From Acidihalobacter prosperus (GTDB lineage Bacteria > Pseudomonadota > Gammaproteobacteria > DSM-5130 > Acidihalobacteraceae), in contig NZ_JQSG02000001.1 of assembly GCF_000754095.2 (NCBI RefSeq), positions 186,001 to 250,000 of the forward strand: DNA of 64,000 bases. Reading direction: 5' to 3'. The notes beneath the pieces were generated by a model, which saw nothing but the letters and a program-made list of their open reading frames with translations, had not been told where the DNA came from and searched no databases. Each line of letters starts with the position of its first letter. Positions within the stretch are counted from its first letter, which is position 1. A program made the position numbers and the translations under genes. This document shows positions 1 to 64,000 of this stretch, one piece after another.

Positions 1-2
1 AG

Positions 3-671
3 CGCCTGGAGCGCCTGTTCGCGGGGGAGGATCCGCCGCCCGGCCGCCAGGCAATACGTCAGGCGCTGGACACGCTGGCAGAAGCGTGCGCCGATCGTTG
101 CTACGAGCTGACCGAGGTGGCCAGCGGCTATCGCCTGCAGATCAAGCGCGAGCTGTCTACCTGGGTGCATCGGCTGTGGGAGGAAAAACCGCCACGCTAT
201 TCCCGGGCCACCCTGGAAACGCTGGCGCTCATCGCCTACCGTCAGCCGATCACGCGCGGCGAGATCGAGTCCGTGCGCGGTGTCAGCGTCAGCAGCCACA
301 TCATCAAGGGGCTGCTTGAGCGAGACTGGGTACGCGTGGTGGGTCATCGCGAGGTGCCGGGTCGCCCCGCCTTGTACGCGACCACTCGCGGGTTTCTGGA
401 TTATTTCGGCCTCAAGTCCCTGGACGAGTTGCCGCCGCTGGCCGAGCTGATGGACATCGACGGTCTGCACCCGGAGCTCGATCTGGGCGATCCCGAGTCC
501 CTGATTGAGGCCTCGGATGCCGCCGAAGCCGAAGCCGATGCCGAAGCCGATGCCGATGCCGATGCCGATGCCGATGCCGATGCCGAAGCCGATGCCGAAG
601 CCGATGCCGAAGCCGATGCCGAAGCCGATGCCGAAGCCGATGCCGGCGTCGTGCGCGGAGAACGGGGTTAG
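3..671 (+). CDS. scpB: Segregation and condensation protein B (5' truncated by window edge)
   Basis: ScpB is the winged-helix subunit of the bacterial SMC-ScpA-ScpB condensin and helps organise and segregate the chromosome. The reading frame is open from base 3, so the true start lies left of the window; 222 residues are visible. The core shows the family pattern ETLALIAYRQPITRGEIE followed by an RGV...SS..I..LLER...V.GHRE.PGRP stretch. The usual ScpB body ends near visible residue 170. Beyond it lies an acidic Ala-Glu/Ala-Asp tail of about 40 residues encoded by a hexanucleotide repeat. The gene is followed after 2 bp by a GtrA-like gene; scpB and rluB are often close neighbours in gammaproteobacteria, as here. 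Confidence 0.93.
   Translation, partial: RLERLFAGEDPPPGRQAIRQALDTLAEACADRCYELTEVASGYRLQIKRELSTWVHRLWEEKPPRYSRATLETLALIAYRQPITRGEIESVRGVSVSSHIIKGLLERDWVRVVGHREVPGRPALYATTRGFLDYFGLKSLDELPPLAELMDIDGLHPELDLGDPESLIEASDAAEAEADAEADADADADADADAEADAEADAEADAEADAEADAGVVRGERG
522..645 (+). repeat. In-frame hexanucleotide repeat GCCGA(A/T) in the scpB tail
   Basis: About twenty tandem copies of the hexamer GCCGAA or GCCGAT run through the end of scpB, with a 12-bp period (GCCGAAGCCGAT) in the outer parts and a pure GCCGAT block in the middle. They encode alternating Ala-Glu and Ala-Asp. The unit is six bases, so gain or loss of copies by slippage keeps the frame and only changes tail length. Confidence 0.95.
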
Positions 672-673
672 GC

Positions 674-1090
674 GTGTCGCTGGCGCTGCGTTATGCGTGG
701 TTCGCGGCTTTGGCGACCGCTGCCAATCTGCTGAGTCAGGAAGCCGTGCTTGCCCTGCTGAGGTCGGCGGGCTACGCCCTCTACGGCGCCATGGCCGTGG
801 GTACGGGGGTGGGCCTGTATGTGAAATACGTGCTCGACAAGCGCTTTATCTTCGCCTACCGGACGCGCAGCGCCGCGCACGACCTGCGCACTTTCGTGCT
901 CTATGCCGCCAGCGGGGTGTTTACCACATTGGTGTTCTGGGGCAGCGAGCTGGGTTTCTATCATGTCTTTGACTCGCATGCCTGGCGAAACGTCGGCGCA
1001 GTGCTGGGCCTGGCCGTGGGGTACTGGCTGAAATACCGGCTCGACCGTCGATTCGCCTTCGCCACGGCACGCGGCGCCGTGGCGGGCTGA
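674..1090 (+). CDS. GtrA-like membrane protein
   Basis: A 138-residue protein with about four transmembrane helices (roughly 8-28, 34-52, 73-92, 105-120) of the GtrA/DPMS family, whose members are thought to flip polyprenyl-linked sugars or assist glycan transfer. An internal duplication is visible: the motif K-Y-x-L-D-x-R-F-x-F occurs at residues 51-60 and again at 120-129, each after a helix, which is typical of the family. The start is GTG, 2 bp after the scpB stop, with a weak purine stretch inside scpB, so translation is probably coupled. No glycosyltransferase is adjacent, so the substrate is unknown. Confidence 0.8.
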   Translation: MSLALRYAWFAALATAANLLSQEAVLALLRSAGYALYGAMAVGTGVGLYVKYVLDKRFIFAYRTRSAAHDLRTFVLYAASGVFTTLVFWGSELGFYHVFDSHAWRNVGAVLGLAVGYWLKYRLDRRFAFATARGAVAG

Positions 1091-1100
1091 GCGGTTGCGA

Positions 1101-1622
1101 TCAGCGCTCCTGCAGGCGCGGCATCAGCATCACCAGATTGCACGGGCGCGTGCGATGGTCGAGCTGCGCGGCGATCAGCCGATCCCAGCCGGTGCGGCAG
1201 GCACCGGACGAGCCGGGCAGGCAGAAAACGTACGTCGCGTTGGCAACCCCTGCGATCGCGCGCGACTGCAGGCTTGAAGTCTTGATTTCCTCATAGGACA
1301 GCATGCGGAACAGCTCGCCGAAGCCCTCGATTTCCTTGTCCAGCAGGGGCTTTATCGCTTCCGGCGTTCCGTCGCGGCCGGTGACGCCGGTGCCGCCGGT
1401 CGTGACCACGGCATGAACCTCCGGTATGGCGATCCATTGCGATAGCACGGCGCGGATCTGGTAGATGTCGTCCCTGACGATGCGCCGGTCGGACACCCTA
1501 TGGCCGGCTTGCGCGATGCGTGTCATGAGTACCTGGCCCGAGGTGTCGTCGGCTTCGGTACGGCTGTCGGAAATGGTGAGGACGGCGATATTGAGGGGGA
1601 TGAATTCGGCTGTTTGGGTCAC
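1101..1622 (-). CDS. moaB: Molybdenum cofactor biosynthesis protein B
   Basis: MoaB/MogA-fold protein of 173 residues that binds molybdopterin, and in MogA-type members adenylylates it, during molybdenum cofactor synthesis. The N-terminus ([12 protein letters not shown], residues 11-22) and the nucleotide/MPT-binding loop TTGGTG at 74-79 followed by GRDGTPEAI are diagnostic. The frame is open further upstream, but a GTG at 1622 preceded by GGGAG at good spacing fits the family length; the longer start would add about 77 unrelated residues. It is divergent from rluB (73 bp gap) and convergent with the GtrA-like gene. No other moa gene lies in the window. Confidence 0.93.
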
Positions 1623-1695
1623 ATTGGGCTCCCGTGTTGGATTCGATCGACGAAACAGGCCGTCCGGTGGCCCACCCGTCGGGTACAATGCCGGC

Positions 1696-2490
1696 ATGAG
1701 CGATAGTTTACCTCCGGAAAGACTGCAGAAACTGCTGGCGAGAGCCGGATTGGGTTCGCGCCGCGAAATCGAAACCTGGATCGCGGCGGGCGAGATAACG
1801 GTCAACGGCGAGGTCGCGACCTTGGGTACCCGCGCGACTGCCGACGACCGCATCGCGCGCCAGGGCCGTCTGCTGTCGTTGGCACGCCGCGTCGCCAGAC
1901 CGACGCAGACACTGGCCTATTTCAAGCCCGAGGGCGAGGTCAGCACGCGCAGCGATCCTGAAGGGCGACCCAGCGTCTATGCCAACCTGCCGCGCGGGCG
2001 TTGGGTGGGCGTCGGCCGTCTCGATATCAACACATCAGGCCTGCTGCTGTTCACCAGCGACGGCGAACTGGCGCACAAGCTCATGCACCCCTCCAGCGGC
2101 ATCGAACGCGAATATGCCGTGCGCGTGCGCGGCGAGGTCAGCGAGGCGCAGATCGCCCGGCTGCGCGAGGGCGTCGAACTCGAAGACGGTCATGCGGGCT
2201 TCGACGAGGTCATCGACGCGGGCGGCAGCGGCGGATCGAATCATTGGTTCCACGTCGTGATCCGCGAGGGCCGCAAACGGGAAGTGCGTCGCCTGTGGGA
2301 GGCTGTCGGCCTTGCGGTCAGCCGCCTGATCCGTGTGCGTTACGGGCCGATTCAGCTCGGAAGGAGTCTGCGTGCCGGCCGCTGGCGAATGCTCGAGGAG
2401 CAGGAGCTGCGAGACTTGTATCAGGCCGCCGGACTCGAAGCGCCCCAGGCCAAGCCTGCCAGGCGCGCGCGCACGCCGCGGCGGCGCTGA
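1696..2490 (+). CDS. rluB: 23S rRNA pseudouridine synthase, RluB type
   Basis: RsuA/RluB/RluE-family enzyme of 264 residues. It has an N-terminal S4 RNA-binding domain (about 7-55) and a catalytic domain with the motif GRLDINTSGLLL, in which Asp110 is the expected catalytic residue. RluB modifies U2605 of 23S rRNA in E. coli. The C-terminal tail is short and Arg-rich (RRARTPRRR), as in RluB. The ATG at 1696 starts the S4 domain directly, so the 77 upstream in-frame codons are not needed. It ends 3 bp before the DNA glycosylase gene, so the two are probably cotranscribed. RluB versus RluE rests on the scpB neighbourhood and tail. Confidence 0.9.
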   Translation: MSDSLPPERLQKLLARAGLGSRREIETWIAAGEITVNGEVATLGTRATADDRIARQGRLLSLARRVARPTQTLAYFKPEGEVSTRSDPEGRPSVYANLPRGRWVGVGRLDINTSGLLLFTSDGELAHKLMHPSSGIEREYAVRVRGEVSEAQIARLREGVELEDGHAGFDEVIDAGGSGGSNHWFHVVIREGRKREVRRLWEAVGLAVSRLIRVRYGPIQLGRSLRAGRWRMLEEQELRDLYQAAGLEAPQAKPARRARTPRRR

Positions 2491-2493
2491 AAC

Positions 2494-3162
2494 ATGAGCG
2501 TGCCGGCATCCCTGGATGCCGCCCGCGCCGGCGAGATATTCGAGCGGCTGCTCGTCGAACACGGCGAGCAGCATTGGTGGCCGGCCGAGACACCCTTCGA
2601 AGTGATGCTTGGTGCGATCCTGATCCAGAACACCCGCTGGCGCAACGTCGAGCGCGCGCTGGGCCGTCTTCGCGACGCCGGCCTGCTCGGTGCCGTCGAA
2701 CTGGCCGCGCTGCCGCCCGAGACGCTGGCCGAACATCTGCGTCCGGTGGGCTATTACAATCTCAAGGCGCGTCGCGTCGCCGGTTTCGCGGACTGGTATC
2801 TTGCGCGCGGCGGCTACGAGGGTCTGCGCCTGCACGAGACGGCGCACCTGCGCGAGGCGCTGCTGGCGGTCGACGGGGTTGGCCCCGAGACCGCCGATGA
2901 CATTCTTCTGTATGCGTTCGAGCGACCGGTATTTGTGATCGACGCCTATACCCGTCGCCTGTTCGGGCGGCTCGGCCTGCTGCCCGAGAAGGCTGCCTAC
3001 GAACGCCTGCGCAGGGCCTTCGAAGCCTGCTTGCCGCCCGACGCGTACCACTATGGAGAATATCACGCGCTGATCGTGGCGCATGCCAAGGCGCTATGCC
3101 GTCCGCGGCCGCGTTGCGTCGCTTGCCCGCTGCGCAGCGACTGTCCGGCCGGAGGCGATTGA
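2494..3162 (+). CDS. HhH-GPD DNA glycosylase, endonuclease III-like (MagIII type)
   Basis: A 222-residue base-excision repair protein of the endonuclease III superfamily. A helix-hairpin-helix with GVGPETADDIL occupies about 127-138, the catalytic Asp is D150 in VIDAYTRR, and a [4Fe-4S] cluster site is formed by Cys202, 208, 211 and 217. In E. coli Nth the residue after G-V-G-R is the catalytic Lys; here that place is Glu132, so lyase activity is unlikely. This fits the COG2231 group, which contains the 3-methyladenine glycosylase MagIII. The first cysteine spacing is CX5C rather than Nth's CX6C. It starts 3 bp after rluB. Substrate is inferred from family only. Confidence 0.82.
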   Translation: MSVPASLDAARAGEIFERLLVEHGEQHWWPAETPFEVMLGAILIQNTRWRNVERALGRLRDAGLLGAVELAALPPETLAEHLRPVGYYNLKARRVAGFADWYLARGGYEGLRLHETAHLREALLAVDGVGPETADDILLYAFERPVFVIDAYTRRLFGRLGLLPEKAAYERLRRAFEACLPPDAYHYGEYHALIVAHAKALCRPRPRCVACPLRSDCPAGGD

Positions 3163-3229
3163 ACGACCGGGGACTATACTCGAAGAAGACACGCACGCCG
3201 CTGACAGCGGCCGGCGCAGGGGCGGGGAA

Positions 3230-4273
3230 ATGATGCGGATAGGACGTTTTGGAGCGGCGTTGCTGCTGGCGCTGGGTCTCGGCAGCGCGCAGGCGCGCGT
3301 GGAGGGAGAGCTGGCGCCGGGACTGGTCAATCCGGGGGCGCACGAGCAGCCCGCGTGGTTCAAGCAGTCTTTCCTCGACATGCGCGAGGATGTGGGCGAG
3401 GCCCGCGCGCAGGGCAAGCGGGTCATGCTGTATTTCTATCAGGACGGCTGTCCCTACTGTGCCAAGCTGCTGCGCGACAATTTCGCGCAATCCACCCTTT
3501 CCGATGCCACGCGCCGTTATTTCGACGTGATTGCCATCAACATGTGGGGTGATCGCGAAGTCACCGATTTCGAAGGCCGCAAGACCACCGAAAAACGCTT
3601 CGCCAAGATGCTCAAGGTCATGTTCACGCCGACGGTGCTGCTGCTCGACGGCGACGGCAACGTCGCCCTGCGTATCAACGGCTACTTCCCCCCGCATCGG
3701 TTCCTGGCCGCTATCCGCTATGTCGGCGAAGGGCTCGATGCGAAGGAGACGTTCCGCGAGTATCTTGCGCGGACCTCTCCGGAACCAGCCAGCGGCCAGC
3801 TGCATCACCTGCCAGGCGAGCTGCAGCCGCCGTATCGGCTGCAGGCCACGCTCAAGCGGGATCCGAGGCCGCTGCTGGTGTTGTTCGAACAGCGTCAATG
3901 CGGGGATTGCGACGAGTTGCACGACGTGGTTTTCAAGCGCCCGGAAACGCAGCGGCTGCTCAAGCGGTTTCAGGTGGTGATACTCGACATGTGGGCGGCG
4001 ACGCCCCTGACCACTCCGGACGGACGGCACACCACTGTGGCGGCCTGGGCTTCCGCGCTGAAGGTCGACTATGCGCCAAGCATGGTGTTTTTCGACCGGG
4101 AGGGGCGCAAGGTGTTCGCCACCGGCGGCTACCTGCGGGCCTTTCATGTCCAGTCCGCGCTCGATTACGTAGCCTCCGGCGCCTATCTCAGACAACCGGA
4201 ATTCCAGCGCTATATCGAGACCCGCGCCGACGCGCTACGGGCGAAGGGCGTGAAGGTCGACATCTGGCGTTAG
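3230..4273 (+). CDS. Secreted tandem thioredoxin-fold protein
   Basis: A 347-residue exported protein with two thioredoxin-like domains. Residues 1-22 form a Sec signal peptide (cleavage likely after AQA). Domain 1 (about 40-185) carries CPYC at 74-77 and the cis-Pro loop FTPT; domain 2 (about 205-330) carries CGDC at 224-227 and YAPS. Both are complete redox centres, so the protein probably acts as a periplasmic thiol-disulfide carrier, as SoxW-type thioredoxins do in sulfur oxidisers. The ATG at 3230 (or 3233) follows a GGGGCGGGG-like ribosome site; the longer frame upstream runs through the previous gene. A lone TATACT at 3175-3180 may be its -10 box. A DUF1059 gene follows after 20 bp. 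Confidence 0.82.
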   Translation: MMRIGRFGAALLLALGLGSAQARVEGELAPGLVNPGAHEQPAWFKQSFLDMREDVGEARAQGKRVMLYFYQDGCPYCAKLLRDNFAQSTLSDATRRYFDVIAINMWGDREVTDFEGRKTTEKRFAKMLKVMFTPTVLLLDGDGNVALRINGYFPPHRFLAAIRYVGEGLDAKETFREYLARTSPEPASGQLHHLPGELQPPYRLQATLKRDPRPLLVLFEQRQCGDCDELHDVVFKRPETQRLLKRFQVVILDMWAATPLTTPDGRHTTVAAWASALKVDYAPSMVFFDREGRKVFATGGYLRAFHVQSALDYVASGAYLRQPEFQRYIETRADALRAKGVKVDIWR

Positions 4274-4293
4274 CCGTGTGGGGGAAGGGGAAC

Positions 4294-4530
4294 ATGAAGA
4301 CGATGACCTGCAAGCAGCTCGGCGGTGCGTGCGACGCGGCCTTCCGCGCGGACACCTTTGAGGCAATCGCGGAACAAAGCAAGCAGCACGGGATGGAGAT
4401 GTTCCGCATACAGGATGCGGCGCATCTCGAGGCCATGCAGCGGATGCGCGCGCTGGCACAGGCACCCGAGGCCATGGCACGCTGGCTTAAGGCGCGCAAG
4501 CAGGCCTTCGAGGCGCTGCCTGAGGATTGA
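4294..4530 (+). CDS. DUF1059 family small protein
   Basis: A 78-residue protein beginning MKTMTCKQLGGACD, the hallmark of DUF1059, a family of small cytoplasmic proteins of unknown function with two N-terminal cysteines (here Cys6 and Cys13). The rest is mostly helical, with His33 and Met-rich EMFRIQD. A GGGGAAGGGG ribosome site lies 3 bp before the ATG. It sits 20 bp after the tandem thioredoxin gene, so cotranscription is likely and a redox or metal link is possible but not shown. Confidence 0.8.
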   Translation: MKTMTCKQLGGACDAAFRADTFEAIAEQSKQHGMEMFRIQDAAHLEAMQRMRALAQAPEAMARWLKARKQAFEALPED

Positions 4531-4606
4531 CCTCCCCCCGCTCGGGCGGGTGTGCGCCGCCGCCTGTTATCCTGCGGGCATGCCCGTCCGCTCCGTCGAG
4601 GCGGGC

Positions 4607-5377
4607 TTAGCGTTTGCCCGGTTGGCATTCGAGGTCGGTGCCGGAAACGCCGCGGCTGTCCGGTCCGAGAAAATAGAGATAGGGCGCGATAACCGTCTCC
4701 GGCGCCGGATGGGCATCCGGCGGCTCGCCCGGATAGTGCGCGCGTCGTTCGCGCGTCGCCACCGGTCCGCTGTCGACCCCGTTCACGCGGATCGGATGAT
4801 TGCTGTCGGCGTCGTATTCCGCCGCCAGAATGTCGAGCATGCCTTTCTGTCCGGCCTTGGCGATGCCGTAAGCCCCCCAGTAGGCGCGCTGGCAGTGGTG
4901 AGTTGAGAACACGATGGCGGGATCCTCTGCGCGTTCGAGCAGCGGCAGGCAGGCGCGGGTCAGCAGAAAGGGCGCATGCAGATTGACGGTCATCACGCGC
5001 GCCCATAGCTCGACGTCGTAATGCTTGAAGGGTGTCAGCGCGCCGACCCAGCCGGCATTGTTGACGAGGCCGTCCAGATGCCCGAATTCGCCCTCGATAT
5101 TATCCATCAGGTCGGCGTAATCCTTGGCGGTGGCGCCTTCCAGGTTCATCGGATAGATTGCCGGTTGGGCTCCGCCGGCGGCCTCGATGCCGTCATACAC
5201 CGCTTCGAGCTTTTTGACCGTCTTGCCGAGCAGGATGACGGTGGCGCCGGCGTGTGCGCAGGCCAGCGAAAGCGCCTTGCCGATGCCGTCGCCCGCGCCG
5301 GTGACGAGTACGATGCGCCCTGCGAGCAGGTCGGGACGAGCTTCATATTGTCGGATGGCGTCCTCGTCCAGTCGCAT
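4607..5377 (-). CDS. yciK: Short-chain dehydrogenase, YciK family
   Basis: NAD(P)-dependent oxidoreductase of 256 residues. The cofactor loop is GAGDGIG at 27-33, the structural NNAG is at 106-109, and the catalytic set is Ser158, Tyr170 and Lys174 (YGIAK). YciK is conserved beside gph and ubiG in gammaproteobacteria, but its substrate is unknown. The ATG at 5377 overlaps the hpnE stop as TGATG and has GAGGAG upstream; an in-frame ATG 33 bp earlier lies inside hpnE. Overlap with hpnE means its translation depends on the squalene genes in this organism. Confidence 0.85.
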   Translation of the reverse strand: MRLDEDAIRQYEARPDLLAGRIVLVTGAGDGIGKALSLACAHAGATVILLGKTVKKLEAVYDGIEAAGGAQPAIYPMNLEGATAKDYADLMDNIEGEFGHLDGLVNNAGWVGALTPFKHYDVELWARVMTVNLHAPFLLTRACLPLLERAEDPAIVFSTHHCQRAYWGAYGIAKAGQKGMLDILAAEYDADSNHPIRVNGVDSGPVATRERRAHYPGEPPDAHPAPETVIAPYLYFLGPDSRGVSGTDLECQPGKR

Positions 5378-6678
5378 CAGTTCATTCTCCTCATGATTTG
5401 TGTGGAACATTCTAACCCGCTGCGCACGGCGCCTTCGAGCGTGGCCGGCAGTCCGGTGGCGGTGTAGTCCCCGGCCAGCCAGAGTCCTGCTACGGCCGTG
5501 GTGTTATCTGGGCGGCGCGCGTCGTTTGCCGGTGTGGCGAGAAAGGTGGCGGCGCGTTCGCGGATGATCTGGATTTCGAGCGGCGTCCCCCAGCAGGGGA
5601 AATGTCGCCCGACATCGCCCGCGATGCTTCGCGCCAGGGTATCGCGATCGAGCGCTTCCAGGGGGCCAGGGCCGCTGACGACGGCGGCCACGACGCCGGG
5701 TTCGCCCGCGACCCGGCGATCGAACAGCCACGCGCCCGTGCCGTCGAGCAGCGCCTGCATGGGTGGATCCAGGTGCGGCTGTGGATCGTAGCGCAGGTAG
5801 GCGGTGGCGATGGGCGCCCGTCCCAATGCGCGCAGGCTCTCGGCGATGACGCGGGTTGCCGGCAGGGGTTCGAGCAGATGCACCGCGGCGGCGGGTGCGG
5901 TGGCCAGGATCACCTGGTCGGCTTCGAGGGAGTCGCCGTCACGCAGGCGTACGCCCGTGATGCGGTCCTGGTGTACGCACAGCGCTGCGACGCGCGTGCC
6001 TAGGCGGATATCGGCACCAAGCCATTCGAGTCGGCGTATGGCCGGTGTCGGCAACAGCGCGCCCAGCGGTTGCCGGGGGATGAGCAGGCGCGCGCTGGCC
6101 GCGCTTGCGAAGGCTTCGCGCAGGGTGCGATGGAAGATGCGCGCCGAGGCGCACGCGACCGGGAGGTTGAGCGCGGCCAGGCACAACGGTCCCCATAAGC
6201 GCTCGATCAACGTCATCGGCTGACCCTGTGCCAGCAGCCAGTCGTGCGCGCAAAGATGGGCCGCGGGCGGGGACGACAGCAGTCGACCGGCGCCCAGCAA
6301 TGCGCGTTTCAGACGCCAGTCGAGGCCTTGTGCGCCGATCAGTCCCTGCAGCAGGTGCAGCCGCCCAGGCAGATGTCCGCCGCGAACCCGGATAACGGGG
6401 TGGGACGGGGCTGGGCGCAGCAGCAGGTCCAGCGGCCCATCGTGGAAGGCAGTGTCGCGGCGTATGCCCAGGCGCTCCAGCAGGCCAAGGGTTTCGCGAT
6501 AGGCGCCGATCAGCAGATGCTGCCCGTTGTCGCGCAGGGGTTGCCCGCGCAGGCTGCGTGCCCGACCGCCTGCGAGGGCGGCGGCTTCGACAAGTGTGAC
6601 ACGTCGGCCCGCCTCGCTGAGCGCCAGTGCGGCGCTCAGGCCGGCCCAGCCCGCGCCGACGACAAGAATGCGGCTCAC
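5377..6678 (-). CDS. hpnE: Hydroxysqualene dehydroxylase HpnE
   Basis: FAD-dependent amine-oxidase-fold enzyme of 433 residues that reduces hydroxysqualene to squalene, the last step of the HpnC-HpnD-HpnE route. The dinucleotide loop VVGAGWAGLSAALAL lies within the first 20 residues, followed by the GGRARS flavin motif, and a C-terminal GLWLAGDYTATGLPATLEGA completes the FAD fold. The GTG start at 6678 overlaps the hpnD stop as GTGA; the longer frame would lie inside hpnD. Its TGA overlaps the yciK ATG. No squalene-hopene cyclase is present in the window, so the end product is not decided here. Confidence 0.92.
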   Translation of the reverse strand: MSRILVVGAGWAGLSAALALSEAGRRVTLVEAAALAGGRARSLRGQPLRDNGQHLLIGAYRETLGLLERLGIRRDTAFHDGPLDLLLRPAPSHPVIRVRGGHLPGRLHLLQGLIGAQGLDWRLKRALLGAGRLLSSPPAAHLCAHDWLLAQGQPMTLIERLWGPLCLAALNLPVACASARIFHRTLREAFASAASARLLIPRQPLGALLPTPAIRRLEWLGADIRLGTRVAALCVHQDRITGVRLRDGDSLEADQVILATAPAAAVHLLEPLPATRVIAESLRALGRAPIATAYLRYDPQPHLDPPMQALLDGTGAWLFDRRVAGEPGVVAAVVSGPGPLEALDRDTLARSIAGDVGRHFPCWGTPLEIQIIRERAATFLATPANDARRPDNTTAVAGLWLAGDYTATGLPATLEGAVRSGLECSTQIMRRMN

Positions 6679-7538
6679 GCCACGGCCGTACCGGGCTGGC
6701 GTCGGCGTTCGCGTCGCGCCATGCGCCATGCGATCCAAAGTTTGCGCAGCGGCGTCAGGCGGATGCGATGTTCCAGTACGCGGTAGCCGTCGCGCTCGAT
6801 TTCGTCGAGCAGGGTCTGATAGATCGAGGCCATGATCAGGCCGCTGCGCTGGGCGCTGCGGTCCACGGCGGGCAGATGGGAGAAGGCACGACGGTAGTAG
6901 TCGCGCGCACGGGCGGCCTGAAAGGCGAACAGTGCGCGTATGCGGTCGTCCGTGTGCCCGCGCCGCAGCTCTTCCGGCGCTATGCCGAAGCGTTGCAGCT
7001 CGTCGAGCGGGATATAGATGCGTCCGCGGTCCGCGTCCTCGCGGACGTCACGCAGGATGTTGGTGAGCTGGAAGGCGAGCCCGAGGTCGCTGGCGTAGCG
7101 CTCGGTGCCGCGGTCGCTGTAACCGAAGATGGCGGCCGCCATCAGTCCCACCACGCCGGCGACCCGGTGGCAGTAGAGCGAAAGCTCCGTGAAACTGGGA
7201 TAGGCATCGTAGTCGAGGTCCATTTCCATGCCGGCGATGACCTCGGCGAGTTGCGTCTGCGGTAACCCGAAACGTTCGACCGCCACGGCTAGGGCGCGCG
7301 TTACCGGATGCGCAGGGCTGCCTGAGTAGAGACGGTCGAGTTCTTCGCGCCACCAGTTCAGCTTGGCGCGCGCGACTTCAGGCGACAGGCCGCGGTCGAC
7401 CACGTCGTCGACCTCCCGGCAGAAAGCGTAGAGGGCAATGATGGCCTGCCTGCGCGCTTCGCCCAGGAACAGGAAGCTGTAATAGAAACTGGAACCACTG
7501 CGAGCGGCTTTTTGTCGACAGTATTCGTCAGGGGTCAT
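6675..7538 (-). CDS. hpnD: Presqualene diphosphate synthase HpnD
   Basis: Squalene/phytoene synthase-family enzyme of 287 residues that condenses two farnesyl diphosphates to presqualene diphosphate. Both Asp-rich Mg-binding motifs are seen: DDVVD at 44-48 and DVREDADRGRIYIP from 164. It lies between hpnC (51 bp gap) and hpnE (4-bp overlap), the usual hpnCDE order, which distinguishes it from a phytoene synthase. The start ATG at 7538 begins the conserved MTPDEYC sequence. Confidence 0.93.
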   Translation of the reverse strand: MTPDEYCRQKAARSGSSFYYSFLFLGEARRQAIIALYAFCREVDDVVDRGLSPEVARAKLNWWREELDRLYSGSPAHPVTRALAVAVERFGLPQTQLAEVIAGMEMDLDYDAYPSFTELSLYCHRVAGVVGLMAAAIFGYSDRGTERYASDLGLAFQLTNILRDVREDADRGRIYIPLDELQRFGIAPEELRRGHTDDRIRALFAFQAARARDYYRRAFSHLPAVDRSAQRSGLIMASIYQTLLDEIERDGYRVLEHRIRLTPLRKLWIAWRMARRERRRQPGTAVA

Positions 7539-7589
7539 GATTGTGCCCGGATTCGCCCGCCGGTCATGCTAACACACCGCGCGGGAGGC

Positions 7590-8468
7590 TTAACTTCGAC
7601 GGCGCGGCAGGCAAGCGCCACCGACGATGGCCAGCCGGTCGCGCAGATTCAGGCGCGGCCTGGAGAACAGATCGTCCCGTTGTTGCTGCAGCCGGTAGAG
7701 GATGCGGGCGCCGCCGATGATGATGGCGCGTAGTTCGAGACCCATGCGGCCAGGGAGCCGGCCGCCGAGCGGAGCGCCGGCTCGCAACAGGCGATCGGCA
7801 CGCCGGTATTGATGGTGCATCAGTCGGCGCAGTGCCGATGTGCTGCGTCGCCGGGCGATATCGGTTTCGTCGACGCCGTACTCGGCCATTTCGTCCTGGG
7901 GCAGGTAAATGCGCCCCCGGTCGACATAGTCGCTGTAAAGGTCCTGATAGAAATTGATCAGTTGCAAAGCGGTGCAGACGGCGTCCGATTCGGCTAGATT
8001 GTCAGGCGTGGCCTGTGCGTTGAGATGCAGCAGCAGACGGCCGACCGGATTGGCCGAGAGACGGCAGTAACCCATGATCTCGCCGAAGTCGCGATAGCGG
8101 GTCTGCCTAACATCCTGGCGAAAGGCGAGCAGCAGATCCTGAAACGGCTGGATGGGCAGTTGATAGCGTGCGATGGCGTCGGCGAGCGCGACGTATATCG
8201 GGTCGTCGGGCCACTTCCCGGCTGCGGCCGACATCAGGGCCGCATCCACACGGTCCAGCGCATCCAGGCGTTCGCCGGCGCTCTGGCTGCCTTCGTCGGC
8301 AATGTCGTCGGCGCGGCGGGCGAAGGCGTAGATCGCCGCTACGGGGCGGCGCAACTGCGCCGGCAGCAACCATGAGGCGACAGGGAAGTTTTCATAATGC
8401 CGCGAGGCGATGGCGAGGCAGGCACGGTAGGCCTGTTCGGTTTCCGGTGCGAGCGGTGGCGATGTCAT
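7590..8468 (-). CDS. hpnC: Hydroxysqualene synthase HpnC
   Basis: Second squalene-synthase-like enzyme of the operon, 292 residues, converting presqualene diphosphate to hydroxysqualene. The Asp-rich motifs are DDIAD at 54-58 and DLYSD at 176-180, followed by YVDRGRIYLP. It is the promoter-proximal gene of hpnC-hpnD-hpnE-yciK and is divergent from the PilZ gene across an 86-bp gap. The extra sequence RHYENFPVASWLLP near the N-terminus is typical of HpnC rather than HpnD. Confidence 0.92.
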   Translation of the reverse strand: MTSPPLAPETEQAYRACLAIASRHYENFPVASWLLPAQLRRPVAAIYAFARRADDIADEGSQSAGERLDALDRVDAALMSAAAGKWPDDPIYVALADAIARYQLPIQPFQDLLLAFRQDVRQTRYRDFGEIMGYCRLSANPVGRLLLHLNAQATPDNLAESDAVCTALQLINFYQDLYSDYVDRGRIYLPQDEMAEYGVDETDIARRRSTSALRRLMHHQYRRADRLLRAGAPLGGRLPGRMGLELRAIIIGGARILYRLQQQRDDLFSRPRLNLRDRLAIVGGACLPRRRS

Positions 8469-8554
8469 ATCGTGGCGGTCGAGTCGGTGCCGGGAGGATA
8501 ACCCGGTGAAGCGCGCGCGGAAACCGTTGCGTCGACGACAGGGAGAATACGGAT

Positions 8555-8935
8555 ATGGTTGACCAGGAACAGCGGGTGGTGCACCGGGTGCGCTTTATCG
8601 CGCGGGCGGTGCTGAAGACCCAGGGACATACGGTCGAGGTGCAGATGCTGGATATTTCGCTCAAAGGCGCCCTGGTGGATTTGCCGGCCGATGTAACCAC
8701 CCCGTCGCTGGAGAGCCGGGTGGTCCTCGACCTTGTGCTGGGCGGCGATATCGAATTGGTGGCAACCGGGCGGGTGGTTCGTGTGGCGCCGCCGCATCGC
8801 CTGGGTCTGCTTTGGGAGAGCATGGACGTGGATACCGCGACCCATTTGCATCGCCTGCTGGTGCTGAATCTGGGTGGCGAGGAGGCGTTCGAGGCGGATC
8901 TCGACGCGATGCTCGCCGCGCAGGCCGACGACTAA
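8555..8935 (+). CDS. PilZ domain protein
   Basis: A stand-alone PilZ domain of 126 residues, expected to bind cyclic di-GMP. The two ligand motifs are present: an Arg pair at R7-x3-R11 and D-I-S-L-K-G at 33-38 (D/NxSxxG). An acidic tail follows (EADLDAM...ADD). A GGGAG ribosome site stands before the ATG. Its effector role is unknown; the window encodes two diguanylate cyclase proteins that could supply the signal. The stop overlaps the convergent gph stop in the sequence CTAA. Confidence 0.85.
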   Translation: MVDQEQRVVHRVRFIARAVLKTQGHTVEVQMLDISLKGALVDLPADVTTPSLESRVVLDLVLGGDIELVATGRVVRVAPPHRLGLLWESMDVDTATHLHRLLVLNLGGEEAFEADLDAMLAAQADD

Positions 8936-9645
8936 CGCGACATGGGGGTGGCTTGTGGCGTCGCCGCCGGCGTTTCCAACCACTCCAGCAAGGCTTCCGG
9001 TTGCTGCAGCTCGGCGTCGGCGCCCCAGGCCTGCGGGCATTGGTCTGAGTCGATGTATCCCCAGCGTGCGATCAGGGTGTGCATGCCCGCCGCGCGTCCG
9101 GCCGCGATGTCCCGCTCTGCGTCGCCGAGGTAGCAGCAGGCGCCTGGAGGCAGTCCGCAATCCGCAGCCGCGTGCAGCAGCGGCGCGGGATGCGGTTTGC
9201 GCTGCGGGAGCTGATCGCCGCTGACCAGGCAGGCAATGCGTCGTTGCAGTCCGAGCGCCTCGATCAGCGGCCTGCTGAGGAATCCCGGCTTGTTGGTGAC
9301 AATGCCCCAGACGAGACCGCGTACTTCGAGGGCGTCGATGACCTCGGGCATGCCGGGAAAGAGTCGCGTTTGCTGTGCCAGGTTTTCGGCGTAGATCGCC
9401 AGAAAGCGCGCCCGCAGAGCCTCGAAACGCGCCTCCGCCAGCCCGTCGCCGAAACCGATGCGCACCATGGCCGTGCTGCCGTGCGAGACGTGATCGCGTA
9501 TCGCGGCGAGGGGCAGTGCGCCCAGGCCGTGCTCGCGCCTGAGGTCGTTGAGCGCCGCAGCCATGTCCGGGGCGGTGTCCAGCAGCGTGCCGTCGAGGTC
9601 GAACAGGACGCCGCGAATGCCGCGCGGATTACTGGACGACGGCAT
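8932..9645 (-). CDS. gph: Phosphoglycolate phosphatase, HAD family
   Basis: HAD hydrolase of 237 residues that dephosphorylates 2-phosphoglycolate, formed by DNA repair and, in autotrophs, by Rubisco oxygenation. HAD motif I is DLDGT with nucleophile Asp16 and acid/base Asp18, motif II is VTN at 116-118, the Lys is K150 in QRKPHP, and motif IV is GDAERD at 174-179. It overlaps the ubiG end by 17 bp, as in other gammaproteobacteria, where ubiG-gph-yciK is a common string. An alternative substrate such as N-acetylmuramate 6-phosphate (MupP) is possible, because Pseudomonas MupP is encoded at the same place. Confidence 0.88.
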
Positions 9646-10339
9646 GGACGAGGTAATTCACCGAGACATCGGTGGACAGCGAGTAGGCGTGGGTCAGGGG
9701 ATTGAAGTGCATGCCGGCGATGTCGACAAGATTGAGGCCGGCGTGGCGGATGGCTCGGTCGAGTTCGGAGGGGCGGATGAAGCGCTGGTACTCATGCGTG
9801 CCGCGAGGCAGCAGCTTGAGCAGGTATTCGGCGCCGACGATCGCGAACAGGAATGATTTCGGGTTGCGGTTGAGCGTGGAGAAGAACACGTGCCCGTCCG
9901 GCTTGACCAGCGCCGCGCAGGCGCGCACCACCGATTCCGGGTCGGGCACGTGTTCGAGCATTTCCATGCAGGTCACCACATCGTAGCTGCCGGGCCTTTC
10001 GGCTGCGAGCGCTTCCACGGTGACCTGGCGGTACTCGATCTCGACGCCCGTTTCCAGGCCGTGCAGACGGGCCACGGAGAGCGGTGCCTCGCCCATGTCG
10101 ATACCGGTGACCTGGGCGCCTCGGGCGGCCATGGATTCGGACAGAATGCCGCCGCCGCAGCCCACGTCGAGCACCGTTTTGCCGACCAGGCCTGCAGCGT
10201 GCTGTTCGATGAATCCCAGGCGCAGCGGGTTGATCTCGTGCAGCGGCCGGAATTCGCCGTCGGCATCCCACCAGCGATGGGCCAGCTCCTCGAATTTGCC
10301 GATCTCCCGGGGGTCTACGTTGCCTCGTGGTTCGTTCAT
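9629..10339 (-). CDS. ubiG: Ubiquinone biosynthesis O-methyltransferase
   Basis: SAM-dependent methyltransferase of 236 residues catalysing both O-methylations of ubiquinone synthesis. The SAM loop is DVGCGGG at 58-64, with the acidic GIDMGE strand after it, and the N-terminal [11 protein letters not shown] and C-terminal [13 protein letters not shown] are typical UbiG signatures. Its end overlaps gph by 17 bp, so the two are cotranslated. It is divergent from the quinone reductase gene. Confidence 0.96.
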
Positions 10340-10465
10340 GCCGGTGCCGTCAGGTGGGGACGGCGGCAGTTTAGCATTGCGCGCATGAAGGCCGCATGCA
10401 TCGGTTTATACTGGCGGACCCCGCCGGAACCGGGAGGGGATGCGCGAGCAACGAACGGAGTGTAC

Positions 10466-11440
10466 ATGTCACTGGCGATACGGATTCATCGGCACGGTGG
10501 GCCCGAGGCCCTGACTTTGGACAATGTCAAGGTCGGTGCGCCCGGCAAGGGCCAGGTGTTGCTTGAGCAGCGGGCGATCGGTGTCAACTTCATCGATGTT
10601 TATCATCGCACCGGCCTGTATCCGGTGACGCTGCCGACAACGATTGGCCTGGAGGCGGCCGCGCGGGTCGAGGCCGTGGGCGAGGGCGTCGTCGACTGGC
10701 AGCCCGGGGATCGGGTGGCCTATGCCGGCGGGCCGCTCGGCGCCTATGCGCAACGGCGCCTGATGCCGGCCGAGCGGCTGGTCAGGTTGCCGGACGAGAT
10801 CGACGACCGCGCGGCCGCGTCGATGATGTTGCAGGGGATGACGGTACAGTATCTCGTGCGCCAGACCTATCGGGTATCGCCGGGAGAGACCGTGCTCTGG
10901 CATGCGGCCGCCGGGGGTGTCGGCCTGATCGCCTGCCAGTGGCTGCGCGCACTGGGCGCGACGGTGATCGGTACCGTGGGTTCGGACGAAAAGGCGGCGC
11001 TGGCCAAGGCGCACGGGTGCACGCATACGATCAACTATCGCCGCGAGAACTTCGTCGAACGGGTGCGGGAGCTGACGGATGGGCTCGGCGTGCCGGTGGT
11101 GTACGATTCGGTCGGTCGCGATACCTTCGAGGGCTCGCTCGACTGTCTTCAGCGGCGAGGGTTGCTGGTTTCATTCGGCAACGCCTCCGGCGCGGTGCCG
11201 CCGTTCAGCCTGGGTGTGCTGGCGCAAAAAGGCTCATTGTTCGTGACCCGCCCCAATCTTGCCGGCTACACTGCCGCGCGAGACGATCTGTTGCAGTGCG
11301 CCGGCGAGCTGTTCGAGCAGGTGCGCGCCGGCACGGTCAGGGTCGCGACCCACCATGCCTACCCGCTGGCAGAGGCAGCCCATGCGCACCGCGATCTGGA
11401 GGCGCGCAAGACCACCGGGTCCATCGTATTGCTGCCGTGA
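10466..11440 (+). CDS. qor: NADPH:quinone oxidoreductase, zinc-independent MDR type
   Basis: A 324-residue medium-chain dehydrogenase/reductase that reduces quinones with NADPH. It has an N-terminal GroES-like domain and a Rossmann domain with AAAGGVG at 147-153 and QWLRALGA. It lacks the zinc-site cysteines of alcohol dehydrogenases, as expected for Qor. The ATG at 10466 has GGAG 5 bp upstream; the longer frame overlaps ubiG in antisense. A TATACT at 10407-10412 followed by a GGCGG-ACC-CCGCC hairpin may mark its promoter and leader. It converges on mtaD with a 15-bp gap. Confidence 0.9.
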   Translation: MSLAIRIHRHGGPEALTLDNVKVGAPGKGQVLLEQRAIGVNFIDVYHRTGLYPVTLPTTIGLEAAARVEAVGEGVVDWQPGDRVAYAGGPLGAYAQRRLMPAERLVRLPDEIDDRAAASMMLQGMTVQYLVRQTYRVSPGETVLWHAAAGGVGLIACQWLRALGATVIGTVGSDEKAALAKAHGCTHTINYRRENFVERVRELTDGLGVPVVYDSVGRDTFEGSLDCLQRRGLLVSFGNASGAVPPFSLGVLAQKGSLFVTRPNLAGYTAARDDLLQCAGELFEQVRAGTVRVATHHAYPLAEAAHAHRDLEARKTTGSIVLLP

Positions 11441-11455
11441 TGCGGCCGTTGCCGG

Positions 11456-12784
11456 TCATGCTCGCTCCGGAGCGGCAATGCGCGCGGCCCAGGCGGCGGC
11501 ATTGGTCATGATCTCGCGGCCGTCGAGCTGCGTCAGCTCGCCGTCGACGAGTTTGGCCTGGCCCGCAATCCATGCATGGCTGACGGCTTCGCGTCCGGCC
11601 GCGTAGACGAGGTGGGAGACGGGATCGTAGACCGGTTGGGTTTCGATGCGTGCGAGGTCCACGGCCACCAAGTCCGCGGCCTTGCCAACCTCGATCGAAC
11701 CGATTTCCTCGCCGAGGCCCAGCGCGCGCGCGCCGGCCAGCGTGGCCATTCTGAGCGCGGCATGCGCGGGCAGCGCGTCTGCACGGCCGGCCACGCCCTT
11801 GGCGAGCAAGGCCGCGGTGCGCATCTCGTCCCACAGATCCAGATCGTTGTTGCTGGCGGCGCCGTCGGTACCCAGCGCCACGTTGATCCCGGCGTCAAGC
11901 AGGCGCGCGACAGGGCAAAAGCCGCTGGCGAGCTTGAGATTGGACTGCGGGCAGTGCACGACGCTGGCGCCGCGTGCCGCAAGCAGCGCGATTTCATCGT
12001 CCTCTAGCTGGGTCATGTGTACCGCGACCAGATTCGGACCGAGCAGTCCGAGACTGTCCAGGCGGGCAAGGGGACGCATGCCGTGTTTGGCCACGTGCTC
12101 GTCGACTTCATGGCGGGTTTCGTGGACATGGATATGCACCGGCCGGTCCAGTTCGTCGGCGAGATTGCGGATTCGAGCAAGCGGCGCATCCGACACGGTG
12201 TAGGGCGCGTGCGGCGCGAAGCAGGCGCTGATCAGGCCTTCGCCCTTGTGGGCATCGAATACCTCGTCGATGCCGCGGGCGATGTATTCGTCGGCGTCGC
12301 GCGCCCAGGCCGAGGGAAAATCGACCACGATCATGCCGATGCTGGCGCGCATGCCGAGGGTCGCGGCCACGCGGGCGGTGACCTCCGGAAAGAAATACAT
12401 GTCGTTGAAACAGGTGGTGCCGCCGCGCAGCATTTCGGCGATGGCGAGGCGCGTGCCGTCGCGCACGAATTCCGTCCCCACCCAGCGCGCCTCCGTCGGC
12501 CATATGTGGGACTGCAGCCAGGTCATCAGCGGCAGATCGTCGGCGATCCCGCGCATCAGGCTCATCGCCGCGTGCGTGTGCGCATTCACCAGGCCGGGAA
12601 TGAGCGCGTGCTCCGGTAGCTCGTGATGTTCCGCCGCACGGTATTTCTGGGCCGCTTCCGATGCGGGTAGAATATCCACGATGCGGCGCCCGCGTACGGC
12701 TACGGCATGGTGTTCCAGCACCACGGCGTCGGGCTCAACGGGAATCACCCAGCGGGCGCTGATCAACAGGTCGACGGTTTCCAT
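11456..12784 (-). CDS. mtaD: 5-methylthioadenosine / S-adenosylhomocysteine deaminase
   Basis: Amidohydrolase of 442 residues. Metal ligands are NAHTH (His69, His71), a His in HIHVHET, and GTDGAASNN, all typical of the MtaD/TrzN-like deaminases. It converts methylthioadenosine to methylthioinosine in the Pseudomonas-type methionine salvage route and may also act on S-adenosylhomocysteine. It is divergently arranged with mtnA (64 bp between starts), the same pairing as in Pseudomonas, which supports the methylthioadenosine role over guanine or triazine deamination. Confidence 0.9.
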
Positions 12785-12848
12785 GTCGTCGACAATAACC
12801 GCGTCCCGAGACGTGCCGCAAGCATTCCCATGGCAGGAGCCTCAGCCG

Positions 12849-13883
<1,035 letters not shown>

Positions 13884-13908
13884 GGCGCGCGCAGTGGCGC
13901 GGGCTGTG

Positions 13909-13917
13909 TGGTATTAT
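13909..13917 (+). promoter_or_regulatory. Extended -10 promoter for gyrA
   Basis: TGGTATTAT fits the extended -10 form TGnTATAAT with five of six -10 bases. No good -35 box lies 17 bp upstream, as is common for extended -10 promoters. It leaves a leader of roughly 30 bases before the gyrA ATG. Confidence 0.5.
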
Positions 13918-13953
13918 CGACCGATTATTTTCATCTTAGGGCTTCCCATCTGA

Positions 13954-16563
13954 ATGGCTGATTTCGCCAAAGAACTGCTCTCGGTCAACCTCGAAGACGA
14001 AATGCGCCAGTCCTACCTGGATTACGCCATGAGCGTGATCATCGGGCGGGCGCTTCCCGACGTGCGCGACGGGCTCAAGCCGGTTCATCGCCGTGTATTG
14101 TTCGCCATGAGCGAACTGGGCAACGACTGGAACAAGGCTTACAAGAAATCCGCGCGCGTCGTCGGTGACGTCATCGGTAAATACCACCCCCATGGCGACA
14201 CGGCGGTCTACGATACCATCGTTCGCATGGCGCAGCCCTTCTCGATGCGCTACATGCTGGTCGATGGCCAGGGCAACTTCGGTTCGGTTGACGGCGATGC
14301 GCCGGCGGCCATGCGTTACACCGAGGTGCGCATGGCCCGCATCGCGCATGAGTTGCTTGCGGACATCGACAAGGACACGGTCGATTTCATCCCGAACTAC
14401 GACGGTTCCGAGCGCGAGCCGGCGGTACTGCCGGCCAAGATCCCTAATCTGCTGGTCAACGGTTCGGCCGGCATCGCGGTCGGTATGGCCACCAACATCC
14501 CGCCGCACAACCTCGTCGAGGTCATCAACGCCTGCATTGCGCTGATCGACGCGCCCGAAACCGATATCGACGGGTTGATGGCGCATCTGCCCGGCCCGGA
14601 CTTTCCGACCGCCGCGATCATCAATGGCGCCCTGGGTATCCGTGAGGCCTACAACACTGGGCGCGGGCGCATCTACGTGCGTGCCCGTTCGCATATCGAA
14701 ACCGACGAGGCCAACGGCCGCGAAAGCATCGTGGTCACGGAGCTGCCCTATCAGGTCAACAAGGCACGGTTGCTGGAGAAGATCGCCGAGCTGGTCAAGG
14801 AAAAGAAACTGGAGGGCATCTCCGAGCTGCGCGACGAGTCCGACAAGGACGGCATGCGCATGGTCATCGATCTCAAGCGCGGCGAGATGGCCGAGGTGGT
14901 GCTGAACAACCTTTACCAGCACACCCAGATGCAAAGCGTGTTCGGCATCAACATGGTCGCACTGGTCGACGGACAGCCGCGTCTGCTCGATCTCAAGACC
15001 ATGCTCGAATCGTTCCTGCGCCATCGTCGCGAGGTTGTGACGCGTCGTACCCTGTACGACCTGCGCAAGGCGCGCGATCGCGCCCACGTGCTGGAAGGTC
15101 TCGCCGTGGCCCTGGCCAACATCGACGAGGTGATCGCCCTGATCAAGGCCTCCGCCAGTCCTGCCGAGGCCAAGGTTGCCCTGCTTGGCCGGGCATGGGA
15201 GCCGGGGGTGGTCACCGAAATGCTGGCGCGCGCCGGTGCCGAGGCATCGCGACCCGAAGGGCTGGATGCATCGCTCGGGCTCCGGTCCGACGGATACCAT
15301 CTGTCGGAGGCCCAGGCCCAGGCTATCCTCGAGCTGCGCCTGCATCGCCTGACCGGACTGGAGCAGGACAAGATCGTGGCCGAATATCGCGAGCTGCTTG
15401 AGCGGATCGAGGATCTGCTCGATATCCTGGCGCGCCCCGGGCGTCTGATGCAAGTGATCCGCGACGAGCTGATCGCCGTGCGCGAGCAGTTCGGCGATGC
15501 ACGCCGTACCGAAATACTGGACCGGCGCCTGGACCTGTCGCTGGAGGATCTGATCTCCGAGCAGGACGTGGTGGTGACCTTGTCCCATGCCGGCTACGCC
15601 AAGGCGCAACCCCTCGACGTTTATCGAGCCCAGCGCCGCGGCGGACGCGGCAAGGCGGCGACGACCATGCGCGAGGAGGATTTCGTCGATACGCTGTTCG
15701 TGGCCAACACCCACGACACCATTCTGTGCTTTTCCAGTCACGGACGAGTCTACTGGCTTAAGGTTTATGAGCTGCCGCAGGCCGGGCGTAACGCGCGTGG
15801 ACGGCCGATCGTCAACCTGTTGCCACTGAGCGAAGGCGAGCGCATCAACGCCGTCCTGCCGGTCAAGGCCTTCGAGGAGGACCGTTACGTCTTCATGGCC
15901 ACGGCCCAGGGCACGGTCAAAAAGACGCCGCTGGCGGATTTTTCGCGGCCGCGCAGTACCGGCATCATCGCCGTGGATCTGCGCGACGGCGATCGTCTGA
16001 TCGGTGTCGCGATGACCGATGGGCAGCGCGACGTCATGCTGCTGACCAGCGCCGGCAAGGCGATTCGCTTTGCCGAACAGGATGTGCGCGCCATGGGCCG
16101 CACGGCCTGCGGCGTGCGCGGAGTGCGTCTGGCCGAAGATCAGAGCGTCGTGTCGCTGCTCATCCTCGACGACGATGCGCAGGTGCTCATCGCGACCGAG
16201 AACGGTTACGGCAAGCGCACCGAGTCCGCGGAATTCCCCCGGCATGGCCGCGGTGGACAGGGCGTCATCGCAATCCAACCCTCGGCTCGCAACGGCGAGG
16301 TGATTGGTGCGGTGCAGGTCGTGGACGGCGACGAGGCCATGTTGATCACCGACGGAGGCACCCTCGTGCGCACGCCGGTTGACGACGTGTCCGTGATCGG
16401 GCGCAACACGCAGGGCGTCACGTTGATACGGTTGGGCGAAGGCGAGCGACTGGTGCAGATCGAGCGGGTCGAGTCACTCAACGGCGACGACGCCGAGAAC
16501 GAGGGCGATACCGGCGATGTGGACGACACGGCCGATGGTGCGGATGAAGAGGACGCCGGCTGA
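13954..16563 (+). CDS. gyrA: DNA gyrase subunit A
   Basis: Breakage-reunion subunit of DNA gyrase, 869 residues. Numbering at the N-terminus matches E. coli: catalytic Tyr122 lies in MRYTEVR, and the quinolone region reads HGDTAVYD with Thr83 and Asp87. Thr83 replaces the Ser of E. coli but is the natural residue in, for example, Pseudomonas aeruginosa. The GyrA box QRRGGRG, which marks gyrase rather than topoisomerase IV, is near residue 560 at the start of the six-bladed C-terminal domain. The last 30 residues are an acidic tail. serC follows after 24 bp. Confidence 0.98.
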
Positions 16564-16587
16564 GGCGCGACCTGCCGGGGAGGCGTG

Positions 16588-17673
16588 ATGGGACGTGTGT
16601 TTAATTTCAGCTCCGGACCGGCCGTGCTGCCGCAGCCGGTGCTCGAAAAGGTGCAGTCCGAACTGCTCGACTGGCAGGGTAGCGGCATGTCCGTGATGGA
16701 AATGTCGCATCGCGGTGAGGATTTCACCGCGATCGCCACGCGCGCCGAAGCCGCGCTGAGGCGGCTGCTTGACATACCCGACGACTACCGGGTTCTGTTT
16801 CTCCAGGGCGGTGCGACCGCACAGTTTTCCATGGTGCCGATGAATCTGCTGCGCGAAGGCGGCAGCGCCGATTTCATCGATACCGGCATCTGGTCGCGCA
16901 AGGCGATGGCCGAGGCGGCGCGCTACGGGCGCGTGCGGCTGGCGGGCGGCGGCGAGCGCAACGGCTATGCCCGCGTACCGACGCCGGATGAGCTGGATTT
17001 CGATCCCGCCGCCCTCTATGTCCACTACACGCCCAACGAAACCATCGGTGGTGTCGAGTTCTCCTATGTGCCGGACAGCGGTTCGGTACCGCTGGTCGCG
17101 GACATGTCCTCGACCATTCTCTCGCGACCGTTGGATGTGCGCCGCTTCGGCCTGATCTATGCCGGGGCGCAGAAGAATATCGGGCCCGCAGGCCTGACGC
17201 TGGTGATCGTGCGCGAGGATCTGTTGGGCGAGCCGGCAACGGCGGCGACGCCGACCGTGTTCGATTATCGCGTGTATGCGGACAACGCTTCCATGTACAA
17301 CACGCCGCCGACCTTCGCCTGGTATATCGCGGGCGAGGTGTTCGAGTGGATCGAGCGTGAGGGTGGACTCAAGGCCATGGGCGAGCGCAACCACCGCAAG
17401 GCGGCCAAGCTCTATGCGCTGCTCGACGCCAGCGATTTCTATCGTTCACCGGTGGCGGTCGACAGCCGCTCCTGGATGAACGCGACCTTTACCCTCGCCG
17501 ACGAAGCGCTCAGCGCGGCCTTTCTTGAGGGCGCGGAATCCAGCGGCCTCAAGAATCTCAAGGGCCATCGCTCGGTCGGCGGCATGCGGGCAAGCCTGTA
17601 CAATGCGATGCCCGAAGCCGGTGTCGACGCGTTGGTCGAATACATGCGTGAATTCGAACGCGTGCACGGCTGA
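16588..17673 (+). CDS. serC: Phosphoserine aminotransferase
   Basis: PLP enzyme of 361 residues making 3-phosphoserine from phosphohydroxypyruvate and glutamate (also used in pyridoxine synthesis). The N-terminus FNFSSGPAVLP, the PLP lysine K196 in YAGAQKNIGPAG and HRSVGGMRASLYNA near the end identify it. GTG at 16585 and ATG at 16588 are both in frame; GGGGAGG lies one base before the GTG and four before the ATG, so the ATG is chosen. gyrA-serC-pheA is the standard gammaproteobacterial order. Confidence 0.96.
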   Translation: MGRVFNFSSGPAVLPQPVLEKVQSELLDWQGSGMSVMEMSHRGEDFTAIATRAEAALRRLLDIPDDYRVLFLQGGATAQFSMVPMNLLREGGSADFIDTGIWSRKAMAEAARYGRVRLAGGGERNGYARVPTPDELDFDPAALYVHYTPNETIGGVEFSYVPDSGSVPLVADMSSTILSRPLDVRRFGLIYAGAQKNIGPAGLTLVIVREDLLGEPATAATPTVFDYRVYADNASMYNTPPTFAWYIAGEVFEWIEREGGLKAMGERNHRKAAKLYALLDASDFYRSPVAVDSRSWMNATFTLADEALSAAFLEGAESSGLKNLKGHRSVGGMRASLYNAMPEAGVDALVEYMREFERVHG

Positions 17674-17744
17674 AGCCGCGAGCGTACAGGGTTCGCCACG
17701 CGTCATACTACAGTAGTCATCCATTCAAGCAGCAGGTCCCAGCC

Positions 17745-18833
17745 ATGTCTGAACAGGAACAGTTGCGGTCGATCCGTGAACGTATCGATGCGATCGATCG
17801 GGAGCTGATGCGGCTTATCAGCGAACGTGCCAGCTGCGCCCAGACCGTCGCCCAGGTCAAGCGAGCGGCCGGCTCCGGTGACGACTACTACCGCCCCGAG
17901 CGCGAAGCGCAAGTCCTGCGCCAGGTCAAGGAGGCCAATCCAGGGCCGCTGGAAGGTGAAACCCTGGCGCGGCTGTTCCGCGAAATCATGTCCGCCTGCC
18001 TGGCCCTGGAGGCGCCGTTGAGGGTGGCCTTCCTGGGGCCCGAGGGCACTTACACCCATGCCGCGGTGCTCAAGCATTTCGGCCAGGACGTGCGACTCGC
18101 GCCGATGGCATCGCTGGGCGAGGTGTTCCGCGAGGTGGAGGCGGGCGGATGTTCGTATGGTGTGGTGCCCATCGAGAACTCGACGGAAGGCGTCGTCAAT
18201 CACACGCTCGACCTGTTCGTGCAATCCCCCTTGTTCGTTTGTGGCGAGGTGCTGTTGCGCATCCACCATCACCTGCTGTCGTCGGGGCCCGATGTGGCGC
18301 ATGTGCAGCGGGTCTACGCACATCAGCAGGCGCTGGCGCAGTGCCGCCGCTGGCTGGATGCGAACCTGCCCCACGCCGATCGTATCTCCCTCAGCAGCAA
18401 CGCCGAGGCCGCGCAGCGGGCCTCGCAGGAAACCGGATCGGCGGCAATCGCGGGCGATACGGCCGAGGCGCTCTATGGCCTGCGCGCAGTCAAGCGGAAT
18501 ATCGAGGATCATCCCGACAACACGACGCGATTCCTGGTAATCGGCCGCCAGGCGACGATCCCGCCCAGTGGAGTGGACAAGACCAGCGTGCTGGTGTCCA
18601 CATCCAATCGCCCCGGCGCGCTGCACCGACTGCTGACGCCGCTGGCGCACAATGGGGTCAGCATGTCGCGCATCGAGTCCCGTCCGTCGCGTTGCGTCAA
18701 CTGGGAATACGTGTACTTCCTGGATATCGAGGGTCATAGCGAAGACCCCGATGTCAGGCAGGCGCTCGCGGGCCTGCGCCAGGAAGCGCAGCTGTTCCGG
18801 ATTCTCGGCGCCTATCCGCGCGCAGTGCTCTGA
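17745..18833 (+). CDS. pheA: Chorismate mutase / prephenate dehydratase (P-protein)
   Basis: Bifunctional enzyme of phenylalanine synthesis, 362 residues. Residues 1-88 form an AroQ chorismate mutase (Arg11, Arg28 and Lys39 as expected active-site residues), 92-270 the prephenate dehydratase (FLGPEGTYTHAA; VVPIENSTEG; NTTRFLV), and the end an ACT domain with the ESRP phenylalanine-binding motif, so feedback control is likely. An 11-bp palindrome (ACTAC-A-GTAGT, 17707-17717) lies in the 71-bp gap after serC. No leader peptide rich in Phe was found there. Confidence 0.97.
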   Translation: MSEQEQLRSIRERIDAIDRELMRLISERASCAQTVAQVKRAAGSGDDYYRPEREAQVLRQVKEANPGPLEGETLARLFREIMSACLALEAPLRVAFLGPEGTYTHAAVLKHFGQDVRLAPMASLGEVFREVEAGGCSYGVVPIENSTEGVVNHTLDLFVQSPLFVCGEVLLRIHHHLLSSGPDVAHVQRVYAHQQALAQCRRWLDANLPHADRISLSSNAEAAQRASQETGSAAIAGDTAEALYGLRAVKRNIEDHPDNTTRFLVIGRQATIPPSGVDKTSVLVSTSNRPGALHRLLTPLAHNGVSMSRIESRPSRCVNWEYVYFLDIEGHSEDPDVRQALAGLRQEAQLFRILGAYPRAVL

Positions 18834-18850
18834 GTCCGTCTGCCGTCCGT

Positions 18851-19756
18851 ATGTCGCAAACGCCTGCGCCAAGTCCCGCTCCCGCGGCGATCAATCGGCT
18901 GGCCATCATCGGCGTGGGTCTGATCGGAGGCTCGTTGGCGTTGTCCCTGCGCCAGGCTGGTTATTGCCGCGAAATCGTTGGTGCTGGCCGCGACCGGGCC
19001 AGCCTGCAGCAGGCGCAATCCCTGGGCGTGATCGACCGGTTCGAACTCGATATCTGTGCCGCCGTGCACGGCGCGGACATGATCGTGCTGGCCACGCCGG
19101 TGGGCGCCATCGAATCAGTCTGCCGGGCACTTCGCGGATGTCTCGCCGAGAGCGCGGTGCTGACCGACGTCGGCAGTGTGAAGGCGTCGGTCGTCGACGC
19201 CGTGCGTATCGGGTTGGGACATCTGCCGGCGGGTTTCGTGCCGGCGCATCCGATCGCAGGGCGCGAGCGCTCCGGCGTGGAGGCCGCCACCGCGGACCTG
19301 TACGAGGGGCGGCGCGTCATACTCACTCCCTTGCCGGAGAGCGATCCGCAGGCCTGCCAGGCGGTGCGCAGGATGTGGGAGGTCGCGGGCGCGCGTGTCG
19401 AGGATATGCCGGTCGATCACCACGACGAGGTGCTGGCCGCCACCAGCCACCTGCCGCACCTATTGGCCTATACGCTGGTTTCGAGCCTGTCGCGGCTGGG
19501 CGAGCAGGAAGAGATTTTCCGCTACGCCGCTGGGGGGTTTCGCGATTTCACGCGCATCGCCTCCAGCGACCCCGTGATGTGGCGGGATATCTGCCTGCAC
19601 AACAAGGAAGCGATTCTGGGCATGTTCAAGCACTTCGCTCGCGATCTGGAGTTGCTGGGCGAGGTCATCGATGCAGGGGATGGCGATCGGCTGCTTTCGA
19701 TCTTCCAGCGCGCCAAGCAGACGCGCGACCGCTTTTGCGAGCGCCCGGATTCTTAA
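18851..19756 (+). CDS. tyrA: Prephenate dehydrogenase
   Basis: NAD-dependent enzyme of tyrosine synthesis, 301 residues. The Rossmann loop GVGLIGGSLALSL is at 21-33; the active site region reads HPIAGRERSG, and ATSHLPHLLAY is the conserved second helix segment. It is a stand-alone enzyme without chorismate mutase or ACT domain. In pseudomonads a hisC2 gene precedes it and tyrA is fused to aroA; here hisC is missing and tyrA and aroA are separate genes 34 bp apart. Confidence 0.94.
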   Translation: MSQTPAPSPAPAAINRLAIIGVGLIGGSLALSLRQAGYCREIVGAGRDRASLQQAQSLGVIDRFELDICAAVHGADMIVLATPVGAIESVCRALRGCLAESAVLTDVGSVKASVVDAVRIGLGHLPAGFVPAHPIAGRERSGVEAATADLYEGRRVILTPLPESDPQACQAVRRMWEVAGARVEDMPVDHHDEVLAATSHLPHLLAYTLVSSLSRLGEQEEIFRYAAGGFRDFTRIASSDPVMWRDICLHNKEAILGMFKHFARDLELLGEVIDAGDGDRLLSIFQRAKQTRDRFCERPDS

Positions 19757-19790
19757 CGAACCTATTCCACGTACGAACCGACGAGTACCC

Positions 19791-21125
19791 ATGCATTCGA
19801 GCGAACTGATATTTCATGTCCGCCCCGGCGGCCACATGAGCGGACGAATCCGCGTGCCCGGCGATAAATCGATCTCTCATCGCGCCATCATGCTGGGTGC
19901 GCTGGCCGACGGCGTGACCGAAGTGTCCGGCTTCCTCGAGGGTGCCGACTGTTTGGCCACGCTGGCCGCCATGCGGGCGCTCGGGGTCGGGATCGAGACA
20001 CTGGGGCAGGGGCACGTCCGCGTCCACGGTGTCGGGGTGGACGGACTCAAGCCCGCCGCCGCGGCGCTGGATCTCGGCAATTCCGGCACCTCGATGCGTT
20101 TGATGACCGGGCTGCTCGCGGGACAGGCCTTCGCCAGCACCCTGGTCGGCGATGCTTCATTATCGCGTCGCCCGATGCGACGGGTGACCGAGCCGCTTCG
20201 GACCATGGGCGCCGAGATCGATACCACGGCAGACGGCACGCCGCCAATGCGCATTCAGGGAGGGGGCGCTCTGTCGGGTATCGATTACGACATGCCGGTG
20301 GCGAGCGCGCAGGTGAAATCCGCCCTGCTACTGGCCGGGCTCTATGCATCGGGCGAGACCTGCGTGCGCGAACCGGCGCCGACTCGCGATCACACCGAGC
20401 GGATGCTGGCCGGTTTCGGTTACGCGCTATCCCGTACCGGCGACCGTATATGCCTGCGTGGCGGCGGGCGCTTGCGCGGGACGCGCGTGGATGTGCCGGC
20501 GGATATCTCGTCAGCCGCGTTTTTCCTGGTGGCCGCGAGTCTGGCGCCGGGCTCCGACCTGACACTGGAGCATGTAGGCGTCAATCCGACGCGGACCGGT
20601 GTCATCGACATCCTGCGCCACATGGGAGCCGACATCGAACTGCTGGCTGCGCGCGAAGTGGGGGGGGAGCCGGTGGCGGACCTGCGAGTGCGCCATGCGC
20701 CGTTGCGTGGCGTGGCGATTCCGGATGCATTGGTGCCGCTGGCCATCGACGAATTCCCGGCGATATTCGTTGCTGCGGCCTATGCCGAAGGCAGAACGAC
20801 ATTGACGGGCGCCGCCGAACTGCGAGTCAAGGAGAGCGACCGCATCCAGGTGATGGCTGACGGCTTGCAGGCCTGCGGCGTTACCGCGGTGCCCACCGCC
20901 GATGGCATCGTGATCGAAGGTGGGGCAGGACGTTTGCGCGGTGGAACGGTCAACAGCCACGGCGATCATCGTATCGCCATGGCCTTTGCGGTAGCCGGCC
21001 AATGCGCTCAATCGCCGGTAATCATCCAGGATTGCGCGAATGTGAACACCTCCTTTCCCGGCTTTGTCGAGCTGGCCGCGCAGGCAGGCCTGGATATCGA
21101 GGCTGCTGCGGGAGTGGACACGTGA
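19791..21125 (+). CDS. aroA: 5-enolpyruvylshikimate-3-phosphate synthase
   Basis: Sixth enzyme of the shikimate pathway, 444 residues, two-domain inside-out alpha/beta barrel. The PEP/S3P loops [11 protein letters not shown] (N-terminal), [34 protein letters not shown] and KESDRI are all intact. Overall length and wording resemble the Bacillus/CP4 class II enzymes, but the residue that is Ala in the tolerant CP4 enzyme is Gly here (NSGTS), so tolerance to glyphosate is not predicted from that position. The stop overlaps the cmk GTG as GTGA. Confidence 0.97.
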
Positions 21126-21799
21126 GCGATGCGCCGGTCATCGCCGTCGACGGCCCGAGCGGCTCCGGCAAGGGCACCATCAGCCGCTTGCTGGCGCAGC
21201 GACTGGGATGGCATTTGCTCGACAGTGGCGCGCTGTATCGCCTGACGGCGCTGGCCGCGATGCGGCGAGGGTTCGAGTTCGAAGATGCAACCGCGCTCGC
21301 GGCGGTTGCCGGAGCGCTCGACGTGCGCTTCGCCGGCGACGGAGAGCGCGCGCGCGTATTGCTGGAGGGCGAGGATGTCGGCCTTGCAATCAGGGCAGAA
21401 GACTGCGGCGCCGCTGCCTCGCGGGTGGCGGCGCTTGGCCCCGTGAGGGATGCTCTGCTGCAGCGCCAGCGCGATTTCCGCCGCCGCCCCGGGCTGGTGG
21501 CCGATGGGCGTGATATGGGTACGGTGGTGTTCCCCGACGCCGCACTCAAGATATTTCTGACCGCGAGCCAGGAGGAGCGGGCGAGCCGACGCCTCAAGCA
21601 GTTGAAGGATCAGGGGGTTAGTGCTAACCTTCCAAGCCTTTTACGCGATCTTGCGGAGCGGGATGCGCGGGATGCGCGTCGTGCGGTGTCGCCATTGCGG
21701 CCTGCGGACGATGCCATCGAGATAGATTCGAGCGGGCTGGACATACCGGCCGTTCTGGACAGAATACTGGCACTCGCCCGCGAACGTAATCTGGTTTGA
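21122..21799 (+). CDS. cmk: Cytidylate kinase
   Basis: Phosphorylates CMP and dCMP; 225 residues. The P-loop GPSGSGKGT is at 11-19, followed by LLDSGALYR (substrate site) and [12 protein letters not shown]. The LID region is [13 protein letters not shown]. The GTG start overlaps the aroA stop by four bases (GTGA). The order aroA-cmk-rpsA-ihfB is conserved across proteobacteria. Confidence 0.96.
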
Positions 21800-21870
21800 T
21801 GTAAATTTTTGTTTGGATATTGAAAAGGCGCCAGGGCTAGAGTCCCCGGCATGATGTCAACCGCAACCCG

Positions 21871-21898
21871 CCGCATGGGCAATCGGGCCCTGCCGCGG
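21871..21898 (+). promoter_or_regulatory. Hairpin in the rpsA leader
   Basis: GCA-T-GGGC (21873-21880), loop AATCGG, GCCC-TGC (21887-21893) form a stem with one bulged base, and outer CC/GG bases can extend it. It lies 24 bases before the rpsA start. rpsA mRNA in gammaproteobacteria is repressed by its own protein through structured leader RNA, so this may be part of that control. Only the fold is visible here. Confidence 0.4.
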
Positions 21899-21921
21899 TC
21901 TATCGTGAGTTCAATCAACCT

Positions 21922-23601
21922 ATGAGCGAAAGTTTTGCGCAGCTGCTAGAAGAGAGCATGGCCTATACGGAGATGAAGCCCGGGGCCATCCTCAACGCCA
22001 CCATTCTCGAGATCAAGCCCGACGTCGTGGTCGTCAACGCCGGCCTCAAGTCTGAGGGCGTCATCCCCGCCGAGGAGTTCTACAACGATCGCGGCGAAAT
22101 CGAGGTGGCCGTCGGCGATGTGATCGAGGTTGCCCTCGATGCGGTCGAGGACGGTTTTGGCGAAACGCGGCTGTCGCGTGAAAAGGCGAAGCGGGCCAAG
22201 GCCTGGAAGGTGCTCGAAGACGCTTTCGAGAAAGACGAGATTGTCAGCGGCAAGATCAGCGGCAAGGTCAAGGGCGGCTTCACGGTCGACATCAACGACA
22301 TCCGCGCCTTCCTGCCCGGTTCGCTGGTCGATGTGCGTCCGGTGCGCGACACGGCCTATCTCGAGGGCAAGGACCTCGAATTCAAGGTCATCAAGCTGGA
22401 CCGTCGCCGCAACAACGTCGTCGTGTCCCGTCGCGCCGTGGTCGAGTCCGAATACAGCGCCGAGCGTGAAGCACTGCTCGAAAGCCTGCATGAAGGTCAG
22501 GTGCTCAAGGGCATCGTCAAGAACCTCACCGACTATGGTGCATTCCTCGACCTCGGCGGCATCGACGGCCTGCTGCACATCACCGACATGGCGTGGAAGC
22601 GCGTCAAGCATCCCTCGGAAGTGGTCAATATCGGCGACGAGATCGAGGTCAAGGTGCTCAAGTTCGATCGCGAGCGCAATCGCGTTTCGCTCGGTCTCAA
22701 GCAGCTGGGCGAGGATCCATGGGTCGATATCGCGCGCCGCTACCCGACGGGCACGCGCCTGTTCGGCAAGGTCACCAACATCACCGATTACGGCTGCTTC
22801 GTCGAAATCGAGGATGGTGTCGAAGGTCTGGTGCACGTATCCGAGATCGATTGGACCAACAAGAACGTCAATCCGGCCAAGGCCGTGACCATCGGCGAAG
22901 AGACCGAGGTCATGATCCTCGACATCGACGAGGAACGCCGCCGCATTTCGCTGGGCATGAAGCAGTGCATTCCCAATCCTTGGGAAGAGTTCGCGCAGAA
23001 TTTCAACAAGGGCGACCGCGTTACCGGCGTGATCAAGTCGATTACCGATTTCGGCATCTTCGTCGGTCTGGACGGCGGCATCGACGGCCTGGTGCATCTT
23101 TCCGACATCTCCTGGCATGTGCCGGGCGAAGAGGCTGTGCGCAACTACAAGAAGGGTGACGAGATCGACACTGTGGTCCTGGCCGTCGATCCCGAGCGCG
23201 AGCGCATTTCCCTGGGCATCAAGCAGATCGAGAAGGATCCGTTCTCGAATTTCGTCGCCGAACACCCCAAGGGCACGATGCTCAAGGGCACGGTGGTCGA
23301 GGTCGATGCCAAGGCGGCGACCATCGATCTGGGCGACGAGATCATCGGTACGCTGCGTGCGTCGGAACTTTCGCGTGATCGCGTGGAGGATGCGCGTACC
23401 GTACTGAAAGTGGGCGACGAGGTCGAAGCCAAGTTCATGGGCGTGGATCGCAAGAACCGTACGGTCACCCTGTCGATCAAGGCCAAGGAGTTTGCCGAGG
23501 AAGCCGAGGTGCTGCAGGATTACAGCAGCAGCGGCAGTGGTGCGACGACTTCGCTGGGCGAGTTGCTTAAGGAAAAAATGGACGCCAACAACCGGTCCTG
23601 A
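21922..23601 (+). CDS. rpsA: 30S ribosomal protein S1
   Basis: Binds mRNA and helps initiation of translation; 559 residues with six S1 (OB-fold) repeats starting at about residues 18, 103, 189, 274, 361 and 448. The last four show repeated phrases such as TDYGAF.D, G.DGL.H.SD and RISLG.KQ. The leader of about 120 bases is long and can fold. A strong intrinsic terminator follows 24 bases after the stop, so ihfB must have its own promoter or rely on read-through. Confidence 0.98.
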
Positions 23602-23625
23602 TCTTTAGCGGCATGTCAGTCCGTG

Positions 23626-23657
23626 ATGGGCGGTATCTTGGCGATACCGCCCATTTT
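23626..23657 (+). terminator. Rho-independent terminator after rpsA
   Basis: ATGGGCGGTATC (23626-23637), loop TTGGC, GATACCGCCCAT (23643-23654) form a perfect 12-bp stem followed by TTTCTGTCT. This is the clearest terminator in the window and closes the aromatic-cmk-rpsA transcript. Confidence 0.88.
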
Positions 23658-23695
23658 CTGTCTGGCTCGGAACGGGAAGCATAACGGGTTGCTTC

Positions 23696-23983
23696 ATGAC
23701 AAAATCAGAACTCATCGAGGCCCTGGCCAAGAAACACGACCACCTGCATTACCGTGACGTCGAGCTTTCGGTCAAGGGTTTGCTGGAACAAATGAGCACG
23801 GCCCTCGCTTCCGGCGAGAGAATCGAGATACGAGGTTTCGGCAGCTTTTCGTTGCATTACCGGCCGCCTCGTATCGGACGAAACCCCAAGACCGGCGATA
23901 CGGTGCCCCTGCCGGGCAAGCATGTCCCGCATTTCAAGCCTGGCAAGGAACTGCGCGAGCGGGTGAACAGCAGCATCGGCTGA
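23696..23983 (+). CDS. ihfB: Integration host factor, beta subunit
   Basis: DNA-bending protein of 95 residues (HU/IHF family). [10 protein letters not shown] at the start and [22 protein letters not shown] for the beta-arm, with the conserved Pro at the arm tip, mark IHF beta rather than HU. Its partner IhfA is not in the window. A perfect IHF consensus site lies at 41925-41937 before the sulfur operon, so this protein is probably a direct player there. Confidence 0.96.
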
Positions 23984-23990
23984 CCCGTTG

Positions 23991-24019
23991 TCGCCCGGAT
24001 GGGCGAGAGCGAACGCTCT
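23991..24019 (+). other. Two adjacent hairpins between ihfB and lapA
   Basis: TCGCCC-GGAT-GGGCGA (23991-24006) and AGAGCG-AA-CGCTCT (24006-24019) are two perfect 6-bp inverted repeats touching each other just after the ihfB stop. There is no T-run. They could stabilise the ihfB 3' end or act as a weak attenuator. Confidence 0.4.
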
Positions 24020-24042
24020 GAATCGACAGAGGTACGATCCGT

Positions 24043-24336
24043 ATGCGCAAGCTGTTTTCAATCGTTCTGATACTGCTCATGATGCTGTTGGCGGTGGCGT
24101 TCACATCGCTCAATCTCGGCGCCATGGCGATCAATCTTTACTTCATCCACGTCGATCTGCCGATCGCCGTCGCGATTTTTCTGTTTCTGCTGTTGGGCGC
24201 CATACTCGGCGTGATGGCCAGCAGTGGTCTCTGGTTGCGTCAAGCGCGTACGAACCGAAAATTGCGCCGTCGCCTCGAGAACTGTGACAAGGAGTTGGCG
24301 AGTCTGCGCAACCTGCCGGTCAAGGACCCCTCTTGA
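24043..24336 (+). CDS. lapA: Lipopolysaccharide assembly protein A
   Basis: Inner-membrane protein of 97 residues with two transmembrane helices (about 5-22 and 40-62) joined by a short loop containing the family sequence TSLNLGAMAINLYF, and a basic, coiled C-terminal tail. LapA works with LapB to control LPS synthesis through FtsH-dependent turnover of LpxC in E. coli. Its TGA overlaps the lapB ATG (TGATG). Confidence 0.92.
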   Translation: MRKLFSIVLILLMMLLAVAFTSLNLGAMAINLYFIHVDLPIAVAIFLFLLLGAILGVMASSGLWLRQARTNRKLRRRLENCDKELASLRNLPVKDPS

Positions 24337-25529
24337 TGCTCGACTTGTTGTGGCTGCTTCTTCCCATAGCAGCCGCGACCGGGTGGTGGTCCGGACGGCG
24401 CAGTTTGCGGGCGTCCGGCAAGGACCGCCCGTGTCCTTCTTTACCCGGCGAATACGTCAAGGGACTCAACTACCTGCTCAACGAACAGCCCGACAAGGCA
24501 CTTGAGCTGTTCGTGCGTGTCGTCGAAGTTGATTCGGAGACGGTCGAGACCTATTTGTTGCTGGGTAGCCTGTTTCGTCGCCGGGGAGAGGTCGAACGGG
24601 CGATCAGGATTCATCAGAACCTCATCGCGCGCCCTCACCTCGAGGGGCAGCACCGGGCTACCGCGCTGCTCGAACTGGGCAAGGATTACATGCGGGCGGG
24701 GCTGCTTGACCGCGCCGAGGGACTTTACAAGGAATTGCTGAGCACGCGCTATCTCAAGGGCGAGGCTTGCTTTGAGCTGCAGAAGATCTATGAGCAGGAA
24801 AAGGACTGGCTCGAGGCAATTCGTTCGGCCGAAGCCTATCAGTCTTCATCCGGGGATTCGCAGCAGAGCGTGATCGCGCATTACTGGTGCGAAGCGTCCG
24901 AGCAGCAGCGCCAGGCGGGTCGGTCGCGGTTGGCTATCGATTATGCCAAGCGTGCGCTGGTGCGCGACCCAGGCTGTGTGCGGGCGAGTATTTTGCTGGG
25001 CGATATCGCGCTTGCGGCGCGCGACAGCGCGCAAGCCGTCAAATATTATGCCCGCGTCGCCGAACAAGACCCCGATTTTCTCCCCGTGGTATTGCCGAAA
25101 TTGCGCGCGGCTTACGCTGGACTGGGCGATCAAAGCGGCCTGTCGAGGCTGCTGTCTCGCTTTCGGGGGCGCAAGCACGACAGCGAAACCATCCTGCAGA
25201 TGATCCGTGATCTGCTCGATCATGGCGATGAGCCGGCCGCACGCAAGGCATTGATCGAGGAAATCGGCAAGCAGGTGGCGCCAGTGCGGTTGCTCCGGGA
25301 GTATGTGGCTCTTGAACAGACTCGTTTCGAAGGCGATCCGGCCGAAACCCTGCGCCTGATCGAGCGGGTTTTGGGCGAACATCTGCAGCAGTGGTTTGCC
25401 TACCGTTGTAACCATTGCGGTTTTCGCGCCAAGAATCTCTTTTGGCAATGTCCGGGCTGCCATCGTTGGGGCACGATTCGCCCCTATGATTCGCCGGACG
25501 ACAATCTTTCAGGAGGTAGGCATGGATAG
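24336..25529 (+). CDS. lapB: Lipopolysaccharide assembly protein B
   Basis: 397-residue membrane-anchored TPR protein. One N-terminal helix (about 2-18), roughly nine TPR units, and a C-terminal rubredoxin-like metal site with two Cys-x2-Cys pairs (CNHC and CPGC) match LapB/YciM. It recruits LpxC to FtsH and so sets LPS levels. The ATG at 24336 is coupled to lapA by TGATG; an in-frame TTG just before it is less likely. Its last 8 bases overlap pyrF. Confidence 0.94.
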
Positions 25530-26241
25530 CCAGCGTACGATCGACGGCGCTCGGGTGATCGTGGCCCTGGACTTTCCGGATGCGGGCGGCGCGCTCGCGC
25601 TCGCCGCACAACTTGACCCGCAATTGTGCCGTCTGAAGGTCGGTTTCGAGCTTTTCGTGGCGGCGGGCCCGGCCTTGGTCGAAGCCCTGATGGCGCGCGG
25701 TTTTGATGTATTTCTGGATCTCAAGTTTCATGACATTCCCAACACCGTTGCGTCCGCCTGTCGGGCGGCGGCCAATCTCGGCGTCTGGATGCTGAACGTG
25801 CATGCAAGTGGCGGGAGCGCAATGATGCAGGCTGCACGCGAATCGATCGCGACCTGCCCGAGGCCGCCGCTGCTGATTGCAGTCACGGTGTTGACGTCCA
25901 TGGACAGCGGCGATCTCAGGCGGATTGGCGTCGAGCGTTCCGCAGGCGAACAGGTGCTCGAGCTAGCACGCCTCACCCAGGACTGCGGACTCGACGGCAT
26001 CGTGTGTTCGGCTCAGGAAGCCCGCCTGTTGCGCGAAGCGATTGGCGCTGAATTTCTGTTGGTCACGCCGGGCATCCGCCCACACGATAGCGAAGGCGAC
26101 GATCAGAAGCGTGTGCTGTCTCCCGTCGAAGCGCTGCGCGCAGGATCGGACTATCTGGTCGTGGGGCGCCCCATCACGCGCGCGCAGGACCCGCTCGGTC
26201 GCCTGCATGCGATATCGGAATCCTTGAGGGCCGCGGAATAA
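25522..26241 (+). CDS. pyrF: Orotidine 5'-phosphate decarboxylase
   Basis: Last step of UMP synthesis; 239 residues, TIM barrel. The catalytic DLKFHD (Asp66, Lys68, Asp71) and the phosphate loop VGRPITRA are intact. The ATG at 25522 follows a near-perfect AGGAGGT at 25510-25517; earlier in-frame codons belong to lapB in another frame. lapA-lapB-pyrF is the common gammaproteobacterial order. Confidence 0.96.
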
Positions 26242-26312
26242 TCGCTTTCCAGCGTGCGCGATGACCGGATGCCGTGCGGCGCGCACGCGCGCGTCCGTGC
26301 GGGTACGCTCGA

Positions 26313-26341
26313 TTGCGCTTTTTGTGATTGATAGGCATATT
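26313..26341 (+). promoter_or_regulatory. Sigma-70 promoter for galU
   Basis: TTGCGC at 26313-26318, a 17-bp spacer, and CATATT at 26336-26341 give a reasonable -35/-10 pair in the 175-bp gap after pyrF. The remaining gap up to the galU GTG shows a GGCGA...TCGCC inverted repeat and nothing else recognised. Confidence 0.5.
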
Positions 26342-26416
26342 CAAGACGAGCGTGGCGATTTTCGGTACGGACGGTCGCCATTGAGATCATGTAGCCGCAA
26401 TCATGGAGGGGAATCG

Positions 26417-27322
26417 GTGACTAGGATCAGTAAACCGGTACGCAAGGCGGTCTTCCCGGTGGCCGGTATGGGTACGCGCTTCCTGCCCGCGACCAAGGCC
26501 AATCCCAAAGAGATGTTGCCGGTTGTGGATAAACCCTTGATCCAGTACGCAGCCGAGGAGGCGGTCAAGGCGGGGATCGAGGTACTGATTTTCGTCAATG
26601 GCCGTAGCAAGCGCGCCATTCCGGATCATTTCGACAAGGCCTACGAACTCGAAACCGAACTCGAGGCGCGCGGTAAGTTCAAGCAGCTTGAGCAGGTACG
26701 CAATATCCTGCCGCCTCAGGTCAGCGCGGTTTATATCCGCCAGCCCGAGGCGCTTGGCCTGGGCGACGCAGTGGCGCGGGCCCAGGCCGTAGTCGGTGAC
26801 GAGCCCTTCGCGGTGATACTGGCCGATGACCTGATCGATGCGGGTAGCGACGGCGTGCTCAAGCAGCTGGTCGACGTCTATGCACGTGAACAGTGCAGCG
26901 TGCTTGGGGTTGAGAAGGTACCGATGAGCGATATCCATCGCTACGGCGTGGTCGATGGCCGGCCGGCCGGCAACGGCCTGTGGGAGGTGAAGGGGATTGT
27001 CGAAAAACCCCACCGTGAGGAGGCGCCTTCGGATGTGGGTGTGGTGGGGCGCTACATCCTGACGCCTGCCATTTTCGAGATGATCAGGAATACGCCGCGC
27101 GGGGCGGGCGGTGAAATACAGCTGACCGATGCAATCGCGGCGCTGCTGGCGCATGAGCGCGTGCTGGGCTGCGAGCTGAAAGGCGTGCGCTACGACTGTG
27201 GAGACAAGCTCGGCTATCTTCAGGCGACCGTGCAGTATGCGCTCAAGCACCCGGAACTGAGCGCCGATTTTAGGGCCTACCTCGAAAGTCAGTTTTCCAG
27301 CGCGGCCCGTTCGGTTTCCTGA
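26417..27322 (+). CDS. galU: UTP-glucose-1-phosphate uridylyltransferase
   Basis: Makes UDP-glucose for LPS and capsule; 301 residues. The nucleotide loop [19 protein letters not shown] near residue 17 is diagnostic, followed by ILADDLID and VEKP. The GTG start at 26417 has GGAGGGG upstream and begins the conserved RKAVFPVAG sequence; the upstream extension is unconserved. Its last 34 bases overlap the end of the convergent ABC-F gene. Confidence 0.95.
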
Positions 27323-29217
27323 TCGCTCTGGCGGGCGTTTTCGAGGGCTTCGCTGGCCTCCAGCCAAGCGCCCTCGGCTTCGGACAATGCGCTCTCGAGC
27401 GCGGCTTGCCGACGCAGCAGTTCCTGCAACCGTGGGACGTGCTCCGCTTCGTAGAGCGCAGGGTCGGCCAGGTCCTCGAGCAGGGCGGTTTTCTCCTTGC
27501 TTAACCGCGCGTGCTCGCGCTCCATGCGCCGAACCTGATCGTCCAATGCCTTGAGGCGTTGGCGCTGTTCAGCAGCCTGCCGGCGGCGGACCTTGGGCGG
27601 GATGGCGTTCGAGTCCGCCGCGGTTTCGCGCTTGTCCGGTTTCCCCGGCGTTTCATCGCGGCGGCGGCGTGCGAGCCAGCGGGCATAATCCGCCTGATCG
27701 CCATCGAATGGCGCGGCCTGGCCATCCGCCACCAGGACGATGGTATCGCAGACGCTGCTGATCAGGTGCCGGTCATGGCTGACCAGTACCACGGCACCCT
27801 CGTAACGGTTGAGGGCGATGGCGAGCGCGCGGCGCATTTCCAGGTCGAGATGGTTGGTCGGCTCGTCGAGGAGCAGGAGGTTGGGTTTGCGGTAGCAGAG
27901 CATGGCGAGCACCAGCCGGGCCTTTTCGCCGCCCGAGAACTGCCCGGCGGTATCCAGCGCGCGGTCGCCGCTGAAGGCGAATTTGCCAAGGTGATTGCGC
28001 AAGGATTGTTCGCCGGCCTTCGGATCCATGCGCAACAGGTGCGTCAGAGGGCTGGCCTGCGGGTCGAGCTGCTCAAGCTGATGCTGCGCGAAATAGCCGA
28101 CGGCCAGATGGGGCGATGGGTTGCGCTGCCCGCGCAGTGGGTCGATCTCACCCGCCAACAGCTTGATCAAGGTGGATTTCCCCGCACCGTTGGGGCCGAG
28201 CAGCCCAACGCGGTCGCCGGGTCTCAATCCGAGGTTGGCGTGATCCACCAGGGTGTGGCCGTCGTAGCCCACGGCAACGTCGTCCAGCGAGAGCAGGGGA
28301 TTGGGCAGCTTCGCGGGCATGCCGAAATCGAAGTCGAACTCGCTGGCGCTGTGTACCGGGGCGACCAAGGCCATGCGTTCGAGCGTTTTGAGGCGGCTCT
28401 GGGCCTGGCGCGCCTTGGTGGCTTTTGCCCTGAAGCGTTCGACGAAACGATTCAGATGCTCGATCTGGCGCTGCTGGCGCGTATGGGCCGCTTGCTGCTG
28501 AATCAAGGCTTGGGCCCTGGCCTGTTCGAAATCGGAGTAGGTGCCCGTGTAAAGCGTCAGGCGCCTGTCGTCGAGGTGGGCGATGTGCGTGACGGTATGG
28601 TCGAGAAATTCACGATCGTGCGAGATCAGCAAGAGCGTACCCGGATAGCCGGCAAGCCACTGTTCCAGCCAGAGTACGGCGTCCAGGTCGAGATGGTTGG
28701 TCGGCTCGTCGAGCAGCAGCAGGTCCGAGCGGCACATCAGTGCCTGGGCCAGATTCAGGCGCATCCGCCAACCACCGGAGAACTCGCGTACCGGTCGTTG
28801 TTCCTCGCCAGGCGCGAAACCCAGGCCATGGAGGAGACGCGTGGCTCGGCTCTCCGCAGTATAGGCGTCGATGTTGTCCAGCTCGGCATGCAATTCGGCA
28901 ATGCCGGCGTCATCCGCAGTGGCCAGTTCGGCCTGGAGACGTCGCAGCTCGGCATCCCCGTCGAGGACGTAGTCGAGCGCGGTAGTGTCGACCGCCGGGG
29001 TTTCCTGTGCGACATGGGCGATCGTCCATTCCGGTGGCAGGTGACATTCGCCGGTATCGGCTCCGAGCTGGCCTTGTATCAGTGCGAAGAGGCTGGATTT
29101 TCCGGTGCCATTGACGCCGACGAGCCCCACGCGCCAGCCGGCGTGAATACTGAGGTCGGCGGAATCGAGCAGCAGGCGGGGGCCCCGGCGAAGGGAAAGT
29201 TGGGTCAGGCGCAGCAT
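27289..29217 (-). CDS. yheS: ABC-F family ATPase, YheS type
   Basis: 642-residue soluble protein with two ABC domains and no membrane part. Walker A loops are GVNGTGKSS (34-42) and GPNGAGKST in the second half, each followed by an ABC signature ([18 protein letters not shown]) and [12 protein letters not shown]. The linker between domains and a C-terminal coiled coil ([13 protein letters not shown]...) fit the YheS/Uup group, whose members act on the ribosome. Length equals E. coli YheS closely. The gene converges on galU with a 34-bp coding overlap. Confidence 0.9.
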
Positions 29218-29256
29218 GGCGCAGAGTGTATCAAGCTTCCGCCTGCAGGTGCGTCT

Positions 29257-30654
29257 TTACTCGGATGCGCCCTGTGATGGGGCGCTGAGTTCGACAGGCG
29301 ACGCTGCGCGTGCCTGCAACGCCTCTTCGATAGCGTGTTGCAGGCGCCTCAGGGTTTGCGGGGCATGCTGGCCGAGCGCAACGGATTCGATCATGGCCGA
29401 GCCGGAAAGCGGTGGCGGGTGGCCAAACTGGCGTTTGAAACTTTGCGCAACGTGTTGCGCAAGCGCCGCCATCCGCGCTTCGTCTTCATGGGCGTCGGCC
29501 ATCAGCTTGGCAACCGAAGCCTCGATGTCGCGCAGGGGTTTGCGTTCATGGCGCTCGTATAGATTTTCCAGCGTGAGGATGATGGAGCGTGACGGTTCCG
29601 CCGGATATCCGTTGTGTTCGAGGTATTGATACAGCATGCGATCAATCGGGAAAGGCAGCGTGCCGAAACGGTGAATAAACGCGCTGATCAGTGCGCCGAT
29701 GCCGGCCGCCATGTCATCCTGGTTCAGATCGGGTGTGCTGCGTACGGCTTCGACGACATGTGACAGCAAGTCGCCGGCCCGCGTGCGACCGAGCGCGTGT
29801 GGCTCGGATACCGGGATGCGGGATTCGGCGGTGCCGATGGAGGCTCGGTCGACGGCAGCCGCCAGGCTGCCCGTGTTGGCCGGCAGATGATCGCTGGCGA
29901 GGTGGTCGAGTTGTTGTGCCAATTCGTAGAAACATAAACTTGCGGGCGCATCGTAGCGCAGGAAAATCACGGGCCGTTGTATGCGCACGGCGGTGGCGAC
30001 GGTTTCGTCGGATACGACATGACCGATCGCGTCGACATGGCATTGCAGATATTTTTCCACCGCGCCCTTGAATCGACGGAATACGGCGCGAAACTCCTGG
30101 GCATCCGCAACCTGATTCACGATTACCTGAATCGGGGTATGGACGCCTTCGCGGCGCATCACCCTGATCAATGAAAAGGCGTTTGTCAGCGAAGTCGGTT
30201 CCGGGGTGATGACCAGCACGACCAGCGCCGCCGCACGAAGAAAAAAGACGACATCCTGGCTCGCACCCGCGGCCGTGTCCACCAGTAGATAATCGAAATC
30301 CCGCTCCAGTGAGAACAGGGCTTCGCTCAATCGTTCGCGACGGGTTTCGTCCAGATCCGTCCCGTTGGCGATGCCGGACGCGGCTGGCACAATGGAAATG
30401 TTGCCGGGCGCCTTCAGCAGGATGTCGTCGATGGGGTGTCGTCCATCGAGCACCTGTTCGAGGGTAAGGGTGGGGCGCAGCCCCAACAGGATGTTGACGT
30501 TGGCCTGATTGGTGTCCGCATCGAACAGGCAGACGCGGCGGCGACGGCTGGCCAGTGCGACGGCCAGGTTCACGCTGATGTTGGTCTTGCCGACGCCGCC
30601 CTTTCCGCTGGTGACGGCAATGACCTTGGCCCGGATGGGTAACGCTGAGCTCAT
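29257..30654 (-). CDS. MinD/ParA-family ATPase with C-terminal extension (FlhG-like)
   Basis: 465 residues. The N-terminal half is a deviant Walker ATPase: SGKGGVGKTNISVNLA at 16-31, DADTNQANVN (Walker A'), and LLVDTAAG. It resembles FlhG/MinD-type switch proteins that localise on the membrane or count structures. The second half, about residues 265-465, is a helical extension I do not recognise, possibly the region that binds partners. No minC, minE or flagellar gene is near. It lies 9 bp after the GGDEF-EAL gene and forms the third gene of a signalling string, so it may act downstream of that c-di-GMP enzyme. Confidence 0.75.
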   Translation of the reverse strand: MSSALPIRAKVIAVTSGKGGVGKTNISVNLAVALASRRRRVCLFDADTNQANVNILLGLRPTLTLEQVLDGRHPIDDILLKAPGNISIVPAASGIANGTDLDETRRERLSEALFSLERDFDYLLVDTAAGASQDVVFFLRAAALVVLVITPEPTSLTNAFSLIRVMRREGVHTPIQVIVNQVADAQEFRAVFRRFKGAVEKYLQCHVDAIGHVVSDETVATAVRIQRPVIFLRYDAPASLCFYELAQQLDHLASDHLPANTGSLAAAVDRASIGTAESRIPVSEPHALGRTRAGDLLSHVVEAVRSTPDLNQDDMAAGIGALISAFIHRFGTLPFPIDRMLYQYLEHNGYPAEPSRSIILTLENLYERHERKPLRDIEASVAKLMADAHEDEARMAALAQHVAQSFKRQFGHPPPLSGSAMIESVALGQHAPQTLRRLQHAIEEALQARAASPVELSAPSQGASE

Positions 30655-30663
30655 CCTGGGACT

Positions 30664-32838
30664 CTAGCGACTTTCGGCCTGGACGGTGACGTCGACGTTT
30701 CGGCTGATGGCGGCTTCCAGAAGATGCGTGACCGCTTCGGTGGGCAGGGGGCGGCTGAACAGATACCCCTGCATGCCATGACAGCGTTTTTGCGCCAGCC
30801 AGTCTTTTTGCAATTCGGTCTCGACGCCCTCGGCCACGATCGTGAGTTCCAGGCTGTGCCCCATCGCGATGATGGCATCGATGACTGAGCGGCCCGTTCG
30901 CTCGGGCACGATATCCTGAACGAACGAGCGGTCTATCTTCAGCGTATGGATCGGCAACTGGTGCAGATAACTCAGCGAGGAATAGCCGGTACCGAAATCG
31001 TCAATGGCGATACTGATGCCGTGACGAGCGAGTTCGGTCAGGCGCTGTGTGGCGATGTTGATGTCTTGAACGATCAGGTTTTCGGTAATTTCCAGCTCGA
31101 TGCGTTCGCCGGGGAGCTGATGCCGTTCGAGCGCCTGCGTGATTTCTCCAACCAGGCTGCTACGTTTGAGGTCGAGTGCCGAAAGATTGATGGCCATCCG
31201 TGGCGGCGCGATGCCGGCGTCGACCCAGGCCTTCATTTGACGCACGGTGGTATCGATGACCCACTCGGTCATATGGCCAATCAGGCCGACTTCCTCGGCC
31301 AGGGGGATGAAATCGCCGGGATAGAGCAGGCCGCGCTCCGGGTGCTGCCAGCGAAGCAAGGCCTCGACCCCGCAAACCGTTTGTCCCTGGGCGTCGAATT
31401 GGGGTTGGTAATGGATTGCGAATTCGTGATTGGTCAGTGCGCGGCGCAATCCCATTTCAAGATCAAGATGCTGGGAAAACGTCGATTCCATGCGCGCCGT
31501 GTAGAAGGAATAGCCGCCACGCGTGTCGTTTTTGACGCTGTACATCGCGATGTCGGCATTTTTGATCAGTTCCTCGTCCGAGTTGCCGTCGCTCGGGAAC
31601 AGGGATATGCCGATGCTAGCACCGACGAACAGTTCGTGCTGGTCGATCAGAAAGGGCGGTGTGAGGGACTCGATGATCTTGCGGCCGACGGTGGCGGCAC
31701 TTTCGCGATGGGTGAGTTGAGGCAGCAGAACCACGAACTCATCGCCACCCAGGCGCGCCAATGTGTCGCCCTCGCGCAGACAGGTTTGTATCCGGCGCCC
31801 CACCGCGCGTAGGAGCTGATCGCCGATCACGTGTCCCAGCGTGTCGTTGACGATCTTGAAGCGATCGAGATCGATGAACATCACGGCGACCATTTGCCCC
31901 ACGCGCCTTGCCTGGGCGATGACCATGTTCAGCCGATCCTTGAACAGGGTGCGGTTAGGCAAGCCGGTCAGCAAGTCGTGATAGGCCTGGTAGCGGATGA
32001 TGGCTTCGGCCTGCTTGCGGCTCGAAATGTCGCGCGCCACGCCATAGGTGCCCAGGTGGCGGCGTGCATTGTCATGCGCGCCGCTGGTGTTGGCATAGAG
32101 TCCCGTGGCATTGAGTTCGACGCACATGACGCTGGTGGCGAAACTCTTGTGCGAATGGCCCTCGCGGTCCTTGGTTCGTAGTCGCAACTCGAGATTGTGG
32201 GTGGCCCGGGTGCCGGTGCGTCGTTCGTTGAAGGCGTATTGCGCCAGTTCAAGATCGTCCTCATGCACCAGGGTGGTGTAGTGCTTGCCGATGAGTTCTT
32301 CGCGGGTAAAACCCAGCAGTTGATGGACACGCTGGTTGACGAAGGTGAAATGGCCTTCCTCGTTGAGGACATAGATGATGTCTGGAGAGGTGTTGACCAG
32401 GAAGCGGTGGAGTTTCTCGGAGTTCTTGAGCCGCTCCTGAATGTCGACCGCATCCGACTTGAGTTTTCTTCGCTCTATCGTGTTTTCGATGCGTTTGATC
32501 AGCTGTTCTGGCGCATAAGGCTTGAGCAGAAAATCATGTGCACCGAGTCTGATCGCCTCGACCGCAGTTTCGAACGAGGCCTCGCCGCTGATGACGATGA
32601 TGTCTGTGCGGATATTGTTTTCGGCTACGTAACGCATGATGCGCTGGCCGTTGACATCGGGCATTTTGAGATCGATGAGCGCGATGTCGAAGCTGTCCGT
32701 GCGCAATTGTTCTATCGCCGCGCGGCCGTCATTCGCCGTGGTGATCGCATAGCCGTGCAGGGCGAGCAACTGTTGCAGGCTGTCAAGCAGCCTCGGTTCG
32801 TCGTCGACGGCGAGTATCTTGGCGGTATGTTGTGGCAT
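30664..32838 (-). CDS. Response regulator with PAS, GGDEF and EAL domains
   Basis: 724-residue c-di-GMP turnover protein. Receiver domain 1-125 with phospho-acceptor Asp56, PAS domain about 135-270, GGDEF at 364-368 with an intact RxxD inhibitory site just before it, and EAL at 492-494 with the following LLRW. Both catalytic signatures are complete, so synthesis and breakdown are both possible. The ATG at 32838 starts the receiver directly; a longer frame of 24 codons has no homology. The neighbouring HDOD-histidine kinase, which lacks its own receiver, is the likely phosphate donor. Confidence 0.88.
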   Translation of the reverse strand: MPQHTAKILAVDDEPRLLDSLQQLLALHGYAITTANDGRAAIEQLRTDSFDIALIDLKMPDVNGQRIMRYVAENNIRTDIIVISGEASFETAVEAIRLGAHDFLLKPYAPEQLIKRIENTIERRKLKSDAVDIQERLKNSEKLHRFLVNTSPDIIYVLNEEGHFTFVNQRVHQLLGFTREELIGKHYTTLVHEDDLELAQYAFNERRTGTRATHNLELRLRTKDREGHSHKSFATSVMCVELNATGLYANTSGAHDNARRHLGTYGVARDISSRKQAEAIIRYQAYHDLLTGLPNRTLFKDRLNMVIAQARRVGQMVAVMFIDLDRFKIVNDTLGHVIGDQLLRAVGRRIQTCLREGDTLARLGGDEFVVLLPQLTHRESAATVGRKIIESLTPPFLIDQHELFVGASIGISLFPSDGNSDEELIKNADIAMYSVKNDTRGGYSFYTARMESTFSQHLDLEMGLRRALTNHEFAIHYQPQFDAQGQTVCGVEALLRWQHPERGLLYPGDFIPLAEEVGLIGHMTEWVIDTTVRQMKAWVDAGIAPPRMAINLSALDLKRSSLVGEITQALERHQLPGERIELEITENLIVQDINIATQRLTELARHGISIAIDDFGTGYSSLSYLHQLPIHTLKIDRSFVQDIVPERTGRSVIDAIIAMGHSLELTIVAEGVETELQKDWLAQKRCHGMQGYLFSRPLPTEAVTHLLEAAISRNVDVTVQAESR

Positions 32839-32961
32839 GGGACGGGTGTTGTTGTAGTGCCCGGCTAGGGTGAATGAGTCGCGGCTGCAATATATGCGCC
32901 AGGCGCGCATCCACAGGTGTTCATATCATGGGCATGATCAAGCCCTGAATTACGCCCGAGG

Positions 32962-35100
32962 TCAAGCATTGGGTAGGCGTCTGGGCAGCAGTATTTGCAT
33001 GCGGGTACCTTGTGTGGGGTTGCTGCGGCAGGTGATGGTGCCGTGCAGTGCATCCACGAGCTTCTTGGTGATCGACAGACCAAGGCCGGCGTGGTGGCCA
33101 CCTTTGGTGCTGATGACGGGCTGGAACAGGGTGGCGAGTACTTGCGGCGGCAACCCGGGGCCGTCGTCTGCGATGTCGATGCCGACGTACGCCTGGTTGC
33201 CGATGTAGATGTAATCGGCGGTCGTGAGGGTGATGGTTTGTCCGGTATTCAGGGCTTCCGCGGCATTTTTGAGCAGATTGACCAGTATCTGCTTAACACT
33301 GTTGTGCGCGGCCTTGATGACGGGAATCGAAGTGTCCAGGTGGGTCATCAACCGGATGCCCGCGGGATCGATCAGGGTGGGTTTGAGGAGCGTGATGACA
33401 TCGTTCGCCACGGCATTGACGTCGACTTCGCCGCGCGATTCCTGCGCATGCCCGATCTCGCTCAGACTGCGAAGCAAGGCACCGACGCGGCCGATTTCCT
33501 CGTCGATGATCCGGATGTCGTCGGCAGTTTGCGGATGCCCATCGGCGATATGGCGGTCGAGTATGCCCAGATAGTTCTTGATGATGCTCAACGGGTTCTT
33601 GACCTCGTGGATAACGCTGCGGATCTTGAGATCCTGCTCTTCGGCGCGTGCCCTCAAGGTTTGCTCGGCCGTCTGCTTTTGCCGGCGCTGCGACGCGATG
33701 GCGTCGCCGATCTCGCGAGCGAACAGTTCGAGCAGTGCTCTGCGAGCGTTCAAGCGGGGCTCGTCGATGGCATTCAGGCCGATGATCGCCGCGCCGAGAA
33801 TACGTCCCTCGCCGGCGAGCGGGAGCAGGCTCATGCCCTGCGTGCCGAGCAGTTCCAGAATTTCCAGGTCGAGGACGCTGGCCGGAGTGGTGTCGTCGGA
33901 AACGACCGTTTGCCAGGGAAAGTGGTCGGCCGATTGTCCCAGGGTCAACGTGCGACCGACGAGGCTTCGCTCGGAAGGCAATTTCAGCATCAGTCCCGCC
34001 CACTCGTCCGTGCCGCCGGCATGTCCGACTGCGAGCTGCCCTGCGGAGTCGATCAGAAAATAGCCGACCTGACCCAGACCAAAGAGCAGTTGACTGGCCA
34101 AGCTGGCGGTGGCAAGCAAATCGTCATCTCGCTCGCTGTCGCTCAACTGCCGCCGGACCGCAGCCGCAATCTGCCAGTGTCCCAGCCGCTGCTCAAGTTC
34201 GCCCTGCGCGCCCGTCCTCGGCGGCACCGGGTCGTCCGTTGCCGGTGAGCGGCAATCGAGACCAAGCGCGTGCGCCGTTTCCAGGGTCTCGTCGACGGCA
34301 GAGGTGTGCAATTCCTCCAGTAGACTGGGTATCAGTCCGAGGATCCGGTCTCCGGCTACGAGACCGGTTGCGGGTGGTATTTGATCGTTGGCGCTCATGC
34401 GGCTGGCAACCGCGACCACTCGGACCAGGTGATGGGCTTCGCTTAACTCGTCGGTATGGGCATGGTGAAAGCGGACGGCGTCGGCGAGTGCGCCGCGTCG
34501 GCCGGCCCTCTGCAGCATGAGTCCGCCCAGCGTCGCATGATCGATGCCGAAGAGTTGGGTTTCGCGGGATATCAGCGTCTCGGGGACATCGCCGGCCTGA
34601 TCGAGCAGCGTGTCGTACTGCTCGGGTTCGGCCGTGATAAGGCCGATCTGGCCGATGCCGCTGAGCAGGCCGGCCAGATAGGCCTCGTGCACCGAATGAT
34701 AACCGCTCAGTTCCGCTATTTTCCCGGCGAGGACGGCGGTCAGCAGGGCATCGTGCCAGAAGCGTCGATGGCGATGCGGATGGCTGGCTAGCGAGCGGTC
34801 GACAAACTGATAGGCTGCAGCCGTGAGGGCAAGCGTGCGCAGGGTGTTGGTGCCGAGCAGCATCAAGGTCTGTTCGAGATTCAAAGGCCGCGCCGACGGC
34901 GACCGGCCGTAGGCAGGGCTCGCAGCTATCGCCACCACGCGCGCCGCCAGCGCGGCGTCCTGGCGTACCAGATCGGCGATTTCGTGCATGTTGCGATCAC
35001 TCGATGCGCAGGCATCGAGCAGGCGGAAAAGTATCTGCGGCAAGGTGGGCAGGCAGGTGATATCGATGGCATTTAGCTTCGCTGTCTGCACGCGATTCAT
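32962..35100 (-). CDS. HDOD-GAF-histidine kinase hybrid sensor
   Basis: 712 residues and no membrane helix. Residues about 10-210 form an HDOD domain (PTLPQILFRLLD ... QDAALAARVVAIAASPAYG), about 310-470 a GAF-like domain, then a dimerisation helix with phospho-acceptor His498 (HEVKNPLS) and an HATPase domain (NLLKNAAEAL; DDGPGLPP; GLGLSI). HDOD domains usually stand in signalling scaffolds, and fusion to a full kinase is less common. It is transcribed ahead of the receiver-GGDEF-EAL gene (123-bp gap) and probably phosphorylates it. The input is unknown; a cytoplasmic signal is expected. Confidence 0.85.
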   Translation of the reverse strand: MNRVQTAKLNAIDITCLPTLPQILFRLLDACASSDRNMHEIADLVRQDAALAARVVAIAASPAYGRSPSARPLNLEQTLMLLGTNTLRTLALTAAAYQFVDRSLASHPHRHRRFWHDALLTAVLAGKIAELSGYHSVHEAYLAGLLSGIGQIGLITAEPEQYDTLLDQAGDVPETLISRETQLFGIDHATLGGLMLQRAGRRGALADAVRFHHAHTDELSEAHHLVRVVAVASRMSANDQIPPATGLVAGDRILGLIPSLLEELHTSAVDETLETAHALGLDCRSPATDDPVPPRTGAQGELEQRLGHWQIAAAVRRQLSDSERDDDLLATASLASQLLFGLGQVGYFLIDSAGQLAVGHAGGTDEWAGLMLKLPSERSLVGRTLTLGQSADHFPWQTVVSDDTTPASVLDLEILELLGTQGMSLLPLAGEGRILGAAIIGLNAIDEPRLNARRALLELFAREIGDAIASQRRQKQTAEQTLRARAEEQDLKIRSVIHEVKNPLSIIKNYLGILDRHIADGHPQTADDIRIIDEEIGRVGALLRSLSEIGHAQESRGEVDVNAVANDVITLLKPTLIDPAGIRLMTHLDTSIPVIKAAHNSVKQILVNLLKNAAEALNTGQTITLTTADYIYIGNQAYVGIDIADDGPGLPPQVLATLFQPVISTKGGHHAGLGLSITKKLVDALHGTITCRSNPTQGTRMQILLPRRLPNA

Positions 35101-35130
35101 GTCGCTCTGCCCTTGCCGTTTTTACGACTG

Positions 35131-35164
35131 ATTATAGGTTTATCATCTAACTGTGCTGATTATA
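35131..35164 (-). promoter_or_regulatory. Two TATAAT boxes upstream of the HDOD-kinase gene
   Basis: On the minus strand two perfect TATAAT hexamers occur, at 35164-35159 and 35136-35131, 28 bases apart. Neither has a strong -35 box (best matches TTCTGC and TCAGCA at 17 bp). They are the most AT-rich part of a 145-bp gap and are likely start sites for the signalling operon. Confidence 0.45.
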
Positions 35165-35245
35165 TGGCATTTGTTTCCGGTGCAGAAGGTTTGTTCATGA
35201 AGAATGGCTGTGCTGGTGGATCGTGACCGCAGACCGTGCCGGCGC

Positions 35246-35971
35246 TTAGCTGAACCAGTTGTCCCGCCGACGCCGTGCGATCCGCGGCAGCAGCAGACCG
35301 ATCACCAGTCCACCGAGTAATACCCCGCCGCCGGCAAGGAACCACTGTATGTTGGCGCGCCGGCTGAGGGTGGCATTTGCCTGGGTCAGGATATCGATAC
35401 GCTGTTTGTCTGCTTTTTGTTGCTCACTCAATGTCTTATTGATGTTTTTGAGTGCGATTGCCTGTTGCGAGGTGGCAACCAACGCTTGGTATTTCCGGTT
35501 CATGGAATCGAGTTGGGTTTGTAATTGCTGCTTCGCCTGTTCCAGCTGCGAAAGCTGGGTTTTGGCCTGAGCGAGTGAGTCGCGGCTCTTGCTCAGCGCC
35601 TCATCCGCCTGCGTGAGTTGTTGTTTCGTGGCCGCCAGACGCATGGCGGCCGGCGGCGCGGTCATCAGATAACGGCTGAGCACCCAGCCCTCGCTGCCGT
35701 CCCCGAGTCGCACTTGCGTGTAGCCGTTGCCCGTGGTCTTGAGCGTTGCGACGCGATCGCCCGTGGCCAGCATTTTCAGTATCTGGTACTGCAGCCCGGG
35801 ACCGGAACGCAGCGTGACCTTGATCTGATCGGTGATGTACAGCGTACCGCTGGCGGGGGAGGCGGACGTCGGATCGGGCACAGTGCCGGTATCGGTCGCG
35901 GCAGAGGCGGTATCCGCAGCGGACAGGGCGGTGGCAAGCAACAGGCTAATGGCGGTCAGGCCGAGGCGCAT
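35246..35971 (-). CDS. SH3-domain membrane protein (YgiM/TIGR04211 type)
   Basis: 241 residues: signal peptide (1-24), bacterial SH3 domain (about 45-108, with VTLRSGPGLQYQILKML and GWVLSRYL), a long coiled coil (about 112-205), and one C-terminal transmembrane helix (about 210-230) ended by basic residues. The layout matches E. coli YgiM. The protein is thus anchored at its C-terminus with the SH3 part in the periplasm, perhaps touching peptidoglycan. The ATG at 35971 has GGGAG nine bases upstream; the longer frame reads antisense through the tRNA gene and is false. Confidence 0.85.
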   Translation of the reverse strand: MRLGLTAISLLLATALSAADTASAATDTGTVPDPTSASPASGTLYITDQIKVTLRSGPGLQYQILKMLATGDRVATLKTTGNGYTQVRLGDGSEGWVLSRYLMTAPPAAMRLAATKQQLTQADEALSKSRDSLAQAKTQLSQLEQAKQQLQTQLDSMNRKYQALVATSQQAIALKNINKTLSEQQKADKQRIDILTQANATLSRRANIQWFLAGGGVLLGGLVIGLLLPRIARRRRDNWFS

Positions 35972-36066
35972 GCAGTGATTCTCCCAGGGGGTTGTAACGT
36001 CCGGCAAGGGGCGGAAAACACCTCGGATACTAGCATAGCCACCCATCTGCCTTGCCCGGATCACTG

Positions 36067-36075
36067 TGCTAGACT
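36067..36075 (+). promoter_or_regulatory. Extended -10 promoter for tRNA-Arg
   Basis: TGCTAGACT matches TGn plus a four-of-six -10 box. The expected start falls about 3 bases before the mature tRNA 5' end, and the bases between are GC-rich (GCGCGCACC), as in promoters under stringent control. The -35 region is weak. Confidence 0.45.
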
Positions 36076-36084
36076 GCGCGCACC

Positions 36085-36161
36085 GCCCCGGTGGCACAGA
36101 TGGATAGCGCGGCCCCCTCCTAAGGGGCAGGTCAGAGGTTCGAATCCTCTCCGGGGCGCCA
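36085..36161 (+). tRNA. tRNA-Arg (anticodon CCT)
   Basis: A full cloverleaf: acceptor GCCCCGG pairs with CCGGGGC, anticodon stem GCCCC/GGGGC encloses the loop CTCCTAA with anticodon CCT, and the T arm is AGAGG-TTCGAAT-CCTCT. The CCA end is encoded (36159-36161). It reads the codon AGG, which should be rare at this base composition. No integrase or direct repeat is visible beside it. Confidence 0.97.
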
Positions 36162-36237
36162 TCTCTTCCCCCGCTTTTGCGCAAGCGCCCCAGGCGTCGC
36201 TTCGTGGGCGCGGACGCTTTACCACGGCCGCCTGCGC

Positions 36238-36915
36238 TCATGGCCCTTCCTCTCTGCCCTGCCGGAAATAGGCGATCAACGCGGCTATCTGGATTTCGTC
36301 CAGGGGATTCTGCAGCGATATCCTCGGGGTACCGTGTATGCCGGTGATCATGCGTGCCGCGAATTCGGCCGGGCGCATCGTTTTGGCCCAGTCGAACAGG
36401 TCAGGCGCCGGCAATTCGGCCGTGGGATTGCGATAACGATGGCAGGCGGCGCAGCGTTGGTCGTACAGCCGCCTCGCCCAGCGGATTTGTCCACGCGTGG
36501 CGCCGGCGCCGTCCATGTCGTGCAGGTACAGCGGATAGGCGTGTATCAGGTGCTCCAGCTGGTGAGTGAATGCGGTCCAGTGTCCTTCGATGAACGCCGC
36601 GCGCAGTGCCGTCGCGCCGTCGACCGCCATCGTTTCCGCAGAGGCATCCTCTTGGAGATACCGGCGCGCCTGCAGGGGCAGCTGATTCAGATCGCCCATG
36701 AGTTTCTGGTGCAGGCCGCGCCGCTGCGGCGTTTGCGTCTTGGCTCGGCGCAGTCGCACGAAATCGCCCCGGATGACGAGGAGCACGGCGGCGAAATCGC
36801 GCGCCCGCGCGCCCGCGCGCATCGCATCCGCCTGGGCAGCGCCCGGGAGGGGCGCCGCCAGACAGATCGCCAACAGCAGTCGCCAGGCGCAGACCCGGAA
36901 CGGGTGGTAACGCAT
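36238..36915 (-). CDS. Periplasmic monoheme cytochrome c
   Basis: 225 residues with a signal peptide (1-29) and one heme c site, CAACH at 155-159, in a C-terminal class I-like domain (about 145-225); a Met in EFAARMITGIHG may be the sixth ligand. The N-terminal 120 residues are helical and not recognised. It is the last gene of the sulfur operon, 16 bp after the rhodanese, and is the only electron carrier there, so it may accept electrons from sulfur chemistry in the periplasm. The ribosome site is weak. Confidence 0.8.
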   Translation of the reverse strand: MRYHPFRVCAWRLLLAICLAAPLPGAAQADAMRAGARARDFAAVLLVIRGDFVRLRRAKTQTPQRRGLHQKLMGDLNQLPLQARRYLQEDASAETMAVDGATALRAAFIEGHWTAFTHQLEHLIHAYPLYLHDMDGAGATRGQIRWARRLYDQRCAACHRYRNPTAELPAPDLFDWAKTMRPAEFAARMITGIHGTPRISLQNPLDEIQIAALIAYFRQGREEGP

Positions 36916-36931
36916 GCGAACTTGAGGTGCG

Positions 36932-37876
36932 TCAGTGGGCCTGCGACAACTTGATCTTGGTTTCCACCGGCAGCGCGGGATTGCTTGTCCACTGTGCCAT
37001 CGAGCCGTCGTAGACCTTGGCCTGCTTGTTGTGGAGCAGTTCGTAACTCACGAACCAACCCAGCGAGGCCCAGTGACCGGTATTGCAGAAATTGATCTGC
37101 TCGCCCGAGGTGCCGACGCCGGCTTCCTTGTAGAGCGCCTTGAGTTGCGCAATCGAGCGGAATTCGCCGCCGTCGTTGACGGTCAGCCAGCCTTGCGGGA
37201 GATTGGCGGCGCCGGGGATGGTGCCGGCGCGCTTGTCCATGGGTGGGCGGGTGACGCCGAGATATTGCGACATGGGGCGGTTGTCGACAAGCTGGACCTT
37301 GCCGGATTTCATCGCCTGCTCGACCTCCGCCTCACTGGCCAGCAACGCATGATCGAGGTGACCGTTGAATTGCGCCGTCTTGGCCTTTTGCGTCCCGCGT
37401 TTGACCGGATACTTGCCTTCCACGTAGGCCTTGTAGCCTCCATCCATGATGGATACGTTGTTGTCGCCCAGCACCTTGAAGGTCCAGAACACGCGTGTCG
37501 CGCTGCCCATGTCGAGGGCATTGGTCCCGGCCGAATAGATCACCACATGCGTATGGTTGTCGATGCCGAGTCCGCCGATCAGCTTGTCCAGCTGGCCGAC
37601 CGGGGGCAGCATGCCGGGGATGCCTTTTTCCTTGACGCGCCAACCTGCCTTGGCGTAATCGCTGTATACGGCGCAAGGCACGTGACCGCTGAGATAGGTG
37701 AACTGGTTGCCGCCTCCACCTACGTGACTGCGGACGTCCACGACCACGACGCCTGGTTTGCACGAATGGGCGGCCACCCAGGCAGGGCTGACCAGGGGCG
37801 GAGGTTCCTGAGCGGCACAGGCGACGCCCGTTATGGCCGTCAGCATGGACCCGATGACAATGGTTTTAATGTGCAT
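36932..37876 (-). CDS. Periplasmic sulfurtransferase, tandem rhodanese
   Basis: 314 residues with a signal peptide (1-21) and two rhodanese domains: an inactive N-terminal domain (about 28-160) and a C-terminal domain with the active Cys264 in the loop CNTGHWAS. This is the thiosulfate/mercaptopyruvate sulfurtransferase layout. It should move sulfane sulfur between donors such as thiosulfate and thiol acceptors in the periplasm. GGAGAG stands six bases before the ATG. It is the only rhodanese in the operon with an intact active cysteine. Confidence 0.88.
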   Translation of the reverse strand: MHIKTIVIGSMLTAITGVACAAQEPPPLVSPAWVAAHSCKPGVVVVDVRSHVGGGGNQFTYLSGHVPCAVYSDYAKAGWRVKEKGIPGMLPPVGQLDKLIGGLGIDNHTHVVIYSAGTNALDMGSATRVFWTFKVLGDNNVSIMDGGYKAYVEGKYPVKRGTQKAKTAQFNGHLDHALLASEAEVEQAMKSGKVQLVDNRPMSQYLGVTRPPMDKRAGTIPGAANLPQGWLTVNDGGEFRSIAQLKALYKEAGVGTSGEQINFCNTGHWASLGWFVSYELLHNKQAKVYDGSMAQWTSNPALPVETKIKLSQAH

Positions 37877-37900
37877 GTGCGACTCTCCAGCGCTGGTGGT

Positions 37901-38083
37901 TCAGACCGTGAACACACGGTCCGATGTCAGGATTTCGTCCAGCAGACGATCCCATTGTTTTTCGTTCCGCGTTTCCCGCAGATCGTTGCGGCGTACGTTA
38001 TGCGGGCATGCGGTGTCGGTCAGGGCCTGCAGCAAGATGTCCCGCTCGGGAAACAGGCCGGTTTCGAGAATGAGGACGTTCAT
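37901..38083 (-). CDS. Small conserved-looking protein of unknown function
   Basis: 60 residues starting MNVLILETG, probably cytoplasmic, with one cysteine (TACPHN) and a charged C-terminal helix. I do not recognise the family. The beginning looks like a first beta strand of a DsrE-like or Rossmann fold, which is only a guess. GGAG lies seven bases before the ATG, and the gene is 24-25 bp from both neighbours, so it is a genuine operon member and not a stray frame. Confidence 0.6.
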   Translation of the reverse strand: MNVLILETGLFPERDILLQALTDTACPHNVRRNDLRETRNEKQWDRLLDEILTSDRVFTV

Positions 38084-38108
38084 CCAGGGGGCTCCAGAGA
38101 CGATTGGG

Positions 38109-38381
38109 TCAAAGGTTGAGCACGGCATCCGCCGAAAGGCACATCGCGCAGAGTTCGGCGGGCGGCACGTACGGTAATTCGGAGGTCTGTAGGGTGCTCC
38201 GGGGTTCGATTTCGGCCAGTTCGAGCAGATCGGCCTGGGCACGGTTTTCCAGGGTGTCCTCAACCTCGCGTCCCATGAAGACGAGCCTGACCGTATGCCC
38301 GAAAATGGTCAGGCCTGCGGCGACGCGCATGGCTTCGGTCTGATCATGGCGCGCAAGAAGAACGAGGGTCTTGGTGTCCAT
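38109..38381 (-). CDS. DsrE/TusD-like small protein with C-terminal CxxC
   Basis: 90 residues. The N-terminus (TKTLVLLARHDQTEAMRVAAGL) followed by HTVRLVFMG reads like the first strand-helix-strand of the DsrE/DsrF fold, used by proteins that pass persulfide sulfur. Near the end is ELCAMCLSADAVL with Cys78 and Cys81, the likely sulfur-carrying site. The ATG at 38381 follows GGAGG; an in-frame ATG 12 bases earlier is itself part of the ribosome site. It probably works with the 96-residue neighbour. Confidence 0.65.
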   Translation of the reverse strand: MDTKTLVLLARHDQTEAMRVAAGLTIFGHTVRLVFMGREVEDTLENRAQADLLELAEIEPRSTLQTSELPYVPPAELCAMCLSADAVLNL

Positions 38382-38398
38382 GGCATCCTCCATCGAGG

Positions 38399-38689
38399 TC
38401 AGAGGCTGATGACCTTGTAGGTCCGGGCGATCATGGCGCTGTGATCGGTTTGGCTGCCGAGCTCGATAGGGCAGGATTCCCCGTCGCCGTGGCGTTGCCA
38501 GGAATGCTCGCAGACCACCGCCCGGGCAGCGCCCGAGAGCAAGGCGGCGCATTCGGCGTCGCCGAGTATCGCGGCGCCCTCGCCGGTGAAAAACGCACCC
38601 CATTCGATGCCGCGTCGACGCGTCGCGCGCAGCAGGGGGGGCAGCAGCGCTCGCGCGTCACGCGATGAAACCACGTACATCAATTCCAT
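38399..38689 (-). CDS. DsrE-like small protein
   Basis: 96 residues beginning MELMYVVSSRD, then a helix and the segment RGIEWGAFFTGEGA, and later ARAVVCEHSW with Cys60, where DsrE-fold proteins often hold their active cysteine. A second cysteine follows in ESCPIELG. Assignment to the DsrE fold is by pattern only. AGGAAGG precedes the ATG. The start overlaps the end of the membrane-anchored rhodanese by 10 bases. Confidence 0.6.
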   Translation of the reverse strand: MELMYVVSSRDARALLPPLLRATRRRGIEWGAFFTGEGAAILGDAECAALLSGAARAVVCEHSWQRHGDGESCPIELGSQTDHSAMIARTYKVISL

Positions 38690-39669
38690 GAGACCTTCCT
38701 TGTCGTGAGATAAAGGGCGGTGTAGGCGACGGCGCCACCCGCGACGCCCGCCAGCAGGCCGAGCGGCAGCCCGATCGAGGACGACGAAAGGGCCCTGTCG
38801 GAGCGGCTGGCGGCGACGTCGGTCGGATGACGGGGTCGCGCGACATAGGTCTCGTCCGAAACCGGCAGCGCCGTATGGGCCGCCCAGGCGCGCCAGCCGC
38901 CGGGGTAGACCTTGACTGCCGCTCCGAGGCCGGCGTGTAGCATGGCGAAATAGGCGATGCCGCCCATGGGATCTTCGGCATACGCAATGGCGCCGGCGAG
39001 CGTGGTGGCGGACGGCCGTGTGGCCTGCGGTGTCGAGAGCCCGTCCGCCGGTAGCGAGAGCGCGCCTGGTATATGCCCGCCGCGATAGGCGTCGATACGG
39101 ATGCCCAGATAGGCATCTCGGCCCCGGCCGTCGACCAGCAGCGGCGGGTGCGGTCGGGTCAACGCCCGCGCCAGTTCCGCGCGCCAGACGATCAGGCGCG
39201 CACGCGGCCGGCCCTGGTAGATCGGATCGGCCAGCAGTGAGCGCGGACGTCCCGGCGTTTCGGCGAGGCCTGCCGCGTGCAGGGCGGCTTGCAGTGGGCG
39301 CTGCAGAATCAGTACGCGCCGCTGTCCCGCGAGATAGAGGATTCCGGCAACGAAATCCCGCCGTTGCGCGCGCTCGCCGGCGACCACGAGCGTTTCACGA
39401 CCGGAGAGGCCGAGCGTCCCGAGCAGCCATGCGATCTGACGGAATGACGGCAGTCTTCCATGCGGCCCGAGCAGGTCGCCTGCCGGCAGACAGCGGGCGC
39501 CCGGCACCGATGCGCGTTCGCAATCGGCCAGTGGCCTGACATCGAGCACGACGGTGCCGGGGCGATCCAGCCAATGCGGATCGCCGGTGTAGGCGAGGTT
39601 ATTGGTGGCGCCGGCCGTGCCGGGGGCGGCCAGCAGCAGGCAGCAGGCGATGACAGCGGCACGCGACAT
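38680..39669 (-). CDS. Membrane-anchored tandem rhodanese lacking the active cysteine
   Basis: 329 residues: signal peptide (1-21), two rhodanese-like domains (about 27-130 and 155-270), and a C-terminal transmembrane helix (about 296-318) with a short basic cytoplasmic end. The second domain keeps the rhodanese frame (LLVDGRGRDAYLGI, GHIPGALSLP, VYPGGWRAW), but where the active-site Cys loop should stand it reads AYFAMLHAGLG, without Cys. The first domain has VVAGERAQRRD there, also without Cys. It is probably a binding or scaffold subunit at the periplasmic face of the membrane. It lies 4 bp after the GGC-ending small protein. Confidence 0.75.
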   Translation of the reverse strand: MSRAAVIACCLLLAAPGTAGATNNLAYTGDPHWLDRPGTVVLDVRPLADCERASVPGARCLPAGDLLGPHGRLPSFRQIAWLLGTLGLSGRETLVVAGERAQRRDFVAGILYLAGQRRVLILQRPLQAALHAAGLAETPGRPRSLLADPIYQGRPRARLIVWRAELARALTRPHPPLLVDGRGRDAYLGIRIDAYRGGHIPGALSLPADGLSTPQATRPSATTLAGAIAYAEDPMGGIAYFAMLHAGLGAAVKVYPGGWRAWAAHTALPVSDETYVARPRHPTDVAASRSDRALSSSSIGLPLGLLAGVAGGAVAYTALYLTTRKVSWN

Positions 39670-39673
39670 GGAT

Positions 39674-39955
39674 TCAGCAACCGCCGAACTGTACCGGCGC
39701 GGCGGCCGTGGATGGCACGCCGGCTACCGCTTTGGGGGGGTGCTCGATGTAGTATTCCATCAGCTGTGTCACGGTCATCTCGCCATGGCGATGTCCGACC
39801 CGGATGGGCTGGTCGAAGGCGTCGAGTGGTTGCGGTATGGCCGCCTGCTGCAGCGTATCCGGCGATACCGAGGCGAGCGGCGTCAATCCGATCGACAGGC
39901 CCAGGCTGGCAAGCAGAGTGGCGGTGCAGAAGATCAATATCCTGGCGTTGCTCAT
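39674..39955 (-). CDS. Small membrane-anchored protein with C-terminal Gly-Gly-Cys
   Basis: 93 residues. An N-terminal hydrophobic segment (about 5-27) anchors it, with the rest probably periplasmic. The chain ends in QFGGC, so the last residue is a cysteine on a flexible Gly-Gly arm after a Pro/Ala-rich linker. SoxY, the sulfur carrier of the Sox system, ends in GGCGG, which makes a carrier role attractive. No Ig-like SoxY domain is present. GGGAG lies seven bases before the ATG. The middle part (DQPIRV...TVTQLMEYY) weakly resembles the end of the 69-residue neighbour. Confidence 0.65.
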   Translation of the reverse strand: MSNARILIFCTATLLASLGLSIGLTPLASVSPDTLQQAAIPQPLDAFDQPIRVGHRHGEMTVTQLMEYYIEHPPKAVAGVPSTAAAPVQFGGC

Positions 39956-39974
39956 GGTCGTGCTCCCGGGGGCA

Positions 39975-40076
39975 TCATTTGCCGAAAGGGTCCTGGGTGA
40001 AGGCAACCCACATGATGTAGAAGGCGACGCAGAACATGCCGATCTGGATCAGGGTCGACAGGGTCATGGGGTTCAT
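39975..40076 (-). CDS. Tiny single-helix membrane protein
   Basis: 33 residues, nearly all one transmembrane helix (about 6-26), ending TQDPFGK. The ATG at 40076 overlaps the stop of the preceding gene as ATGA. An in-frame ATG at 40067 gives 30 residues and is better spaced from GGAGA, so the true start may be that one. Its operon position and the tight spacing to both neighbours argue that it is translated. Small proteins of this kind often stabilise membrane complexes; the partner is unknown. Confidence 0.55.
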   Translation of the reverse strand: MNPMTLSTLIQIGMFCVAFYIMWVAFTQDPFGK

Positions 40077-40282
40077 TCTCCAAGGTAGTGGCGCACCAGC
40101 GTGTTGACGTCTATGGGCTGGCCGCTGACCGGATCGAGCGCCTTCGGCGTGTAATAGGGCACGCCGTAGCGCGTAGCCTTGAGGTAGGGCGGCGCGGCCG
40201 TGGTGATGTAGCCCAGCCCGCCGATCGTCAGCACGGCGGCGAGCGCCGCCAGCGCCGACATCTGCCATTGCCCGCGTGTCAT
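40073..40282 (-). CDS. Small membrane protein, 69 residues
   Basis: One transmembrane helix at about 8-27, then a 40-residue exposed tail rich in Tyr and Pro (YLKATRYGVPYYTPKALDP) that ends GQPIDVNTLVRHYLGE. I do not recognise the family. AGGAG precedes the ATG at nine bases. It starts 1 bp after the tusA stop and its own stop overlaps the next tiny gene, so it is firmly part of the operon. Confidence 0.6.
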   Translation of the reverse strand: MTRGQWQMSALAALAAVLTIGGLGYITTAAPPYLKATRYGVPYYTPKALDPVSGQPIDVNTLVRHYLGE

Positions 40283-40283
40283 C

Positions 40284-40589
40284 TCAGTTTCTCCTGATCA
40301 CGACCTGCCAGCCCCGTTCGCCCTTGGGCGATCCGAGCAGGGTGCCGCCGAGTTCGGGCAGCATGGCGAGCACGGCCTCGTACGAGGTGGGGTTGTCGAT
40401 CTTCACGCCGACGATCTGTCCGCTCGCTGCCTTGCCGAGCGCCTTTTTGGTCATCAGTTGTGGGCGGGGGCAGGAATCGCCCAGGCAATCCACCCATTCG
40501 TCCACGTTCACTGAACGGCCGTCGTCAAGTGCCACTTGCGACGCGGTTGCGGGTGTCGCCGTTTGTTTTTTTCCACCGAACAATCCCAT
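40284..40589 (-). CDS. TusA-family sulfur carrier protein
   Basis: 101 residues. The TusA signature CPRP is at 40-43 (Cys40 carries persulfide sulfur), with an additional Cys35, and an N-terminal extension of about 25 residues rich in Lys, Thr and Ala. It follows the YeeE/YedE halves, like TsuB (YeeD) next to the thiosulfate transporter TsuA (YeeE) in E. coli, so it probably takes sulfur from the transporter on the cytoplasmic side. AGGAG stands six bases before the ATG. The 53-bp gap before it can form a short CGCCG/CGGCG hairpin. Confidence 0.9.
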   Translation of the reverse strand: MGLFGGKKQTATPATASQVALDDGRSVNVDEWVDCLGDSCPRPQLMTKKALGKAASGQIVGVKIDNPTSYEAVLAMLPELGGTLLGSPKGERGWQVVIRRN

Positions 40590-40642
40590 GGCTTTCTCCT
40601 GGTTGTGTGTCGCCGTGCGTATGCGGCGCGTAGCGTGTGTGT

Positions 40643-41356
40643 TCAGCCCTTGCCGGCCGCCGCGAGCGCGTCATCGTCCGCGTCGCCGGTGGTTTCGGAG
40701 GGCGAGGCCTGCTCGACGGCATTCACTGCGGCGATCGCGGGCGCGTTCCGGGCAGCAGTTTCGCGGGCTGCGGCCATTGCGCGTTCCTTGCGGACGATGG
40801 CGTAGTAGATGCCGCCGAGCACCAGGCTCTGCAGCAGGCCGAAGAAAATGGCCGGGATGCCGGTCTGCAGTTGCAGGGTCTGGGCATTGGCGAAGCCCAG
40901 CTGCAGGCTGCTCAGGTTGACGCTGCCGGACATGGTCGCCGGTGCCGGCGGCCACCAGGTGGCGGACCAGAACAGCGAGAACAGGAACATCCCCACGAAG
41001 GTGAACAGCAGTGCCCAGATCGCGCCGACGTTGCCTTCGCCGGACTTGACCCAGGTGGAGACCGTGCAGGCGCCGGCCAGCACCATGCCGATGCCGAACA
41101 GGAACAGGCCGATGACCTGGTTGAGACCGACCTCGAAATGCATGGGATGGCCGCCGCCGACGCTGATGAAGGCGGTGAAGCCGATGGTCAGGATCATCAT
41201 GCACACCAGCAGGGCCTTGGTGTTGCGGTAGCTCTTGAACAGCATGGCATCGCGCAGGGCAGCGGTGTTGCAGAAGCGCGAGCGCTGAACCAGAAAGCCG
41301 ACGACGGAGCCGAACATGAAGGCGGCAAGGCATTGCGTAAGCGATGAAAGTTCCAT
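40643..41356 (-). CDS. YeeE/YedE transporter, C-terminal half
   Basis: 237 residues with about five transmembrane helices. The family motifs are RSRFCNTAALRD (Cys29) and GMVLAGACTVSTW (Cys97); such cysteines line the thiosulfate path in YeeE. A hydrophilic Ala/Glu-rich tail of about 40 residues follows the last helix. It is 3 bp after the N-terminal half, and the two together match one full YeeE/YedE chain. The substrate, thiosulfate or another sulfane, is inferred from the family and neighbours. Confidence 0.88.
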   Translation of the reverse strand: MELSSLTQCLAAFMFGSVVGFLVQRSRFCNTAALRDAMLFKSYRNTKALLVCMMILTIGFTAFISVGGGHPMHFEVGLNQVIGLFLFGIGMVLAGACTVSTWVKSGEGNVGAIWALLFTFVGMFLFSLFWSATWWPPAPATMSGSVNLSSLQLGFANAQTLQLQTGIPAIFFGLLQSLVLGGIYYAIVRKERAMAAARETAARNAPAIAAVNAVEQASPSETTGDADDDALAAAGKG

Positions 41357-41359
41357 GGC

Positions 41360-41851
41360 TCAGGCCTCCATCACGCGCTTGTAGATCAGCGATCCGACCC
41401 ATGCGCCGACGATGATGCCGCTCACCGAGAGGTAGCCGCCGAGGTTCATTTCCGGGGTGAGCCCGAAAAAGGTGCTGACGTTGCAGACGAAGGCCAGACG
41501 GATGCCGATCCCCATCAGCAGGCCGCCGATGGTGATCATGATCCATTCGCTGAGGTGCCGCGGCACCCGCCAGTAGAATTCGCGGCTGCCGACCGCGGCC
41601 ACGATGGCGCCGAAGAACATGCCGAGGCTGATGTAGATCTTCCAGTAATACGGCGTGGGCTCGAAGGCGTATTGCCAGAACGGGATGCGGTAGATCTGAT
41701 CGCCCATGAACAGCTTGGCGACCAGGCCGGTGATCATGGTTTCGCCGCCGCCCACGGTCCAGGCGCCGACGACCAGAAACAGGAATACGTCGAGCAGCGC
41801 GATGATGCTCAGCGCGACGATCGGATCGATGGTTTTCTTGAACAGTTGCAT
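41360..41851 (-). CDS. YeeE/YedE transporter, N-terminal half
   Basis: 163 residues with about four transmembrane helices and the motif LAFVCNVSTFFG (Cys123), which corresponds to the first Cys-containing repeat of YeeE/YedE. The ATG at 41851 has GGGAGAGG upstream; the longer frame of 17 codons lies across the predicted transcription start. It is the first gene of the 12-gene sulfur operon and sits about 29 bases after the predicted sigma-54 start site. A paired half-size gene follows immediately. Confidence 0.87.
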   Translation of the reverse strand: MQLFKKTIDPIVALSIIALLDVFLFLVVGAWTVGGGETMITGLVAKLFMGDQIYRIPFWQYAFEPTPYYWKIYISLGMFFGAIVAAVGSREFYWRVPRHLSEWIMITIGGLLMGIGIRLAFVCNVSTFFGLTPEMNLGGYLSVSGIIVGAWVGSLIYKRVMEA

Positions 41852-41890
41852 GGCCTCTCCCTGCGTGCACCGCGTATGTGCGGGAAAGGG

Positions 41891-41906
41891 AGCAAGGGGC
41901 ATGCCA
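41891..41906 (-). promoter_or_regulatory. Sigma-54 promoter (-24/-12) of the sulfur operon
   Basis: On the minus strand TGGCATG-CCCC-TTGCT matches the -24/-12 consensus TGGCACG-N4-TTGCT except for one C-to-T. The invariant GG and GC are present at the right distance. The expected start is near 41880, about 29 bases before the first gene. The element lies directly downstream of a gene for a sigma-54 activator. Confidence 0.8.
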
Positions 41907-41924
41907 TTACCCGTAATTCATTGA

Positions 41925-41937
41925 AATCAACGTGTTG
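41925..41937 (-). promoter_or_regulatory. IHF binding site between activator sites and promoter
   Basis: AATCAA-CGTG-TTG (written on the plus strand) fits the IHF consensus WATCAANNNNTTR at every fixed base. It is centred about 50 bp upstream of the predicted start, where IHF bends DNA in sigma-54 promoters so that the activator can touch the polymerase. Confidence 0.65.
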
Positions 41938-41969
41938 TGCGCCACGCGCACGTGCGCATCTGTTCGATG

Positions 41970-42007
41970 GTCTCGTTTTGAGACAATCGCCTGTCCCGAA
42001 ACGAGAC
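41970..42007 (-). promoter_or_regulatory. Two inverted-repeat activator sites (UAS)
   Basis: Copy 1 is GTCTCGTTTTGAGAC (41970-41984). Copy 2, on the other strand, is GTCTCGTTTCGGGAC (41993-42007). They share 13 of 15 bases and the form GTCYC-N5-GRGAC. Their centres are 23 bp apart, about two helical turns, and lie about 97 and 120 bp upstream of the predicted start: the usual place for NtrC-type activators. Confidence 0.75.
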
Positions 42008-42015
42008 AGCGGTCG

Positions 42016-43350
42016 TCAATCGAGGCCCAGCTTGCGGCGCAGCGTCGAACGGCTGATGCCGAGCCGCCTGGCCGCAGCCATCTGGTTGCCGTCACAGGAT
42101 TCCAGCACCCGACGGATGTGCGCCAGCTCGACTTCGGACAGGGGCTGAAGCTCGCCGCCAGCCGAGCCGCCAGGGGGCGCAACGACCGGGAGGTTGTCGA
42201 ACAGTAGGGATTCGGCATCCAGGGTTTCGCTGTCGCTCAGCGCGAAGCTGCGTTCGAGCACGTTGCGCAGCTGGCGCACGTTGCCGGGCCAGTCGTGCGC
42301 GCTGAGCCGGCGCCGTGCCTGGGCGTTGACCGCGAGCGCGTCACGGCCGGTCTTGTGTCGCAGGCGCTCGACGAAATGGTCAACCAGGGGCGCGATATCG
42401 TCGCGCCGCTCGCGCAGCGGCGGTATCCGCACCGGCATCACGTTGAGGCGAAACAGAAGATCCGAGCGGAAACTGCCGGCGTTTACCATTTCGCCGAGGT
42501 CGCGGTTGGTGGCGGTGATCACACGGACATCGACCCGGGTACTGCGCGAACCGCCTACGGGGCGGACTTCGCCCTCCTGCAGTACGCGCAGCAGCTTCGC
42601 CTGCAGACGCGGACTGACGTCGCCGACCTCGTCCAGAAACAGCGTGCCGCGGTCGGCTTGCCCGAACAGCCCCTCGTGCTGGGCCACGGCGCCGGTGAAG
42701 GCGCCTTTCACGTGACCGAACAGCTCGGAATCCAGCAGATCCTCCGGCAGGGTGGCGCAGTTGACGGCGACGAAGGGCGCGGCGGCGCGGCGGCTGGTGC
42801 GGTGAATGGCGCGTGCGAGCACTTCCTTGCCGACCCCGGTTTCGCCGGTGATCAGTACGGGCACGTCCTGATCCCTGATGCGCTGGATCAGATCGGCGAT
42901 GCCGCGCATCGCAGGGCTCTTGGCGATCAGGGCGGCATCGGGTCGGCCGTCGAGCTGCGCGCGCAGCCGGCTGACCTCCTCGCCGAGCTGTTTGCGTTCG
43001 AGCACCTTGACCACGCGCAGCAGCAGTTCGTCTGGATTCACCGGTTTGGTCAGATAGTCGTAGGCGCCGAGCCGCATGGCATCCACCGCATTTTCGATCG
43101 AGCCGAAGGCGGTCATCACGATGCTTTGCGTGTCGTCGCCGCGTTCGCGCAGCAGTTCGACGATTTCCAGGCCATTGCCGTCACCCAGACGCAGGTCGGT
43201 GATCACGAGGTCCATGCGATGACGATCGAGATGCGCGGAAGCCTCCGCGACCGAACCCGCCTCGATCACCTGGTGCCCGCGAGCCTTGAGCATCAGGCCC
43301 AGGCTGGCGCGCACGGCGTATTCGTCGTCGACGATCAGGATGTTGGCCAC
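42016..43350 (-). CDS. Sigma-54-dependent response regulator, NtrC family
   Basis: 444 residues. Receiver domain (1-120) with phospho-acceptor Asp52, AAA+ domain (about 140-375) with GETGVGKE Walker A, GAFTGA at 216-221 for contact with sigma-54, and a Fis-type helix-turn-helix at the end (NQMAAARRLGISRSTLRRKL). All parts needed for activation are intact. It follows the kinase gene by 3 bp, and its stop is only 8 bp from the two activator sites, so it is the obvious regulator of the sulfur operon downstream. Sigma-54 two-component systems are known to control sox genes in Acidithiobacillus caldus. Confidence 0.93.
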   Translation of the reverse strand: MANILIVDDEYAVRASLGLMLKARGHQVIEAGSVAEASAHLDRHRMDLVITDLRLGDGNGLEIVELLRERGDDTQSIVMTAFGSIENAVDAMRLGAYDYLTKPVNPDELLLRVVKVLERKQLGEEVSRLRAQLDGRPDAALIAKSPAMRGIADLIQRIRDQDVPVLITGETGVGKEVLARAIHRTSRRAAAPFVAVNCATLPEDLLDSELFGHVKGAFTGAVAQHEGLFGQADRGTLFLDEVGDVSPRLQAKLLRVLQEGEVRPVGGSRSTRVDVRVITATNRDLGEMVNAGSFRSDLLFRLNVMPVRIPPLRERRDDIAPLVDHFVERLRHKTGRDALAVNAQARRRLSAHDWPGNVRQLRNVLERSFALSDSETLDAESLLFDNLPVVAPPGGSAGGELQPLSEVELAHIRRVLESCDGNQMAAARRLGISRSTLRRKLGLD

Positions 43351-43353
43351 GGT

Positions 43354-44784
43354 TCAGCGGGTCTCCAGTTCGAAGGCGACCTCGGTGCCCGCGCCGGGCT
43401 GGCTGGCGATGTCGAGGACGCTGGCGTGTTGCATGAGTATGCGCTGCACGATGGCGAGACCCAGGCCGGTTCCGCCCTTGCGGCCGGAGACGAATGGCCG
43501 CCGGACCTTTCCCAGCAGTTCCGGCGCGATGCCCTCGCCGCTGTCGCGGATCGCCACGCGCAAGCGGCACGGCGAACGCGTTGCCAGGCTGACGGTGAGA
43601 CGGCCGTGTCCGCCCATCGCCTGAACGGCATTGCGCATCAGATTCCACAATACCTGACGCATCTGGTCCTGGTCGAAGACCGCGGTGCGCTGCGGGACGT
43701 CGAGCCGACGCACGATCTCGATGCCGTCGGCCACGTCGGGATCTTCCGCAAACAGAGTGATGACCTCATCGATCAGGTCGACCAGATCGTGCCGTTCGAG
43801 CTGGGACTCGCGCACGCGCGAGAAGTCGAGGAAGCTTTCGAGGATGCGTTGCAGGCGGCCGGCCTCACCGTTGATGATGCGCCGTACCTTGTTGCGGTCG
43901 TCGGCGTCCAGTTCCGGTTCGCCGATCAGGCTGACGGAGTTGATGACCGCCGCCAGCGGATTGCGGATTTCATGTGCGATGCTGGCCGCCAGTTCGCCGA
44001 CGCAGGCCAGCCGCTCGGCGTCCATGCGTTTTTCGTGTTCGCGCACCACGGCCTGCGAGGTCTCGCGCAGCGAGTCCAACATGCCGTTGAAGGCCTTGGC
44101 GAGCATGCCGACTTCATCGCGGCTGCGTATTTCCACGCGCGCGCCCAGATCGCCGCCGGCGATGCGCCGCACCGCGGTGCCCAGGCGGTGCAGATTGCGC
44201 GTGATGGCGTAGGACAGCAGCCAGGCGGCGCCGCCGCCGATGAGCAACGCGGCGAGTATGAACAGCAGGCCTTCGTTGCGGATGCGCTGCAGTTCGCGGT
44301 GCATGCCGGCAGTGGACAGGCCGAGGTAGACGGTGCCGACCACGCGTCCGGCAACGCGGACCGGTTCCTCCAGGCGCATGAGACGGGCACGCGGCCGGGC
44401 GATGTCGGGCCGCACGGCCGCCAGCGGGCGTCCGACGTCGCCGCCCGAGGTGCTTGCCAGCACTTCGCCGCGTTCGTCGACGATCAGGCCGTAGGCCACG
44501 TCGGGCTGCTGGCGCACACGCCCGGTCACTTCCGCGAGCGAGGCCAGATCCTCCGACAGCAGCGCGTTGGTGCTGGCCACCGCCATCAGGTTCACCAGCG
44601 AATGGCCGCGGCTCTCCAGTTCCGTACGAATGCCGGCGGATTGTTCGTTGACGGCATCCCAGATGAAACCGCCCATCAGGATCACGTGCACCAGCGACAC
44701 GGAGAGGATCAGGCGCATGCGCAGGGTCGACCACCAGGGGATGCGTTCGCTGCTGCGCAGCGTCCAGCCGGCGGCGGGTTTCAT
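43354..44784 (-). CDS. Membrane sensor histidine kinase
   Basis: 476 residues. Two transmembrane helices (about 24-44 and 172-194) enclose a periplasmic domain of about 125 residues, followed by HAMP (about 194-245), a dimerisation helix with phospho-acceptor His271 (AHEIRNPL) and an HATPase domain (NLMRNAVQAM; DSGEGI; GTGLGLAIV). It lies between the PhnD-like gene (3 bp) and its response regulator (3 bp). The periplasmic part probably contacts the binding protein. Confidence 0.93.
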   Translation of the reverse strand: MKPAAGWTLRSSERIPWWSTLRMRLILSVSLVHVILMGGFIWDAVNEQSAGIRTELESRGHSLVNLMAVASTNALLSEDLASLAEVTGRVRQQPDVAYGLIVDERGEVLASTSGGDVGRPLAAVRPDIARPRARLMRLEEPVRVAGRVVGTVYLGLSTAGMHRELQRIRNEGLLFILAALLIGGGAAWLLSYAITRNLHRLGTAVRRIAGGDLGARVEIRSRDEVGMLAKAFNGMLDSLRETSQAVVREHEKRMDAERLACVGELAASIAHEIRNPLAAVINSVSLIGEPELDADDRNKVRRIINGEAGRLQRILESFLDFSRVRESQLERHDLVDLIDEVITLFAEDPDVADGIEIVRRLDVPQRTAVFDQDQMRQVLWNLMRNAVQAMGGHGRLTVSLATRSPCRLRVAIRDSGEGIAPELLGKVRRPFVSGRKGGTGLGLAIVQRILMQHASVLDIASQPGAGTEVAFELETR

Positions 44785-44787
44785 GGG

Positions 44788-45651
44788 CTATTTTACCTCC
44801 CGGTATTCGGCGTTGCGGGCGCGGATGAAGCCTTGCGGAAAGCCGAGTTTGCTAAGGATCGCGCGATCTCGCGGGTGTGTGTGCAGGGCCAGCAGGCTGG
44901 CGGTGATGTCCTGACGCAGCGCGGCAGGGAGGCTGTCGAGCACGGCGATGGGCATCTGTGGCTGCGGCGGCGTTTCGGCAATCACGCGCAGGTTGCGGCG
45001 TATCGCGGGCGGCATCGAACGCAGCGACGGCCACCAGGTGCCGGCCACGCCCACCAGCCCCGAATTCAGCGCCATGAGCACGGAGTCCTGCGAGCCGAAA
45101 TAGCGGATACGGCAGCAATGCGTTACGTCCACGCCGTGCGTGCGCAGATAGCCGCGGGTCATCACCGTGGCGGCGTAGGCGCGAGGGTCGGGAAAACCGA
45201 CGATCAGACCTTTGTGCCACTGCGCCGGGTCGATGCCGTGCAGCGGGCTGTCCCTGCGCACCACGAGGATGCCGGTGAACGGCTCTCCCAACACCTTCGC
45301 CACGGCGTCGTAGCCGGCCTTCTCGGCTTGAGTGAACAGCAGCGGGTTGAGGTAGACGATGTCGTAGTCGTGATGCATCACGCGCTGCATGAAGATCGTG
45401 AAACTGGGCGCGGTGACGAATTGCACCGGGCGATGCAGCGAGCGTTGCAGGTATTCGACCAGCGGCATGAACATGTCGGCCAGTTTGGTGGGGCTTTGCA
45501 GCGGCAGTACGCCGAAGCGCAGCCACCGACCATCCGTCTGAGGCGGGTTGGCCGGTTGCGCATGGCCGGGCGATATCCACACCAACAGCAGGAGCAGGCA
45601 ATGGGCGGCAAGCCTCGCGCGCGCGGTGCCGGGGTTCGGATTCGATGACAT
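44788..45651 (-). CDS. PhnD/transferrin-type periplasmic binding protein
   Basis: 287 residues with a signal peptide (1-31) and a two-lobed binding fold of the phosphate/phosphonate/oxyanion PhnD family: LRFGVLPLQSPTKLADMFMPLVEYL at its start and IVGFPDPRAYAATVM. There is no ABC permease or ATPase nearby. It is the first gene of a kinase operon, so it is more likely a ligand-sensing partner of the kinase than a transporter part. A sulfur oxyanion ligand is inferred from the regulated genes. A Cys-Cys pair (THCCRIRYF) is unusual for the family. Confidence 0.82.
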   Translation of the reverse strand: MSSNPNPGTARARLAAHCLLLLLVWISPGHAQPANPPQTDGRWLRFGVLPLQSPTKLADMFMPLVEYLQRSLHRPVQFVTAPSFTIFMQRVMHHDYDIVYLNPLLFTQAEKAGYDAVAKVLGEPFTGILVVRRDSPLHGIDPAQWHKGLIVGFPDPRAYAATVMTRGYLRTHGVDVTHCCRIRYFGSQDSVLMALNSGLVGVAGTWWPSLRSMPPAIRRNLRVIAETPPQPQMPIAVLDSLPAALRQDITASLLALHTHPRDRAILSKLGFPQGFIRARNAEYREVK

Positions 45652-45754
45652 GCCGATCTCGACGGACTCAATGAGAATACCGAATCAAGGTATAACGCGA
45701 CTCTATCGAGATGCAATCCGGCATGCGCGACAGGGCGCATGCGCCGCCGGTCGC

Positions 45755-46258
45755 TCAGCGCGGCAGCCGTGCCGCCGCGATCAGATGTCTCGACCAGAAA
45801 CGGCTGTCGAGACGGGCGATGCTGACACGGTCCCCGGTGGCGGGCGCATGGATGAAGCGACCACGGCCGATGTAGACGCCGTCGTGCGTGGGCGGGCCGG
45901 GGTGGAAGCGGAAGAACAGGATGTCGCCGGGCCGCAGGCGGTCGAGGGGCACGCGGCGCAGCTGCCGGTATTGCTCGCGGACTGTGCGCGGCACGCCGCG
46001 ATAGCCGGCATGCCGGCTGGCCCAGTAGATCAGGCCGCTGCAGTCGAAGCCGGTGTGCGGGCTGGCGCCGCCGTAGCGATAAGGGGTACCGACGACGCCG
46101 TGGAGCAGCCGAATGAGATGCTGCCGGTCGCTCTGGCCCGCGGTTACGGGTTCCGCCGGCCGGTATTGCGGTGCGTGCGGGTAGGGCGTGGCGCAGCCGC
46201 CCAGCAGGAGCGCGGACGCGAGCGTCAGCAGGGCGGTCGACGGGGCGCGTCGTGTCAC
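45755..46258 (-). CDS. NlpC/P60 family lipoprotein
   Basis: 167 residues. A lipobox LLGGC puts the lipidated Cys at 22. The catalytic triad of a cysteine peptidase is Cys73 (FDCSGL), His125 (THDGVYIG) and His137 (FIHAP). Such enzymes cut peptide bonds in peptidoglycan stems, as E. coli Spr/MepS does. It is a single gene, 60 bp from the kinase-fusion gene upstream and about 100 bp from the sensory operon. Confidence 0.9.
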   Translation of the reverse strand: MTRRAPSTALLTLASALLLGGCATPYPHAPQYRPAEPVTAGQSDRQHLIRLLHGVVGTPYRYGGASPHTGFDCSGLIYWASRHAGYRGVPRTVREQYRQLRRVPLDRLRPGDILFFRFHPGPPTHDGVYIGRGRFIHAPATGDRVSIARLDSRFWSRHLIAAARLPR

Positions 46259-46318
46259 GGGCGGTCCGGCAATGGGTACAGGCTCAGTCTAGCAGCCGGC
46301 CCCGCCCTCGTGTCGGGC

Positions 46319-47869
46319 CTACAGGTCGAGGCGCGCGCGCAACGCCGCCGTCGGCAGGGGTTCGCGTCCGTCGACCTTTAGGCAGGGTTCGTCGGATTCG
46401 ACCGCCTCGGCATGGGCAGTCTGCCAGTCGAGGATGTCCGCAGTGGCTTCGGATGCGTCGCCCTGACGTCGCTGCAGGCGTTCCTTGAGCTGATCTTCGG
46501 GCGCCTGCACATCGAGGATGGCAAACCCCAGTTCTCGTGCCGCGGCCAGTTCGGCGAAGCGTCTGCGGTGCCTGCGAGCAAGAAAACTCGCATCCACCAC
46601 CACCGGGAAGCCGCCGTCGATGGCTGCTTCGGCGCGCGCCTGCAGGGCGTCGTAGGTCCGCTCGGTGGCATCCTCGGCGTACAGCCCGGTGCCGATGCCG
46701 GAACCGCTGCGGGCCTCGGCCGGCAGTCCATGCAGGCGCTTGCGCTCGACATCGGAACGCAGCCGGATCATGCCGAGGCTCTCGACGGCCTCGGTGCTCA
46801 GCGTGGTTTTGCCGGCGCCGGCAAAACCACGGGTGATCAGCAGCGCGCGTCGCGCGGCGGTGGTGTAGTGCTCGGCCAGGTCCGCATAGCGCTGGTAGGC
46901 CGCGAGCACCTCCTCGCGTTCCGCGTCGGCAAGACCCGTCTGGCCCAGGCGGATGCTGGCCACCTTGGCGCGCACCATCGCGCGATAGGTCTGATAAAAG
47001 CGCATCAGGCGCAGCGCCTGATGGTCGCCGCTCAGTTCGACCCAGGCATTGAGCGCGCGGTGCGCAAGCGCGGCCGCCCCGCGACTCTCCAGGTCCATGA
47101 CGAAGAAGGCGATTTCGTTGGCGACGTCGATCCAGCGGAAGTCGTCGTTGAATTCGATGCCGTCGAAGATGGCGATATCGCCGTCCACGACCGCCATGTT
47201 GCCGAGGTGCATGTCGCCGTGGCATTCGCGGATATGCCCCGCAGCGCGGCGCTCGGCCAGAAGCGGTGCGAGGCGGTCGTATTCGGCGCGGGTCCAGTCT
47301 TCCAGTCGCCGCAGCTGCTGGCGGCGGGCCGGCTGGTCGATCAGGGGATGCAGCTGGTCGAAGTTCTGCTGCATGGGCGCGAATACCGCCTCGGGCGTGC
47401 CGAGCTGGCTGGCGGGGTCGACCGTCGCGGCCTGGGCATGGAAGGCCGCGATGCGCGCGATCAGGCTATCGATGTGCGCGGCGCTGAGTTCGCCGCGTGC
47501 GAGCAGGCGATCGAGCTGCTGCTCCGGGTCGAACTGACGCATGCGCACCATGTATTCGATGGCCTCGCCGTTGCCGCCGACCTTCGGCACCGAGTGGTTG
47601 CCCGTCACGGCCACGGTGTCGAGGTACAGATTCGGCGCCAGTCGACGGTTGAGTCGGATCTCCTCCGCGCAGAAATGGCGGCGTCGTTCGAGGGTGGAAA
47701 AGTCGAGAAAGCCCATGTCGAGCGGCTTTTTGAGCTTGTAGGCGTATTCGCCGGTCAGCAACACGGCGGAGATATGGGTTTCGATGACGCGGATATCCGA
47801 CACCTGATGCGGGTAGGCGGCGGGGTTTTGTAATCCCTTGAGCAGCTTGCTGAAATCGGATGTATCCAC
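46319..47869 (-). CDS. Fusion of aminoglycoside-phosphotransferase-like and P-loop kinase domains
   Basis: 516 residues. The N-terminal 330 residues are an APH-fold kinase (CHGDMHLGNM catalytic loop and FDGIEFND metal site). The C-terminal part, from about 345, is an AAA_33/zeta-like P-loop kinase (GFAGAGKTTLS, LRSDVERK). This pairing is widespread in proteobacteria, usually unlinked to resistance; its small-molecule substrate is not known. The start is GTG at 47869. It is divergent from mrcB. Confidence 0.85.
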   Translation of the reverse strand: MDTSDFSKLLKGLQNPAAYPHQVSDIRVIETHISAVLLTGEYAYKLKKPLDMGFLDFSTLERRRHFCAEEIRLNRRLAPNLYLDTVAVTGNHSVPKVGGNGEAIEYMVRMRQFDPEQQLDRLLARGELSAAHIDSLIARIAAFHAQAATVDPASQLGTPEAVFAPMQQNFDQLHPLIDQPARRQQLRRLEDWTRAEYDRLAPLLAERRAAGHIRECHGDMHLGNMAVVDGDIAIFDGIEFNDDFRWIDVANEIAFFVMDLESRGAAALAHRALNAWVELSGDHQALRLMRFYQTYRAMVRAKVASIRLGQTGLADAEREEVLAAYQRYADLAEHYTTAARRALLITRGFAGAGKTTLSTEAVESLGMIRLRSDVERKRLHGLPAEARSGSGIGTGLYAEDATERTYDALQARAEAAIDGGFPVVVDASFLARRHRRRFAELAAARELGFAILDVQAPEDQLKERLQRRQGDASEATADILDWQTAHAEAVESDEPCLKVDGREPLPTAALRARLDL

Positions 47870-47880
47870 GGCTGGCCTGC

Positions 47881-47909
47881 TTGTGATATCGAGGACACCG
47901 AAGGATAAT
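47881..47909 (+). promoter_or_regulatory. Sigma-70 promoter for mrcB
   Basis: TTGTGA (47881-47886), a 17-bp spacer and GATAAT (47904-47909) form a good pair about 48 bases before the mrcB ATG. An inverted repeat CGAAGG-N11-CCTTCG (47899-47921) spans the -10 box and could be an operator. Confidence 0.6.
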
Positions 47910-47956
47910 GAAAAGCCTTCGCGGCCACAAATCCCCGCGTCTTACAGCCCGCTTCG

Positions 47957-50281
47957 ATGGCCAAATCCTCACGCCGCCCCGCCAGGCGCTCCAGTTCCCG
48001 CGCAGCATGCAAACCGATCCGCCGACGACGCGGGTGGCTGGGTCTGCTGGCGGTTTTGCTGATGCTGGGCGCGGGCTACGTCGCCTACCTCAATCACGTC
48101 ATCGTCAGCCAGTTCGAGGACAAGCGCTTCGAACTTCCCGCACGCGTGTACGCGAGCCCGGTGCAGCTCTACGCCGGCCGGCGCATGTCGCCGCAGGATC
48201 TCGCGCAGGCCCTGGCCCTGCTGCATTACACGGCGCGGCCCGGCGCACCGGCTGCGGACTCCTACCAGCGCATTGCCGACGGCTATCTGTTGCATACGCA
48301 CGGGTTCGATTCGCCCGACGGCAACGAGCCGTCACGGCAGCTGCGCGTGCGCTTTGCCGGGGGACGCATTACCGCATTGGAGGACGCCGCCAGTGGGCAG
48401 CCGGTGGCGCTGGCACGTCTTGCGCCGCTGCTGATCGCCAAGATCTACCCGCGTAGTCACGAGGATCGCATCCTGGTGCGCATGAACGACATGCCGGCGC
48501 TGCTGCCGAAGGCGCTGGTGGCCGTGGAGGATCGCCGTTTCTACGAGCATCACGGCGTCGATCCGGTCGCCATCGGGCGCGCCCTGGTGGCGGACATCCG
48601 CGCGCGGCGCTTCGTGCAGGGCGGCAGCACGCTGACTCAACAGCTGGTCAAGAATTTCTTCCTCAGCAACCAGCGCAGCCTGTGGCGCAAGTTCAACGAA
48701 GCCATCATGGCGGTGCTGCTGGAGACCCATTACGGCAAGGCGGAAATCCTCGAAACCTACCTTAACGAGGTCTATCTCGGCCAGCAGGGCAGCCGTGCCA
48801 TACATGGCGTGGGACTGGCCAGCGAGTTCTATTTCGATCGCCCGGTACAGTCGCTCGATATCGCGCAGGTCGCGTTGCTGGTCGCGATGGTGCGCGGTCC
48901 GGCTTACTACGATCCCCGTCGCCATCCCCAGCGTGCGCTCAAGCGGCGCAATCTGGTGCTGACGGAAATGACCGAAGCCGGCTTGATCACCGCCGCGCAG
49001 GCACGTGCCGCGCAGGCCAGCCCGCTGGGCGTGAGAGCGGAGCCGGTTTCCGGCATCACGCCGTTTCCCGCCTTTCTCGATCTGGTTGAGGCGCAGCTTG
49101 CGCGCGATTACCGTCCCGAGGATCTGCGCACCGAAGGCCTGCTGATCTACACCACGCTGCGCCCGCTGGTGCAATTGCGCGCGCAGCAGGCGGTGCGCGA
49201 CGGCTTGCGCCGGCTCGAACGTGCGCATGACATGCGCACGGATACGCTGGAGGCCGCCGCAGTGGTGACCTCGGTCGCCGATGGCGAGGTGCTGGCGCTG
49301 ATCGGTGGCCGCCGCGACATCGCCGGTTTCAACCGCGCGCTCGATTCGCGCCGCTCCATCGGCTCCTTGTTCAAGCCGGCGCTTTATCTGGCTGCGCTGG
49401 CGCAGCCGCAGCGTTTCACGCTAGCCACGCTGCTCGACGACAGCCCGTTGACCGTGAACTACGGCAACGGCCAGCAATGGTCGCCGGTCAACTACGACCG
49501 GCAATATCACGGCAAGGTCACCGTGATGGACGCGCTGGTCCATTCCTACAACGTGCCGAGCGTGCGCCTCGGCCTGTCCGTGGGGTTGGAGCAGGTGATC
49601 GACACGGCACATCAGCTCGGTATCGCCCAGCCCATCGACGCCTATCCATCGTCGCTGCTGGGTTCCGCCGCCGTACCGCCGATCCAGATGGCGCAGATGT
49701 ACCAGACCATTGCCGCCGGCGGTTATCGGGCGCCGTTGCGCGCGATCCAGGCGGTGGTCAAGCCGCGCGGCGAAAAGCTCCAGCGCTATCCGTTGCAGAT
49801 CGAGCGCGTCGCCGACGGCAAGGCGGATTACCTCCTCACTGCGGCGTTGCACGAGGTGACGCGCAGGGGCACGGCGGCCTCGCTGCAGACCTTGCTGCCG
49901 GGCATCGAGGTCGCCGGCAAGACCGGCACCACCAACGACCTGCGCGACAGCTGGTTTGCCGGTTTCGGCGGTCGGGAAGTGGCCGTCGTGTGGGTGGGGC
50001 GCGACGACAACCGGCCTACCGGTCTGACCGGCTCGACCGGCGCGTTGCCCTTGTGGGCGGGTATCATGGGCGCCATCCATGCCTCCCCGCTGCAGATGAG
50101 TCAGCCAGAGGATGTCGTCTGGCAGACCATCGACCCTGCCAGTGGGCAGCGGCTTGCTGAAACCTGCCCGGGTGCCGAATGGATGCCCTTCGTCAAGGGC
50201 AGCGTTCCGAGCGGTGAGGCCGAATGCAAGGCCGGCGCGTTGCGTCAGGCCATCGAGTGGTTCAAGGGACTCATGCAATGA
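47957..50281 (+). CDS. mrcB: Penicillin-binding protein 1B
   Basis: 774-residue bifunctional peptidoglycan synthase. A basic cytoplasmic tail, one transmembrane helix (about 28-47), a UB2H domain (about 60-150), a GT51 glycosyltransferase with catalytic Glu191 in VEDRRFYEHHG, and a transpeptidase with Ser470-x-x-Lys473, SYN at 530-532 and KTG at 655-657. The UB2H domain marks PBP1b rather than PBP1a. Its last four bases overlap the start of a TPR lipoprotein that is probably its activator. The ribosome site before the ATG is poor. Confidence 0.96.
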   Translation: MAKSSRRPARRSSSRAACKPIRRRRGWLGLLAVLLMLGAGYVAYLNHVIVSQFEDKRFELPARVYASPVQLYAGRRMSPQDLAQALALLHYTARPGAPAADSYQRIADGYLLHTHGFDSPDGNEPSRQLRVRFAGGRITALEDAASGQPVALARLAPLLIAKIYPRSHEDRILVRMNDMPALLPKALVAVEDRRFYEHHGVDPVAIGRALVADIRARRFVQGGSTLTQQLVKNFFLSNQRSLWRKFNEAIMAVLLETHYGKAEILETYLNEVYLGQQGSRAIHGVGLASEFYFDRPVQSLDIAQVALLVAMVRGPAYYDPRRHPQRALKRRNLVLTEMTEAGLITAAQARAAQASPLGVRAEPVSGITPFPAFLDLVEAQLARDYRPEDLRTEGLLIYTTLRPLVQLRAQQAVRDGLRRLERAHDMRTDTLEAAAVVTSVADGEVLALIGGRRDIAGFNRALDSRRSIGSLFKPALYLAALAQPQRFTLATLLDDSPLTVNYGNGQQWSPVNYDRQYHGKVTVMDALVHSYNVPSVRLGLSVGLEQVIDTAHQLGIAQPIDAYPSSLLGSAAVPPIQMAQMYQTIAAGGYRAPLRAIQAVVKPRGEKLQRYPLQIERVADGKADYLLTAALHEVTRRGTAASLQTLLPGIEVAGKTGTTNDLRDSWFAGFGGREVAVVWVGRDDNRPTGLTGSTGALPLWAGIMGAIHASPLQMSQPEDVVWQTIDPASGQRLAETCPGAEWMPFVKGSVPSGEAECKAGALRQAIEWFKGLMQ

Positions 50282-50763
50282 GAAAAATCATCCTCGCGAC
50301 GGCGTTGGCAGCAGTGACGATATTGGGCGGTTGCGCCACGTTGCCGCCGGGCGCGGGCCAGCCGCCACAGGCAAAGATCGAGCATCGCCCGCCCGGCGGC
50401 CTGCGCGCGCAGCCGGCGCCCGCCGTACCGGCCTCGCTGCCGCCGGCGGCGCTTGCGCTGGCGCATGACGCCGATCTTGCCGCCGGCCGGCGCGACTGGG
50501 GGGCGGCCGCGCGCGACCTGGAGCGTGCGCTCAACATCGCCCCGCGCAGTGCATTGCTCTGGCAACGGCTTGCCGCCGTGCGCTATAGCCAGGGGCGCTA
50601 TCGACAGGTCGAAACACTGGCGCACAAATCAAATGCGCTGGCCGGTGGTGACCGTGCGATCCGGCGCATCAACTGGCGCATGATCGCGGCAGCACGTGCA
50701 GCGTTGGGCGATCGGCGCGGTGCCGAGGAGGCGATGCGTCATGCCGACGCCCTCAAGCCCTGA
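50278..50763 (+). CDS. lpoP: TPR lipoprotein, LpoP-like activator of PBP1b
   Basis: 161 residues. Signal peptide with lipobox LGGC (lipidated Cys19), a Pro/Ala-rich linker (about 25-62), and two to three TPR helices (about 64-155). In Pseudomonas, LpoP is a TPR outer-membrane lipoprotein encoded next to mrcB that stimulates PBP1b; position, length and layout agree here. The ATG overlaps the mrcB stop (ATGA). The symbol rests on context and domain layout, not on an alignment. Confidence 0.72.
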   Translation: MRKIILATALAAVTILGGCATLPPGAGQPPQAKIEHRPPGGLRAQPAPAVPASLPPAALALAHDADLAAGRRDWGAAARDLERALNIAPRSALLWQRLAAVRYSQGRYRQVETLAHKSNALAGGDRAIRRINWRMIAAARAALGDRRGAEEAMRHADALKP

Positions 50764-52714
50764 ACCGCTCGTGGAGGCTCGGTCGCCAAAACCCCTGAGC
50801 GTCCGGATCGGCGCCCTCTTCGAGGCGGACGGGGCCCTGGCCGAGGCACTGCCGGGTTTCGTGTCGCGCCCGCAACAGCGCACGATGGCCGAAGCGGTGG
50901 CTGCGGCGTTGACCGATAACGACACGCTGGTGGTCGAGGCCGGCACCGGGGTCGGCAAAACCCTGGGCTATCTCTTGCCGGCGGTGGCCGGTGGCGGCAA
51001 GGTCATCGTATCGACCGGTACCAAGACCCTCCAGGACCAGCTTTTCCGCAAGGATCTGCCGGTCGTGCGCGACGTGCTCAAGCGCGACATCGATGCCTGT
51101 CTGCTCAAGGGGCGCGCGAACTATCTGTGCCTATATCGCCTCAAACAGTATGTCGATTTCAGCGCAGGACAAGGTCATGCGGACGCCGCCGACGTTCAGC
51201 GCATCCAATCTTGGTCGCGGCGCACGCGCGACGGCGACATCGCCGAACTGGCCAGCGTGCCGGAAGGTGCGCCGGTTTGGTCCCGGGTGACCTCGACCGC
51301 CGACAACTGCCTCGGGCAGGAGTGTCCGGATTACGCCGACTGCCATGTCGTTCAGGCACGTCGGCGGGCGCAAGAGGCCGACGTGGTGGTGATCAATCAC
51401 CACCTGTTCTGTGCCGATCTCGCGCTCAAGGAAGAGGGCGTGGGCGAAATCCTGCCCAGCGCCAATGCCTTCATACTCGACGAGGCACACCAGCTGCCGG
51501 AGATCGCGACCCAGTTTTTCGGTCAGAGCGTCGGCAGCCGCCAGCTGTCGGAACTGGCGCGCGACAGCGTCGCCGCGCAGTTGACCGAAGCTTCCGATCA
51601 GCCCGAACTGCGCGAGCGCGCGCAAACGCTCGAGTATGCGATACGCGGTCTGCGCGCGCTGATGGGCACCGAAGGTCAGCGCGGTGGTTGGGACGAGGCC
51701 ATGGAGGCCAAAGCCGGCAGCGCGCTGACCGTCCTGAGCGATGCCCTGGATGCGCTGCGTGCCGGATTGGAGCAGATGGCGGAGCGCGGCAAGGCGCTGC
51801 AGGCGCTGGCCAGACGGGCGCAGGGCCTGCGCGAACGGCTGGATCTGTTTCTCGCCCCCGACGAGGCGGTGATTCGCTGGTACGAAACCTATCAGCGCAG
51901 TTTCGCGCTCAACCTCACCCCGCTGGACATTGCGGGCACCTTCGCCAAGCATAAGGCGCGCTATCCGGCCGCCTGGATCTTCACGTCGGCCACGCTGGCC
52001 GTCGGCGCGAATTTCACGCACTTCTGCGCTCAGCTCGGGTTGGGCCAAGCGAACACGCTGCTGCTCGGCAGCCCCTATGATTTCGCGCGACAGGCCTGCA
52101 TTTATCGCCCGGCAGGATTGCCGGCACCGAATGCGCCACACTACACGGAAGCCGTGGTGCGCGCCGTGCGGCCGGTGATCGAGGCGAATCCGGGCGGCAC
52201 CTTCATGCTGTTCACCAGCCATCGCGCCCTGCAGATCGCGGCCGGGCTGCTGCACGATCTCGACGACCGTCCGCTGCTGGTACAGGGCAGCGCATCGCGC
52301 CGCGAACTGATCGAGCGTTTCCGCGAAGCCGGCAACGCGGTGCTGCTGGGCGCGCAGAGCTTCTGGGAAGGCGTCGACGTTCAGGGCAAAGCCCTGTCCT
52401 GCGTGGTGCTGGATCGCCTGCCGTTTGCCGCGCCGGACGATCCTCTGCTCAAGGCGCGCGCGGAGGCGATCACCGCGCGTGGCGGCAATCCCTTCCGCGA
52501 TCAGCATCTGCCGCGTGCGGTGATCGCCTTCAAGCAGGGCATCGGTCGTCTGATCCGCGACAGCCAGGACCGCGGCGTGCTCGTGCTGTGCGATCCTCGG
52601 CTGGGCCAGATGAGTTACGGGCGCATCTTCCTCGACAGCCTGCCGTCAGCGCCGACGGTGCGCCAAATCGAGGCGGTGCGGGATTTTTTCGCTGCGGAGG
52701 AGGGGCAAGGATGA
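50741..52714 (+). CDS. yoaA: DinG/YoaA family iron-sulfur DNA helicase
   Basis: 657-residue XPD-type superfamily 2 helicase. Walker A GTGVGKT is at 68-74, the iron-sulfur cysteines are Cys130, 190, 195 and 201, and the DEAH box is at 247-250; motif VI is QGIGRLIR. It acts in repair of blocked replication forks. YoaA rather than DinG is suggested by the adjacent tsaB, the same pairing as in E. coli. The ATG at 50741 follows GAGGAG and overlaps the lipoprotein end by 23 bases. Confidence 0.9.
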   Translation: MPTPSSPEPLVEARSPKPLSVRIGALFEADGALAEALPGFVSRPQQRTMAEAVAAALTDNDTLVVEAGTGVGKTLGYLLPAVAGGGKVIVSTGTKTLQDQLFRKDLPVVRDVLKRDIDACLLKGRANYLCLYRLKQYVDFSAGQGHADAADVQRIQSWSRRTRDGDIAELASVPEGAPVWSRVTSTADNCLGQECPDYADCHVVQARRRAQEADVVVINHHLFCADLALKEEGVGEILPSANAFILDEAHQLPEIATQFFGQSVGSRQLSELARDSVAAQLTEASDQPELRERAQTLEYAIRGLRALMGTEGQRGGWDEAMEAKAGSALTVLSDALDALRAGLEQMAERGKALQALARRAQGLRERLDLFLAPDEAVIRWYETYQRSFALNLTPLDIAGTFAKHKARYPAAWIFTSATLAVGANFTHFCAQLGLGQANTLLLGSPYDFARQACIYRPAGLPAPNAPHYTEAVVRAVRPVIEANPGGTFMLFTSHRALQIAAGLLHDLDDRPLLVQGSASRRELIERFREAGNAVLLGAQSFWEGVDVQGKALSCVVLDRLPFAAPDDPLLKARAEAITARGGNPFRDQHLPRAVIAFKQGIGRLIRDSQDRGVLVLCDPRLGQMSYGRIFLDSLPSAPTVRQIEAVRDFFAAEEGQG

Positions 52715-53391
52715 AATTGCTGGCCATCGAGACGGCCACCGAGGCCTGTTCCGTCGCATTGGGCGTGAACGGTGAAGTGATCGAGCGTCACCAGGTGGCG
52801 CCGCGCGAGCACACGCAGCTGGTGTTGCCCATGGTCGCTGAACTGCTGGCGGAGGCCGGCATCGCCTTGGGCGAGCTCGATGCGCTGGTGCTGGGACGCG
52901 GCCCCGGTGCCTTCACGGGCCTGCGTATCGCGGCCGGCGTGGTGCAGGGACTGGCCTTCTCGGTCGATCGTCCGGTGGTGTCGGTGTCGACCCTGGCGAT
53001 GTTGGCGCAGTCCGCCATCGAAGCGGGCCACCCGGCCGTGATCGCGGCTCTGGACGCGCGTATGGGCGAGGTTTACTGGGGGGCTTACCGCGCCGACGGC
53101 GCAGGGTTGGCCGCGACGGAGGAGCGTGAATCCGTATCCCCGCCAGCCGAGGTGCAGCCGCCCGATGATGAGCCCTGGACCGGTGTCGGTCCGGGGTTCG
53201 CGGTCTACGCGGAGGTGCTCGGCAATCTGAACGGGCTGACGGTATTCGATGACGCCGTACTGCCGCGCGCGCGCCATGCGCTGCCGCTGGCCGCGCGCGA
53301 TCTCGCCGCCGGGCTGGCGGTGCCGGCCGAACAGGCACAGCCTGTCTACCTGCGCAACCGCGTGGCGCAGACGCTGGCGGAGCGAGGCTAA
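52711..53391 (+). CDS. tsaB: tRNA t6A biosynthesis protein TsaB
   Basis: 226-residue ASKHA-fold protein (YeaZ) that pairs with TsaD and TsaE to add threonylcarbamoyl to A37 of ANN-reading tRNAs. The N-terminus LAIETATEACSVAL and GRGPGAFTGLRIA near residue 67 are diagnostic. The ATG overlaps the helicase stop (ATGA). Its stop overlaps the convergent ACT gene stop within CTAA. Confidence 0.95.
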   Translation: MKLLAIETATEACSVALGVNGEVIERHQVAPREHTQLVLPMVAELLAEAGIALGELDALVLGRGPGAFTGLRIAAGVVQGLAFSVDRPVVSVSTLAMLAQSAIEAGHPAVIAALDARMGEVYWGAYRADGAGLAATEERESVSPPAEVQPPDDEPWTGVGPGFAVYAEVLGNLNGLTVFDDAVLPRARHALPLAARDLAAGLAVPAEQAQPVYLRNRVAQTLAERG

Positions 53392-53837
53392 AGCGCGATC
53401 AGGGCGCGCCCGGCGCTGTGCAGCAGGCCGCTGCGCCGCAGTTCGCTCAGACATTCCTCCACCGCATGCAGCGGCCCGATGAGCAGGTAGCCGCCTTTGC
53501 TGTCGAGCGCGTGCACGTCGACGTTGCCAGGGCAGCGGGGTCGTGCACCGCCGGCCAGGCGCACGGTGGTGCTGGCGCGCAGCGCGGGTTCATCGTGCCT
53601 CATGAGGGTGATTTTGCGTACCGATTCCAGGCGGCCAAGGTGTCGTAGCAGGAGCTGTGCCTTGCGTTCGGCGGCGGCGAAACCCAGCAGTATCTCCGCC
53701 TCGCCCTGACGTTCGGTCTCGCTGTTTTGCACCAGGCGCAGCGAGACCGCCCAATACGCGCACACCGCGCTGATGCGGGCCAGCACGCCGGTCCGGTCCT
53801 CGACCCGTATGCGCAATACCCAGCGGATCGCATTCAT
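53388..53837 (-). CDS. ACT domain protein
   Basis: 149 residues. The first 75 form an ACT domain (VLRIRVEDRTGVLARISAVCA ... LVQNSETE), as used for amino-acid sensing in RelA/SpoT and IlvN. The second half (about 85-149) has two strand-like segments and no recognised domain. The ATG at 53837 overlaps the stop of the dehydrogenase gene by four bases, so the two are cotranslated. It may be a small-molecule-sensing partner of that enzyme; this is inference. Confidence 0.7.
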   Translation of the reverse strand: MNAIRWVLRIRVEDRTGVLARISAVCAYWAVSLRLVQNSETERQGEAEILLGFAAAERKAQLLLRHLGRLESVRKITLMRHDEPALRASTTVRLAGGARPRCPGNVDVHALDSKGGYLLIGPLHAVEECLSELRRSGLLHSAGRALIAL

Positions 53838-54892
53838 GCTGCCGCCTCCCATTCGCGCAGCTTGTCGCCCACGCTGCGTCCGACCGCGCAAAGCTGCGCG
53901 TGCTCATGCGCATCCAGTGGTACGGGATGCACCGATGCCCAGCCCTGATGGCCGACGAGCACCGGTACGCCGAGTACCGTGTCGATCTCCAGCCATTCGC
54001 CTTCGAGCGCCACCTGGGCGGCCATTACCGCCTGATGGCCGGAGAGCATCACGCGCAACATGTCGACGGTGGCGTTGGCGGTCGCGACGGCGGTCTTGGC
54101 GCCGGAGTAGTGGGTGGCGAAGGGGGCGAGTCCGACCCGCAGATCGGCGGGCAGAGTGCCGACGTGGCGAAACGCCTCGGCCAGATCGTCGCGTTCGATC
54201 AGTTCGCGTACCCGTCGTGTCTCGGCCGCCAGCGCCTCGGCATAATGCGCCGAATCCAGGCCTCGGCGCAGCCGCTTCTTCAGCTGGCGGGTCTCTTCTG
54301 CATCGAAACCATGCAGTCGCAGCGCGGACCATGCCGGCACCAGGCCACTGCCGTGCTCGCCGAGCATATAGGCCTCGACGCGCTGACGGGTCAGCCCCAG
54401 CTCGCCTGCGATTTCGCGGCGGAAGCGCAGGGTGTCCTGGTAGGCGCCCATGCCGAAGACGCGGTGACGCCCCAGATGCCGGGCGAATACGGCAACCCCG
54501 AGTTCGACCGGGTTGCTGACCATGAGCACCAGCTCGTGACCGTGGCCATGTTGCGCGATCGCGCGCGCATAGCTCTCGAACAGCGGCAGATTGGCCTGTG
54601 CGAGTGCATCGCGAGTCATCGGGGCGTGCGAGTCCGTCGGCAGCGTGACACCCGCTGCGAACACGATGAGTTCGGCGGCGATGTCATTCGGCGACAGCGT
54701 GATGTCGAGCTCGGGCGCGGCTTCGAAAAAGGCGTCCCGAATGTCGGCGACCATGCCGCGCAGACGGGCCTCCGCGGATCGGCGACCGACCAATTGGATG
54801 CGGTCCATTGGTCCTGCCAGACCTTTGAGGATCAGTTGCGTCACCACATGATGACCGGTCAGGCCAGTGGCGCCGATGACGGCGATATTCAT
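53834..54892 (-). CDS. Malate/lactate dehydrogenase-family protein, archaeal MDH-like
   Basis: 352 residues. Rossmann loop GATGLTG at 7-13, SNP at 126-128, and catalytic His180 in LGEHGSG place it in the LDH/MDH family. After the second strand it has VGRR (35-38) instead of an acidic residue, which suggests NADP, and the stretch IQLVGRRSAEARLRGMVADI recalls the NADP-dependent MDH of Methanocaldococcus. In the substrate loop the second Arg is kept (R94 in PMTR), but the first, which selects malate, is absent (GVTLPTDSHA). The substrate is therefore open. It overlaps the ACT gene. Confidence 0.75.
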   Translation of the reverse strand: MNIAVIGATGLTGHHVVTQLILKGLAGPMDRIQLVGRRSAEARLRGMVADIRDAFFEAAPELDITLSPNDIAAELIVFAAGVTLPTDSHAPMTRDALAQANLPLFESYARAIAQHGHGHELVLMVSNPVELGVAVFARHLGRHRVFGMGAYQDTLRFRREIAGELGLTRQRVEAYMLGEHGSGLVPAWSALRLHGFDAEETRQLKKRLRRGLDSAHYAEALAAETRRVRELIERDDLAEAFRHVGTLPADLRVGLAPFATHYSGAKTAVATANATVDMLRVMLSGHQAVMAAQVALEGEWLEIDTVLGVPVLVGHQGWASVHPVPLDAHEHAQLCAVGRSVGDKLREWEAAA

Positions 54893-54903
54893 GAGCGTCC
54901 CCC

Positions 54904-54920
54904 TAGCGAAAGCTTCGCTA
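54904..54920 (-). promoter_or_regulatory. Perfect inverted repeat before the dehydrogenase ribosome site
   Basis: TAGCGAA-AGC-TTCGCTA is a 7-bp perfect inverted repeat. On the minus strand it ends just before the AGGGGG ribosome site of the dehydrogenase gene and overlaps a TATAGC box. It could be an operator or an mRNA hairpin that gates translation. Confidence 0.5.
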
Positions 54921-54970
54921 TAGCAATTAGCGGACCATCGGGGATGCCGTGTTGCAGGGCGTGCGCGCTC

Positions 54971-54998
54971 TTGTGAAAGAGGCTCGACGCATCATAAT
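54971..54998 (+). promoter_or_regulatory. Sigma-70 promoter for the secreted DsrE-like gene
   Basis: TTGTGA (54971-54976), a 16-bp spacer and CATAAT (54993-54998) form a plausible promoter with a leader of about 135 bases. A GTGCGT...ACGCAC inverted repeat (55000-55023) lies over the expected start. The rest of the leader holds nothing recognised. Confidence 0.5.
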
Positions 54999-55141
54999 GG
55001 TGCGTTTGTGTCGCCGGACGCACGGATATTACCCTCGGCGATGCGGATTCCTGTGGGGGAATTAAGCCGGGCTTCGGGGCGTCATAGTGGCTAGCCGGTG
55101 AAAACAAATGCGACTGGCCCCACCCACCGATGGAGAATCAC

Positions 55142-55651
55142 ATGAAGTCCTTCGTATCCGTGGTCCTGATGGGCCTCACTCTGGTCCTGGCCTCCGTGGC
55201 GCGCGCCGACAGTCTGCCGGATTTTCCAGGTATCCAGTCGGTGCCGGTGACGCCCGATCTGAACTTCGGCGGCTATTTCAAGCAGCATCAGCCGGTGAAG
55301 ATCGTGTTCGGCGTCGCCGACCCCGGCAACCAGCTCAAGGAGTCGCTGATCAATGCGGCCGCAACGGTGCGCTATCTCAAGAGCAAGGGTTACCGCTACG
55401 AGATCCAGATCGTGCTCTACGGTCGGGCGATCCTGACGGCTGATCAATGGAAGCAGGAATACAGCAGCTATGGCGCCCAGTTCCAGGCCCTGCACGCGCA
55501 GGGCGTGCAGTTCCGCGTCTGCCACAACTCCATGTACAGCCTGCACGTGAAGGCCGACGATATCTACCCGTACATGAAGATCGTGCCGGCCGGTATCCTG
55601 CAACTGGCCAAGAAGCAGATGCAGGGCTTCGCCTACATCAGCAATCGTTGA
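55142..55651 (+). CDS. Secreted DsrE/DsrF-like protein
   Basis: 169 residues with a signal peptide (1-23) and a DsrE-fold domain of the COG1416 type (VKIVFGVADPGNQLKESLINAA ... YRYEIQIVLYG). Cys134, in QFRVCHNSM, is at the place of the usual active cysteine. Export of such a protein implies a periplasmic sulfur or redox role. GGAG six bases before the ATG at 55142 decides the start; an ATG 12 bases earlier overlaps this site. The gene stands alone and is followed by a 10-bp stem-loop. Confidence 0.8.
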   Translation: MKSFVSVVLMGLTLVLASVARADSLPDFPGIQSVPVTPDLNFGGYFKQHQPVKIVFGVADPGNQLKESLINAAATVRYLKSKGYRYEIQIVLYGRAILTADQWKQEYSSYGAQFQALHAQGVQFRVCHNSMYSLHVKADDIYPYMKIVPAGILQLAKKQMQGFAYISNR

Positions 55652-55661
55652 TCCGTCCTCC

Positions 55662-55688
55662 GGGATGGCGCTTTCCCGGCGCCATCCC
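55662..55688 (+). terminator. Stem-loop after the DsrE-like gene
   Basis: GGGATGGCGC (55662-55671), loop TTTCCCG, GCGCCATCCC (55679-55688): a perfect 10-bp stem 11 bases after the stop. No T-run follows, so it may be a terminator of the U-poor kind or a transcript-protecting hairpin. Confidence 0.55.
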
Positions 55689-55874
55689 GCCCGCTCTCCC
55701 GAGCGAGTCCGCGAGATTTCGTCCCGGGGCGCTTGGCGCTTTAAAAACTTGTAAACTGTGTCCAGGCACGATTGACCGGAAGATGCCACAATAAGAAGGT
55801 GAGTCGCGATCCTTGGCGAACACATCGGGCAAGCACTCGAATCAGATAAGGTATACAGATAACGGCGGTTCCGG

Positions 55875-55899
55875 TCCGTCTGACTTCGCGTCGGACGGA
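55875..55899 (+). promoter_or_regulatory. Hairpin in the leader of the HDOD-GGDEF gene
   Basis: TCCGTCTGAC (55875-55884), loop TTCGC, GTCGGACGGA (55890-55899) give a 10-bp stem with one G-T pair and a UUCG-type loop, 35 bases before the ATG. A purine-rich GGAGAG follows the stem but is 27 bases from the start codon. Confidence 0.5.
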
Positions 55900-55934
55900 A
55901 GTGGAGAGTCCGAATAACGAGTCATACGACGATC

Positions 55935-57458
55935 ATGGATCTGGATGTTGCCCCCACCTTGGCCGGCATGCTGGGCCAGGTGAACAAGTTGCCGACACTG
56001 CCGGCCGTGGCCCTGCGTGTGCTCGAACTGGGCGAAGACCCTTATGCCGGCGTGGGCGAGATCACCGAGGTCGTCGCCAACGATCCCGTTCTGAGCGCAA
56101 AGCTGCTCAAGGCCGCCAACTCGCCGCTTTATGCCATGCGTCGGCAGGTCGACAACCTGCGGCAGGCCATCAGCGTGCTGGGATTCAATGCGGCGCTGAC
56201 ATTGGCGCTGTCCTTTTCGCTGGCGCCGGAGTCGGATGCCGGTCCGCTGGATAAGCTTGCCTATTGGCGCCGTTCGCTGCTCGCCGCGGTTGCTGCCCGC
56301 GTGATCGCGGAGGAGGGGCAGCTCAAGGAAGCCAGCAAATGCTTCGTGGGCGCCTTGTTGCAGGATATCGGCATGCTGGTGCTGGAAAAGGCCCATTCCG
56401 ATCTCTACACCGACATCCTCGCTGCCAGCGACAACCATCTCGCCGTGGTTCAGGCCGAACGCCAGGCCTTCGGTTTCGATCATGCCGCGGTGGGGGCGGC
56501 TCTGCTGGAGAGCTGGAGACTACCCGAATGTGCCTGGCGCGCGGTTGCAAGTAGCCACCAGCTCACGCTCAGCGGCGAGGCGGCGCGCGAGGCGGGTATC
56601 GCCTGCTGCGTGCATCTTTCCGGTATCCTGGCCGATCGCTGGATCCAGCCGGAACAATCGCAAGCCCTCGACATCTGTTTTGCGGAAAGAGCGAAGACCC
56701 TGCTGGGGTTCGATGAGGAGGCCTGCACGGCGATCATCGTGCGGATGGAAGAGCTGTTGCCGCATTATTCCAGCCTGTTCGAGGTGGATCTGATCCTCAA
56801 TGCCGACCGTGCCACGCACTTGATCGAAGAGGCGCGCGAGGTGCTCGTGCTGCGCAATCTGCGCAGCCTTCAGGAGACCTCCGAATACAAGCTGCGCAGC
56901 GAGATGCTCGAATCGCGCAACCGGCAGCTGGAGGAGCGCTCGTATATCGATCCGCTGACCGGGCTGCTCAATCGCGCGCGCCTCAATCAGATGCTCGAAC
57001 AGGAGTTTCATGCCGCCGTGGCGGGCGGCTGGCCGCTGTCGCTCGGCTTCGTGGATCTCGATCAATTCAAGCGCATCAACGACACTTATGGGCATCAGGT
57101 CGGCGACAAGGTGTTGATTTCGATCTCCCGACTGTTGCAGGCGCAGGTGCGCCAGGCCGATATCGCGGCCCGTTACGGCGGCGAGGAGTTCGTCCTGGTC
57201 TTCCCGGGCACCGAGGAAAACAAGGCCTTCGAACTGCTTGAGCGCCTGCGGCGCGGTGTGGCTGCTGAGGTGCATCATGCCGACGGCACCGAAATCGTGG
57301 TCACCACCTCGCTGGGGCTCGCGACCTTTTCCGGTCACCTGGGAGACAGCGAATTCAGCTCACCCGAGGAGTTGATCAGGGCCGCTGACCGTGCGCTTTA
57401 TGCCGCCAAGCGCGAAGGTCGCAACCGTACCGTGGTATACCGTCGCGCCGAGGACTGA
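55935..57458 (+). CDS. HDOD-GGDEF diguanylate cyclase
   Basis: 507 residues. HDOD domain (about 15-215, KLPTLPAVALRVLEL ... NDPVLSAKLLKAANSPLY), a helical linker, and a GGDEF domain with GGEEF at 415-419. The inhibitory site RQAD (406-409) is at the right five-residue distance, so the enzyme should be active and product-inhibited. No membrane helix is present. The ATG lacks a well-placed ribosome site, and no alternative start exists nearby in frame. It converges on the ABC exporter with a 9-bp gap. Confidence 0.9.
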   Translation: MDLDVAPTLAGMLGQVNKLPTLPAVALRVLELGEDPYAGVGEITEVVANDPVLSAKLLKAANSPLYAMRRQVDNLRQAISVLGFNAALTLALSFSLAPESDAGPLDKLAYWRRSLLAAVAARVIAEEGQLKEASKCFVGALLQDIGMLVLEKAHSDLYTDILAASDNHLAVVQAERQAFGFDHAAVGAALLESWRLPECAWRAVASSHQLTLSGEAAREAGIACCVHLSGILADRWIQPEQSQALDICFAERAKTLLGFDEEACTAIIVRMEELLPHYSSLFEVDLILNADRATHLIEEAREVLVLRNLRSLQETSEYKLRSEMLESRNRQLEERSYIDPLTGLLNRARLNQMLEQEFHAAVAGGWPLSLGFVDLDQFKRINDTYGHQVGDKVLISISRLLQAQVRQADIAARYGGEEFVLVFPGTEENKAFELLERLRRGVAAEVHHADGTEIVVTTSLGLATFSGHLGDSEFSSPEELIRAADRALYAAKREGRNRTVVYRRAED

Positions 57459-57467
57459 GCGCCGGTT

Positions 57468-58577
57468 TCAGGCCGTCCGGTGGCGGAATAGCCAGCCGGC
57501 GCCGGCCAGGCAGGCAATCCCGATCAGCGCCATCGGCCAGAACTGGTCCCACAGCAGCGCGAAGCCGGCGCCTTCGAGAAAGACGCCGCGCAGTACGACC
57601 ATAAAGTAGCGCAGGGGGTCGAGCAGCGTGATGTACTGCACGGCCGTCGGCATGTTGGCGATCGGAGTGGCGAAGCCCGAGAGAATCACCCCCGGCACCA
57701 GAAACAGAAAGGCGCCGAGCAGCGCCTGCTGCAGCGTGGTCGCGAGCGAAGAGATCATCAGGCCCACGCCGCTCGCCGAAAGCAGGAACACAAGCAGGCC
57801 CGCATACAGGGTCAGCAATGGACCGCGCAAGGGCACGCCGAACCAGAACACGGCGATGATCACGATCAGGGTCGCCTCGAACAGGCCGATCAGCAGGCCG
57901 GGCATGGCCTTGCCGATCAGGATTTCGACCGGGCGCAGCGGCGTTACCAGCAACTGATCGAAGGTGCCCTGTTCGCGCTCGCGGGCCACGGACAGCGATG
58001 TGACCATCATCACCACCACCATCATCAGTAGCCCGACGATACCGGGCACGATGAACCAGCGGCTTTCGAGATTGGCGTTGAACCAGGCACGGGTGACCAG
58101 GTGCAGCGGCATTGGCGCGTGCGCGTGGTCGCGCAACCAGTCCTGGTTGAAGTCGTCCACGATGCCGCGGGCATAATTCAGGGCGATCAGAGCGGTATTG
58201 GAATTGCGACCGTCGAGAATCAGTTGGACCTCTGCCTCCCGGTCGGCCAGCAGCTTGCGTGAAAAGTCCTGCGGTATGTCGAGCACCATGAGTGCTTGTT
58301 CGCCGTCGATCAGTTGCGCGACCTCGCGCGAATCGCGTACCTGTGCGACGAGTTGGAAGTTCGGCGAGCCGGTGAAACGCGCGACCAGAGCCTGGGCTTC
58401 CGGACCATGGTCCTGGTCGTAGATTGCGAGCTTGACGTGGCTCAGATCGAAGGTGGCCGCATAGCTGAAGACCACCAGTTGGATCAGCGGGGGGATGATG
58501 ATGACCACGCGTTCGCGTCGGTCGCGCAGTAACGCGAGGAACTCCTTGATTACCAGCGCCATGATCCGGTGCCACAT
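57468..58577 (-). CDS. ybhR: ABC-2 transporter permease, YbhR-like
   Basis: 369 residues. A helix at about 25-43, a periplasmic loop of about 135 residues, and five helices between 175 and 362, the usual ABC-2 exporter plan. AREREQGTFDQLLVTPLRPVEIL is the conserved cytoplasmic coupling segment. The ATG at 58577 is 2 bp after the sister permease; longer frames belong to that gene. It is the last gene of a ybhGFSR-type exporter; the substrate in E. coli homologues includes cephalosporins and possibly cations. Confidence 0.85.
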   Translation of the reverse strand: MWHRIMALVIKEFLALLRDRRERVVIIIPPLIQLVVFSYAATFDLSHVKLAIYDQDHGPEAQALVARFTGSPNFQLVAQVRDSREVAQLIDGEQALMVLDIPQDFSRKLLADREAEVQLILDGRNSNTALIALNYARGIVDDFNQDWLRDHAHAPMPLHLVTRAWFNANLESRWFIVPGIVGLLMMVVVMMVTSLSVAREREQGTFDQLLVTPLRPVEILIGKAMPGLLIGLFEATLIVIIAVFWFGVPLRGPLLTLYAGLLVFLLSASGVGLMISSLATTLQQALLGAFLFLVPGVILSGFATPIANMPTAVQYITLLDPLRYFMVVLRGVFLEGAGFALLWDQFWPMALIGIACLAGAGWLFRHRTA

Positions 58578-58579
58578 GC

Positions 58580-59686
58580 TCACTCCAGTCGCTTGCTCAT
58601 GCGCAGACGGCTGACGCCGATGAAGAAAGTGGCCATGATGGCCAGCGCCAGCGCGTTGGGTAGAATTACCGACCACACGTCGCCGGCCAGGAACAGGGTT
58701 TGCAGGATGGCGACGAAGTAGCGTGCGGCGACCAGGTGGGTCAGCCATTGCAGCCACACCGGCATGCTGTTGATGTCGAAAATGAAACCGGATAGCAGGA
58801 AAGCCGGCAGAAAGGTCGCGATGATGGCGACCAGCGCGGCAACGAACTGGTTGCGTGCGATCACGGAAATCAGCAGGCCCATGCCGAGCGCGGCCAGCAG
58901 GAACAACGCGGAACAGAGCACCAGTACGATCAGACTGCCGCGCAGCGGTACATCGAACAGCCACAGCGCCATCACCAGCGAAACCGTCATGCCGCCCATG
59001 CCGAGGATGAAGTAGGGGAGCAATTTGCCGATCAGGATTTCGCGCAGGGTCACCGGCGTCACCATGAGCGCCTCCAGGGTGCCGCGCTCCCACTCGCGCG
59101 CCATGACCAGCGCGGTGAGCAGGGCGCCGATCAGGGTCATGATCACCGCCACCAGCCCGGGCACGAGGTAGTCGCGGCTGCGCACCTCGCTGTTGAACCA
59201 GATCCGCGGCACGAGTGTGACCGGCAGGGCCGTGTCGCGCCCGCGCGCCCGCTCGCGCTGTTGCAGCCAGCCCTGCACCGCGGCACCGACGTATCCCTGG
59301 ACGATGCGTGCCTTGTTGGCATCCACGCCATTGACGATCAGTTGCGCGTCGACGGGGCGGCGGCTTAGCAGGCGGGCGGAGAAGTCGTCCTGTAGGCGCA
59401 CGATCGCATCGATTCGATGGGCCATCAGGGCCGCGCGCGCCGCCTGCATGTTCTGGAAACGGACGGGCTCGATGTAGCGGGAGTGGTGGAAGGCCCCGAT
59501 CAGGCTTTGCGTCTGCGCGGTCTGCACGCCGGTGACGAATCCGATCGGTACGTGATTGGCGTCCAGCGAAACGCCGTAGCCGAACAGCAGCAGTAGCACG
59601 ATAGGCATCAGGAATGCGATCGCGATGCTGGAGGGGTCGCGCAGGATTTGCAGGCCTTCCTTGCGGATCAGGCCGCGCAGATGCAT
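58580..59686 (-). CDS. ybhS: ABC-2 transporter permease, YbhS-like
   Basis: 368 residues from the ATG at 59686, the usual size for this family. Topology equals the sister permease: one N-terminal helix, a large periplasmic loop, five more helices, and the coupling segment AREWERGTLEALMVTPVTLREIL. In-frame ATGs at 59764 and 59809 would overlap the ATPase gene; neither has a clear ribosome site, so the start is uncertain. The two permeases form the membrane dimer. Confidence 0.85.
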   Translation of the reverse strand: MHLRGLIRKEGLQILRDPSSIAIAFLMPIVLLLLFGYGVSLDANHVPIGFVTGVQTAQTQSLIGAFHHSRYIEPVRFQNMQAARAALMAHRIDAIVRLQDDFSARLLSRRPVDAQLIVNGVDANKARIVQGYVGAAVQGWLQQRERARGRDTALPVTLVPRIWFNSEVRSRDYLVPGLVAVIMTLIGALLTALVMAREWERGTLEALMVTPVTLREILIGKLLPYFILGMGGMTVSLVMALWLFDVPLRGSLIVLVLCSALFLLAALGMGLLISVIARNQFVAALVAIIATFLPAFLLSGFIFDINSMPVWLQWLTHLVAARYFVAILQTLFLAGDVWSVILPNALALAIMATFFIGVSRLRMSKRLE

Positions 59687-59708
59687 ATGGCGGACGGCGA
59701 AATCCGGT

Positions 59709-61445
59709 TCAGCGGCCAACGGCGGACGATCCTGCGGTGGATTGGGTGAGCGCGATGAAGGCATCTTCCATGCCCGGCTGCGGCTGTGTCCGGCTGGCCG
59801 CGCGGGCACGGATGGCCTGAGGCGTGCCCGTGGCCAGGATACTGCCCTGCGCCATGATGACCAGACGGTCGCAGTATTCGGCCTCGTCCATGAAATGGGT
59901 GGTGACCATGATGGTCACGCCGCCGTCGGCCAGCGCGTTGATGCGCGTCCAGAAGGCGCGCCGCTCCAGCGGGTCGACGCCGGAGGTGGGTTCGTCGAGA
60001 AACAGGATGTCCGGTTCGTGCATCAGCGCGCAGGCCATCGCCAGGCGTTGCTTGTAACCGAGCGGGAGTTCGCGCGCCGAGGCTTGAAGCCAGTCGCGCA
60101 GACCGAAGTCCTCAAGTGCCCATTCGAGACGCGCCTGCCGGCGGCGCGCGCGCAGGCCGTAGCTGCGGGCGAAGAAGCGCAGATTCTGGATCACGCTGAG
60201 GTCGCCGTAGAGCGAAAAGCGCTGTGCCATGTAGCCGATGCGGGCGCGCGCCCGCGCCGCAGCGCGGCGCAGATCCACGCCGGCCACCGCAAGATGTCCC
60301 TCGCTGGGAGCCAGCAGGCCGCACAACATGCGGAAGGTGGTCGATTTGCCGGCGCCGTTGGCGCCCAGCAAGCCGAATATTTCGCCGCGACGCACTTCGA
60401 AATCGATGCCCCGTACGGCGTAGAAGTCGCCGAAACGGCGCGTGAGGGCTTTGACGGCGATGACCGTTTCCGAAGTGTCGGCCGTGTCGCCGTCTGATGG
60501 GCGTGCCGCAGGCTGATAGCGCGTTTCGCGGCCGCGGCTCAGACGTTCGATGAAGGCGTCCTCGAAACGTGGCGCGACGCGTTCCCAGCTACAGCCCGGC
60601 AGGGAGGGAGGCGTCTGCGCCTCGGCCAGGACGACACGGACGCCGTCGCCCTCGACCACTGCGTCGATCACTTCCGGACGGGCCTGAAGCGCCGTCTGCA
60701 GGCGACGACGCAGACCGCGTTGCGGTCGCGCGTGCCAGGTGCGCCCCTCGACGGTCTTGCCGAAGTCCTGCGGCGCGCCCTGGCCGAGCAACTCGCCCTC
60801 GTGCAGCAGCACGACCTCGGCACAGCGCTCGGCTTCGTCGAGGTAGGCCGTGGACAGCAGCAGGCTCATGCCGTGCGTCTCCACCAGGGCATACACGATG
60901 CTCCACAGCTCGCGCCGGGAAACCGGATCCACGCCTACGGTCGGTTCGTCCAGCAGCAGCAGCGCGGGGGGGCGCAGCAGGGTGCACGCCAATCCCAGCT
61001 TCTGCTTCATGCCGCCGGACAGCCGGCCGGCCAGTCGCCGCATGAAAGGTGCGAGCCCGGTCATCTCCAGCAGCTCATCGTAGCGGTCGCCGCGCGCGGA
61101 CGGCGACACGCCCTGCAGCTCGGCGTATAGCTGCAAGTTCTCGGCCACGGTGAGATCCTCATACAGGCCGAAGCGCTGCGGCATGTAGCCGATGCTCCCC
61201 TGTACCTTGAGCGGCTCGCGCACGGCATCGATGTCGAGGACGCGGATATGGCCTTCGTCCGGGCGCAGCAGGCCGGAGATCAGGCGCATCAGGGTGGTCT
61301 TGCCGGCGCCGTCGGGACCGATGAGGCCGCAGATGCGTCCGCGCGGGATGCGCAGCGAAATGCCCTTGAGGGCCTCGACCGTGCGCCCGCCGGAAGCGAA
61401 GCGCTTGCGAACGCCGTCGAGTACGATCGCCGGCGCCGGATTCAC
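59709..61445 (-). CDS. ybhF: Double ATP-binding ABC protein, YbhF-like
   Basis: 578 residues, the same length as E. coli YbhF, with two ABC domains. Walker A loops are GPDGAGKTT (N-terminal half) and GANGAGKST (C-terminal half); signatures are LSGGMKQKL and LPLGYKQRL. The second signature lacks the Ser-Gly-Gly core (LPLGYKQ), which is common in these fused ATPases. GTG at 61445 overlaps the ybhG-like stop as GTGA; longer frames run into that gene. Confidence 0.9.
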   Translation of the reverse strand: MNPAPAIVLDGVRKRFASGGRTVEALKGISLRIPRGRICGLIGPDGAGKTTLMRLISGLLRPDEGHIRVLDIDAVREPLKVQGSIGYMPQRFGLYEDLTVAENLQLYAELQGVSPSARGDRYDELLEMTGLAPFMRRLAGRLSGGMKQKLGLACTLLRPPALLLLDEPTVGVDPVSRRELWSIVYALVETHGMSLLLSTAYLDEAERCAEVVLLHEGELLGQGAPQDFGKTVEGRTWHARPQRGLRRRLQTALQARPEVIDAVVEGDGVRVVLAEAQTPPSLPGCSWERVAPRFEDAFIERLSRGRETRYQPAARPSDGDTADTSETVIAVKALTRRFGDFYAVRGIDFEVRRGEIFGLLGANGAGKSTTFRMLCGLLAPSEGHLAVAGVDLRRAAARARARIGYMAQRFSLYGDLSVIQNLRFFARSYGLRARRRQARLEWALEDFGLRDWLQASARELPLGYKQRLAMACALMHEPDILFLDEPTSGVDPLERRAFWTRINALADGGVTIMVTTHFMDEAEYCDRLVIMAQGSILATGTPQAIRARAASRTQPQPGMEDAFIALTQSTAGSSAVGR

Positions 61446-62494
61446 GACCGCGCCGCTTGCTTGCAGGCGGTGTCCTGTGCGCCCACCGGCGCGGCTTCGG
61501 GCCGCAGGTGAACGGTGGCCGGCATGCCGAGCCGTAGCCGATTGTGCGGATTGCATACGAAGATGCGGACCTGGTAGACGAGCGAGGTCCGCAATTGCGC
61601 GGTTTCCACGGTCTTGGGCGTGAACTCGGCGGTGGGCGAGATGTAGCCGACCCAGCCTTCGAACCTTTCGCCAGGAAAGCTGTCGCTTTCGACCCAGGCG
61701 CGCTCGCCCGAATGCAGGTGGCCGAGGTCGGGTTCGTCCACGTAGGCGCGCACCCATAGCGGGCGAGTAAGCGCAAGCGTGTACACGGGCTGCTGTGGCG
61801 AGGCCATGTCGCCCGGTTCGAGAATGCGCGTGCGCACGATGCCGTCGGTCGGTGCGACCAGCCGGGTGTCCTGCAGCCGACGGCTGGCCAGCGCCATGGC
61901 GGCGTCGGCGGCCTGCAGGCCGGCGCGCGCGGCCTGTACGGTTTCCGCACGCGGTCCCGCCAGCGCCAGCGCCAGCGAGGCTTGCAGGGACTTGAGCTGG
62001 GCGGCAGCGGCGCGATAGCCGGCACGGGCGGCATCGAGATCTTGCGGCGTGCTCGCCTGCGAACGCGTCAGGCGATCGATGCGGCGATAGGTCGCCTCGC
62101 GCAGCTGCAGGGTGGCCCTGGCGGCAGCGACCTCGGCCTTGAGCCGATCGATCTCCTCGCGGCGGGTGCCCGCGAGCAGGGTCTCCAGCTGGGCCTTGGC
62201 CTGCCGCTGTTGCGCGCGCGCCTGTTTGTAGGCCAGCCGGTAGCGGCGGTCATCCAGGGTGCCGAGCGTCTCTCCGTCATGAACCACCTGTCCCTCGACT
62301 GCGTCGAGCGTGCGAATGCGCCCCTGGTCGTCGAAGGCGAGCTGGACCTCGCGGATATCGACATTGCCGTAGAGGGTGAGCGCACCCTGCGTGGCCGGTG
62401 CATGCTCCTGCCGCCAGAAGGCGTAGGCCGCAAGGGCGAGCAGGGTCAGCAACAAGGCGGCGGCTGCACGGCGCAAGCTGCGAGTCCCGGGCAT
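61442..62494 (-). CDS. ybhG: HlyD-family membrane fusion protein, YbhG-like
   Basis: 350 residues. One N-terminal membrane helix (about 8-27), a biotinyl-lipoyl-like barrel split by a long coiled coil (about 85-215, rich in Ala, Arg and Gln), and a beta-barrel domain with APTDGIVRTRILEPGDMA. It links the inner-membrane ABC pump to an outer-membrane channel. It is the first gene of the exporter. A 28-bp palindrome covers its predicted start and ribosome site. Confidence 0.9.
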   Translation of the reverse strand: MPGTRSLRRAAAALLLTLLALAAYAFWRQEHAPATQGALTLYGNVDIREVQLAFDDQGRIRTLDAVEGQVVHDGETLGTLDDRRYRLAYKQARAQQRQAKAQLETLLAGTRREEIDRLKAEVAAARATLQLREATYRRIDRLTRSQASTPQDLDAARAGYRAAAAQLKSLQASLALALAGPRAETVQAARAGLQAADAAMALASRRLQDTRLVAPTDGIVRTRILEPGDMASPQQPVYTLALTRPLWVRAYVDEPDLGHLHSGERAWVESDSFPGERFEGWVGYISPTAEFTPKTVETAQLRTSLVYQVRIFVCNPHNRLRLGMPATVHLRPEAAPVGAQDTACKQAARS

Positions 62495-62497
62495 GTG

Positions 62498-62525
62498 GTG
62501 GCTCCATCGGCTCCGATGGGGCCAC
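62498..62525 (-). promoter_or_regulatory. 28-bp palindrome between the -10 box and ATG of the exporter operon
   Basis: On the minus strand GTGG-N2-CCATCGG-AG-CCGATGG-N2-CCAC: 11 of 13 paired positions match. A TATAGT (-10-like, 62529-62524) overlaps its upstream edge, and the GGAG of the ribosome site is inside it. This position suits a repressor operator; in E. coli the TetR-type CecR regulates ybhGFSR. No regulator gene is present nearby. Confidence 0.55.
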
Positions 62526-62568
62526 TATATCCAATTTATCGGGTTTTGCGTGTCTGCGCTGCGGCCCG

Positions 62569-63405
62569 TCAGGTTGATGTCGGCGCGTGACCGGCCCGCA
62601 CCGAGATCCGCGAGCCGGCACGGCGCATCAGGATCAGAATGGTGGCGAGCGCCAGCCCGTAGGCCAGTACCTGTATGCCCATCGGGCGGTCGTTGTAGCC
62701 GATGAGCACATGTAGCAGCATGCCTGCCCAGCTGCTCTGGTCCAGCCACGCGGAGCTGTTCCATAGTTGTTGTCCGAGTGCGGGCAGCAGGCCGGCCTGA
62801 TTTAGGAATCCGGCGGCATTGGCCGCAAGCCCCGCTGCGAGCAGCAGGATCATCCAGCCGGTCACGCGAAAGAAATATCCGACAGGGATGGCGAGCAATC
62901 CTCGATAGAGCAGCAGCCCCAATAGCGCGCCGCCTCCGAGCCCGAGCAGGGCGCCGCCGGCGAGGGGGCCCAAAGGACTGCCGCTGACCGACAGGCTGTA
63001 CAGGAACAAGGCGGTTTCCGAGCCTTCGCGCATGACCGCCAGTCCCGCGACCAGGGCCAGAGCCGACAGCGGTTTGAGACCGACGCCGACGTCGTGCCCG
63101 ACCTGTTTCATCTGCGCGGCGAGCGTACGTCCGTGTGCGCTCATCCAGATGTTATGCCAAGCTAGCATGACCACTGCGGACAGAAGGATGCCCGCATTGA
63201 GCAGTTCCTGGCCGCGCCCCTCCAGGGCGTCGGCGATTCCCCCCGCGAAGGCGGCCACCCCGAGAGCGCCGAGCAGGCCGCCGAGCAGGCCACCCAAGAC
63301 CCATCGGCCGCGCTCGGCGATGTCGCGGCTCGCGCCGAGCACGATGGACACCACGAGCGCGGCTTCGAGCACCTCGCGGAACACGATCAATGCGGCGGCT
63401 AGCAT
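62569..63405 (-). CDS. FTR1-family high-affinity iron permease
   Basis: 278 residues, seven transmembrane helices. Both iron motifs are present: REVLE at 10-14 (RExxE) in helix 1 and REGSE at 126-130. The family moves ferric iron after oxidation of Fe(II). It is 9 bp downstream of a periplasmic cupredoxin gene that has a Fur box, so the pair looks like a reduced EfeUO-type system without EfeB. It ends 74 bp before the exporter operon. Confidence 0.92.
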   Translation of the reverse strand: MLAAALIVFREVLEAALVVSIVLGASRDIAERGRWVLGGLLGGLLGALGVAAFAGGIADALEGRGQELLNAGILLSAVVMLAWHNIWMSAHGRTLAAQMKQVGHDVGVGLKPLSALALVAGLAVMREGSETALFLYSLSVSGSPLGPLAGGALLGLGGGALLGLLLYRGLLAIPVGYFFRVTGWMILLLAAGLAANAAGFLNQAGLLPALGQQLWNSSAWLDQSSWAGMLLHVLIGYNDRPMGIQVLAYGLALATILILMRRAGSRISVRAGHAPTST

Positions 63406-63414
63406 CGCAACCCC

Positions 63415-63750
63415 CTAGCGGACGATGAGCACACCTTGCGCGGTGTCCTCGTGAAACTCGCCGAAAAAGCGGTACTGACCCGCGCGCAACGGCCCGACGC
63501 GCACCTTGGCCGTGGTATGGCCGGGGATGATTTTTTCGCGCTTGAGATCGTGGCTTTCGAATTCCTCGGCGGTGGCGTCTCGGTTTTCGATCACCAGGGT
63601 AATGCGCTTGTTCGCGGGCACGGTGATCTCGGCCGGCTGGAAGCGGTGCTGCTCGATGACCAGCTTGTAGCTGTCGGGGGCGGCGGCGGAAGCGCCGCCT
63701 GTGGCAAGCGCGAGCGTGACCAGCGCCAGGGCCGGGAGGCGTTTGTTCAT
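63415..63750 (-). CDS. Periplasmic cupredoxin-like protein
   Basis: 111 residues with a signal peptide (1-22) and one cupredoxin domain (PDSYKLVIEQHRFQPAEITVPANKR ... FGEFHED) like the N-terminal part of EfeO. No cysteine is present, so it is not a type I blue copper site; His and acidic residues (FESHDL, FHED) could bind Fe or Cu. It probably delivers or oxidises iron for FTR1. The ATG at 63750 follows AAGGAG; the longer frame runs into the promoter. Confidence 0.85.
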   Translation of the reverse strand: MNKRLPALALVTLALATGGASAAAPDSYKLVIEQHRFQPAEITVPANKRITLVIENRDATAEEFESHDLKREKIIPGHTTAKVRVGPLRAGQYRFFGEFHEDTAQGVLIVR

Positions 63751-63796
63751 CGTCGTTGGCTCCTTGTGTGCAAAGGTGAAATATCTGTTCGCGCAC

Positions 63797-63825
63797 AAGA
63801 TAACGCAAATGATAATGATTCGCAA
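63797..63825 (-). promoter_or_regulatory. Promoter with Fur box for cupredoxin-FTR1
   Basis: On the minus strand TTGCGA (63825-63820), 17 bp, TATCTT (63802-63797). Between and over the -35 edge lies, on the plus strand, TGATAATGATTCGCA (63810-63824), matching the 7-1-7 Fur consensus TGATAAT-n-ATTATCA in 12 of 14 positions. Fur with iron should block the promoter, so the pair is expressed when iron is low. Confidence 0.75.
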
Positions 63826-63907
63826 TCAGATATTGATCTGTCCCTAGTCGCGAGCCGAGACAAGGGGGCCGTGCGCCCGCCGTCGCCAGCGGGCGTACGT
63901 GTCGGGG

Positions 63908-64000
63908 TCAGGCGGTGTGGCCGGACGTGCCGGCCAGACCGGCCGCCTGCCGCTGATCGGCGGCGAGTCCGGTCCAGTCGATATTGCCCTGGCCGGTGGC
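63908..64000 (-). CDS. 3' end of an unidentified gene (cut by window edge)
   Basis: An open minus-strand frame enters from the right edge and stops with TGA at 63910-63908; the visible 30 residues end NIDWTGLAADQ ... TSGHTA. I do not recognise it. A hairpin GTGCGCCCGC/GCGGGCGTAC (63871-63898, one G-T pair) lies 9 bases after the stop and could end transcription, which supports a real gene end. Confidence 0.4.
   Translation of the reverse strand, partial: ATGQGNIDWTGLAADQRQAAGLAGTSGHTA

Follow-up and report, generated by a model that had tools for sequence, protein, structure and literature searches.

Proteins of the FlhG/FleN family are usually read as flagellar, and the N-terminal DQAxxL motif has a role in FlhF activation. 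FimX, a protein connected with type IV pili, has the domain order REC-PAS-GGDEF-EAL and carries degenerate GGDEF and EAL motifs. The GGDEF-EAL proteins 4rnh (which we take to be MorA), MucR and PA0861 (presumably RbdA) are membrane sensors. For the type IV pilus or a c-di-GMP hub we know of no dedicated ParA/MinD-type positioning ATPase.

The cargos of ParA/MinD ATPases named in the available part of PMC10241942 are the chromosome, the divisome, the carboxysome, the flagellum and the chemotaxis cluster, and a VirC1-like ATPase near conjugation genes is counted among these ATPases. The ATPase described below would be an extra member of this family with its own gene neighbourhood, whereas the cargos named in that part of the source include no pilus or c-di-GMP unit. 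In Acidithiobacillus, a histidine kinase gene is located in front of a REC-GGDEF-EAL gene (available part of PMC6416229). This arrangement resembles our locus, but an HDOD input and a MinD-like ATPase are not mentioned in that part of the article.

We analyzed a window, i.e. the whole stretch of 64 kb of DNA, in which the genes of a histidine kinase, a receiver-PAS-GGDEF-EAL regulator and a MinD-like ATPase follow each other in this reading direction, all on the minus strand. Judged by sequence comparison, the three genes are a conserved string and not a chance arrangement. What appears to be new is a two-component control of c-di-GMP with its own FlhG paralogue. No report of the three-gene unit was found among the listed titles and abstract openings of open-access papers.

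Kinase and regulator

The coordinates of the three ORFs, as given by an earlier reading of the sequence only, were confirmed. A Pfam scan of six proteins of the locus revealed no flagellar families, and within the window the unit has no visible pilus gene as a neighbour.

The kinase gene (32962..35100, minus strand, 712 aa) matched the Pfam families HDOD (1.2e-38), HATPase_c (3.4e-19) and HisKA (1.3e-5), the latter with 25.6 bits slightly below the cut-off of 26.9. The sequence-only reading described a soluble HDOD-GAF-histidine kinase without its own receiver. Here, the HDOD and kinase parts as well as the missing receiver domain were recovered, and the protein is soluble since its peak hydrophobicity was only 1.36 (Kyte-Doolittle, 19-residue window). 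The GAF part was less well borne out: the window kinase itself had no Pfam match to GAF, and under a lax threshold GAF_3 matched 5 of 12 kinase orthologues, the best of them with 9.5e-7. A low-confidence structure model of the kinase resembles 5w10, a named GAF structure, and 3oov, presumably a GAF domain structure as well. The H-box histidine and the N and G boxes are present and kept in the 12 aligned sequences, where His498, Glu499, Asn612, Asp645 and Gly647 are unchanged throughout; the kinase of G038 was omitted from A2 because of an insert. His498 had been correctly numbered as the phospho-acceptor position.

The regulator gene (30664..32838, minus strand, 724 aa counted from MPQHT) encodes the Pfam domains Response_reg, PAS, GGDEF and EAL. 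Its longest ORF begins at 32910, with the MPQHT start (32838) lying 24 residues inside, and the numbering of Asp56 is correct provided that MPQHT is the start. The regulator had been credited with intact catalytic motifs throughout, and this held: the EAL metal and loop-6 residues, the GGDEF motif and the I-site are all present. Asp12, Asp13, Asp56 and Lys106 of the receiver, Arg355/Asp358 of the I-site, the GGDEF motif, and Glu492, Asn551, Glu583, Asp613, Asp614, Lys634, Glu670 and Gln690 were unchanged in all 13 aligned orthologues. A path from kinase to receiver to c-di-GMP fits these invariant residues, and the regulator is probably a c-di-GMP enzyme controlled by the adjacent soluble kinase.

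The closest solved GGDEF-EAL parts include those of P. aeruginosa 4rnh ('Motility regulator'), MucR and PA0861; unlike these proteins, the regulator is soluble in its receiver-PAS input part, and a kinase gene lies next to its own. With FimX it shares the domain order and possibly a link to pili. However, its GGDEF-EAL part scored only 154 bits to FimX (4j40) versus 568 bits to 4rnh, and its catalytic residues are intact.

Conservation of the string and the ATPase clade

In total, 24 kinase orthologues were compiled, comprising 18 of the 369 genomes of the class sample, five from the phylum sample and one congener. The orthologues of the class sample were clearly set apart, with more than 290 bits each and the next match at about 170. 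The genes are not scattered in related genomes, whereas scattering would have refuted the sequence-only reading: the regulator adjoins the kinase in 23 of the 24 genomes, the exception being a contig end, and the ATPase joins the pair in 17 of them, which represent 8 families. Two arrangements occur, the ATPase gene being divergently transcribed in 12 of the 17 cases. As the adjacency persists in divergent orientation, the link survived rearrangement. Within the 369 genomes the kinase was found in 18 and the ATPase in 22, and both co-occurred in 15 compared to 1.1 expected; at the family level the numbers were 11 and 15 with 9 in common. Since the genes are kept together in several unrelated families, kinase, regulator and ATPase probably act as one signalling unit.

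In G059 and G103 the neighbours of the clade ATPase are an HDOD protein that has no kinase part and a GGDEF-EAL protein with a receiver-like part but no Asp in it, i.e. kinase and acceptor are missing together. A search for a clade ATPase anywhere in the kinase genomes G252, G267 and G352 gave no hit.

The ATPase gene (29257..30654, minus strand, 465 aa) matched the Pfam families AAA_31, ParA and CbiA and carries the Walker A motif KGGVGKT of MinD-like P-loop ATPases. Its scores to the NCBIfam MinD models, 138.6 bits (cut-off 201.75) and 103.4 bits (cut-off 212.9), were both sub-threshold. By sequence and fold the best solved relatives were FleN and FlhG, with the likeness confined to the ATPase domain (profile positions 8-255), and they include FleQ-FleN complexes with and without c-di-GMP. 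FleN and FlhG were also the top fold matches of the structure model, again covering only the ATPase domain.

In our trees the ATPase falls into its own clade beside FlhG (support 0.96 and 0.99; the rooting is not firm). DQAxxL was present in none of 19 clade members, counting those with a readable N-terminus only, but in 5 of the 7 FlhG proteins of unit-bearing genomes and in 10 of 18 other FlhG-like proteins (absent in G003 and G004). As only part of the FlhG proteins carry the motif, it does not define all FlhG. The genome of the window contains one more gene of this kind, which falls with FlhG in the tree and carries DQAxxL; it lies on contig C2 together with FliG and flagellin. A further gene (G000:C6) resembles MinD, a name given by eye. 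In contrast to the location of FlhG/FleN in flagellar clusters, the ATPase gene of the unit adjoins kinase and c-di-GMP genes. A distinct clade is hereby added next to FlhG/FleN, and because that family is usually read as flagellar, genes of the clade may be misnamed in annotations.

The match of G168 was taken out of the ATPase set because it groups with FlhG. The G080 fragment was retained with an uncertain tree position, and the G012 fragment was left out of the second tree, in which duplicate rows are present. The ATPases of G038, G428, G491, G526 and further genomes of family f72 stand outside the trees and were assigned by BLAST or profile.

A further difference to FlhG/FleN is the extended C-terminal half, which with about 200 residues (approximately 260-465) proved real and is partly composed of a tandem repeat. 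This degenerate repeat with a period of about 40 residues was located in the region 29260..29703 (minus strand, approximately residues 318-465) by a profile derived from the repeats of two other genomes. The profile matched residues 319-352 (7.7 bits) and 360-392 (8.1 bits), with 5.2 bits for the best of 340 shuffles; the match at residues 400-414 (2.6 bits) was within noise. Helix pairs predicted with low confidence at 312-347, 352-387 and 392-428 share the period of about 40 residues; the structure models, made from three-row alignments, are weak (mean pLDDT 54 and 50). Only part of the clade carries the repeat: of the 23 members searched, 8 gave no match (G348, G226, G221, G347, G157, G428, G526 and G491), and the C-terminal half is short or has no detectable repeat in several members. 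For this reason the contact that the sequence-only reading had proposed for this half is probably not essential across the family.

Putative target of the unit

The sequence-only reading suggested a pathway from a cytoplasmic signal through phosphotransfer and c-di-GMP to the positioning or switching of a cell structure, and our comparison supports this in part. In the mechanism that we prefer, a cytoplasmic cue on the HDOD/GAF part would set the autophosphorylation of His498, and Asp56 in the receiver of the neighbouring regulator would take over the phosphate. Phosphorylation of Asp56 may then shift the balance between the predicted synthesis and breakdown of c-di-GMP by the regulator. The FlhG-paralogous ATPase would form the arm for space or assembly state: as a membrane dimer driven by ATP, it might place, count or switch an envelope machine under the c-di-GMP regime of the unit. 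This machine could be the type IV pilus, which we put first, if weakly, because in two other lineages the ATPase has type IV pilus genes as neighbours. Taken as a whole, one signalling unit with a c-di-GMP switch from His498 to Asp56 and an ATPase arm acting on the type IV pilus is our leading reading, held tentatively and at less than even probability. A c-di-GMP phospho-relay switch whose own ParA/MinD-type ATPase places or switches either type IV pili or a c-di-GMP hub seems doubtful to us.

In G059, two PilT/PilU-family genes lie no more than three genes away from the ATPase, an adjacency seen in this one genome only; at that place the related G103 carries the gene of a sigma factor. The gene tfpB adjoins the ATPase in G075 and G204; among 7 further species of their genus it does so in 6, and the contig of the seventh ends at the site. 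In other genera of the family 5 of 6 matches had no tfpB neighbour and one lay at a contig end; this neighbourhood is restricted to one genus (13 further genomes, one family). A PilB score above the cut-off was reached by 16 of the 18 kinase genomes versus 252 of 369 overall (one-sided p 0.04, uncorrected for phylogeny), with five stops in the match of G038, and is too common to carry weight as evidence for pili.

As a second FlhG/FleN, the ATPase could instead tune the flagellar number or be an antiactivator of a sigma-54 activator of the FleQ type, with the c-di-GMP protein setting the ligand level of FleQ. The nearest solved relatives, FleQ-FleN complexes among them, point in this direction, as does the flagellin found in 14 of 18 class-sample kinase genomes. 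Furthermore, none of the four kinase genomes lacking flagellin and FliG has a clearly intact ATPase: its frame is broken by an insert in G038, it is split over contig ends and possibly whole in G102, it is an uncertain fragment in G080 and it was not found in G267. Because the ATPase is damaged, fragmentary or missing in these genomes, we lowered the probability of the pilus target somewhat, raised that of the flagellar role and minimally raised that of an unrelated ATPase. Nevertheless, we consider the flagellar role unlikely and rank it second, since the clade lies outside FlhG, lacks DQAxxL and coexists with another FlhG that shares a contig with FliG and flagellin. G102, moreover, retains both ATPase pieces despite having neither flagellin nor FliG.

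Ranked behind it, and likewise unlikely, is a polar c-di-GMP hub in which the signalling proteins are the cargo of the ATPase and effects on appendages are indirect. The most constant link of the ATPase is indeed to HDOD and GGDEF-EAL proteins, even in the kinase-free G059 and G103, and no single appendage gene is constantly adjacent. The neighbouring tfpB and PilT/PilU-family genes of two other lineages argue against such a hub, and so do the clade ATPases of G250 and G347, which have no kinase-regulator pair nearby. The latter, together with those of family f72 and the 6 of 24 kinase genomes without an adjacent ATPase, would rather suit a true kinase-regulator pair next to an ATPase with an unrelated role. 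This we regard as quite improbable in view of an adjacency kept in two gene orders and 8 families and of the co-occurrence far above expectation.

If the reading with type IV pili or a c-di-GMP hub as cargo is true, the ATPase would belong to a positioning system dedicated to a cargo that is not known to have one, tied to c-di-GMP by gene linkage. The conserved unit bears on how second-messenger signals choose the building site of a surface machine, and deleting its three genes in a single organism would put this question of siting to the test.

Minor features of the locus

Mirror-tree correlations were 0.92-0.94, values that may merely reflect shared descent. The EAL part of the G252 regulator looks degenerate, and the regulator ORF of G352 starts past the Asp and hence stands outside the receiver-Asp comparison.

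As described before, two TATAAT boxes precede the gene string (35131..35164, minus strand). The motif scan placed them at 35164 and 35136, and they are the sole TATAAT of the whole 64 kb on either strand. No promoter was called at the boxes by a sigma-70 scan, and a hairpin 3' of them was dismissed, as its folding was no better than that of shuffles in one of three relatives. Both boxes are kept in the congener G001, and the second one in G002.

Composition of the three-gene locus

Three genes were located between positions 29257 and 35100 on the minus strand in the order kinase (32962-35100), regulator (30664-32838) and ATPase (29257-30654), which bears out the string described in the sequence-only reading. 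The kinase comprised 712 aa with the Pfam domains HDOD, HisKA (slightly below the cut-off) and HATPase_c. Neither a receiver domain nor a likely membrane helix was found in it, as expected of the soluble kinase without its own receiver that had been proposed. The claimed GAF domain corresponds to a GAF-like stretch, which Pfam GAF_3 recognized at a lax threshold in five of the 12 orthologues, the window copy giving no match. Receiver, PAS, GGDEF and EAL make up the regulator (724 aa, starting at 32838), which is separated by 123 bases from the kinase and by 9 bases from the ATPase. The latter is a MinD-like protein of 465 aa and was rightly called FlhG-like, its nearest solved proteins being FleN and FlhG.

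Both TATAAT boxes reported upstream of the kinase gene were present, and they were the only ones on either strand of the 64 kb. The congener (G001; G-numbers denote compared genomes) carried both boxes and G002 the second one. No promoter was called at these boxes by the scan. A small inverted repeat (35101-35135) follows the second box. In G001 and G002 the stem was preserved although its letters differ, the G002 counterpart folding no better than shuffles. Further upstream, a tRNA-Arg (CCT; 36085-36161, plus strand) overlaps the 5' part of an SH3-domain ORF (35246-36241). Due to this overlap, and since the family match begins only at residue 135, the true start of the ORF is probably located downstream.

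Conservation of the unit

A profile built from 12 kinases separated the kinase set: 18 of 369 class genomes scored above 290 bits, and the next matches reached about 170 bits. The phylum sample (398 genomes, the window's genome G000 included) contributed five new kinase genomes and a search of relatives the congener, resulting in 24 genomes. The regulator adjoined the kinase in 23 of these. The exception was G102, where the contig ends after the kinase, itself split over two frames. The ATPase was adjacent in 17 of the 24 genomes, representing 8 families, whereby this count includes G221, although a glutamine synthetase gene stands between, G253 with only a C-terminal piece, G102, where the N-terminal part is at the end of one contig and a second matching segment at the end of a different one, and G038, where the gene is interrupted by an insert. 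Hence, the genes are not scattered. The ATPase was orientated on the same strand as the pair in G000-G004 and divergently in G018, G038, G052, G102, G141, G348, G226, G221, G253, G428, G491 and G526. It was not adjacent in G157, G252, G267, G352, G644 and G710, with a clade member elsewhere in G157; G080 was left out of this scoring.

Among the 369 class genomes, kinase and ATPase occurred in 18 and 22, respectively, and shared 15 compared to 1.1 expected (p ~7e-19); by family, 9 were shared of 11 and 15 (p ~5e-10), phylogeny being only partly removed from both p values. Taken together, the three genes very probably form a functional unit.

In G253, a 176-aa ORF (locus L073, 4427-4957) corresponding to the ATPase C-terminal part only is located beside a whole kinase-regulator pair. 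The G038 insert is a short repeated element within both the kinase and the ATPase gene (L037, ~9589-9778 and ~11904-12091), leaving a 791-aa kinase frame open and the ATPase frame broken. At least 41 matches (94-100% alike; 40 of 372 candidates scored) were found in this genome, one of which separates two pieces of a PilB-family match (G038:C1:1844635-1844852).

Conserved residues and the ATPase clade

Across 13 aligned regulators, no variation was seen at the acid residues, Asp56 and Lys106 of the receiver, at Arg355 and Asp358 of the I-site, in GGDEF, or at Glu492, Asn551, Glu583, Asp613, Asp614, Lys634, Glu670 and Gln690 of EAL, so that the catalytic motifs are indeed intact. Likewise, His498, Glu499, Asn612, Asp645 and Gly647 were invariant in 12 aligned kinases. 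Over 11 genomes the regulator was best conserved (mean difference 0.49), followed by ATPase (0.61) and kinase (0.64). Of the 16 regulators displayed from a wider alignment, 15 had the receiver Asp; the remaining one (G352) begins downstream of it. The longer G252 regulator (L080, 6129-8612; 827 aa) is just 29% identical to the window's in its GGDEF-EAL part, with EAL motifs that appear degenerate.

The clade ATPase of G059 and G103 is found beside an HDOD protein without the kinase part (according to Pfam for G103 and to BLAST for G059) and a GGDEF-EAL protein whose receiver-like part, recognized by alignment only, lacks the Asp. Considering these as putative orthologues of kinase and regulator, the joint absence of kinase part and acceptor Asp is what a phosphotransfer pair predicts. 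Phosphotransfer from kinase to regulator is likely.

A tree based on the ATPase domain placed the ATPases of the unit in one clade beside FlhG (support 0.96), as did a second tree with more fragments (0.99), though without firm rooting; those of G038, G428, G491 and G526 were outside the trees and were placed in the clade from BLAST or profile matches. The motif DQAxxL was absent from all 19 clade ATPases with a readable N-terminus; it was carried by 5 of 7 FlhG from genomes with the unit and by 10 of 18 further FlhG-like proteins. In the C-terminal half, a stretch of exactly 40 residues was repeated in tandem, with four copies in G059 and three plus a partial fourth in G052. With a profile from these copies, two copies in the window ATPase scored 7.7 and 8.1 bits, just over the best of 340 shuffles (5.2), and a third was within noise. 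Stronger matches were obtained in G002, G003, G004, G103 and G038 and none in 7 FlhG controls. A low-confidence structure model of the window ATPase showed helix pairs of the same period. As 8 of 23 clade members gave no match, the repeat seems to be optional.

Putative mechanism and target of the ATPase

The anatomy and linkage of the three genes are established here; the mechanism beyond is a proposal. A cytoplasmic cue would act on the HDOD/GAF part and set the kinase activity, and phosphate would be passed to Asp56 of the regulator. This would shift its two opposing enzymes and change c-di-GMP, locally or globally. The ATPase, for which a spatial or assembly role is somewhat favored, would tie this change to where an envelope machine is placed or to its state, the likeliest machine being the type IV pilus. 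Earlier papers already describe kinase and REC-GGDEF-EAL pairs (PMC6416229), resembling our kinase-regulator pair, and cargo-dedicated ParA/MinD ATPases (PMC10241942), resembling the unit's own MinD-like protein. Searches of an open-access library listed no paper describing the three-gene unit or the ATPase clade.

A flagellar role of the clade ATPase may be hinted at by the four kinase genomes without flagellin and FliG (positive controls G000 and G018): the gene was broken in G038, spread over two contig ends and possibly whole in G102, an uncertain fragment in G080, and no clade ATPase was found in G267. Alternatively, this pattern may be due to chance or assembly. The separate clade and another FlhG in the window's genome, on contig C2 together with FliG, flagellin and neighbors of flagellar and chemotactic look (by eye), speak for a non-flagellar role.

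The best, though thin, lead to the target points to type IV pili, which are somewhat less likely than not to be the actual one. Of 18 kinase genomes, 16 had PilB above its cut-off, versus 252 of 369 class genomes; the G038 match contains five stops. In G059 (L067, 3470-8825) the clade ATPase is immediately preceded by consecutive genes for a protein kinase with HEAT repeats, two proteins of the PilT/PilU family and a protein with an FHA domain; none of these neighbors was seen on the short contig of G103. In G075 and G204 the adjoining gene encodes TfpB (above the curated cut-off), which PMC11656802 describes as a motor for pilus extension in Acinetobacter baylyi. This neighbor was missing in 5 of 6 matches from other genera of their family, the sixth contig ending. 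Within their own genus it recurred in 6 of the 7 additional species examined, the seventh contig being too short. At L072, L074 and L112-L117 the clade ATPase is flanked by a gene for a soluble lytic transglycosylase on one side and by a convergent tfpB on the other, an arrangement conserved across species of one genus.

Follow-up and report, generated by a model that had tools for sequence, protein, structure and literature searches.

The DNA analysed here, a 64,000-nucleotide stretch of the Acidihalobacter prosperus genome (the window), contains twelve minus-strand open reading frames that run from 41851 to 36238 and are separated by 1-53 bp or joined by short overlaps, as an earlier reading made from the letters alone (the sequence-only reading) had described (Table 1). 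Its list of a split YeeE transporter, TusA, rhodaneses and a cytochrome c agrees with the Pfam and NCBIfam matches (two Sulf_transp halves, TusA, two rhodanese proteins and a cytochrome c), and Sox, Dsr and Hdr catalytic genes are indeed absent inside the operon, within which no sigma-70 promoters were found. The functional unit is larger than the twelve genes, as it also takes in a sigma-54 promoter upstream of them and a sensor/regulator cassette of three genes (42016-45651).

Table 1. Genes and sites of the operon and of the adjacent cassette, in the direction of transcription
Feature	Position in window	Strand	Basis
Periplasmic PhnD-family (Phosphonate-bd) binding protein, first cassette gene	44788..45651	-	PF12974, E 2.6e-49
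Membrane histidine kinase: single Cache sensor domain, HAMP, HisKA	43354..44784	-	Pfam; conserved neighbour
Sigma-54-dependent response regulator	42016..43350	-	Response_reg, Sigma54_activat, HTH_8
Two palindromes, GTCTCAAAACGAGAC and GTCTCGTTTCGGGAC	41970..42007	.	sequence
Sigma-54 (-24/-12) promoter TGGCATGCCCCTTGC	41892..41906	-	sole match in window, not significant alone
YeeE C-terminal half (PmpA-like)	41360..41851	-	Sulf_transp positions 171-310
YeeE N-terminal half (PmpB-like)	40643..41356	-	Sulf_transp positions 1-161; aligns to TsuA 6leo
TusA-like sulfurtransferase, N-terminal extension	40284..40589	-	PF01206
69-residue single-helix membrane protein, small tail, probably periplasmic	40073..40282	-	hydrophobic segment 8-26
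33-residue single-helix membrane protein	39975..40076	-	hydrophobic segment 8-26
93-residue membrane-anchored protein, probably periplasmic, ends -FGGC	39674..39955	-	hydrophobic segment 6-24
Tandem pseudo-rhodanese: signal peptide, two rhodanese domains, C-terminal membrane anchor	38680..39669	-	PF00581
DsrE of type II-like DsrEFH	38399..38689	-	hhalign 100% to YTD-type DsrE
DsrF-like subunit	38109..38381	-	hhalign 100% to YTD-type middle subunit
60-residue DsrH-like subunit	37901..38083	-	hhalign 99.7% to YTD-type third subunit
Secreted tandem rhodanese, active-site loop CNTGHW (C264)	36932..37876	-	PF00581; TST/MST relatives in PDB
Secreted monohaem cytochrome c, N-terminal helical domain	36238..36915	-	PF13442

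A comparison of gene neighbourhoods, proposed as a check together with the original reading, confirmed the linkage: all twelve genes are present in 50 of the 56 relatives whose loci cover the full span, and order and strand are kept in 55 of them. Carriers span the Alpha-, Beta- and Gammaproteobacteria and SAR324, and because the string is so complete and so constant across several classes, it lies far above chance and forms a single conserved unit across sulfur-oxidising Proteobacteria. Relatives of the transporter half number 340 in one collection of genome representatives; cultured carriers include Sulfuriferula, Sedimenticola, Thiorhodococcus, Rhodobium and relatives of the Rhodobacterales, and Thiobacillus is also among the carrier genera. 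Clustering of neighbour genes revealed no constant flanking enzyme, only alternative regulators and local genes.

The transporter is encoded as a permuted split, with the C-terminal half of YeeE on the first gene of the operon and its N-terminal half on the second. Both carry the Sulf_transp domain of the YeeE/TsuA transporter family (PMC11582611) and together they retain the three TsuA transport cysteines, C123 of the C-terminal half being invariant in 84/84 sequences and C29 and C97 of the N-terminal half in 86/86. PmpA and PmpB (PMC11582611) are likewise YeeE halves on two genes, but have about 130 residues and one conserved cysteine each, whereas the halves here have 163 and 237 residues and three transport cysteines between them. 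TusA has its C40, within the CPxP motif, in 86/86 sequences. Homology of YeeE and TusA would fit an assimilatory uptake of thiosulfate similar to that of TsuA/TsuB, which we regard as very unlikely: the halves score 53.1 and 61 bits, far under the TsuA family cut-off of 400 bits (a harsh one here because each gene covers only half of the protein), the operon tracks Dsr genes, and a DsrEFH-like relay, a cytochrome c and rhodaneses are surplus to assimilatory needs. Uptake of selenium in the manner of YedE/YedF, suggested by the best NCBIfam matches of the halves (YedE/FdhT) and of TusA (YedF), all far below cut-off, was tested through selD and rejected as scarcely credible: of 22 carriers, 9 lack this gene, among them the window genome and its sister.

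Profile comparison assigns the pair of DsrE-like proteins to DsrE and DsrF of the YTD relay and the 60-residue protein to DsrH, the type II comparison having been made against YTD-like gammaproteobacterial loci (L030, L032, L035 and L037) that stand in for Desulfobacterota sequences. A DsrEFH type I identity of the trio was ruled out, with hhalign probabilities to canonical DsrE/F/H below 17%. The likeness to DsrE had been noticed by the sequence-only reading, but not the known kind to which hhalign assigns these proteins (DsrEFH type II, YTD cluster), and the 60-residue protein that it left unrecognised can be identified as a DsrH-like third subunit beside the DsrE/DsrF pair. C60 of DsrE is invariant (74/74) and is equated with Cys67 of the cable-bacterium protein through alignment with the YTD-like loci, not with that protein itself. 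The AF2 model of DsrE (pLDDT 97.5) matches DsrE/F-like folds in a fold search; a profile search against PDB sequences gave nothing credible.

The locus thus resembles the YTD cluster (PMC13293266, PMC13047784, PMC12998232) in bringing together a yeeE/yedE family transporter gene, tusA and then dsrE-F-H in order, with profile matches for all three subunits and the conserved DsrE cysteine. It differs from this cluster in that YeeE is here two permuted genes, in six further genes that make up a mostly periplasmic half, and in its carriers, where type I DsrEFH is part of a dsrABEFHCMK operon; published accounts place DsrEFH type II mainly beside reductive DsrAB (73.9%, vs 4.7% with oxidative DsrAB; PMC13293266, PMC13047784, PMC12998232). 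As judged from these matches, the genes for transport and for cytoplasmic transfer make up a relay of the known YTD kind (YeeE-TusA-DsrEFH type II), its YeeE split in two. In the literature searched, no description was found of the operon as a whole or of its periplasmic half of secreted rhodanese, pseudo-rhodanese, three single-helix proteins and cytochrome c.

Within that periplasmic half, the 69-residue protein is present in 82 relatives and has no Pfam or NCBIfam family match above cut-off; at one locus (L033) the 33-residue protein is fused to it in frame. Common descent of the 69- and 93-residue proteins is unsupported at an identity level of 19%. The 93-residue protein ends in Gly-Cys in 83/83 sequences, mostly as -GGC or -QGC and as FGGC in 67, and has no consistent Pfam match and no SoxY match in 40 members. 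In the SoxYZ-SoxXA system, a periplasmic carrier with its cysteine on a glycine-rich C-terminus works beside a c-type cytochrome. The operon offers a similar pair, and the invariant -GC end is reminiscent of the sulfur-carrying tail of SoxY; by this analogy we propose that the 93-residue protein may be a sulfur-carrier arm acting through its C-terminal cysteine. It is unrelated in sequence to the Sox carrier, however, is membrane-anchored and has the cysteine as its final residue, and the operon is without SoxZ, SoxA and SoxB. Its identity as SoxY itself was ruled out, as it has neither a SoxY domain nor a GGCGG terminus. A protein ending in GGCGG was seen at locus L165.

The anchored rhodanese, described as cysteine-less in the sequence-only reading, is missing only the catalytic-loop cysteine (0/80), which sets it apart from catalytic rhodaneses, and C50 and C60 are invariant (80/80); its hydrophobic segments lie at 4-22 and 303-321. 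A first genome scan with this pseudo-rhodanese as query returned no matches because the protein is too divergent for that tool. The secreted rhodanese has its active-site-loop cysteine, C264, in 73/73 sequences. The cytochrome c (AF2 pLDDT 89.7) keeps CxxCH in 71/71; no strongly conserved Met or His was found as sixth ligand in the haem domain, the best being a Met in 35/71, and a fold search with its N-terminal helical domain found nothing credible apart from the haem domain.

Upstream, the PhnD-family gene adjoins the operon in many relatives. Among 82 loci examined, the sigma-54 promoter is present in 20 of the 21 with the PhnD/kinase/sigma-54 regulator cassette nearby, vs 3 of the 61 without it, some of which lack the cassette owing to contig ends. 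Both palindromes recur in the sister genome (L009) and are likely to be candidate upstream binding sites of the sigma-54 regulator, an assignment that we infer, since the pattern by itself turns up in the window no less often than expected by chance. The cassette at 21/82 loci, together with SoxT1B, proposed to bring in sulfur for sensing by a regulator (PMC11582611), could indicate a signalling module with a small sulfur intake. This we find improbable: since the regulator matches the promoter of the operon, its probable role is to control these genes and not to read their output; the cassette is absent at 61 loci (some through contig ends); and a signal would hardly call for twelve genes that include a cytochrome and a DsrEFH-like relay.

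DsrA is encoded by 65 of the 70 operon genomes outside the window's genus, a count from which one duplicate genome was removed and in which some dsrA matches are fragments; the five operon genomes in which dsrA was undetected are all MAGs. In the sampled class, the Gammaproteobacteria, 116 of the 369 genomes have dsrA, compared with 8 of the 9 that carry the operon (hypergeometric P 5e-4). As only 8 of these 116 dsrA-positive genomes show the operon in a DsrE search, it is no general requirement of the Dsr pathway. The main dsr operons read in carriers comprise dsrAB, type I dsrEFH and dsrCMK, in the dsrABEFHCMK order typical of oxidisers. This link to a Dsr pathway elsewhere in the genome had been missed. 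No dsrA was found in the window genome, which has instead Sox and an sHdr locus with an HdrB pair, a rhodanese, two LbpA-like proteins and a DsrE3-like protein. Sox as an obligatory partner was rejected by a SoxB search: it is frequent but not universal, because SoxB had no match in G059 or in the incomplete genome G211 and only matches below cut-off in G381 and G382. Carriers include Thiobacillus, Sedimenticola, Sulfuriferula and Thiorhodococcus, genera known as sulfur oxidisers, with dsr operons of probable rDsr type. We therefore give little credence to a part in sulfur disproportionation, proposed for the YTD cluster with which the YeeE-TusA-DsrEFH core is shared (PMC9751629, PMC12998232) and disputed even for that cluster (PMC13293266).

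The route by which sulfane sulfur reaches the cytoplasm to be oxidised is poorly understood (PMC11582611). We think it probable, from the conserved gene set, the invariant cysteines, the co-occurrence with Dsr and the sHdr locus of the window genome, that the operon imports sulfane sulfur across the membrane and relays it to oxidation, by rDsr in most carriers and by sHdr in the window genome. In the periplasm, the secreted rhodanese would accept sulfane sulfur at C264 from a donor, for example thiosulfate, polysulfide or some other persulfide, and pass it to the cysteine that ends the 93-residue protein. This protein would act as a swinging arm, while the pseudo-rhodanese and the two shorter helices (69 and 33 residues) would form a docking platform on the transporter and the cytochrome c would take electrons if loading or release is oxidative. 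The sulfur would then move along the three conserved cysteines of the YeeE half-proteins to C40 of TusA inside, on to C60 of DsrE in the DsrEFH-like complex and finally to DsrC or the sHdr/LbpA system, with the neighbouring cassette (PhnD-type sensor, kinase, sigma-54 regulator) turning expression on. Along this route from outside to inside, a conserved cysteine is present in each of the proteins that should carry sulfur, and transfer from TusA to DsrE type II and then to DsrC has been reported in vitro (PMC13293266). Sulfur trafficking across periplasm, membrane and cytoplasm, as first suggested, is supported and conserved as a unit; import and relay fit better than an oxidation complex. Points against this reading are the type I DsrEFH already beside dsrAB in carriers that have this second DsrEFH, the five operon genomes in which dsrA was undetected, the scarcity of the operon among dsrA-positive Gammaproteobacteria and the weak conservation of a sixth haem ligand in the cytochrome c.

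Export of cytoplasmic sulfur, for example to periplasmic stores or for detoxification, could make use of the periplasmic carriers as receivers. It seems unlikely, since the YeeE-family proteins known to work with a TusA-like partner (TsuA/TsuB, SoxT1) import (PMC11582611) and the intact active cysteine of the secreted rhodanese fits a donor-side enzyme. A more specific form of the import reading is offered tentatively: an electron-linked periplasmic station of cytochrome c, active rhodanese and pseudo-rhodanese might charge the C-terminal cysteine of the 93-residue protein, which would insert sulfane sulfur directly into the split YeeE and on to TusA-DsrEFH, in one membrane complex joined to Dsr/sHdr and representing a previously unrecognised class of importer.

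The operon is a concrete and widespread candidate for the entry step of sulfane sulfur and, if the import reading is true, this question becomes open to single gene deletions. It also widens the range of type II-like DsrEFH, known from sulfate reducers, to include sulfur oxidisers in which type I is present as well; in the window's lineage the module occurs without Dsr and presumably serves sHdr. Sulfur import by SoxT1 is among the closest published systems (PMC11582611): the SoxT1A module of Hyphomicrobium likewise has a YeeE-family importer supplying cytoplasmic sulfur oxidation and a small single-helix membrane protein close by, but there SoxT is a full-length protein linked to sox/shdr genes, and no combination of DsrEFH type II with a secreted rhodanese and a cytochrome is reported for it (PMC11582611).

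The twelve compact minus-strand genes proposed in the sequence-only reading are all present in the window as ORFs, separated by 1-53 bp or overlapping by 4 bp (69- and 33-residue protein genes) or 10 bp (anchored rhodanese and DsrE genes). In order, they encode a YeeE C-half, a YeeE N-half, TusA, membrane proteins of 69, 33 and 93 residues, an anchored rhodanese-like protein, a DsrE-like protein, a second DsrE-like protein, a 60-residue protein, a secreted rhodanese and a cytochrome c. Pfam also bears out the split YeeE/YedE transporter, with two Sulf_transp halves in separate genes; the first gene matches positions 171-310 and the second 1-161, an order permuted relative to the full-length family. 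The next minus-strand gene past the operon encodes an SH3-domain protein, and a tRNA-Arg (CCT) gene lies just past the operon 3' end. A separate full-length YeeE gene of the window genome (L001, contig C2) possibly encodes a SoxT.

Coordinates of the operon and of related features
Feature	Sequence	Coordinates	Strand
Twelve-gene operon	window	41851 to 36238	minus
93-residue protein	window	39674..39955	minus
Anchored rhodanese	window	38680..39669	minus
TGGCRN6TTGC site	window	41892-41906	
tRNA-Arg (CCT)	window	36085-36161	plus
Full-length YeeE	L001 (window genome)	1501-2523	
Likely SoxY	L165 (window genome)	16031-16498	
Shorter operon relative	L036	5850-10099	
Small divergent protein	L082	6944-7444	

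Using an alignment of the transporter half, we scanned genome representatives, among which 340 loci encode a relative, and kept the best 80 of 340; further genomes were added by genome search and loci were annotated by profiles. Loci were selected on YeeE or DsrE alone, independently of the other operon genes. The gene-neighbourhood comparison suggested by the earlier reading shows that the linkage recurs: in the 56 loci spanning the whole operon, all twelve genes were detected in 50, the undetected ones being mostly the shortest, and order and strand were strictly identical in 55. The operon occurs in Alpha-, Beta- and Gammaproteobacteria and in a single SAR324 bacterium; its carriers include Sedimenticola selenatireducens, Thiobacillus, Sulfuriferula multivorans, Rhodobium orientis, Maritimibacter, Thiorhodococcus mannitoliphagus and Ca. 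Thioglobus. In a midpoint-rooted tree of six concatenated proteins (read without support values), the window groups with its sister genome among Gammaproteobacteria, adjoined by loci L033 and L073; L033 encodes the 69- and 33-residue proteins as a single fused ORF. The operon is accessory, because its genes were not found in G001, a genome of the same genus that nevertheless has SoxB and the HdrB pair. The divergent locus L036 holds a shorter relative, a possible evolutionary intermediate: besides a split YeeE and TusA it encodes small proteins, one of them ending in -TGC, a single rhodanese that has a loop cysteine, and DsrE and DsrF.

The cytoplasmic half shares its gene layout with the YeeE-TusA-DsrEFH (YTD) cluster, the last three genes of which have been identified as DsrEFH type II (PMC13293266; see also PMC13047784). 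Using hhalign against four YTD-like loci (L030, L032, L035 and L037), we matched the three small soluble proteins subunit by subunit to E, F and H (100%, 100% and 99.7%); matches to canonical DsrE/F/H were below 17%. The DsrE-likeness of two of these proteins stands, and the 60-residue protein, for which the earlier reading named no family, matches the YTD-type H. The model of the window DsrE (pLDDT 97.5) has as top PDB matches the DsrE/DsrF-like 2qs7 and 3pnx, and also 2pd2 (TM 0.66-0.73, none at E 0.001). In DsrEFH type II, DsrE has been shown to receive sulfur from TusA and to pass it on to DsrC (PMC13293266). YTD-like clusters occur in Gammaproteobacteria at L030, L032 and L035; L030 and L032 have full-length YeeE and TusA, and L030 has amine-oxidase/desaturase-like and B12 radical SAM genes between TusA and DsrEFH.

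C29 and C97 of the YeeE N-half (86/86) and C123 of the C-half (84/84) are the counterparts of the three cysteines of TsuA, whose family is discussed in PMC11582611. With the invariant C40 of TusA (86/86) and C60 of DsrE (74/74), they form an unbroken invariant series from periplasm to cytoplasm.

On the periplasmic side, the loop cysteine of the secreted rhodanese is intact (C264 of CNTGHW, 73/73). The anchored rhodanese, a relative of the secreted one (hhalign 98.6%), had been described as cysteine-less, which holds for the loop (0/80) but not overall, since C50 and C60 are invariant (80/80). The rhodanese in the equivalent position of L036 retains the loop cysteine, an indication that the anchored protein descends from an active enzyme and has become a pseudo-enzyme. 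The 93-residue protein, covered by no Pfam family, has a single N-terminal hydrophobic segment, and its short remaining part is probably periplasmic; its C-terminal cysteine after glycine is invariant (83/83; FGGC in 67, FQGC in 8). This end resembles the GGCGG tail of SoxY, and the 93-residue protein may carry sulfur; a likely SoxY is encoded in the window genome. The cytochrome c has a single CxxCH (71/71), with no strongly conserved Met or His as sixth ligand (at best a Met in 35/71), and a fold search with its N-terminal helical domain gave no credible match.

Outside the genus of the window, dsrA was found in 8/8 Gammaproteobacteria and 13/13 further carriers in a first test and in 45/50 carriers of a second set, that is 65/70 operon genomes once one genome present twice was removed, some matches being gene fragments in incomplete genomes. 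In the sampled class, 8/9 operon genomes have dsrA versus a background of 116/369 (P 5e-4). The main dsr loci inspected in carriers are dsrABEFHCMK with type I DsrEFH. Several carrier genomes have extra dsrA copies elsewhere: dsrA or dsrAB lies outside the main dsr operon at L156, L157, L159, L161 and L163 (G159, Sedimenticola, Thiobacillus and G059), with dsrA alone detected at L157, L159 and L161. Neither the window genome nor its sister, both of which carry the operon, has dsrA; each has an sHdr locus, marked by two HdrB-type subunits that lie some 3 kb from each other, and in the window genome this locus includes HdrC/HdrA-like proteins and a rhodanese. Judged from the ORFs themselves and the usual make-up of sHdr loci, two further ORFs there are taken to be lipoate-binding-protein-like and a third DsrE3-like. 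SoxB is also present in the window genome. Because these two genomes combine the operon with an sHdr locus without dsrA, the module is probably tied to a cytoplasmic sulfur oxidation route and not to Dsr chemistry itself. No dsrA was detected in the L073 genome, a MAG and tree neighbour of the window.

The operon most likely imports periplasmic sulfane sulfur to supply Dsr or sHdr in the cytoplasm; its nearest relatives, TsuA/TsuB and SoxT1, have been shown or proposed to work in this direction (PMC11582611). As the earlier reading supposed, the twelve-gene string seems undescribed as such: the literature searched, which included few subscription journals and preprints, yielded papers on YTD, SoxT and PmpAB and no account of it. 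Type II DsrEFH has been reported in 985 genomes, 4.7% of them (about 46) with oxidative DsrAB (PMC13293266). Since at least 65 operon genomes here have dsrA, oxidative and reductive types counted together, the operon-carrying group may lie largely outside that count.

Upstream of the window operon are genes for a PhnD-type binding protein, a Cache-domain kinase and a sigma-54 response regulator. The motif TGGCRN6TTGC lies near the first-gene start in 20/21 loci with the sigma-54 regulator versus 3/61 without it (shuffled background 0.2% per region); in the window the site is at 41892-41906. In other carriers the gene upstream encodes a small divergent protein of another type; in many that lack the sigma-54 cassette it directly precedes the operon (L082, with similar ones in 22 loci), and judged by eye it is probably a ribbon-helix-helix regulator.
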